NCBI GenBank assembly: GCA_027052175.1
Contig: JALUFE010000081.1
Span: 1-34,302, forward strand
Direction: 5' to 3'
Source of the DNA: Helicobacteraceae bacterium
GTDB taxonomy: Bacteria; Campylobacterota; Campylobacteria; Campylobacterales; Sulfurimonadaceae
Length of the DNA stretch: 34,302 nt
The stretch's first letter is position 1. Each line of letters begins with the position of its first letter. Made by a program: the position numbers and the translations under genes. This document shows positions 1-34,302 of this stretch, in pieces. The notes beneath the pieces are model-generated. The model saw nothing but the letters and a program-made list of their open reading frames with translations. It did not search any database and had not been told where the DNA came from.

Positions 1-78
1 GAAGAAGATATACGAAAAAATAATGTAACTCCTCAAGATGAAATGTTTAACAATTTGGAAAAAAAACTTTTTGGATAA
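1..78 (+). CDS. C-terminal end of a truncated CDS (start lies outside the window)
   Basis: Frame 1 is open from base 1: EEDIRKNNVTPQDEMFNNLEKKLFG then TAA at 76-78. Product not recognisable. Confidence 0.5.
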   Translation, partial: EEDIRKNNVTPQDEMFNNLEKKLFG

Positions 79-79
79 C

Positions 80-349
80 TATTACTCCACCAGCAAACTA
101 ACTCAATTTTAGAGAGGGAAAGAAAGGGTAAGATGTGAGTAGAAAAATTTGCAGGACTAACGAGTTAATTCAAAAACTTTTCTGCTTGCAGATTGCCCTT
201 TATTTCCCTCCCCGAAGGGTGCTGCACTCTTGCCCCTACTCTGCGTTAGTTTCTTTTGATGTAGCTACGGCTACACCTGCAAGAAACTGCCTTGATTAGG
301 AACAAGATTGCAGCATCTAAAATTGAGTTAGTTTGCTGGTGGAGTAATA
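80..349. mobile_element. MITE-like palindromic element with a 34-bp perfect terminal inverted repeat
   Basis: tattactccaccagcaaactaactcaattttaga (80-113) is the exact reverse complement of 316-349. Outermost TA at both ends. Nested inner repeat 115-131/193-209 and hairpin GTAGC-tacg-GCTAC (261-274). No sizeable ORF. Confidence 0.7.
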
Positions 350-399
350 AGTAATTATTCAAATGATGATCATTGTTTGGAAGGGAGAAGAACGAAACT

Positions 400-843
400 A
401 TGAAGCCTAAAATAATAGTGAGTGCCTGTTTGCTTGGGGAGTATTGCCGTTATGATGGGAAGACAAAGAGGATGGAGGGGATCGAAGAGCTGCTTAAAGA
501 GTATGAGGTTATCCCTTTTTGTCCTGAAGCACCTATTTTTGGAACACCCCGAGAGCGCATCAATGTTGTCATGACAAATGGGGAGAAGCGTATTGTCACC
601 GATGAAACAAATATAGATGTGACCAAGAAGCTAAAAGGGGAGATAGAGCGTTTTTTAGCATCACACCCAAACGCCGATCGTATTATCCTCAAATCCAAAA
701 GTCCCAGCTGCGGCCTTGGAACGACTCCGATTCTCGATGAGAACAAAAAGGTTATAGCCAAAGGCAACGGCTTAGCAGCAGATCTTTTTTTACAGCATTA
801 CAAAAAGAGTGAAATCAGCGACGAACTATCCCTCGCTCATTGA
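400..843 (+). CDS. DUF523 family protein
   Basis: MKPKIIVSACLLGEYCRYDGKTK...ILKSKSPSCGLG is typical of DUF523; internal ATG at 400 preferred over the ORF-track start at 373. Confidence 0.85.
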   Translation: MKPKIIVSACLLGEYCRYDGKTKRMEGIEELLKEYEVIPFCPEAPIFGTPRERINVVMTNGEKRIVTDETNIDVTKKLKGEIERFLASHPNADRIILKSKSPSCGLGTTPILDENKKVIAKGNGLAADLFLQHYKKSEISDELSLAH

Positions 844-1684
844 CTTCAATAAGCCCTTTTTCCTGAAGGAGAACAAGGGTACGTTTGAACTCCTTTTTGC
901 TCATTCCAAAGAACTCCGTGATGGATTCCGGGGTACTTTTTGAGTTAAACGGCAGCCTCCCTTTGTGCTCTTTTAAAAGATCGAGGATCTTTTGCTGTGA
1001 ATCTTTGCTCGCCTTTGCACCAAGTTTTCGTAAACTAAGATCAAGATTGCCGTCCGGGCGGCGTTTTTTGATATAGGCTTTTTTCACCTCACCGATCTCA
1101 AGCGGTTCGAACACTTCGTTTTTATACAGCAGTCCTTCGTATCTGTCTTCAACTATGCATTTGAAACCAAGGTCGGTCTCTTTGATGATGAGCGCTTTGA
1201 CCTCCTGGTTGATTCTAAGCCCCTTTGGGTTGTGATCGAGATACTTCGAGAACTTCTCGGTTGCGACAAGGTGGTGGGTTTTTTCATCGTAAATGATGCG
1301 CAAAAACCTCTTTTCTCCCACTTTGAATGGCTCTTTTTGCATTTTTGAAGGTACAAGCAGATGTTTTGGCAGCCCCCAGTCGACAAAGGCTCCAAAAGGT
1401 GCGATGTCTACCACCTCGAAAAAACCGAACTCATCGAGCATCGCTTTTGGTTTTTTAGTTGTAGCCGTGAGGCGGTCTTCGCTGTCATGATAGATGAAAA
1501 CTTCGACAATGTCACCCTCTTTCATCGCTTTTGTTATGTAGGTATTGGGCAGAAGCACTTCACTGCCGCGTGCATCGCAGAGAAAAAAGCCGAAATCACT
1601 TTTTCTGTTTATTTTAAGTTTGTTAAGTTTTCCAAGCTGGATCATGGGTGTTATTTCTTTATTCATAATGCAATTATAGTGCAA
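815..1684 (-). CDS. cvfB: CvfB-like S1-domain RNA-binding protein
   Basis: LGKLNKLKINRKSDFGFFLCDARGSEVLLPNTYI...GDIVEVFIYHDSEDRLTAT plus C-terminal winged-helix-like region. True start may be a downstream Met. Confidence 0.8.
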   Translation of the reverse strand: MHYNCIMNKEITPMIQLGKLNKLKINRKSDFGFFLCDARGSEVLLPNTYITKAMKEGDIVEVFIYHDSEDRLTATTKKPKAMLDEFGFFEVVDIAPFGAFVDWGLPKHLLVPSKMQKEPFKVGEKRFLRIIYDEKTHHLVATEKFSKYLDHNPKGLRINQEVKALIIKETDLGFKCIVEDRYEGLLYKNEVFEPLEIGEVKKAYIKKRRPDGNLDLSLRKLGAKASKDSQQKILDLLKEHKGRLPFNSKSTPESITEFFGMSKKEFKRTLVLLQEKGLIEVNERGIVRR

Positions 1685-1751
1685 TTTGTCATATTTTTAC
1701 GATAGAGGTGACAAATGAAGATAAAATTACTCAAAAAAGCGGAGAGAGATA

Positions 1752-2099
1752 ATGCTGCTTGGAAAATGCCCTTACTGTGAAGATGGGATGATAGAGGTGC
1801 GAGAGAAGAACGTCAGAGGCAAAAAAGTCAAACTCTATGCCTGCTCCAATGCTCACTGGAAAAGTGAAGATGGGGAGCTTTGGGAGCTTAGAGAGGATGC
1901 TTCGTGCGATTTTCGCATCTGGCAAAATACTCTTGGGCGGTATGGAAAGTGGCTTGGCTACAAGGAGGTGCGCGAACTCTTGGAAGAGGGGGAGATACGC
2001 GTGGAGTTGGTCAGCAAAAGATACGGTAAGAAGATCAACTATGAAAAAAGTGTCATACTCGATAGAGAGTATGGCGTGAGTGTAGTCTGGGATGACTAA
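1752..2099 (+). CDS. small zinc-ribbon-like hypothetical protein
   Basis: N-terminal CPYC and later C...NAHW; 115 aa, starts soon after the divergent gene's end of spacing. Confidence 0.65.
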   Translation: MLLGKCPYCEDGMIEVREKNVRGKKVKLYACSNAHWKSEDGELWELREDASCDFRIWQNTLGRYGKWLGYKEVRELLEEGEIRVELVSKRYGKKINYEKSVILDREYGVSVVWDD

Positions 2100-2995
2100 C
2101 GGCTGATTGAGAGCCCTATAGAGACTTTGTTGACATTGTGGTTGTAGTCGATCAGGCTCTCACCGTAACCGTTGAAGGTTTTGAAGTAGAGAAAGATGTC
2201 GCGGTTGTTGATAACGGGCAGCGGGTAGGAGTAGCTGAACTCTACCGCACTTTTGCGCCGTGAGATGTTCGAGCGCAGTTTAAGGCGGAAGAGGTGCTGT
2301 TTGTATGGCAGGATGAACTGCAGCTGTCCATACCCTATATAGTCGATTAGATCGGGGTTGTAGTCGTTTTTGTCGTGAAATCTGTACCACACTTCAAGCT
2401 CGGTGACAAGATGGCGGTACTGCAAATATGTAGAGAGGCTGGCACGGTTCCAACTTCGTTCATACTCGCCGCCTCTGCCGTTTGACTGATGGATAAAAGC
2501 GAGTTTGAAGCCTTTGAGGAAGCTCTTCTCTCCAAGAAAACGGTATGCCGGAATGGAGATGAAAAGCTCGGGCTGATAGTTCGACTCGCGAAAAAAGGCG
2601 GAAGAAACGTAGACCTGCCAAAAAGAGCGCTGTGTGAAGCCAAAGGAGTATATCTCTCCAAAACCAAGCCAGTCGCTTGCGAAGTCGTAGCGGATACTAA
2701 GCTGAAACTCCGTTTCGACATCTTCGGCTTTGTGTGTACCATTGTCGATGTACTCCGAGTCGTAGCGATACCCAATAGGCAGAAAATAGTTCTCTTTGTA
2801 GGCTTTAAGGTTGAATCCCGAGTGAACGATCTGTGAGAGAGTCGCTTTTGATTCGTCATCTATATCTTCGAGCTCTCTGACGATATTCTCTTTTTGTCTG
2901 TGAATCTCTTCAAAAGTATCCGCAAGTGTCAAATCGCTAAGAAGCAAAAGCAAAAGTGGGAGAAATTTTTTCATCATTTTGAGAGTATAGCACAA
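2096..2995 (-). CDS. pldA: outer membrane phospholipase A-like protein
   Basis: Signal peptide; OMPLA-type motif FIHQSNGRGGEYERSWNRASLSTYL and beta-barrel-like strands. Confidence 0.8.
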   Translation of the reverse strand: MCYTLKMMKKFLPLLLLLLSDLTLADTFEEIHRQKENIVRELEDIDDESKATLSQIVHSGFNLKAYKENYFLPIGYRYDSEYIDNGTHKAEDVETEFQLSIRYDFASDWLGFGEIYSFGFTQRSFWQVYVSSAFFRESNYQPELFISIPAYRFLGEKSFLKGFKLAFIHQSNGRGGEYERSWNRASLSTYLQYRHLVTELEVWYRFHDKNDYNPDLIDYIGYGQLQFILPYKQHLFRLKLRSNISRRKSAVEFSYSYPLPVINNRDIFLYFKTFNGYGESLIDYNHNVNKVSIGLSISR

Positions 2996-3023
2996 ATTAA
3001 TATAAATTTAATTGAACTTTAAG

Positions 3024-3029
3024 TATAAT
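3024..3029 (+). promoter_or_regulatory. candidate -10 box of the alpha operon promoter
   Basis: TATAAT about 136 nt upstream of the rpmJ ATG. Confidence 0.5.
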
Positions 3030-3035
3030 TCGCAT

Positions 3036-3164
3036 CCACTTTAGTGCTTTAGCTCAAAGTCAGAGTGTTTTTAGATGTACATTCGTTGTGCTTCTAAAAA
3101 TGTTGGCAAGGCGTTTAAGCCGGCCTGGAAGTACTAAAGATGAGGAAATACCAAGGGAGCTTAG
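3036..3164 (+). promoter_or_regulatory. candidate structured 5' leader RNA of the rpmJ-rpsM-rpsK-rpsD-rpoA-rplQ operon
   Basis: P1: CTTTAGTGCTT (3039-3049) pairs with AAGTACTAAAG (3129-3139), one G-U. P2: TTTTTAGA-T-GTACA-ttcgt-TGTGC-T-TCTAAAAA (3068-3100). P3: GGC-aa-GGC-gtttaa-GCC-g-GCC (3105-3125). Also GCTC-aaagtca-GAGT (3052-3066). Confidence 0.6.
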
Positions 3165-3278
3165 ATGAAAGTTCGCGCTTCAGTAAAGAAGATGTGTGAT
3201 GATTGTAAAGTCATCAAGAGAAAAGGTATTGTCAGAGTAATCTGCAAGAACAAAAAACATAAACAGAGACAAGGATAA
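3165..3278 (+). CDS. rpmJ: 50S ribosomal protein L36 (Zn-binding form)
   Basis: Read directly from sequence: [37 protein letters not shown]. Not in the supplied ORF track because it is short. Confidence 0.97.
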
Positions 3279-3280
3279 TC

Positions 3281-3643
3281 ATGGCACGTATTGCTGGTGT
3301 TGATTTACCTAAGAAAAAGAGAATCGAGTATGGCCTAACATATATCTACGGTATAGGTCTTCATACTTCTAGAAAGATACTTGACGCTACAGGTATCTCT
3401 TACGACAAAAGAGTCTATGAACTTACAGAAGAGGATGTAGCCGCGATCACGAAAGAGATCCGTGAAAACTACACGGTCGAGGGTGATCTTCGTAAACAAG
3501 TGGCAATGGACATCAAAGCGCTTATGGACCTCGGTAACTACAGAGGTCTCAGACACAGACGCGGTCTTCCTGTAAGAGGACAAAAAACCAAGACGAACGC
3601 TCGTACTCGCAAGGGTAAGAGAAAAACCGTCGGTGCAGCGTAA
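3281..3643 (+). CDS. rpsM: 30S ribosomal protein S13
   Basis: [26 protein letters not shown]...[22 protein letters not shown]. Confidence 0.98.
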
Positions 3644-3662
3644 GTAAGAGAGGATAGAAAAG

Positions 3663-4055
3663 ATGGCAAAAAGAAAAGCTGTTAGAAAAAAGATAGTCAA
3701 GAAAAATATCGCTCGCGGTATCGTTCATATCGCTGCGTCATTTAACAACACTCTCGTTACTATTACTGACGAGATGGGAAATATGATCGCATGGAGTTCT
3801 GCCGGAAGCCTTGGTTTCAAGGGGAGCAAAAAATCCACTCCGTTCGCGGCACAGGCAGCTGTAGAAGCAGCTATGGAAAAAGCGAAAATCCACGGTATCA
3901 AAGAAGTCGGTATCAAAGTGCAAGGTCCAGGTTCAGGTAGAGAGACTGCAGTGAAAACTGTCGGTGCTATCGAAGGCATCAGAGTACTTTATCTAAAAGA
4001 TGTTACACCGTTGCCACACAACGGATGTAGAGCGCCTAAGCGTCGTAGAGTATAA
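3663..4055 (+). CDS. rpsK: 30S ribosomal protein S11
   Basis: [22 protein letters not shown]...[15 protein letters not shown]. Confidence 0.98.
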
Positions 4056-4067
4056 GGAGGTTGAGAC

Positions 4068-4694
4068 ATGGCAAGATATAGAGGTCCAGTAGAGAAAATC
4101 GAAAGAAGATTTGGAGTCAGCCTCAACCTCAAAGGTGAGAGAAGACTCGCAGGTAAGAGTGCGCTTGACAAAAGACCATACGGTCCCGGTCAGCACGGTC
4201 AAAGAAGAAAGAAGGTTTCCGAGTACGGTTTGCAGCTTGCTGAGAAGCAAAAAGCGAAATTTATGTACGGTGTTGCTGAGAAGCAGTTTAGAAACCTCTT
4301 TAAAGAAGCGAAAAGAAGACAGGGAAATGCAGGTAACAACCTCATTACACTTCTTGAGCAGAGATTGGACAATGTCGTTTACAGAATGGGATTTGCAAGC
4401 ACGAGAAGATTTGCAAGACAGCTTGTAACGCACGGTCACGTTCTTGTAGACGGCAAGAGAGTGGACATTCCGTCTTACAGAGTCAAACCTGGTCAAAAAA
4501 TCGAAATCAAAGAGAAATCAAAAAACAACCCTCAAATCCAAAGAGCGATCGAACTTACCAACCAGACAGGTATCGCTCCATGGGTTGATGTAGATCAAGA
4601 GAAGGTTTTTGGTATCTTTACAAGACTCCCTGAAAGAGAAGAGGTCGTTATCCCTGTTGAAGAGAGACTTATCGTTGAGCTTTACTCTAAATAA
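4068..4694 (+). CDS. rpsD: 30S ribosomal protein S4
   Basis: [25 protein letters not shown]...[27 protein letters not shown]. Confidence 0.98.
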
Positions 4695-4718
4695 TAAGAA
4701 AAACTAAAAGGCGGATAC

Positions 4719-5711
4719 ATGAAAAAGATCAAGACTACTCCACTTGCTCCACAAGAGTTTGAGGTAGAACAAATAAGCGAGAATGAAGCGAATGTTATCG
4801 CCTATCCTTTTGAAACAGGGTATGCGGTTTCTCTCGCTCATCCGCTTCGCCGTTTCTTATTAAGCAGTTCGGTCGGGTACGCTCCGTACGCGATCAAGAT
4901 AGAGGGGGCCAAGCATGAGTTCGACTCCGTTCGTGGGATGCTTGAGGATATCTCCGACTTTATTCTCAACCTCAAAGATGTTCGTTTCAAACTTTTGGAT
5001 GGTACGACGGATGTAGAGGTTGAGTACAACTTCGCAGGTCCATGCGAGATCAAAGGAAGCGATCTCAGCGGCGATGCGGTTGAGGTTGTTACCCCGGATG
5101 CGCATTTGGCAACTTTGAACGAAGAAGCGACGTTGAATTTTTCGCTCAAGATCGCTCAGGGTATTGGTTATGTACCGAGTGAAGATATCATCGATGAAGT
5201 ATCGGATGATTATATCGCTCTGGATGCATATTTCACTCCGGTCAAGAGTGCCACCTACAAGATAGAAAACGTACTTGTCGAGGATAATCCAAATTTCGAG
5301 AAAGTAGTGTTTAGCATCAAGACGGATGGACAGATTTCTCCGATCGATGCATTTAAAAACTCGTTGGAAGTGATGTACGCACAGCTTGGTGTGTTCAATT
5401 CCGAAATCAGCATCAAATCTCCATCGACGATCGAGAGAGTCGAAGAGTCTGCAGAACTCAAAAAACTCACTCAGCCGATCGACACACTGGGATTGAGCGC
5501 GAGAAGTTACAACTGCCTTGACAGATCGAACATCAAGTATGTTGGAGAAATCGTCATGATGAGTCCGAACGATCTAAAAAATGTCAAGAATCTCGGGAAA
5601 AAATCCTATGATGAGATCGTTGAAAAACTTAACGAGTATGGGTTCGAGGTAGGAAGCAAGCTTCCTGAAGAGGTCGAAAGCGCACTCAAAAAGAAAATAG
5701 AAGCTAAATAA
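4719..5711 (+). CDS. rpoA: DNA-directed RNA polymerase alpha subunit
   Basis: [40 protein letters not shown]...[21 protein letters not shown]. Confidence 0.98.
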
Positions 5712-5721
5712 GGATAGGAAG

Positions 5722-6072
5722 ATGAGACATCGTCACGGATATAGAAAACTAGGTCGTACAAGTGCTCACAGAAAAGCACTTCTTATGAACCTAAGCATCG
5801 CTCTTTTGGAGCATGGCAAAATCGAAACAACGGTTGAAAAGGCAAAAGAGCTTCGCGGTTTCATCGAAAAGCTCATCACAAAAGCCAAAAAAGGTGACAG
5901 CAATGCTCACAGAGCTGTTTTTGCTGTTCTAAGAGACAAAGAAGCTACAAAAAAACTTGTCAACGAAGTAGCTCCTCAGTACGTTGAGAGAAACGGTGGT
6001 TACACTAGAATCATCAAGACAAGAACAAGACGCGGCGACGCTGCGGATATGGCTTTCATCGAATTGGTATAA
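5722..6072 (+). CDS. rplQ: 50S ribosomal protein L17
   Basis: [24 protein letters not shown]...[24 protein letters not shown]. Confidence 0.98.
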
Positions 6073-6135
6073 TTCGAAACCCTCCCGGGCTTCGGCCCAT
6101 ATCTCTTTAAATACGATATAATTCTTTTTCTAAAT

Positions 6136-6310
6136 ATAGATATACATCAATGTTTCATCAAGAAGAGTTTGATTTTTTCCTTGCGAATCATTTGAAATGT
6201 TATTAAGAATGCAAAACTCGCTTCGCTCAGACAGTTGCATTTTTGCCGTTGGCACATAATCTTTCAAACTAAAAATCAAAATTCTTTCTTCAACATTGAT
6301 CTCTATCTAT
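6136..6310. repeat. imperfect palindromic element (MITE-like)
   Basis: atagatatacATCAATGTT...AAGAAgagTTTGATTTTT on the left matches the reverse complement of aaaaatcaaaattctttcttcAACATTGATctctatctat on the right. Inner hairpin AATGCAAaACTcgcttcgctcagacAGTTGCATTT. Confidence 0.5.
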
Positions 6311-6334
6311 GAATGTTAAGTAAGAAGGATACCT

Positions 6335-7591
6335 ATGCCCGATTTCGGATTTGGTACATACAGAGTCAGCGATCAAAATCAAGCGCATATCGATGCTTTG
6401 ATAGAGGCTATACGGGGTGGCATCAAGCTTATCGACACCTCGACGAACTATTTTGACGGCGGTGCTGAGCGCGCGATCGCCAAAGCTTTTCGACACTTTG
6501 ACGAGAGTGTCCGAGAGGGTGTCGAGATAGTGAGCAAGTTTGGCTATATTCAAGGCTCTTTGCTGCAGGAGTACAAAGATGACTCCTCCGATCTACGCAA
6601 ACTTGAGTGCAGTGTGGTGGAGTATTCACCGGAGTGCTACCACTCGATATCCAAAGAGTTTGTCCATCATCAGCTTACTCGCTCGCTTGAGCGTCTTGAG
6701 AGATCGCGGCTTGATTGTTATCTGATCCACAATCCGGAGTACTATATTCTCGATGCGATCAACAAAGGTGTACCAAAGGATGAGTATCTTGATGATATGT
6801 ATGAGCAGATATTCGAAGCCTTCTGTGCACTCGAAGAGGAGGTTAAGGAGGGGCGAATAAAGAGTTACGGCATCAGCTCCAACAGTTTTGCAAAGCCATC
6901 GAATGCACCTGATTTTCTTCCTTATGAGGATCTCACAACGCTTGCTTACAAAGCGGCTAAAGAGAGTGGCAATGCCTCTCACAGCTTTACTACCGTCGAA
7001 CTCCCGATAAATATCGCCGAAAAAGAGGGGCTGAAGTGCAGTTTCTGGGCGAAAGAGCAGGGACTGCGTGTTCTTGCCAACAGACCACTCAATGCCTTTT
7101 ACAACGGCAAGATGTACCGCCTGGCGGAGTATGAAGAGAGTAGAGACTACTATATGTATCTGAATGAGCTGCTGGAGTTTTGTGACAATGATTTGCTAAG
7201 ACCTGTGTACAATCTGATCGAGCAACTCGATGAGAGCAAACACCGTTTTGGATTTGTCGGTGATTACGATGCTTTTGTGCATACACAGGTGCTTCCGCAT
7301 CTGCAGCGTTCACTCAAAGAGATAGAAGGAGATACAAGAGAGAAAGTGATCTCATATCTTGAACTCTTCTTAGCGGAATATCGGGAGATGGTTGCAAGTG
7401 AAAGTGGACGCAAAACAAAAGAGGAATTGAAGCATCTTTTTAAAAATTGCAACGATGCTTTACAAAAGTGTGCGCTTTCGTATCTGATGCGCCAAGAGAG
7501 TATTGATTATATTTTAGTTGGAGCACGAAGAGTCCGATATGTTTATGATCTGCTCTCTTTAAGAGAAGAGTTGGCTCAAAATAATTTATAA
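6335..7591 (+). CDS. aldo/keto reductase family protein
   Basis: FGFGTYRVSD, IDTSTNYFDGGAE, VEIVSKFGY, DCYLIHNPE: the D/Y/K/H catalytic tetrad positions are present. Confidence 0.85.
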   Translation: MPDFGFGTYRVSDQNQAHIDALIEAIRGGIKLIDTSTNYFDGGAERAIAKAFRHFDESVREGVEIVSKFGYIQGSLLQEYKDDSSDLRKLECSVVEYSPECYHSISKEFVHHQLTRSLERLERSRLDCYLIHNPEYYILDAINKGVPKDEYLDDMYEQIFEAFCALEEEVKEGRIKSYGISSNSFAKPSNAPDFLPYEDLTTLAYKAAKESGNASHSFTTVELPINIAEKEGLKCSFWAKEQGLRVLANRPLNAFYNGKMYRLAEYEESRDYYMYLNELLEFCDNDLLRPVYNLIEQLDESKHRFGFVGDYDAFVHTQVLPHLQRSLKEIEGDTREKVISYLELFLAEYREMVASESGRKTKEELKHLFKNCNDALQKCALSYLMRQESIDYILVGARRVRYVYDLLSLREELAQNNL

Positions 7592-7624
7592 GCCATTAAG
7601 CGATATTTCTATATTTTATGATAA

Positions 7625-7889
7625 GGGCACCTCTAAAAACTCTAAATTGTCTCAGAGCCTAAAATAGGAGTGAGATTGTGAAAAATATTTTTTAAGGCGT
7701 AGCCAAAGCTACGGTGAGAAAAATTTTTACGCAAGATTGCTCCTATTTTAGACTCCCGTAGGGCATTAAGCAGGCGCACTTCTTCTTCGTTGGAACTTTT
7801 TGAAGCTACCAGTAGCAACTTCAAAGTTCTGCCTTGAATAAGTACATTTGCTATAATGCTGAGGCAACTTAGGGTTTTTAGAGGTGCCC
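7625..7889. mobile_element. MITE-like element, about 30-bp imperfect TIRs, possible 4-bp TSD (ATAA)
   Basis: Left GGGCACCTCTAAAAACTCTAAATTGTCTCAG versus right reverse complement GGGCACCTCTAAAAACCCTAAGTTGCCTCAG: 3 mismatches. ATAA at 7621-7624 and 7890-7893. Nested arms CTAAAATAGGAG/CTCCTATTTTAG around CGTAGC-caaa-GCTACG. Confidence 0.75.
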
Positions 7890-7915
7890 ATAATAAAAAA
7901 TATGAGGATATATAG

Positions 7916-8191
7916 ATGATACCATTTAGTGATGAAGAGTTGATGGAACCTGTAAAAAACGTTATAGACAAAGTAAGACCATCTTTGGCACTCGATGGCG
8001 GTGATATCGACTTTATAACCGTAAAGGACGGTAAAGTATACGTCCAGCTCAAAGGAGCCTGTGTGGGATGCGGCAGCAGTGGTACCACACTCAAGTACGG
8101 GGTGGAGAGGCAGTTGAGAATGGATATCCATCCCGAGCTTACGGTTGTAAACGTTCCTTTTGGAATGGAAAACGATATAGATAAATTTTAA
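7916..8191 (+). CDS. NifU C-terminal domain (Nfu-type Fe-S scaffold) protein
   Basis: VRPSLALDGGDIDFITVKDGKVYVQLKGACVGCGSSGTTLKYGVE with the CxxC motif. Confidence 0.92.
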   Translation: MIPFSDEELMEPVKNVIDKVRPSLALDGGDIDFITVKDGKVYVQLKGACVGCGSSGTTLKYGVERQLRMDIHPELTVVNVPFGMENDIDKF

Positions 8192-8215
8192 AATTTGAAA
8201 AGGGAGGTACGATTT

Positions 8216-8812
8216 ATGAGTTCAATTAGCAAATATAAAATCCTCTCCGAAGCGAAAAAGTACTTTTCACAGTCCGATTATAAAAAAGCACTTGAAAAAT
8301 TTGCGACGGTTTTACAGAACTATCCAAACTCCAAAGAGGCATACAACGGCGTGATCCTCTCGGAGATGGCACTTAGTGGAGAGGGAGGAGCGGAAGCGCT
8401 TTTTGATTACTATGAAGTGCTTCAAAGCGAGGACAGAGAGAGTGCCGATGAAATTATGAGTGAAATTTTGGAAAATATGGACGGCACACTTGAAGAACTC
8501 AGTGAGATTATCACAGAACCGCTCAAAAACAGACTCGAAGCGGAAGACGGCATTTTGTATGAGGATTTTAAAAAAATTGTAGAGGCAAACGGAGGAGATT
8601 TTAAAAAGATCTTTGACAACATCATGTTTTCTACAAAGGTTATTATCGCAAAAAAAGAGGATTTTTTGGAGTTTCTCGATATGCTTATAGAAAACGGATA
8701 CGATGAGATGGCATTGAACTATCTTGAAAACGCTCTTGCTTTGTATCCCACAGATACGACTTTGAGAAATCTTCTTAAAAAACTTGCAAAAAGGCTCGAT
8801 GTTGAAGATTGA
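8216..8812 (+). CDS. tetratricopeptide-like hypothetical protein
   Basis: EAKKYFSQSDYKKALEKFATVLQNYPNSKEAYNGVILSEMAL is TPR-like; ATG at 8216 follows AGGGAGG. Confidence 0.7.
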   Translation: MSSISKYKILSEAKKYFSQSDYKKALEKFATVLQNYPNSKEAYNGVILSEMALSGEGGAEALFDYYEVLQSEDRESADEIMSEILENMDGTLEELSEIITEPLKNRLEAEDGILYEDFKKIVEANGGDFKKIFDNIMFSTKVIIAKKEDFLEFLDMLIENGYDEMALNYLENALALYPTDTTLRNLLKKLAKRLDVED

Positions 8813-10088
8813 GCTCCCTGATCAGCCCTACAGATACGTTACGGAAAACTCCAAGCTCTGTGACGATGAAACGGCCTTTGTGTTGACCAAACAAAATGAA
8901 AAATATCTCGAAGATGCCAAGCAAAAAGCGCACTCCATCATCTCCATAGAGGAGATCGGGGAGCTTTTTGGTATCAAAGACATCAAGATTATAGGCATTA
9001 CGGGTACAAACGGCAAGACAACCACAGCCAGTGCGATCTATTCTTATCTGCTTGATCTAGGCTACAAAGCAGCACTCCAGGGTACACGCGGCTTTTTCAT
9101 GAACGATGAAGTGATCGAGGGAAAAAGTCTCACGACACCATCTGTTTTGCATACCTACATGCATATCTATCAGGCGGTTGCTGCGGGATGTGAGTACTTC
9201 ATCATGGAAGTGAGTTCCCATGCGATCGTGCAAGCGCGCATCGAGGGGCTTGAGTTTGCGCTCAAGATTCTTACCAATATCACGCAGGATCATCTTGATT
9301 ATCATAAAAGCATGGAAGAGTATATCAATGTCAAGAACAGTTTCTTTCAGGATGAGAGTAAAAAGCTTATAAACCGTGACGAGCCAAAGGCACAGTTCAA
9401 CATCAAAAACACCTATACCTATGGCATCGAGAACCCTGCAACTTATAAACTGATGGCCTATACGCTCAACGAAGGCTCAAGCGGTATCCTGCAGCACTTC
9501 CAGGAGATCGTACCGTTTGTTTCTTCGTTGTATGGTTTTTTCAACCTTTACAACACTGTAGCTGCCATTGCGGCAGTGCATTTACTCACAGAGAGAAAGC
9601 TCGAAGAGATCGCCGAGGTGGTGCCTAACTTTGCAGGTGTAAGTGGTCGAATGGAACAGGTAAGCGAAGATCCTTTCGTTCTTGTCGATTTCGCTCATAC
9701 GCCAGATGGGATGGCCCAGGTCCTCAATGCGCTTAAAGAGAAGGATATCGTCGTCGTTTTCGGTGCAGGAGGTGACAGAGACCCTCTCAAGCGCCCGCTA
9801 ATGGGACAGGTTGCTGCAAGTCTGGCCAAAAAGGTCGTTGTTACAAGTGACAACCCGCGCTTTGAAGATCCCGACAAGATTATAGAGGATATCCTTAAAG
9901 GTATAGACGATCCTGGCGGTGTCATTGTCGAGCCAAACAGACGCGAAGCGATCAAAAAAGCGCTTGAGATCCGCGAAGAGGGAGAAATCGTTGTGATACT
10001 CGGTAAAGGGGATGAAGAGTATCAGATCATTTACGATCAGAAATTCCCGTTTGATGATCGAGAGATTGTGAGAGAACTTCTTAGTTGA
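8799..10088 (+). CDS. murE: UDP-N-acetylmuramoyl-tripeptide ligase (MurE-type)
   Basis: IGITGTNGKTTTASAIYSYL, GKSLTTPSVL, FIMEVSSHAI, TNITQDHLDYH, DFAHTPDGM, GAGGDRDPLKRPLMG. Start overlaps the previous CDS end. Confidence 0.95.
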   Translation: MLKIELPDQPYRYVTENSKLCDDETAFVLTKQNEKYLEDAKQKAHSIISIEEIGELFGIKDIKIIGITGTNGKTTTASAIYSYLLDLGYKAALQGTRGFFMNDEVIEGKSLTTPSVLHTYMHIYQAVAAGCEYFIMEVSSHAIVQARIEGLEFALKILTNITQDHLDYHKSMEEYINVKNSFFQDESKKLINRDEPKAQFNIKNTYTYGIENPATYKLMAYTLNEGSSGILQHFQEIVPFVSSLYGFFNLYNTVAAIAAVHLLTERKLEEIAEVVPNFAGVSGRMEQVSEDPFVLVDFAHTPDGMAQVLNALKEKDIVVVFGAGGDRDPLKRPLMGQVAASLAKKVVVTSDNPRFEDPDKIIEDILKGIDDPGGVIVEPNRREAIKKALEIREEGEIVVILGKGDEEYQIIYDQKFPFDDREIVRELLS

Positions 10089-10737
10089 TTGTATAACTCT
10101 TCGTGGCGTTGATATCGTAAAATCCGGTGACGGTCACATTGGCTTCGCCCTTGGAAAAAGAGATTGTCGCTTCTCCACCTCCAACGCTTACAAGCGTTGC
10201 GTTACCCTCCACGCTCCAGACAATCTGATTCGAGTTATTGGCGTCTATAGAGACATTTTGATCGCCGTTGGCATAGTCGGCTGTCGCTTTGAAAGTATAG
10301 TTCGTATCGGCTGCAGGTGTACCGCTGATGTTGGAGTCGTCGATATGGAGTGCACTCAACGGAACGATCGTTACCATGCCGTTTTGGGTATCGTTAAGAG
10401 AACGGTACGAAATCGTTACGTCCAGAGTCGTGTTGCTTCCGTTACCATCGCCGTTTACTTTTGGGACAAGCCTGCCATAGGCAAGTGAGGCTTTGGAGAA
10501 GTCCGTCTCCCATCTGGCAGCCTGGGTGACATCGGCACTTGTTCCGTCGCTGTAGTTGACATACGCTTTGAGATCGAGTTCGTTTGCTGTAGCATAGAGA
10601 GTGGCGGAAGTAGGTGATATGGAGATATCGTTGATCTCTTTTACGATTGGAGTGTCGTTTGTTGTTCCGCATCCTCCAAGGCCACAGAGCAACAAGGATG
10701 CACTGAAAAATGTAGTTATGTTTTTTATCATGATCAA
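10081..10737 (-). CDS. lipoprotein with bacterial Ig-like (Big_2-type) repeats
   Basis: Lipobox-like LLLCGLGGCGTT; ISPTSATLYATANELDLKAYVNYSDGTSADVTQAARWET. Confidence 0.75.
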   Translation of the reverse strand: MIMIKNITTFFSASLLLCGLGGCGTTNDTPIVKEINDISISPTSATLYATANELDLKAYVNYSDGTSADVTQAARWETDFSKASLAYGRLVPKVNGDGNGSNTTLDVTISYRSLNDTQNGMVTIVPLSALHIDDSNISGTPAADTNYTFKATADYANGDQNVSIDANNSNQIVWSVEGNATLVSVGGGEATISFSKGEANVTVTGFYDINATKSYTIN

Positions 10738-11288
10738 AACCTGTAGTTTACGCCCAGATAGATCTGGTTGATGTGGGATTGCAGTTTGAGTTTTTGTGCG
10801 ATTAGATCGACACTTTCATAGGAGGTGAACCGGTACTCGTAGTTTGCTTCTATATCGAGATGTCCACTGAGAGGGAAAAAAGCTCCGGCACCTAAATTGT
10901 AGGAACTGTAGGCGATTTTGCTTTCAAGTTTTCGTTTTACTTTCATTTCACCCGCTCCAATACCTGCACGAAAGAAAGGATAGAGAAATTTCGTAAAATT
11001 ATAGGCTTTGACAAACATAATATCCATTCCGTATCGCTCTTTGTCGTTTTTTGAAAAGATGCTTGATTTGTTGTCGACATAGTTTATATCGAATTCTACC
11101 GCATACGCCCGACGGTCTCCATAACCGAATTTCAAAGCCCCAAATGCCGGTGTGTTGTGTGTCTTCTTCTCATCTGTAAATTTTTCATACTGCACACCGC
11201 CGCCCATCCCCATATAAAATTTGGCATCGTAGGAAAAGGCATTCAGTAAACAGGGGAGCAGGAAAAGAGAAAATATTGCTTTTTTCAA
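10734..11288 (-). CDS. outer membrane beta-barrel protein
   Basis: Signal peptide, KFYMGMGGGVQYEKF..., alternating strands, C-terminal IYLGVNYRF. Confidence 0.75.
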   Translation of the reverse strand: MKKAIFSLFLLPCLLNAFSYDAKFYMGMGGGVQYEKFTDEKKTHNTPAFGALKFGYGDRRAYAVEFDINYVDNKSSIFSKNDKERYGMDIMFVKAYNFTKFLYPFFRAGIGAGEMKVKRKLESKIAYSSYNLGAGAFFPLSGHLDIEANYEYRFTSYESVDLIAQKLKLQSHINQIYLGVNYRF

Positions 11289-11476
11289 ATGGATTCCTTC
11301 TTTTAAGTAGCTGGAAGTATAACCAAAAAGCTTAAACTTTCGAAGTGAGATATGGCACTAAAGAAATTCCGCCGGATTTATTTGGTATAATTGCGAAAAA
11401 ATTCGAAAAGACTCCAGTGTATAATGCCGTTTTTGTAACGATAGTATGGCGCGGAGTCGATGAAAAGGACAGATTT

Positions 11477-11860
11477 ATGGGAATTCCTCAGCCGGCGTTT
11501 TATATATTCAAATGTGAGCAGAGTGCTCCTCCGGGGATGCCAAAACCATCATGTGTTTCACAGAACAATCCGGAGAGCCAGCAGCTCTTTCAGTACCTTG
11601 CACAGAAATTGATGCAAGAGGGTGTTATGGGAACCGTACAGCCGATACGTACTTCATGTCTGAATCGCTGCCAGATGGGTCCTGTGATGCTTGTAGAACC
11701 TGGGCATACGATGTACACAGGTTTGACTAAAGAAAAAATCGATAGAATTGTAGAAGAGCATATCATCGGCGGAAACGTCGTGACGGAATATGTCATTGAT
11801 CCGGAGTTCTGGGATGAGCCTATCAGCCCTGCGGATATGAAAAAACAGATGGGAATGTAG
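11477..11860 (+). CDS. thioredoxin-like [2Fe-2S] ferredoxin
   Basis: [16 protein letters not shown]...[39 protein letters not shown]; internal ATG at 11477 preferred. Confidence 0.85.
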
Positions 11861-11871
11861 GAACAACACAA

Positions 11872-12237
11872 ATGCAGATCGAAATGCTTTACAGCAAGAT
11901 TCACCGTGCAACCGTGACAGATGCTAACTTGAACTATGTCGGTTCCATCACGATAGACGAAGAGCTTTTGGAAGCATCGAAGATGCGGGTAGGTCAGAAA
12001 GTGGAGATACTCAATATCAACAACGGAGAGCGCTTTTCCACCTACATCATTCTCGGTGAACGGGGAAAAAGAGACATTTGTCTCAACGGTGCTGCGGCGA
12101 GAAAAGTGCACAAGGGCGACAAAATTATCATCGTCGCCTATGCAAGCTTTGATGCAAAAGAGCTTGATGAGTACAAGCCGACCGTCGTACTTGTCGATGA
12201 AGACAACAATATTACCGACGTGATAGAGAGTATATAG
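11872..12237 (+). CDS. panD: aspartate 1-decarboxylase
   Basis: [25 protein letters not shown]...[32 protein letters not shown]. Confidence 0.97.
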
Positions 12238-12546
12238 ATGTTTGACAATCTTGGAGATATGGGCAAACTGTTTGAAGGAATGCAAGAGCAGGCCAAAAAA
12301 CTTCAAGAAGAGCTTGAGAGCAAAACTTTTTCCGTTAAAAGCGGCGGTGGAATGGTCGAGATAAAAATGAACGGAAAGGGCGAAGTTGTAGATATCGATA
12401 TCGATGATTCGCTCTTACAAGACAAAGAGTCTCTTCAGATTCTGCTGATGGGTGCACTCAACGATGCTTACAGAATGGTTGAACAGAACAAGCAGCAGAG
12501 TGCACTCGGCGCACTCGGCGGTTTCAATCCGTTTGAAAGAAAATAA
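12238..12546 (+). CDS. ybaB: YbaB/EbfC family nucleoid-associated protein
   Basis: EGMQEQAKKLQEELESKTFSVKSGGGMVEIKMNGKGEVVDIDID. Confidence 0.93.
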   Translation: MFDNLGDMGKLFEGMQEQAKKLQEELESKTFSVKSGGGMVEIKMNGKGEVVDIDIDDSLLQDKESLQILLMGALNDAYRMVEQNKQQSALGALGGFNPFERK

Positions 12547-12547
12547 C

Positions 12548-12600
12548 AGATGAAGCAAAATGAGTTGGATGAATGGACTGATTTGTTTCATCTTTTTTTT
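12548..12600 (+). terminator. intrinsic terminator downstream of ybaB
   Basis: AGATGAAGCAAA (12548-12559) pairs with TTTGTTTCATCT (12582-12593), one G-U, followed by an 8-T run. Confidence 0.8.
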
Positions 12601-12647
12601 CAGCAGAAATTAATAACACTTTAACAAGATATACTATAGAATTCCCT

Positions 12648-13493
12648 ATGCAAAATTTCGAGCAGTTTTTACAAGAGCATCTACCCCGTTCAAACAGTTT
12701 TCATCCTCATTACGAAAGAGCATTGCAGGTTATGCTTCAAGCAGGAGGGAAGCGTTTCCGTCCCGCACTGCTATTGGCTGTCGTGCGCGCTTACAATCCC
12801 CTGATGATCGAGAGTGCTTATCATGCAGCACTTGCAGTGGAACTGCTGCATACGTACTCGCTTATCCATGATGACCTTCCGGCTATGGACGACTCTCCGC
12901 TTCGACGAGGCAATCCGACACTGCATGTACTCTTCGACGAAGTTACGGCGATTCTTGTCGGTGACGCACTGAATACATACTCTTTTGAGGTCCTCGCAGA
13001 TGCCCCCTTCGCTCCTTCGATGAAAGTAGAGCTTGTCAAACTGCTTGCCCACAACGGCGGTCTCAACGGGATGGTACTCGGTCAGGCGATAGACTGCCAC
13101 TTTGAAAACAAACCGCTTGGTATAGAGCAGATTCGTTTTCTCCATATCAACAAAACCGCAAAACTTATCGCCGCTTCACTCGCAATGGGCGCAGTCATTG
13201 TCGGCAAAGAGGATCTCGCTTTAAAACTTTATGAATTTGGGATAGAACTCGGACTGCTTTTTCAGATACAAGATGATATTCTCGATGTAACGCAGAGCAG
13301 TGAAGAGGCCGGGAAACTGACCAATAACGATGAGGAAAAAAACAGCTTTGTGACGATTTTGGGGCTTAACAAGGCTAAAGAGGAGGCAGACTCTCTGGCA
13401 TACAAACTGCTTGGTGAGCTTGACGGCTTTGAAAAAAGACTCAAAGAGGAGCTTTCGCCCCTGTTGGTGCAGTATATACATCGACATAAATAG
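12648..13493 (+). CDS. ispA: polyprenyl (farnesyl/geranylgeranyl) diphosphate synthase
   Basis: GGKRFRPALLLA, YSLIHDDLPAMDDSPLRRGNPTLH, FQIQDDILD. Confidence 0.93.
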   Translation: MQNFEQFLQEHLPRSNSFHPHYERALQVMLQAGGKRFRPALLLAVVRAYNPLMIESAYHAALAVELLHTYSLIHDDLPAMDDSPLRRGNPTLHVLFDEVTAILVGDALNTYSFEVLADAPFAPSMKVELVKLLAHNGGLNGMVLGQAIDCHFENKPLGIEQIRFLHINKTAKLIAASLAMGAVIVGKEDLALKLYEFGIELGLLFQIQDDILDVTQSSEEAGKLTNNDEEKNSFVTILGLNKAKEEADSLAYKLLGELDGFEKRLKEELSPLLVQYIHRHK

Positions 13494-13575
13494 GTATGCA
13501 CCAAACAAATGGACATTTCATTCGAATTCTTGGGGTAAGAGAGTTCGCATGAAAAGTCAATACAAAAGGAAAACA

Positions 13576-15498
13576 ATGAGCAACGAAATGCGAAAAAAAA
13601 TGGCTGATACGATCAGATTTCTGGCTGCAGACATGGTGCAAAAGGCCAACAGCGGACATCCGGGAGCACCGATGGGGCTTGCAGATATCGCTGTCGTTTT
13701 AAGCGAACATCTCAAACACAATCCCAAAAATCCAAAGTGGCTCAACCGGGACAGACTGGTGTTTTCTGGAGGTCATGCCACGGGACTTATCTATTCGCTT
13801 TACTATCTTTGGGGATATGGATTGACACTCGATGACTTAAAAAAGTTCAGACAGCTTGATTCCAAAACACCGGGGCATCCCGAATATGGTCATACAGAAG
13901 GGGTCGAGATCACGACGGGACCGTTGGGACAGGGTGTAGCCAATGCTGTCGGTTTTTCGATGGCCAGCAAATTTGTAAGCGCTCAGGTCAACAGTGAAAC
14001 GGCTAAAGTTATCGATCATACTGTTTACTGCCTTTGCGGGGATGGCGATCTCGAAGAGGGGATCAGCTATGAGGCATGCTCGATTGCAGGACACTATAAG
14101 CTGGACAATCTTATCCTGATCTATGACTCTAACCGCATTACGATCGAGGGAAGCACAGATCTTTCCATCAGCGAAGATATTCGCAAACGATTCGAAGCGC
14201 AAGAGTGGCAGGTGCTGGAGTGTGACGGCCATGATTACGACGATATCGACAGAGCAATCAGCGAGGCCAAAAAAGCAACCAAACCGGCTATCATCATCGC
14301 TCATACGATTATTGCCAAAGGTGCCGGACCGCTTGAGGGAGATGCACACTCCCACGGTGCACCGCTTGGTGAAGAGATCATTCGCGAAGCCAAAAAGGCT
14401 GCCGGTTTCGATCCGGACAAACATTTCTTTGTGAGTGACGATGTGCTTGAGCGGTTTAGATGTGCGGTAGAGAAGGGTGAGCTCTATGAAAAAGAGTGGT
14501 TCCATTCGCTTAACACTTTGCCGCTCAAAGAACAAAACGATGCTCTTGAGGCACTTATGAACCCTGATTTTTCCAAGATTGAGTGGCCCACATTTGAGAA
14601 AGCCGAAGCGACACGGAGCACCAACGGCAAGATACTCAACGCTATAGCAAAAGCGGTGCCGAGCTTCCTGGGAGGGAGTGCAGATCTCAGTCCGTCGAAT
14701 AAAACGGAACTGAAAAATATGGGTGTCTTCCCGAAAGGGCGCAACATCTACTTCGGTATTCGTGAGCACGCGATGGCGGCCATCACCAATGCGATGGCGC
14801 TCTATGGCGGGTTGATGCCTTTTAGTGCGACTTTTTTCGTCTTTAGCGACTATCTCAAACCGGCTGCCCGTATCGCTGCACTCAGTGGCATTCAGCACTT
14901 CTTCGTCTGGACACATGACAGCATCGGCGTAGGTGAAGACGGACCGACACATCAGCCGATAGAGCATCTTTCCCAGTTTAGGGCGTTGCCGAATTTCTAT
15001 GTCTGGAGACCGGCTGACGGAAACGAAAATGTGGCGGCATGGCAGGTGGCACTGGAGATGAAAAACGCTCCAAGTGCTTTTGTCTGTTCGAGGCAGAATC
15101 TTCCGTTACTTCCAGAAGGAGTGGGCGGGGATATCAAAAAAGGAGCATACCTGCTCGTTGAAGACAGCAATCCTGCCTATACTCTCATAGCAAGCGGCAG
15201 CGAAGTGGGGCTTGCACTTGAAGTGAAAAAGTTACTCAACGAGAAAGGAATCGCTGCAAATGTCGTCTCCGTTCCATGTTTTGATCTTTTTATCGAGCAG
15301 GATCAGGGCTATATTGAAAATCTAATCAAGCCGGATACCAAAAAGATAGCCATCGAAGCAGCTCGCGGGATGGAGTGGTACCGTTTTGCCGATGAGGTAA
15401 TCGGAATGGATACATTCGGTGCGAGCGCACCTGCCGGCGAACTATTTAAAAAATTCGGCTTGGATGCCGATACTATCGTCAGTAAAATTATTGACTAA
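13576..15498 (+). CDS. tkt: transketolase
   Basis: IRFLAADMVQKANSGHPGAPMG, GHPEYGHTEGVEITTGPLGQG, CGDGDLEEGISYEA, THDSIGVGEDGPTHQPIE; start MSNEMRKK at 13576. Confidence 0.96.
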   Translation: MSNEMRKKMADTIRFLAADMVQKANSGHPGAPMGLADIAVVLSEHLKHNPKNPKWLNRDRLVFSGGHATGLIYSLYYLWGYGLTLDDLKKFRQLDSKTPGHPEYGHTEGVEITTGPLGQGVANAVGFSMASKFVSAQVNSETAKVIDHTVYCLCGDGDLEEGISYEACSIAGHYKLDNLILIYDSNRITIEGSTDLSISEDIRKRFEAQEWQVLECDGHDYDDIDRAISEAKKATKPAIIIAHTIIAKGAGPLEGDAHSHGAPLGEEIIREAKKAAGFDPDKHFFVSDDVLERFRCAVEKGELYEKEWFHSLNTLPLKEQNDALEALMNPDFSKIEWPTFEKAEATRSTNGKILNAIAKAVPSFLGGSADLSPSNKTELKNMGVFPKGRNIYFGIREHAMAAITNAMALYGGLMPFSATFFVFSDYLKPAARIAALSGIQHFFVWTHDSIGVGEDGPTHQPIEHLSQFRALPNFYVWRPADGNENVAAWQVALEMKNAPSAFVCSRQNLPLLPEGVGGDIKKGAYLLVEDSNPAYTLIASGSEVGLALEVKKLLNEKGIAANVVSVPCFDLFIEQDQGYIENLIKPDTKKIAIEAARGMEWYRFADEVIGMDTFGASAPAGELFKKFGLDADTIVSKIID

Positions 15499-15506
15499 GA
15501 GGATAT

Positions 15507-17078
15507 GTGAAAAGCGATAAACTGCACCGATACGAATATGAAATATCCGCTTCTACAGAGATTGAAGAGGTAATTGAAGAGGTAGAAAAAATCAAGCAGA
15601 AATACCTGCTGGGCTGTGTGTATGCTTATATGCACAATACGGTGATTGTGCAGTCGCTGACAAAAGAGCTCCAAAAAAGAGTGCCGTTTATGCAGCTTCG
15701 GTTTGTCAAATCCGAGCAAAAAAAAGGTGCACGATTAGTTATATACGGATTGGAAAACGAGCCGTATCAGGACGATGTAACGGCAGAGGTGGTTGCTTTA
15801 CTCGAAGAGAAGAGAGCGGAGCTTTCGAAAAATTTAAAAAGCTGTAAGAAAGATCTCGTAAAAAAATTTTTTAATGATCATCTTACAAATATTCCCAATG
15901 TTTTTAAACTGCGTAAGGATTTGCAGGAGTGTGATGATGTCACGCTTATCGATGTGACGATAGACGAATTTAAAAGTATCAACAGTTTTTACGGTTTTCT
16001 CGTCGGAGATTACATTCTTGAGAACATTGCACAGTATCTTCTTGAAATTCCCGATGTCGATGTGTACAAAATGCCAGGAGGCGAATTTATTTTACTGCAG
16101 TGCAGGCATTACAGTTATTATGATCTTAAAGCGTATCTCGATAAATTGTATGAGAAGATTTCACAACTGAGTGTGACTTATCTGGAACTAGAGATCAATC
16201 TGGACTTCACTCTTGCCGCAGCGACGGCCCATTCCCTTGACAATATCCTTGCGAAGCTCTCAATGGCCCTGATGTTCGCTCAAAAGAACAAACTGCCCTA
16301 TTTTATTTATGAAGACAAGCTGGAGTTCGAGAGTAATTATCGTGAAAATATCGTTATGATGACAAAAGTGCGTAAAGCGATTAAAAACGACAATATCGTC
16401 GCTTACTATCAGCCTATAATGGACAACAAAACAGGCAAAGTGGTCAAATACGAAACACTTGCGCGCCTCATCAACGAGGAGGGAGAAGTTCTTTCTCCAG
16501 ACAAATTTCTGCAGATTTCCAAAAAGACGAAAAGTTATAATGTCGTAACGAAAAAGGTGATAGAAAGTGCATTCGTGATGTTTGCGGAAAATGAATATGA
16601 ATTCAGTATCAATATCAGTGTTGATGACATCATCAATCAGAATACCTATGATTTTATCATCGATAAATTGCGAAATTCCGAGGTTGCCGATCGTGCCGTT
16701 TTCGAGCTGGTGGAGTCGGATGCGATGAGTGAAACGGATCGTGTCCTGGAGTTTGTCAAAGAAGTCAAACGTTACGGTGCAAAGATAGCCATAGACGATT
16801 TCGGTAGCGGATATTCGAATTTTTCGATGCTTGTGAATATGAAGGTGGACTATATCAAGATTGATGGCTCTTTGATCGCCAATATCGATAGGAGCTGGAG
16901 CTCTTTGCTTGTGGTCCAGAGTATCGTCGATTTTGCGAAGAAGCTCAATGTTCGCGTGATTGCGGAGTATGTCTATTCGAGTACCATCTTCAGCAAGGTT
17001 AAAGAGCTTGGTATCGAATATTCACAGGGATTTTACATCGATAAGCCGAGAATCGATATCAAAGAGAGTGTGATTTAG
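15507..17078 (+). CDS. degenerate GGDEF / EAL domain protein
   Basis: GTG start; GGDEF site reads PGGEF; EAL-type motifs KYETLARL, SINIS, ELVESD, IAIDDFGSGYSNF, VDYIKIDGSLI, VIAEYV, SQGFYIDKP. Confidence 0.88.
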   Translation: MKSDKLHRYEYEISASTEIEEVIEEVEKIKQKYLLGCVYAYMHNTVIVQSLTKELQKRVPFMQLRFVKSEQKKGARLVIYGLENEPYQDDVTAEVVALLEEKRAELSKNLKSCKKDLVKKFFNDHLTNIPNVFKLRKDLQECDDVTLIDVTIDEFKSINSFYGFLVGDYILENIAQYLLEIPDVDVYKMPGGEFILLQCRHYSYYDLKAYLDKLYEKISQLSVTYLELEINLDFTLAAATAHSLDNILAKLSMALMFAQKNKLPYFIYEDKLEFESNYRENIVMMTKVRKAIKNDNIVAYYQPIMDNKTGKVVKYETLARLINEEGEVLSPDKFLQISKKTKSYNVVTKKVIESAFVMFAENEYEFSINISVDDIINQNTYDFIIDKLRNSEVADRAVFELVESDAMSETDRVLEFVKEVKRYGAKIAIDDFGSGYSNFSMLVNMKVDYIKIDGSLIANIDRSWSSLLVVQSIVDFAKKLNVRVIAEYVYSSTIFSKVKELGIEYSQGFYIDKPRIDIKESVI

Positions 17079-17100
17079 CATTTTTTTAAAAAAAATCTGA

Positions 17101-17106
17101 TATAAT
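17101..17106 (+). promoter_or_regulatory. candidate -10 box upstream of rpmE
   Basis: TATAAT preceded by a T-/A-rich stretch (tttttttaaaaaaaatctga). Confidence 0.5.
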
Positions 17107-17192
17107 TCGCCCCTCAATCATCCGCCCCCATACGGATGTAAAAAATATATTGCTATTCGCACGCAAACGAGTAGCTTACAAAGGTATGCGAA

Positions 17193-17396
17193 ATGAAAAA
17201 AGGAATCCATCCTGAACTCCATGACTGCACTGTGACATGTGCCTGCGGAAACAGCTTCGTTACAAAAAGTACGAAACCATCGTTGAGAATCGATATCTGC
17301 AATGAATGCCATCCGTTCTTTACGGGTAGTGAGAGAATGGTCGATACGGCAGGTCGAATCGACAAGTTCAAAAAACGTTATAACATTCAAGACTAA
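17193..17396 (+). CDS. rpmE: 50S ribosomal protein L31 (Zn-binding form)
   Basis: [45 protein letters not shown]. Confidence 0.97.
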
Positions 17397-17409
17397 GAAA
17401 GCCCTCTCC

Positions 17410-18228
17410 ATGCTGCAGCTCGTTCCTACACCCATTGGGAACGTCGCAGATATAACCTTACGCGCTTCAAGCGCCTTGAGTGAGGCGGATGTTTTTTTGT
17501 GTGAAGATACACGCGTCACTAAACAGCTCCTGCATATCCTCAAAGAAAGATACAATCTCCAAAGAAAAGAGAATCAACGTTTCATTGCCCTGCATTCTCA
17601 TAACGAAGATGCCTTTTTCAAAGAGATAACTCCAGATTTTTTCGATCAGCACGTAGTGTATGTCAGTGATGCCGGGATGCCCGGGATCAGTGATCCGGGA
17701 ATGAAACTCGTAGCGTATGCGCAAATGCATGGTATTGAGTACGATGTACTGCCTGGAGCCAATGCGGTTCTCACCGCTTTTGCCGCGAGTGGATTCGATG
17801 CCGTTCGGTTTCTCTTTTTCGGTTTTTTGCCGCATAAAGGTAAAGAGCGTTCTATGGAGCTCGATGCCGCCCTTTACAGCGGCTATGTGACGATACTTTA
17901 TGAGTCTCCTTATAGAGTGCGGAAGCTTCTTGAAGAGATTGCAGAAAAAGAGCCCGGTCGCAGGTTGTTTGTTGCAAAAGAGCTGACGAAAAGATATCAA
18001 CGCTATTATTGTGGTAATGCTGCAGAAATTCTTGCGAAAATCGGTCAAAATATCAAAGGTGAATGGGTTGTCGTCGTAGAGAAGAGCGGTGCGGAAAAAG
18101 CAGCAGGTGCACTTTCAAAAGAGGAGATAAGGGCACTCGATCTGCCTAAGAAACAAAAAGCGAAGCTCATTGCCAAAATAACAGGAAAAAGTGTTAAAGA
18201 GTGTTATAACGAAATGCTCAGGGAGTAA
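17410..18228 (+). CDS. rsmI: 16S rRNA (cytidine(1402)-2'-O)-methyltransferase
   Basis: MLQLVPTPIGNVADITLRASSAL...VFLCEDTRVT, SDAGMPGISDPG, PGANAVLTAFAASGF. Confidence 0.94.
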   Translation: MLQLVPTPIGNVADITLRASSALSEADVFLCEDTRVTKQLLHILKERYNLQRKENQRFIALHSHNEDAFFKEITPDFFDQHVVYVSDAGMPGISDPGMKLVAYAQMHGIEYDVLPGANAVLTAFAASGFDAVRFLFFGFLPHKGKERSMELDAALYSGYVTILYESPYRVRKLLEEIAEKEPGRRLFVAKELTKRYQRYYCGNAAEILAKIGQNIKGEWVVVVEKSGAEKAAGALSKEEIRALDLPKKQKAKLIAKITGKSVKECYNEMLRE

Positions 18229-18342
18229 CAGAAGAGCGTTGCGAGTCTTTTTGTGGCATAACGTTTTCTACTTTTGTTCAGAAATATGATAGATAATAAG
18301 CTTAATTAATAAACCTTAAACTTTTTCAGGTAAAATACTTCT

Positions 18343-19026
18343 ATGTTACTCTATGCTAAACAGCCGATTTATTATTTATTGGAGCGTCATCCCGAACGTA
18401 TACGTACACTCTATCTTGCCAAAGAGATAGACAAAAAAGAGTATGCAAGACTCAAAAAGATGGACATACATCTAAAGCGTATTCCGAACGAAGCTGCCGT
18501 CAAAATGGCACACGGGGCGTCGCATCAGGGATTTTTGGCAGAAGTTGACGATATTGTTCTTAGTGACTATCGGGAGTTTTTGGAGTTGGATTTTGTGCTT
18601 GTTCTTGCAGGACTTACCGATATAGGTAATATCGGTTCTCTCGTGCGGAGCGGCTATGCACTGGGGGTAGATGCCGTTGTCGCGACAAATGTAGCAAAAC
18701 TGCCGCTTGAAGGGATAGCACGTGTGAGTACGGGAGCTCTTTTTGACATGCCTTTTGCCGTTACGAAGAATATATACGATCTGCTGAATGATCTAAAAAC
18801 TTCCGGTTTCACGATATTTGGCGCAGATATGGGAGGTGAAGACATACGCCGTATTCACCCGTTAAAAAAGCGTGCACTTGTTCTTGGAAGTGAGGGAGAA
18901 GGTCTCCCCAAACGCGTTCGAGAGAAACTCGATAAAGTTGTTGGCATCGAGATGAAGCATGCGTTCGATTCGCTCAATGTCGCGGTCGCCGGTGCTATCT
19001 TAATAGACAGGATGAGAGATGAGTGA
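18343..19026 (+). CDS. rlmB: TrmH/SpoU family rRNA 2'-O-methyltransferase
   Basis: LVLAGLTDIGNIGSLVRSGYALGVDAVV, ALVLGSEGEGLPKRVREK, DSLNVAVAGAILI (SPOUT motifs). Confidence 0.9.
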   Translation: MLLYAKQPIYYLLERHPERIRTLYLAKEIDKKEYARLKKMDIHLKRIPNEAAVKMAHGASHQGFLAEVDDIVLSDYREFLELDFVLVLAGLTDIGNIGSLVRSGYALGVDAVVATNVAKLPLEGIARVSTGALFDMPFAVTKNIYDLLNDLKTSGFTIFGADMGGEDIRRIHPLKKRALVLGSEGEGLPKRVREKLDKVVGIEMKHAFDSLNVAVAGAILIDRMRDE

Positions 19027-19816
19027 AGGTTTGGAAAAACTGCGTTCAATAGGGGCTCAAAAGATTCATGAACAGACACACATAGCACGTAAATATGTGG
19101 AGAATCTGCTGCATGAAAGTTTTGAAGGAATGCAGAAGGTACAGTTGTTTGGATTCATTTCGATATTGGAGAGAGAGTATGATGTCGATCTGACACCTCT
19201 TAAAGAGCACGCTGTAGAATATTTTGAGCTTGAAGAGGAAAACTTTCCCAAAGAGGAGATATCATACAAAAAGGAACTGCTTACAAGTTCGAAAGCCGAC
19301 AGAAAGAGGCTTTATCTTATTGTGGCTCTTGTTCTGGTGGGTGGAGTTGCATCTTTGCTTTACCTTTCGGGTACGAGTGAAGAAAACAGGACTCTTTCTC
19401 AAAACAGGAATGGGCAGACGGTTTCCAAGTCAGTGATGATGCAAACAATACAGAGTGTGGAAACCAACGAAACCAACGAGACTCTCTCCTTGCAAAACGA
19501 GACGCAGACCGTGCAAAAACCAAAAGTGGAGAAACACCACTCGTTTGTTATCATTCCGCGAACGAAAGTGTGGCTTGGTATTGTCGATCTCGATACCGGT
19601 AAAAAAAGACAGACGATTACTGCCGATTCGCTTGAACTCAATGCAAGCAAAAACTATTTGCTTACCTTTGGGCATGGATATATCGACATGGAAGTAGATG
19701 GAAACAAAACATCTTTTAAAGAGCCGAAAAATATCAAGTTTTTGTATAAAGATGGCCGTTTAGAAAGGATTGATAACGCAGAGTTTCGACACTATAACAA
19801 AGGCAGACTATGGTAA
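19019..19816 (+). CDS. RodZ-like bitopic membrane protein
   Basis: Cytoplasmic N-terminus, one TM (LYLIVALVLVGGVASLLYL), N/T-rich linker, C-terminal beta-rich domain (KVWLGIVDLDTGKKRQTITADSLELNASKNYLLTFGHGYIDMEVDGN) reminiscent of DUF4115. Confidence 0.6.
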   Translation: MSEGLEKLRSIGAQKIHEQTHIARKYVENLLHESFEGMQKVQLFGFISILEREYDVDLTPLKEHAVEYFELEEENFPKEEISYKKELLTSSKADRKRLYLIVALVLVGGVASLLYLSGTSEENRTLSQNRNGQTVSKSVMMQTIQSVETNETNETLSLQNETQTVQKPKVEKHHSFVIIPRTKVWLGIVDLDTGKKRQTITADSLELNASKNYLLTFGHGYIDMEVDGNKTSFKEPKNIKFLYKDGRLERIDNAEFRHYNKGRLW

Positions 19817-20646
19817 GAGCAGTGCTGCTTGTCGGTGTGCTCTTTATTTTTGCATTTGCACACTCCTCTTCGTCTGAGGAGCTTGTTCTTAAAAAGATTG
19901 AAAAGATCATTGGGAGCGAGAAATTTACACAAAACAGAGCGTTTGTCGGGATTGTCTTTTCGCCTGCAGAGAAATTTATGCACAAGGATAGGGTAGATGC
20001 CGTCAAAGTTGTCGAAACGCTCAAAGAGAACGGTTTGCTTGATCTCTTTTTTAACAAGCCGACTCGTATTGTACTTGAATTCAAGACAAACGGTGCTCCT
20101 CTCTTTTTTGTAAAAATCGTGAGTGACACGCTGCGAAACATCGGGTATTATCGATTCGTCACCGATGCTTCGAAATACAACAGCAGTGAGTTCAGCTGGA
20201 GTGTCGACATAGTTTCGGAGTATGCGGCCGATCCGATGATCCTTCAAAACGAGCTGCAAAAACGCGGCTGCAGGATTATCGACATTCAAAGAGAGACACC
20301 GAAAAAATGGATATACACGATCGATATGCATGATGCGCATTTGCCTGTTCAAGAACTGCAAAGTGGATATGTAACAAAGCTGCGCCGTTCCCTTTTTCCT
20401 TACTGGTTGGGCGTTTCGAAGATTCGCCGTTTAAGAGTTGTCAGTCATGGTCGAAATCACTGGTATCCCGATATCTCTTTTTATGACTCTCAGCTACATC
20501 TTGTCAAGGTTGTAGAACGTGACAAGCGCAGTTACGATGTTACATTCGCGATACCGAAAAATGCCAGATATATTAAAATAGCCGATATCTACACGATGAA
20601 AAATATCAAAGATTCGCTTGAACTGCATCCGTTTGGTGCGAGGTAG
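19810..20646 (+). CDS. exported hypothetical protein
   Basis: Signal peptide MVRAVLLVGVLFIFAFAHSSS; 6-bp overlap with the upstream gene suggests coupling. Confidence 0.7.
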   Translation: MVRAVLLVGVLFIFAFAHSSSSEELVLKKIEKIIGSEKFTQNRAFVGIVFSPAEKFMHKDRVDAVKVVETLKENGLLDLFFNKPTRIVLEFKTNGAPLFFVKIVSDTLRNIGYYRFVTDASKYNSSEFSWSVDIVSEYAADPMILQNELQKRGCRIIDIQRETPKKWIYTIDMHDAHLPVQELQSGYVTKLRRSLFPYWLGVSKIRRLRVVSHGRNHWYPDISFYDSQLHLVKVVERDKRSYDVTFAIPKNARYIKIADIYTMKNIKDSLELHPFGAR

Positions 20647-20707
20647 TCAGTAGTTTATAAACCTTTTTTGGATAAAATTGCGCAACTTTGAAGGTATAGG
20701 ACAGCAA

Positions 20708-21934
20708 ATGTTTGACGAGATAGTATTTGACAGGATGGAGAGGCTGCCTAAGTATGTTTTTGCCGAGATCAACGACATCAAGATGCAGCGTCGCCGAGAG
20801 GGACATGACGTCATTGATTTTTCGATGGGAAACCCCGATGGCGATACCCCCGAACATATAAGAGCAAAACTTGTAGAGTCGGCACAAAAAACGAAAACGC
20901 ACGGCTACTCCAGTTCCAAAGGAATCCCGAAGCTTCGTCAGGCCATAGCCGACTGGTATAAGCGGCGTTACGATGTCGATCTCGATCCCGAGACCGAGTG
21001 TGTCGCGACAATGGGAAGCAAAGAGGGATACAGCCACCTGGCTTATGCTATTACCAATCCGGGTGATGTTGCTGTCGTTCCCGATCCTACCTATCCTATT
21101 CACAGTTACGCTTTCATTCTCGCAGGAGGTAATGTCGTCAAGTTCGGTTTGGAATACGACGAGGAGTACAGGCTTGATGAAGATAAATTTTTCGAAAGTC
21201 TTGAGCGTGTTTTTAAAGAGAATTCTCCGCGTCCTAAATATGTTCTTGTCAATTTTCCGCATAATCCGACAACCGTCACGGTCGAGCCTGAATTTTATGA
21301 GCGTTTGGTAGCGATGGCAAAAAAAGAGCGATTTTACATAATCTCCGATATCGCTTATGGAGACATTACGTTTGAAGGGTACAAAACACCCTCTATTTTG
21401 GGTGTAGAGGGAGCTAAAGATGTGGCTGTCGAGTCTTTCACCCTGTCAAAAAGTTACAATATGGCGGGATGGCGTGTCGGCTTTTTTGTCGGAAACAAAA
21501 AGCTTATAGGTGCTTTGCAAAAGATTAAATCCTGGCTGGACTATGGAATGTTTACCCCAATACAGGTGGCAGCGACCGTCGCACTCAATGGCGATCAAAC
21601 CTGTGTACGCAATATTACGAACAAGTATTATCATAGAGAACAGGTACTCATTGAAGCCTTCGGCAGAGCAGGATGGCCTATCCATAAAAACAGAGCGACA
21701 ATGTTCGTTTGGGCGAAGATACCCGAGTGTGTGGCGCATCTTGGAAGCCTTGAGTTTTCCAAACGTCTGCTTATCGAAGCGGATGTAGCGGTGGCACCGG
21801 GGATCGGGTTTGGTGAGTATGGTGAAGGGTATGTGCGTATAGCGTTAATAGAGAACGACAAGCGTATTCGCCAGGCGGCGAAAAATATCAGAAATTTTTT
21901 AAAACAGTTTGAGTGTGGGCAGAAGCATGATTAA
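20708..21934 (+). CDS. PLP-dependent aminotransferase (AlaC / LL-DAP aminotransferase-like)
   Basis: FSMGNPDGDTPEHI, HGYSSSKGIPKLRQAI, FPHNPTT, SFTLSKSYNMAGWRVGF. Confidence 0.92.
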   Translation: MFDEIVFDRMERLPKYVFAEINDIKMQRRREGHDVIDFSMGNPDGDTPEHIRAKLVESAQKTKTHGYSSSKGIPKLRQAIADWYKRRYDVDLDPETECVATMGSKEGYSHLAYAITNPGDVAVVPDPTYPIHSYAFILAGGNVVKFGLEYDEEYRLDEDKFFESLERVFKENSPRPKYVLVNFPHNPTTVTVEPEFYERLVAMAKKERFYIISDIAYGDITFEGYKTPSILGVEGAKDVAVESFTLSKSYNMAGWRVGFFVGNKKLIGALQKIKSWLDYGMFTPIQVAATVALNGDQTCVRNITNKYYHREQVLIEAFGRAGWPIHKNRATMFVWAKIPECVAHLGSLEFSKRLLIEADVAVAPGIGFGEYGEGYVRIALIENDKRIRQAAKNIRNFLKQFECGQKHD

Positions 21935-23186
21935 AGTGGGAATTATCGGGGTAGGAACAGTTGGCGAGAGTGTCGCGCGTATACTGGAGGAGAATCAAGA
22001 CGTCATTTCTGCGCGTGCGGGAGCCGCAATAGAGGTGAAGAAAGGGATTGTACGCACTCTTGAAAAAAAACGAGATGTCGACATACCTCTTAGCACCGAT
22101 GTCAATGAGGTCTTGGAAGACCCTGAGATCGACATCGTCGTCGAGCTCATGGGTGGAGTCGAAGAGCCTTATAAAGTCGTTACAAAAGCGCTTCGTAACA
22201 AAAAAGCGGTCGTGACGGCAAATAAAGCGTTGTTGGCTTACCACCGCTACGAGCTAGCAGAGCTTGCCAAAGACATCGCCTTTGAGTATGAGGCAAGTGT
22301 CGCCGGAGGGATTCCTATCATTACCGCATTGCGAGACGGACTCTCTGCCAACCATATCGAGTCAATGATGGGGATTATGAACGGGACATGCAACTATATG
22401 CTGACCAAGATGCGGGATGAGGGTGTTGCATACGATGCAATCCTCAAAGAGGCACAGAATCTCGGCTATGCCGAGGCAGACCCAACTTTCGATGTAGGCG
22501 GATATGATGCCGCACATAAACTCCTTATACTTGCGTCGATCGCTTACGGCATCGATGCCAAACCCGAGGATATTTTGATAGAGGGGATCGAGCGTATCAC
22601 GCAGGATGATATAGCCTTTGCCAAGGAGTTCGGCTATGAGATCAAGCTGCTGGGAATTGCTAAAAAAGAGGGCAGTGAGGTGGAGCTGCGTGTGCATGCC
22701 GCGTTAGTCAAAAAAGAGGAGATGATCGCCAAGATAGACGGCGTGATGAACGGCATCAGCGTTGTGGGTGACAAAGTCGGAGAGACACTCTACTATGGCC
22801 CCGGAGCCGGCGGTGACGCGACGGCAAGTGCGGTAGTAGCGAACATTATCGATATAGCAAGAAGCGGCAAAAGTACGCCGATGCTTGGCTTTGACCGTCC
22901 TATGGAGGGGAAACTCACACTTAAAGATGCCGATGAGATATCATCCAAGTATTATCTGCGTATTAACGTCAACGACAAAGCGGGCGTGTTGGCTAAACTG
23001 ACAAAAATTTTCGAAGCCAATTCTATATCCATAGAGACGATGCTGCAGCGTCCAGGTGAGAGTGCGAGTGCGAACCTTCTTATCTCCACGCACTGTGCCA
23101 AAGAGCGTGATATCCAGAAGATGATCGGCGAGATAGAAGTCCTTGATTTCGTCAACAAAAAACCGGTAATGATCCGCATCGTCTAA
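21927..23186 (+). CDS. hom: homoserine dehydrogenase
   Basis: MIKVGIIGVGTVGESVARIL, VTANKALLA, GGIPIITALRDGLSANHIESMMGIMNGTCNYMLTKM, C-terminal ACT-like domain. Confidence 0.96.
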   Translation: MIKVGIIGVGTVGESVARILEENQDVISARAGAAIEVKKGIVRTLEKKRDVDIPLSTDVNEVLEDPEIDIVVELMGGVEEPYKVVTKALRNKKAVVTANKALLAYHRYELAELAKDIAFEYEASVAGGIPIITALRDGLSANHIESMMGIMNGTCNYMLTKMRDEGVAYDAILKEAQNLGYAEADPTFDVGGYDAAHKLLILASIAYGIDAKPEDILIEGIERITQDDIAFAKEFGYEIKLLGIAKKEGSEVELRVHAALVKKEEMIAKIDGVMNGISVVGDKVGETLYYGPGAGGDATASAVVANIIDIARSGKSTPMLGFDRPMEGKLTLKDADEISSKYYLRINVNDKAGVLAKLTKIFEANSISIETMLQRPGESASANLLISTHCAKERDIQKMIGEIEVLDFVNKKPVMIRIV

Positions 23187-23197
23187 CCGGTTTTTTT
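23157..23197 (+). terminator. intrinsic terminator overlapping the 3' end of hom
   Basis: AAAAAACCGG (23157-23166) / CCGGTTTTTT (23187-23196), 20-nt loop containing the stop codon. Confidence 0.65.
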
Positions 23198-23252
23198 CTA
23201 CTGCTCCTCCTTTTTTAAGATAAAATGTCATTGTTTTGTTGTGAAAGAAAAA

Positions 23253-23282
23253 TGACTCTGATTTAAGTCAAAAGAGTATAAT
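23253..23282 (+). promoter_or_regulatory. candidate fdhA promoter with palindromic operator
   Basis: TGACT-ctgattta-AGTCA (23253-23270) followed by TATAAT (23277-23282). Confidence 0.4.
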
Positions 23283-23307
23283 ATAGCACAATCTCAATCT
23301 GGATAAT

Positions 23308-25386
23308 ATGATGAAAAATATAGCTACGATAGACAGTGTGTGTACCTACTGTGGGGTTGGATGCGATATAGCGGCCAATGTCGATACCGATAAAAACAAG
23401 ATAGTCAAAATTTTTGCCCATAAAGACGGAGTTGTGAGTGAAGGTAATCTCTGTATCAAGGGAAAGTATGGATACGATTTCGTCACATCTCCAAACCGCC
23501 TGCGCACTCCAAGGATAAAAAAGGGTTTTTTGGAGAAAAATCCAGATATCTATGCTGCGGTCAAAGAGAAACTAAACGAGTATGATGAAGAGTGGTATGA
23601 GACGGATCTCGATACTGCCACAACCGCTGCAGCTATGAAACTAAAATCTGTCCAAGAAAAATATGGAAAGAAATCTATCTGCTCCATTGGAGGGGCAAGA
23701 ACGAGTTGCGAGAGTGCCTATCTATGGCAGAAGTTCACCCGTCATACTTTGGAAAGCCCGCATGTGGACAACTGTGCAAGGGTCTGTCACTCACCGAGTC
23801 TCAAAGGGATGCGTGCAACCATAGGAGAAGGTGCGGCGACCAATCCTTACAATGACATCTATGATTGCGAGTTTATGATCGTCATAGGATCGAACACGAC
23901 CGAAGCACATCCAATCATAGCCAACCGTATAGTACACCAGGCGCAAAAACATGACAATCTTGCCGTTTTCGATGTTCGCGAGATCAAGCTCCACCGCTTT
24001 GCGAAATACAAAGCGATCATCCCGTATGAAGCCAATCTTTTGGTGCTGAACATGATGGCGTATGTCATCATCACCGAAGAACTTTACGATGAAAACTTCA
24101 TAGCCGATCGAACGGTCGGGTTTGCCGAGTTTAAAGAGAAGATTTTGAGTGATCCTTATGCCAATCCGGACTACTTTGCAGAGGTGGAGGGGTATGAGTA
24201 TCTGCCTAAGATGATCCGCAAAATCGCACGCGAGTATGCGCTGAAGAAGTCGATGATATTTTGGGGACTTGGAATCACCGAGCATATAGACGGCAGTTAT
24301 GCCGTTATGGCGATTACACATCTGGCACTGATGACAGGCAACATAGGAAAAGAGGGTGCGGGATTGATGCCGCTTCGTGGGCAGAATAACGTCCAGGGTG
24401 CATGCGATATGGGATGTCTGCCATATTATGATCCGGACTATCAGCAGCCAAAAGAAATTGGGCTGATGACGCCGCAACTGGTCGATGCGATGCTCGAAGA
24501 CAAGATCAAAGCCATACTTAACATGGGTGAAGATCTTACCCATATCCATCCAAACCTCAACAAGGTCGACAAAGCACTTGAGCATATAGAGTTCATTATG
24601 GTGCAAGAGCTCTTTATGACCGATATAGCAAAAAGAGCCGATATTGTCATAGGGGTCAAGAGTGCCTATGAGAAAACGGGTGTCTATGTTAATGCGATGC
24701 GTAGAATGCACCTCTCCCAGCCGCTTGTTCACTCCGACTTGCCTGATGATTGGGAGGTTATTCAAATGATGGATAACAAGATGGGGGGTGAGTATGACTA
24801 TAAAGACTCCGGTGAGATTTGGGATGAAGTAAGAGAGGTCGCTCACAGACGCTTTAGTGGGGCAAGTTATCTGCGACTCAAACGACATAGAAAAAGAGGG
24901 CTGCAGTGGCCGGTGTATGATGAGGACACTCCAAGATTGCATCAGCTTGACTTTCGAACGAAAGACGGGCTTGGACGCTTTGTTTACCATCAATATAAGT
25001 TGCGGGGGATGGTCGAAGAGCTTAAAAATGGAGTACTTGAGGGTTATCATCTTACAACGGGACGAACGCTTGCGCACTATAACAACGCCGCTCAAACTAA
25101 ACAAACAGCTTCGCTTACCAATCGTTACCCTGAAGATATTGTACTGGTGAGTGAAGAGGATGAAACGGATTTTCCGAGTACACATGTGGTTTTGCAAAGT
25201 GAATATGGTCAAACCAAACCGTTGAGAGTGAAGTTTACCCACAAAATAAAGCCGAAAACGCTTTTTACGACATTTCATTATGCCTCTTCCGGCATCAATC
25301 GTCTTTTTGGTGACAAGAGTGATGAGCTGATCCTTACGGCAGCTTTCAAGTCGATCAAGGTCGAGGTTATTCCCATAGATGAGTAG
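23308..25386 (+). CDS. fdhA: formate dehydrogenase alpha subunit-like molybdopterin oxidoreductase
   Basis: CTYCGVGCDI...GNLCIKGKYG ([4Fe-4S] domain), DNCARVCHSPSLKGMRATIGEGAATN (Cys at the Mo-ligand position), MTGNIGKEGAGLMPLRGQNNVQGACDMG. Start may be ATG at 23308 or 23311. Confidence 0.92.
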   Translation: MMKNIATIDSVCTYCGVGCDIAANVDTDKNKIVKIFAHKDGVVSEGNLCIKGKYGYDFVTSPNRLRTPRIKKGFLEKNPDIYAAVKEKLNEYDEEWYETDLDTATTAAAMKLKSVQEKYGKKSICSIGGARTSCESAYLWQKFTRHTLESPHVDNCARVCHSPSLKGMRATIGEGAATNPYNDIYDCEFMIVIGSNTTEAHPIIANRIVHQAQKHDNLAVFDVREIKLHRFAKYKAIIPYEANLLVLNMMAYVIITEELYDENFIADRTVGFAEFKEKILSDPYANPDYFAEVEGYEYLPKMIRKIAREYALKKSMIFWGLGITEHIDGSYAVMAITHLALMTGNIGKEGAGLMPLRGQNNVQGACDMGCLPYYDPDYQQPKEIGLMTPQLVDAMLEDKIKAILNMGEDLTHIHPNLNKVDKALEHIEFIMVQELFMTDIAKRADIVIGVKSAYEKTGVYVNAMRRMHLSQPLVHSDLPDDWEVIQMMDNKMGGEYDYKDSGEIWDEVREVAHRRFSGASYLRLKRHRKRGLQWPVYDEDTPRLHQLDFRTKDGLGRFVYHQYKLRGMVEELKNGVLEGYHLTTGRTLAHYNNAAQTKQTASLTNRYPEDIVLVSEEDETDFPSTHVVLQSEYGQTKPLRVKFTHKIKPKTLFTTFHYASSGINRLFGDKSDELILTAAFKSIKVEVIPIDE

Positions 25387-25708
25387 AGCAAAGGGCGATA
25401 AAGCCGAAACGAAAGCAGTCGCTTTTTTGCAAAAAGAGGGCTATATCATCATAGAGACCAACTTTTACAGCCGCTTTGGAGAGATCGATATTATCACCAC
25501 GAAAGAGGGGACTTTGCACTTTATCGAGGTAAAGTCGGGTTTGGACTACGAGAGTGCCATCTACAACATCACTCCATCCAAACTTCAAAAGATATTCAAA
25601 ACCGCGCAGGTCTATCTCAAAAAGAACGCTTTGGATGTCGAGTACACTTTCGATGCCGTTATTGTCACTCCAGATGGAGCGGAACTCATAGAGGATATAA
25701 CACTTTAA
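25379..25708 (+). CDS. yraN: YraN/UPF0102 family endonuclease-like protein
   Basis: KGDKAETKAVAFLQKEGYIIIETNFYSRFGEIDIITTKEGTLHFIEVKS. Confidence 0.92.
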   Translation: MSRAKGDKAETKAVAFLQKEGYIIIETNFYSRFGEIDIITTKEGTLHFIEVKSGLDYESAIYNITPSKLQKIFKTAQVYLKKNALDVEYTFDAVIVTPDGAELIEDITL

Positions 25709-25715
25709 ACCGGAT

Positions 25716-26105
25716 TTAATCTCGGTTTAGACTCGCTTCATCGATCATCAGAAAAAAGCCATTCACTCCTTTGATGCCGGCATCGTCATAGTAAATCGTT
25801 CCATCAGGTTTTAAAAAGTAGTGTCTTGGCACACCGAATTTTTCGAAATAGGATGGCACTGTGTGCTTGTCTCGGTTGAGAAAGACTTTGATGTATTTTT
25901 TGAGTGTTTGTTGTACTTTTTTGTTTGAGAGTACCTCGTTTTTGTAGCGAATACAGAAGTTACAGTGCTCGGCACCTATAAAGACATAGATATCCTTATG
26001 CTCTTTCTGCGCTCTTTTTTTGGCTTCATCGATACTGTGCAGCCATGGCAGATTGACACCAAAAAGCTGTGTTACTAAAAGAAGTAGAAGGATTTTTTTT
26101 AACAT
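25716..26105 (-). CDS. periplasmic thioredoxin-fold protein (CxxC)
   Basis: MLKKILLLLLVTQLFGVNLPW signal; VFIGAEHCNFCIRYKNEVL; FGVPRHYFLKPDGTI. Start at 26105 preferred over the ORF-track start. Confidence 0.8.
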   Translation of the reverse strand: MLKKILLLLLVTQLFGVNLPWLHSIDEAKKRAQKEHKDIYVFIGAEHCNFCIRYKNEVLSNKKVQQTLKKYIKVFLNRDKHTVPSYFEKFGVPRHYFLKPDGTIYYDDAGIKGVNGFFLMIDEASLNRD

Positions 26106-26144
26106 AGGGAAAAGTTTACAACAAAGAGGATTAAACTCTTTTGA

Positions 26145-26150
26145 TATAAT
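26145..26150 (+). promoter_or_regulatory. candidate -10 box of the aldehyde dehydrogenase gene
   Basis: TATAAT 27 bp upstream of the ATG. Confidence 0.4.
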
Positions 26151-26176
26151 CATTGCAATAGAATGAGGAGCAGAAG

Positions 26177-27592
26177 ATGGAAGCAAAGATACTTTTTGGA
26201 AGCGAGGAAGAGAGCAGAGCAGTTGTGAGTGAGCGACTTTCGCCGTATGACGGCAGAGTTGTATCGACTGCGCCCGTTTGTTATGCGGAAGATGCAAAAA
26301 AAGCTCTGAGTATAGCCAAATCGGCGGCGAAAAAAGCAAAAAAAAGCACGCTATCACAGCGATGCGAATGGATCCTCGATGTCGCAAAGAGGCTTAAAGA
26401 GCAAAAAGAGGATATCGCGTGCACGATTACAGACGAAGTGGGAAAACCCATCGTCTTTGCGCGCGTAGAGGTGGATCGCTGCATCGAGACACTGACTCTT
26501 AGTGCCGAGGCGGCACGAAATATGTATGGTGAGACGATAAGCACAGATGCCACGCCAAGCGGAAAAAAGACAAATGCATTTTTCATTCGTGAGCCGGTAG
26601 GGGTTGTCGTGGCGATCACTCCTTTTAATTTCCCGCTCAATCTTGTTGCGCATAAGCTCGCTCCTGCACTTGTTGCAGGCAATGCCGTCGTGCTCAAACC
26701 GACCCCTGAAGCACCACTGACTGCTTACAAGTTTGCCAAGCTTTTTGTAGAGAGTGAATACGCCGTGAGAGATGCACTCAGTGTCGTGTATGGCGATGCG
26801 GAAGTGGGTTCTGCACTTGTTTCAAGTGATATCCCGCGTGTTGTCAGCTTCACGGGAAGTGTGCCTGTTGGTAAGATCATTACCAAAAATGCCGGCATCA
26901 AAAAGGTGAGCTTGGAGCTGGGTGGCAATGCTGCGACCTTTATCGATGTGAATGCCGATCTGGATCTGGCAGCTGCGCGCTGTGCTTTTGGAGCGTTTAT
27001 CAACTCCGGCCAGGTCTGCATATCGCTGCAACGCATCTATGTACACGAAGATGTTTACGAGGAGTTTGCACAAAAGCTTGCAGAGGAAACGAAAAAGCTC
27101 AAGGTAGGTTCACCCTATGATGATGATACTTTTATAGGGCCGCTTATCAATGAAGATGCAGCCACACGAGCGATGAACTGGGTGCAAAGTGCCATTAAAG
27201 AGGGAGCACGTGCAATGATGGAGCCACACAAAGAGGGGCGCATCTTTTATCCTGTGGTAATGGCGGATGTAACGGATGATATGGCGATCGTGTGTGAGGA
27301 GGTCTTCGCACCTATAGTTTCACTTGTCAAAGTCGACAGTTTCGATGCAGCGATAGAGAAAATGAACGACTCTCCTTATGGATTGCAGTTCTCCATCTTT
27401 ACCGATTCACTTGCAAATACCCAAAAAGCGATTGAGGAGTTTGAAGCGGGCGGAGTGGTTGTCAATGATATCCCGACACTTCGCTTTGACATTCAGCCAT
27501 ACGGCGGTGTGAAGCTAAGCGGTGTGGGAAGAGAGGGACCGAAGTTCGCACTCGAAGAGTTCACTGAAATCAAAAGTGTCGTACTCTGTTAG
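26177..27592 (+). CDS. NAD(P)-dependent aldehyde dehydrogenase
   Basis: ITPFNFPLNLVAHKLAPALVAGNAVVLKP, SFTGSVPVGKII, LELGGNAATFI, NSGQVCISLQRIYV. Confidence 0.94.
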   Translation: MEAKILFGSEEESRAVVSERLSPYDGRVVSTAPVCYAEDAKKALSIAKSAAKKAKKSTLSQRCEWILDVAKRLKEQKEDIACTITDEVGKPIVFARVEVDRCIETLTLSAEAARNMYGETISTDATPSGKKTNAFFIREPVGVVVAITPFNFPLNLVAHKLAPALVAGNAVVLKPTPEAPLTAYKFAKLFVESEYAVRDALSVVYGDAEVGSALVSSDIPRVVSFTGSVPVGKIITKNAGIKKVSLELGGNAATFIDVNADLDLAAARCAFGAFINSGQVCISLQRIYVHEDVYEEFAQKLAEETKKLKVGSPYDDDTFIGPLINEDAATRAMNWVQSAIKEGARAMMEPHKEGRIFYPVVMADVTDDMAIVCEEVFAPIVSLVKVDSFDAAIEKMNDSPYGLQFSIFTDSLANTQKAIEEFEAGGVVVNDIPTLRFDIQPYGGVKLSGVGREGPKFALEEFTEIKSVVLC

Positions 27593-28131
27593 TGCGCATA
27601 GACTTTGATAAAATGCGCCGTGTTTCGAAAATATCCCGGATAATCGAAAGTCACTCGAAAAGGAGCCACCTCTCCGGGGCCGAGATTTCGTGCGACGACA
27701 AACTCCTTTTCGATGGTTTGGGGTTTGTTGAGTTTACCGAGCCCTCCGTTGAACATGTCGAAGAACCCGCTTGGTTTATAGTAGTTAGGGCCTTTGACAC
27801 GGCCGGTTGCATGCCCTCCGTTGACGAGCTTGATGGAAAGATAAACTTTCTTTACCGGAAATTTTCCAACGTTTTTGACAAGACCGAAATAGGAAATCTT
27901 CTCCTGTGAGAGGTAACGCCGGTCATCCACTTTGACAAGTTTGACTTTTTTTGTATATTTTTCGGCTGCGGCAATCCCTATGGTGACGATAAGAGAAGAG
28001 ATAAGTACCGTAGAGAGAATCATCGGCATGACAAGCTTTTTACGTTCCTGTCTCAACGCTGCAACAATCCCCAGTATGATGAGCAATACACCAATCGCTA
28101 CTATGAGATAGTGGATAACCGTAAAGCTCAT
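27589..28131 (-). CDS. DUF2393-like membrane protein
   Basis: Two N-terminal TM segments and a soluble beta-rich domain; adjacent to a second protein of similar architecture. Confidence 0.65.
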   Translation of the reverse strand: MSFTVIHYLIVAIGVLLIILGIVAALRQERKKLVMPMILSTVLISSLIVTIGIAAAEKYTKKVKLVKVDDRRYLSQEKISYFGLVKNVGKFPVKKVYLSIKLVNGGHATGRVKGPNYYKPSGFFDMFNGGLGKLNKPQTIEKEFVVARNLGPGEVAPFRVTFDYPGYFRNTAHFIKVYAH

Positions 28132-28640
28132 TTACACACTCCTTTGACCGAGACGTTGATATCCTTTTTGTAAGAAAAGGGCCCGATAAGAAACTTGAAA
28201 TCAACATCGGCACCTTTTGGGATATTCTTAATGGTAAGAGTGCCGTGCTTGAGAGGTTTGAGTCGAAAGAGCAGGTCTTTGTACCTGTTATGGGTCTCTT
28301 TGTATATGGTGGCGGTAAGGTGACAGCTTTTGAAGTCGAATTTCGATTCGTTTTTGAGCTTGCCCTCTATAACGACCGCCTGTACAAAATGAAGCTTCTT
28401 CGCTTTGGTAACGGTGACGCTGTTTTTGAAAAGATAATTGTGGAAAAAATCAAAACCGAAAGTCAGACCGACAGAAAGATCGAGTATGGCAAGAAGCAGC
28501 ACAAAGAGTGCAAGTGTTGTCTTTTTGCGAAGCAACAGCGTAAGAAGGATTAACAAAATAAAAAGGAGAAAAACCACGCCGAAATAGATAAAATCATATA
28601 GACTCAGTGTATGCAAGAAAGCAAGCAGCTTCTCCTTCAT
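28128..28640 (-). CDS. DUF2393-like membrane protein (second copy)
   Basis: Two N-terminal TM segments, then a C-terminal domain similar in layout to the neighbour; 4-bp overlap with it. Confidence 0.65.
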   Translation of the reverse strand: MKEKLLAFLHTLSLYDFIYFGVVFLLFILLILLTLLLRKKTTLALFVLLLAILDLSVGLTFGFDFFHNYLFKNSVTVTKAKKLHFVQAVVIEGKLKNESKFDFKSCHLTATIYKETHNRYKDLLFRLKPLKHGTLTIKNIPKGADVDFKFLIGPFSYKKDINVSVKGVCK

Positions 28641-28643
28641 ATG

Positions 28644-29333
28644 TCAATCTTTTCTGCTGTTTTTCTCTTCTATGCCGCTCATACCAAAACGGCGCGCAAG
28701 TTCTTGTTTGATGCGATCGGGCGAAATGTTTTTGCTTGCGAGTGCAACAAGCATATGGTAGGTCAGATCGGCCGCTTCATAGATCATCTCTCCCTCGTCG
28801 TCGTCTTTGTAGGCGAAGGTGAATTCGCCCGCCTCTTCGATGACTTTTTTGAGGATCGTGTTTTCACCTTTGCTGAAGAGTTTGGCTGTCCAGGATGAAG
28901 AAGGATCGGTGTTTTTACGCTCCTGGATCGTGTGGTAGAGGGTATCGATAACGCCGTAAGCCGCAGTTGTATCGACTTCGATCTCGCTTGCGCTTTCGCC
29001 GCTTTCAAGTTTGGTGAAGAAACAGCTTTTACGACCCGTATGACATGCAACTCCATGCTGCTTCACTTTGATAAGGAGTGTGTCGTTGTCACAGTCGAGC
29101 AAAAACTCCTCGATCTCCTGAATGTGTCCGCTGCTCTCTCCCTTTTTCCAGATGCGCTGTTTGCTACGGGAGAAGTAGTGTGCGGTTTTTGTCTCAAGGG
29201 AGAGGCGGAGTGCCTCTTTATTCATGTAGGCCATCATCAGCACTTCGTTGGTGATTGTATCCTGGACAATGACCGGCAGGAGGTCTTGCTTCTGCCAGTC
29301 TATACGATTGATGATCTCTTCTGTTCTATTCAT
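28644..29333 (-). CDS. hisIE: bifunctional phosphoribosyl-AMP cyclohydrolase / phosphoribosyl-ATP pyrophosphohydrolase
   Basis: LLPVIVQDTITNEVLMMAYMNKEAL...ETKTAHYFSRSKQRIWKKGESSGH...GVACHTGRKSCFF; HisE region GEAGEFTFAYKDDDE-like. Confidence 0.95.
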   Translation of the reverse strand: MNRTEEIINRIDWQKQDLLPVIVQDTITNEVLMMAYMNKEALRLSLETKTAHYFSRSKQRIWKKGESSGHIQEIEEFLLDCDNDTLLIKVKQHGVACHTGRKSCFFTKLESGESASEIEVDTTAAYGVIDTLYHTIQERKNTDPSSSWTAKLFSKGENTILKKVIEEAGEFTFAYKDDDEGEMIYEAADLTYHMLVALASKNISPDRIKQELARRFGMSGIEEKNSRKD

Positions 29334-29334
29334 T

Positions 29335-30426
29335 TTATCGTATACTGCTTTGTTTTTTGGTCTCTTTCATATCGACCCAGATGTTTGGCGTGCTGCCTCC
29401 CGGTGTGAGGAAGATTTTGGCATCCTTGTTTGTCTTGAGCGCTTTGTTGAATTCGCTTTGGACTTTGATCTGCTCAAGCTGGAGCAGCGGCTTTGTGAGC
29501 GACTTGGCGATCTCGATGTTGGCTTTTGCTCTCGCTTTTGCTTCGATCGTCATAGCATCCGCTTTCCCTTGTGCTTCGATCCGTGCTTTGTCGGCGATAC
29601 CTTTGGCTTCGGCTGCCTTGCGCAGAGCTTCCTGACGTGCTCGTGCAACTTCCTGTTCCGCTTTTTGCACCTCTTGTTTGGCAAGCTGGACACGCTCGAT
29701 CTGCTCTTTTACTTTAGGCGGCAGACCGATGTCGCGAAGTTGTACAGACTGGAGGATAACGGGTTGGTTTTTGAGTTTTTTAATGTTTTCTTCTATTCCC
29801 TCCTCGATTTCCGCTGCTATTGTGTTTCTTAGCTGCGGCAGCTTCTCCGCGTCGTACTTTCCTATCACGTTACGCACGACATCCCGCACGACGGGGTTGA
29901 TGATCTTTTCTTCCCAGCTAAATCCCCAGTTGGAGATGGTTTGTGCGGCGTACTCCGCATTGAGTCGGTACTGGACGGTGAGCTCTATATTGACAGGCAG
30001 CCCCGTTTTGTCAAGGACGGTGATGGGCGGTTTGTAGGTGATGCCCTCTCGCTCTATCGCATTGCCCGATTCAAGACGGGAGTTGTAGTTGATGATGCGT
30101 ACACGTGTATCGACTTTGTAAACCTTTTGGATAAGAGGGATGATAAAGTGAAGTCCCGGTAGAAGGGCTTGATCGGAGTACTTTCCGTTAGTAGAGAGGA
30201 TACCCCGCTCACCCTCTTCGATGATCACAAAAGGCTTGGCTATAAAAAGCAAAATGACAAGCCCTATAATGACATAGAGTGCTCCCGCTTTTGCTCCACC
30301 GAAGTTGAAGTTCATATTGGGCATGTTGGGTGTGCCTCCGCTACCTCCGCCACCTCCGAAGTTGTTCTGTGACTTCTTCTTGTTGAAGTAGTCGTTCATG
30401 TCTGCTGCCATTTTTATATCTGCCAT
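29335..30426 (-). CDS. SPFH/band 7 (prohibitin/HflK-like) membrane protein
   Basis: Gly/Asn-rich N-terminus, TM, VIIEEGERGILSTNGKYSDQALLPGLHFIIPLIQKVYKVDTRVR, long KAEQEVARARQEALRKAAEAKG coiled coil. Confidence 0.9.
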   Translation of the reverse strand: MADIKMAADMNDYFNKKKSQNNFGGGGGSGGTPNMPNMNFNFGGAKAGALYVIIGLVILLFIAKPFVIIEEGERGILSTNGKYSDQALLPGLHFIIPLIQKVYKVDTRVRIINYNSRLESGNAIEREGITYKPPITVLDKTGLPVNIELTVQYRLNAEYAAQTISNWGFSWEEKIINPVVRDVVRNVIGKYDAEKLPQLRNTIAAEIEEGIEENIKKLKNQPVILQSVQLRDIGLPPKVKEQIERVQLAKQEVQKAEQEVARARQEALRKAAEAKGIADKARIEAQGKADAMTIEAKARAKANIEIAKSLTKPLLQLEQIKVQSEFNKALKTNKDAKIFLTPGGSTPNIWVDMKETKKQSSIR

Positions 30427-30436
30427 TTTTTCCCTT

Positions 30437-31357
30437 TTAGTTGACGTATGTCAGGTAGTGCTCATACTCTTTGGCGCGCCCAAATACCGCGTCGAAATAC
30501 TTGCTTTGTATTTTTTCCGTGATCGGTCCGCGCTCGCCTGCACCGATGTCACGTGCGTCCACGTTGGCTATAGGGGTAATCTCCGCTGCCGTTCCCGTGA
30601 GGAAGGCTTCGTCGGCAACGTAGATCTCTTCGCGTGTAATGCGTCTGCGAGTGACTTTGTAGCCCATGTCCTCTGCGATTTCGATCGCCATCTTTTGGGT
30701 GATGGAAGCTAAAGAGTTGTCGTTTGGCGGTGTGATGATTTCGCCGTCTTTGATCATGAAGAAACACGCACCGCTTGCCTCGGCGACATACCCTTGATCG
30801 TCAAGAAGAAGCGCTTCGTCGTAGCCGCACTCGATCGCTTCATATTTCGCCATCTGGCTGTTGAGGTAGTTCGCCGTGGCTTTGGCTTTGCCCATTGTCG
30901 AAGTGTTTGCAGGTCTGGTCATAGAAGCGATCTTGAGTCGGATCCCTTTTTTCAGACCCTCTTCACCGAGATAAGCACCCCACTCCCACGCTGCGATCGC
31001 CGTCTCGACGGGGGCATTTTTGTGGTAGAGCCCCATAACGCCATATCCAAGGAAAGCAAAAGGTCTGATGTAGACATTGTCGCCGTTAAATTCGTTCTTT
31101 TTGATCAGTTCGATCTGAACCTGATTCAGTTCCTCGACACTGTAAGGGATGTTGATAAGCGTCATCTTAGCAGACTCAAGCAGTCGTTTTGTGTGGTCGT
31201 TCAGTCGAAAGATCGCATACCCTTTCTCGGTTTTGTACGCTTTCGTTCCTTCGATCACACCGTTGCCGTAATGGATGGTGTGTGTAAGAACATGAACCTT
31301 CGCATCGTCCCAATTGACAAATTCGCCGTTGAACCAAATATATTTTGCAGCATTCAT
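30437..31357 (-). CDS. ilvE: branched-chain amino acid aminotransferase
   Basis: YIWFNGEFVNWDDAKVHVLTHTIHYGNGVIEGTKAY...AYLGEEGLKKGIRLKIASMTRPA. Confidence 0.95.
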   Translation of the reverse strand: MNAAKYIWFNGEFVNWDDAKVHVLTHTIHYGNGVIEGTKAYKTEKGYAIFRLNDHTKRLLESAKMTLINIPYSVEELNQVQIELIKKNEFNGDNVYIRPFAFLGYGVMGLYHKNAPVETAIAAWEWGAYLGEEGLKKGIRLKIASMTRPANTSTMGKAKATANYLNSQMAKYEAIECGYDEALLLDDQGYVAEASGACFFMIKDGEIITPPNDNSLASITQKMAIEIAEDMGYKVTRRRITREEIYVADEAFLTGTAAEITPIANVDARDIGAGERGPITEKIQSKYFDAVFGRAKEYEHYLTYVN

Positions 31358-31360
31358 TGA

Positions 31361-31393
31361 AAAATATCTCCATAAAAAAATTGAAGATATTTT
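31361..31393 (-). promoter_or_regulatory. inverted repeat immediately upstream of ilvE, partly covering the SD
   Basis: AAAATATCT (31361-31369) / AGATATTTT (31385-31393), perfect 9 bp; GGAG (minus strand of 31368-31371) at the stem edge. Confidence 0.45.
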
Positions 31394-31449
31394 ATCTAAA
31401 ATGTGATTAAAAAATTATTGACTTATCTCACAAAGCAGCATTTAATGAA

Positions 31450-32931
31450 TTATTCATCGCACAAACTCGTTGTATTGATGTCTTGTATTACGGTTCCACT
31501 CTCAAATTGACCATTGTTCTCAGTCTGTATCGTATAGTCTGTATTTAAGTTTGTTGGAGTGATTTGTATATGAGTCCATTCGTTTGTTGTATCTTTCATA
31601 TTGTTTCTATCTTCCTGTGTCGGATCACCTATGTTTGTATTGATACCGCAATATTGCAGGTCACTTGTAAATTTTGTAACATAGCTTGAGATCCATCCTC
31701 CGGCTCCATCATTGGATAGGAAGACGATGTTTCTATTTGAGTCTATGAACAAGCCGTCTTTCCATCCGCTTGATGAGCTTCCTGTTTTTACAACGGTACC
31801 GTTTTGATCGATTTTATAAAAAGAATAGTGGGCAGAGTCCAAATAGAGTGCCTCCCCGTCTGTATCGAAATCTCTAAAGTACGTATATGGAGATAGTGAG
31901 TAAAGTTGTTTCACAAAAACAAGAGATTTATCGATAGGATCGATTTTCATAACACCACCGGCTGCAATACTCGTTCCATAAACACCTAGTGCATAAGGAA
32001 GGTAAAGTTTGTCGTTTAACACTACCAAGCCGTTTTCTGCACCGGTTTCGGCAGATTGGTCATTTAAGATATATGCGTGTGCACTGTTTGAAGTGCCATC
32101 TGTCTTATCGATCTCTTGAAGTAGAATTCCTCTCCCTTTCTCTTTTTCGGTCACTGAACCGGTTAGATAAATCTCGTCGTTATCGACTTTTATCGCCGCA
32201 TAGGATTCCTCGCTTTCATTTTCTCCAAGACCAAAGTGTCTGGCCATCAGAATATCACCTGTTTGAATATCGATATGCAATAGAACTTCCCTATCTCCAT
32301 TGGCAAGAATCCAGATAGTGCCGTCACTATCTGTTTGTAGATCTTTTACATGCATATTTGTCGATTCGTCGTTGTTCTTTTCCAAATAGTATCCTTTGCT
32401 CCATTTATATGCTCCATCCTCATCTAAAAGTGTCACAAAAATACCGTTTTTTCCATATTGGCCGTTTAGATTTGCATTTCCTACCAACACAATGTCTTTT
32501 TGTTGCTTACCATCCTTCCTATACGATACGGCTCGACCTTTGAGAAAAGTCTCTTCTAAATCGCCATAGATAGTTCCGTTTGGAACAAAGCGTACATAAT
32601 TGGCTGTTTTAACTGTGCCATCTGCGGATATAATCATGTATAATGCATCATCGGCACGATGATTCGTATTGTCAAGATCAGCAGTTACTTTACCAAAAAG
32701 AAGATAGTCATGTGCAGGGTTTGGCATCTCTATACCATCAGTAAAATAAACGTTTCTCGCAAAAGGATTTTCTCCGTCTTTTACAATTCTTTCAAACTTG
32801 AGCTTGAACGGCTTTGAAGGTGTTTGAAGGTGCTGCTCTTCATTCTTTTTATCCGATCCTGTAGAAAAATTACAACCACTCAACAAAAATGTCGAAACAA
32901 TCATTAGGAACCATTTATTCATTCGTTTCAT
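31450..32931 (-). CDS. large lipoprotein, possible beta-propeller-like fold
   Basis: Lipobox FLLSGC; repeated short strands such as DGTIWILANGDREVLLHIDIQTGD, DNDEIYLTGSV, NDKLYLPYALG. Confidence 0.65.
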   Translation of the reverse strand: MKRMNKWFLMIVSTFLLSGCNFSTGSDKKNEEQHLQTPSKPFKLKFERIVKDGENPFARNVYFTDGIEMPNPAHDYLLFGKVTADLDNTNHRADDALYMIISADGTVKTANYVRFVPNGTIYGDLEETFLKGRAVSYRKDGKQQKDIVLVGNANLNGQYGKNGIFVTLLDEDGAYKWSKGYYLEKNNDESTNMHVKDLQTDSDGTIWILANGDREVLLHIDIQTGDILMARHFGLGENESEESYAAIKVDNDEIYLTGSVTEKEKGRGILLQEIDKTDGTSNSAHAYILNDQSAETGAENGLVVLNDKLYLPYALGVYGTSIAAGGVMKIDPIDKSLVFVKQLYSLSPYTYFRDFDTDGEALYLDSAHYSFYKIDQNGTVVKTGSSSSGWKDGLFIDSNRNIVFLSNDGAGGWISSYVTKFTSDLQYCGINTNIGDPTQEDRNNMKDTTNEWTHIQITPTNLNTDYTIQTENNGQFESGTVIQDINTTSLCDE

Positions 32932-33113
32932 AGCGAAACTCCTTGGAAATGTATTGAGAACTTATTCCGTCCTAATAACCATTATACTCTGAAATACTAT
33001 AAAAAAACATAAAGCAATATATTTTATTCGAATGGGATTTTCATTTTATTAAATGATAATAACTTGAAGTGCTGGAGTAGTGAGATTATTGTGCAGGAGG
33101 TTTGCTGAAGATA

Positions 33114-33136
33114 GAGAGTCAATCTTTATGACTCTC
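33114..33136. repeat. perfect 8-bp hairpin downstream of the YfdX-like gene (possible terminator, weak U-tract)
   Basis: GAGAGTCA-atcttta-TGACTCTC. Confidence 0.4.
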
Positions 33137-33145
33137 CTTCTTCCA

Positions 33146-34018
33146 TCATTTTGAAGAGGTTTTTGTCGCCTTTTCTTTGAAAGATTTGAGTTTGTTGAGC
33201 AGATCTTCGAAGAGTTTTTCGGCTTTGTTTTTGCCTTTGATCTCTTTTTCAACTTTATTGATCGCTCTTTCGAGTGTTTTGTAGGTAACGTCACTTTGGC
33301 TCGTGTAACCAAGAAGTTCCGCTTTTTTCAACTCCTCTTTTGCGAGTTCGAGATGTTTAAGGGCCTGTTTTTTGTCTTTTTTGGCAATTTTTTGCGCATC
33401 ATGGATAAGTGCTTCGGCAGTTACAAGTGGGATTGGGATGACCACTTTTGTCGTAACGAGAGTGTTGAGTGCCATTTCAAGTACATCTTTTGCTTCCTTC
33501 ATCTTGTTTTCATGAAGATAGGACGCTGCAAGTTTGAGCGCTTTTGGATAGGAAGCAAGCGGCAGGTTGACTGTCGTTATGTCGATTTCACTTTGGAATG
33601 TGTTGAGAAGTTCTCTTGCTTCTTGTACTTTGTGATCCCGTAACAGTTTCATCACCTCTTTCAGTCCGCTTTTGATAGTAGAACTGTCAGCTGTAAACTC
33701 CGTTGCGGTAATGGAAGCATCTATGGGCAGCATCAGCGGCGCATCTTTCTTTGCGAGAATCACCTCCAGTTTGCCTATGGCTTTTTCTATATCTTTAATA
33801 GCCGTTTTTTTGTTTTTGTGTGCGATATCTATGAGCACTTGCTGTGTCAGCATAACGGCATCTACGGCCTCTTTGACGATATGTGACTGAGAATTAGACT
33901 TCGCGTCGTGTTTGGCTACTTTGATAGCGTCTTTGGAAATTGTTTTTGAATTTGCTGCATATGCGGTGCTAAAAAGCAGCGAAGCCGCTAAAATTGAACC
34001 TAAGATTTTCTTTTGCAT
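33146..34018 (-). CDS. YfdX family periplasmic protein
   Basis: MQKKILGSILAASLLFSTAYA signal; AVMLTQQVLIDIAHKNKKTAIKDIEKAIGKLEVIL, LPLASYPKALKLAASYLHENKMKEAKDVLEMALNTLV. Start at 34018 preferred over 34135. Confidence 0.75.
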   Translation of the reverse strand: MQKKILGSILAASLLFSTAYAANSKTISKDAIKVAKHDAKSNSQSHIVKEAVDAVMLTQQVLIDIAHKNKKTAIKDIEKAIGKLEVILAKKDAPLMLPIDASITATEFTADSSTIKSGLKEVMKLLRDHKVQEARELLNTFQSEIDITTVNLPLASYPKALKLAASYLHENKMKEAKDVLEMALNTLVTTKVVIPIPLVTAEALIHDAQKIAKKDKKQALKHLELAKEELKKAELLGYTSQSDVTYKTLERAINKVEKEIKGKNKAEKLFEDLLNKLKSFKEKATKTSSK

Positions 34019-34302
34019 TGTTTCTCCTTTTGTTTTTGTTTTGGATTTCGAAAACCTGATTGTATTGTAAAAGAGAAAATTAAAGGAGTCTGCCACCAAA
34101 GTGGCATAATAGGAGAATATATCAAACTGCGACATCGCGCTGCTTAATTTAGATGAATATCATAATAAATTTTTCCTTAAACAGATAACTAATTACAAAA
34201 ATATCACATTTAATTCAAAAAAATTTCAGTTTCCAATAGAAACATTTTTTCAAATTGATTATTTTTTAGTCATTTTTTTACTGAAAGTTATGGAGAATTG
34301 AG

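Follow-up and report, generated by a model that had tools for sequence, protein, structure and literature searches.

A three-way-junction RNA leader shared by most Campylobacterota precedes the alpha ribosomal operon and is probably an autogenous ribosomal-protein leader

Is the alpha ribosomal operon in the window (the whole 34,302-nucleotide stretch of DNA that was analysed) preceded by a regulatory RNA and, if so, of what kind? The first-pass annotation had described a branched, partly tRNA-like RNA leader in front of the operon, had considered an autoregulatory role plausible and knew of no described equivalent in Campylobacterota. We, too, know of no alpha-operon leader in this phylum. 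The operon and its predicted promoter comprise the following features:

3024–3029, plus strand: predicted -10 box TATAAT of the alpha-operon promoter (consensus only)
3036–3039, plus strand: predicted transcription start zone, directly 5′ of helix P1 (from the -10 spacing)
3155–3159, plus strand: Shine-Dalgarno (SD) sequence GGGAG of rpmJ (read from the sequence)
3165–3278, plus strand: rpmJ (bL36), the first gene 3′ of the leader (PF00444, E 8.9e-20)
3281–3643, plus strand: rpsM (uS13; PF00416)
3663–4055, plus strand: rpsK (uS11; PF00411)
4068–4694, plus strand: rpsD (uS4; PF00163 and PF01479), whose product is the putative leader ligand
4719–5711, plus strand: rpoA (Pfam)
5722–6072, plus strand: rplQ (bL17; PF01196)

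In nearly all correctly parsed Sulfurimonadaceae loci, TATAAT, TACAAT or a near variant is located 9 nt before P1, the closing helix of the leader; the predicted transcript of the window's family therefore starts at P1. The divergent upstream gene (2096–2995, minus strand) codes for a phospholipase A1 family outer-membrane protein (PF02253, E 9.4e-70). Unlike in Campylobacter, infA is not upstream of the alpha operon in the window.

The minimum free energy (MFE) of the region 3030–3164 is −43.9 kcal/mol, as compared to −30.9 ± 3.5 for shuffled sequences (z −3.7); none of the 200 shuffles folded as well. The fold consists of the following elements:

3039–3050, plus strand: 5′ strand of P1 (MFE; covariation in the Sulfurimonadaceae alignment A1; compensatory changes relative to the same-genus genome G010)
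3051–3063, plus strand: junction J1/3, A-rich in relatives, with a conserved terminal AG that precedes P3 phylum-wide
3052–3055 with 3063–3066, plus strand: GCTC/GAGT mini-stem, its GCTC strand in J1/3, found in the window's genus
3064–3104, plus strand: hairpin P3 in its phylum-wide register (MFE, covariation, match to the R3 model described below, G010 comparison)
3105–3125, plus strand: hairpin P4, GGC-aa-GGC-loop-GCC-g-GCC, which abuts P3 and has an invariant GG/CC base (MFE, covariation, G010 comparison)
3128–3139, plus strand: 3′ strand of P1, which ends 25 nt before the rpmJ start codon (MFE, covariation, G010 comparison)

P3 is built of an outer stem (3064–3075/3093–3104), a U-U mismatch (3076/3092), an inner stem (3077–3081/3087–3091) and a loop (3082–3086). 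The helices listed in the first-pass annotation are all present: the 11-bp closing helix (3039–3049/3129–3139) is contained in the 12-bp P1, the mini-stem and the GGC-type hairpin are part of the MFE fold, and the long hairpin with a U-U mismatch, originally given as 13 bp at 3068–3100, occupies 3067–3101 in the MFE fold (14 bp plus the mismatch). The phylum-wide register extends P3 to 3064/3104 and so competes with the mini-stem. An identical fold is found in G010 (locus L140), with compensatory changes. All 12 pairs of P1 are kept there, two of them changed on both sides; P3 carries a swap of an A-U to a U-A pair, and P4 is rewritten with pairing preserved.

The tRNA-like layout fared less well. 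The D-arm-like TTTAGCTC..GAG motif, i.e., the GCTC/GAGT mini-stem, is possible in just 2 of 53 parsed loci, both from the window's genus, and ARAGORN reported 0 tRNA genes; the tRNA-like reading was dropped for these two reasons. A switch in which GCTC would pair alternatively with the GAGC overlapping the SD was likewise rejected, this pairing being seen in the window's genus only. Pairing of a 5′ UCC with GGA of the SD, which is part of the MFE fold, was also discarded as unsupported: the potential for it is common, yet hardly any variation is seen on either side, and the pairing coincides in part with the predicted start zone. No intrinsic terminator or attenuator was found at the window's leader.

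Covariation in relatives, which the first-pass annotation had put forward as one check, was observed for P1, P3 and P4. Within Sulfurimonadaceae, two-sided changes were counted at 10 of the 28 aligned pairs of these helices, a number that none of 500 shuffles reached, and the covariation score is 0.194 as compared to 0.125 for shuffles and at most 0.10 for slid controls. In the phylum-wide core, such changes affect 14 of 16 pairs, the score is 0.608 (shuffles, 0.196; slid controls, about 0.13 or less), and 95.7% of cells are paired (slid controls, about 50% or below). Among 122 P3 cores, which were picked partly by pairing so that their pairing percentage is biased, covariation is seen at most positions, while one U-G pair and two U-A pairs are nearly constant.

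To what extent is the leader shared? Eighty loci were located through S13 and read upstream of rpmJ. Nearly all of them have a common core made up of P1, a junction strand whose last nucleotides are AG, a long P3, P4 and the 3′ strand of P1 (P1′); the 3′ strand of P3 runs directly into GG, and P4 opens with GG..CC. Three covariance models, whose E-values all come from short calibrations, were searched against 397 Campylobacterota genomes. R1, which represents Sulfurimonadaceae including the window, matched 42 genomes, all from the window's family and one of them from the same genus. R2, which represents the Sulfurovum type, matched 97 genomes, nearly all from families other than the window's; when the window was searched with R2 with filters off, the leader was not found. 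R3 describes the phylum core, leaving out the window's genus as well as the Campylobacter and Arcobacter rows misaligned by MAFFT. Its best match in the window is at 3058–3127 (23.2 bits, E 0.0033, filters off), a score that is probably too low, as are the other R3 scores, because the P4 register of the model was two columns off (the pair count was corrected separately). R3 also detects the leaders of G010, Campylobacter and Arcobacter, all absent from its own alignment. At E up to 0.1 it matched 199 of the 397 genomes, a number that includes false matches among those with E above about 5e-4: rpmJ was missing from the vicinity of most weak matches inspected, including all three in family f2. 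Homology of the window type and the pseudoknot types described below is argued for by R3, by synteny and by the core that they have in common, since R2 alone fails to connect them.

With few exceptions, each model gave a single match per genome, and rpmJ is 3′ of the leader in every locus for which the strand of the match was read by the tblastn parse. An apparent second copy in the window's own genome (contig C121, 7312–7342) was discarded, as it is the end of a sister strain's orthologous contig. C121 (locus L082 in assembly G000) is a diverged second orthologous contig that covers the region left of the leader and ends at the leader, which is consistent with two strains in one MAG. Genomes without a model match were read directly: the leader was seen in Campylobacteraceae and Sulfuricurvum-like genomes and, in a compact form, in Nautiliaceae-like genomes; it is absent from eight genomes of family f2 and from the one genome of family f6. 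We infer that f2 is Helicobacteraceae, and the family names of the other genomes carrying G handles are assigned in the same way. This conserved three-way-junction RNA, a single-copy family, extends over most of the phylum.

Most lineages, among them the Sulfurovum, Campylobacter and Sulfurospirillum types, have in addition a covarying pseudoknot, in which CAC in the P3 loop faces GUG in the strand 3′ of P1′. With CAC/GUG as the sole anchor, the first flanking pair is G-C, C-G, A-U or G-U in 56 of 57 loci (shuffle mean 33.6) and the second is U-A, C-G or U-G in 51 of 57 (shuffle mean 41.8); both counts exceed those of all 2000 shuffles. The first flanking pair has undergone about 10 changes on the S13-S11-S4 protein tree. 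For independent G-C/A-U swaps, both sides shift together in nearly every random pairing, with numbers too small for a significant sign test. Sulfurimonadaceae, including the window, have no P3-loop pseudoknot and possess the 12-bp P1 instead. The pseudoknot strand ends 20–24 nt before the rpmJ AUG in 42 of 43 uninterrupted loci, and in relatives with the window-type P1 this helix ends 20–25 nt before the AUG, except at loci with an insert. In 12 of 55 pseudoknot loci, inserts of 47–300 nt, most of them strongly structured, precede the AUG. Such inserts are hard to reconcile with simple occlusion of the start site, unless they hold the pseudoknot and the AUG close together.

Several relatives also carry repeats near the leader. 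In many of them (L004, L009, L019, L034, L038, L043, L062, L069 and L134), a hairpin-forming repeat with the core ..GGTG-AGCTTTAGTGA..GA.. has been inserted. The insertion site is either the P4 loop or the stretch between the leader and rpmJ, not the junction, P1 or P3; a search for the strict pattern in the window's own genome found none. In L111 and L179, AGAAGGTAG-type repeats 3′ of the pseudoknot make up one long palindrome before rpmJ. In L003, a terminator-like hairpin, ACCGCGAAGGCGGTTTTTT, with a T-run is located at about 2070–2095, right after the pseudoknot and before the long insert that precedes rpmJ.

The Sulfurovaceae-type pseudoknot strands, GCACCG and GGUGCAA, which are the commonest ones, each occur exactly once in 16S rRNA, on opposite sides of the base of a helix that we take to be helix 18 and that presumably lies within the S4 five-way junction. 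S4 binds a five-way junction in the 16S 5′ domain (PMC10931766). Two of the helix 18-like pairs are changed in Campylobacter, and the likeness is therefore only a lead. The broader idea that the leader is a phylum-wide S4 sensor whose pseudoknot mimics the base of 16S helix 18, and that the window's lineage swapped the pseudoknot for a longer P1, is accordingly tentative, and we consider it rather doubtful.

As had been suspected, then, a structured and conserved cis element of the alpha operon is present, its helices covary and an autoregulatory role for it is plausible. In our preferred reading, to which we assign a probability of about 0.62, the leader is an autogenous ribosomal-protein leader, most likely uS4-binding, that controls translation of rpmJ; S4 is put forward by analogy, because of its precedent in the alpha-operon leaders of other lineages. 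The transcript, predicted to begin at the base of P1, would fold into a three-way junction in which P4 abuts P3 without a gap. An operon ribosomal protein, uS4 being the likeliest, would bind and clamp this junction whenever its amount exceeds that of rRNA. An additional pairing, between the P3 loop and the strand that ends 20–24 nt before the rpmJ AUG, would then form in most lineages; in that of the window, it is the end of the long P1 that occupies the equivalent place. The clamped structure, situated at the upstream edge of the 30S binding site, would hinder initiation at rpmJ, and translational coupling may lower expression of the downstream genes as well. In favour of this reading stand the stable, covarying fold, the pseudoknot of relatives, the single copy and the constant position and spacing; against it weigh the long inserts at some pseudoknot loci, the missing pseudoknot in the window's lineage, the lack of a GUAA motif in the window's leader and the failure of R2 to recover that leader.

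The ligand may be another product of the operon (S13, S11, L36 or L17), since the leader precedes all of their genes and rpmJ is the nearest, whereas the Sulfurovaceae pseudoknot strands coincide with the helix 18 base that we presume to belong to the S4 junction. A 2020 survey of ribosomal leaders emphasises how uncertain ligands assigned by precedent are (PMC7247131). S4 is, however, the ligand of alpha-operon leaders elsewhere, S4 leaders being known or proposed in Gammaproteobacteria, Firmicutes, Clostridia, Bacteroidia, Flavobacteria and Fusobacteriales (PMC7247131, PMC10931766), and we regard a different ligand as unlikely. One can also imagine that the structure mainly stabilises the 5′ end of the mRNA, e.g., against a 5′ exonuclease such as RNase J, with no protein switch involved. 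The predicted transcript of the window's family does begin within a few nucleotides of P1, and inserts between leader and start codon are tolerated; yet the conserved AG/GG junction, the U-G pair in P3, the phylum-wide P4 and a pseudoknot at a fixed distance from the AUG would all be superfluous for a mere end-hairpin, making this explanation quite improbable. Least probable of all is an element acting on elongating RNA polymerase (antitermination, Rho-dependent or intrinsic attenuation), for which one may cite the variable distance to rpmJ in about a fifth of pseudoknot loci, the terminator-like hairpin of L003 and the antitermination role of S4 in E. coli (PMC10931766), but against which stand the lack of an intrinsic terminator at the window's leader and the tight 20–24 nt spacing in uninterrupted loci, which points to initiation.

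If the autogenous reading is correct, Campylobacterota, the phylum to which Campylobacter and major sulfur oxidisers belong, would have evolved another independent RNA solution to alpha-operon control. Natural variants make the mechanism testable, since the pseudoknot is present in some lineages and replaced by a long P1 in others, while the leader is compact in Nautiliaceae-like genomes and lost in Helicobacteraceae-like ones.

The leader was also compared with known families. A search of the window against Rfam 15 gave no match at gathering score, and relaxing the thresholds brought up nothing meaningful at the leader; RF00140 (Alpha_RBS) reached just 12.3 bits (cut-off 38) at 3222–3300, outside the leader. 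The 2020 survey lists no S4 leader for Campylobacterota (PMC7247131), and our literature search found no description of an alpha-operon leader from this phylum. The S4 leaders of Clostridia and Fusobacteriales, predicted before rpsM-rpsK-rpsD-rpoA-rplQ with the ligand assigned by precedent (Eckert and Weinberg 2020, PMC7247131), belong to other lineages and are set apart by their description and by the lack of an Rfam 15 match here; Firmicutes and Fusobacteria S4 leaders contain a GUAA imitating 16S rRNA, whereas direct reading of 3036–3164 reveals none. The Bacillus rpsD leader also serves S4 autoregulation through a structured leader, as is proposed here, but it is described as lacking a pseudoknot and preceding rpsD alone (PMC10931766) and gave no match to the window in the Rfam scan. 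The S4-binding E. coli Alpha_RBS regulates the same operon core and, like most Campylobacterota members though not that of the window, has a pseudoknot near the ribosome-binding site of the first gene. In E. coli this pseudoknot takes in the rpsM ribosome-binding site, whereas in Campylobacterota it is located upstream of the rpmJ SD and is built on a three-way junction.
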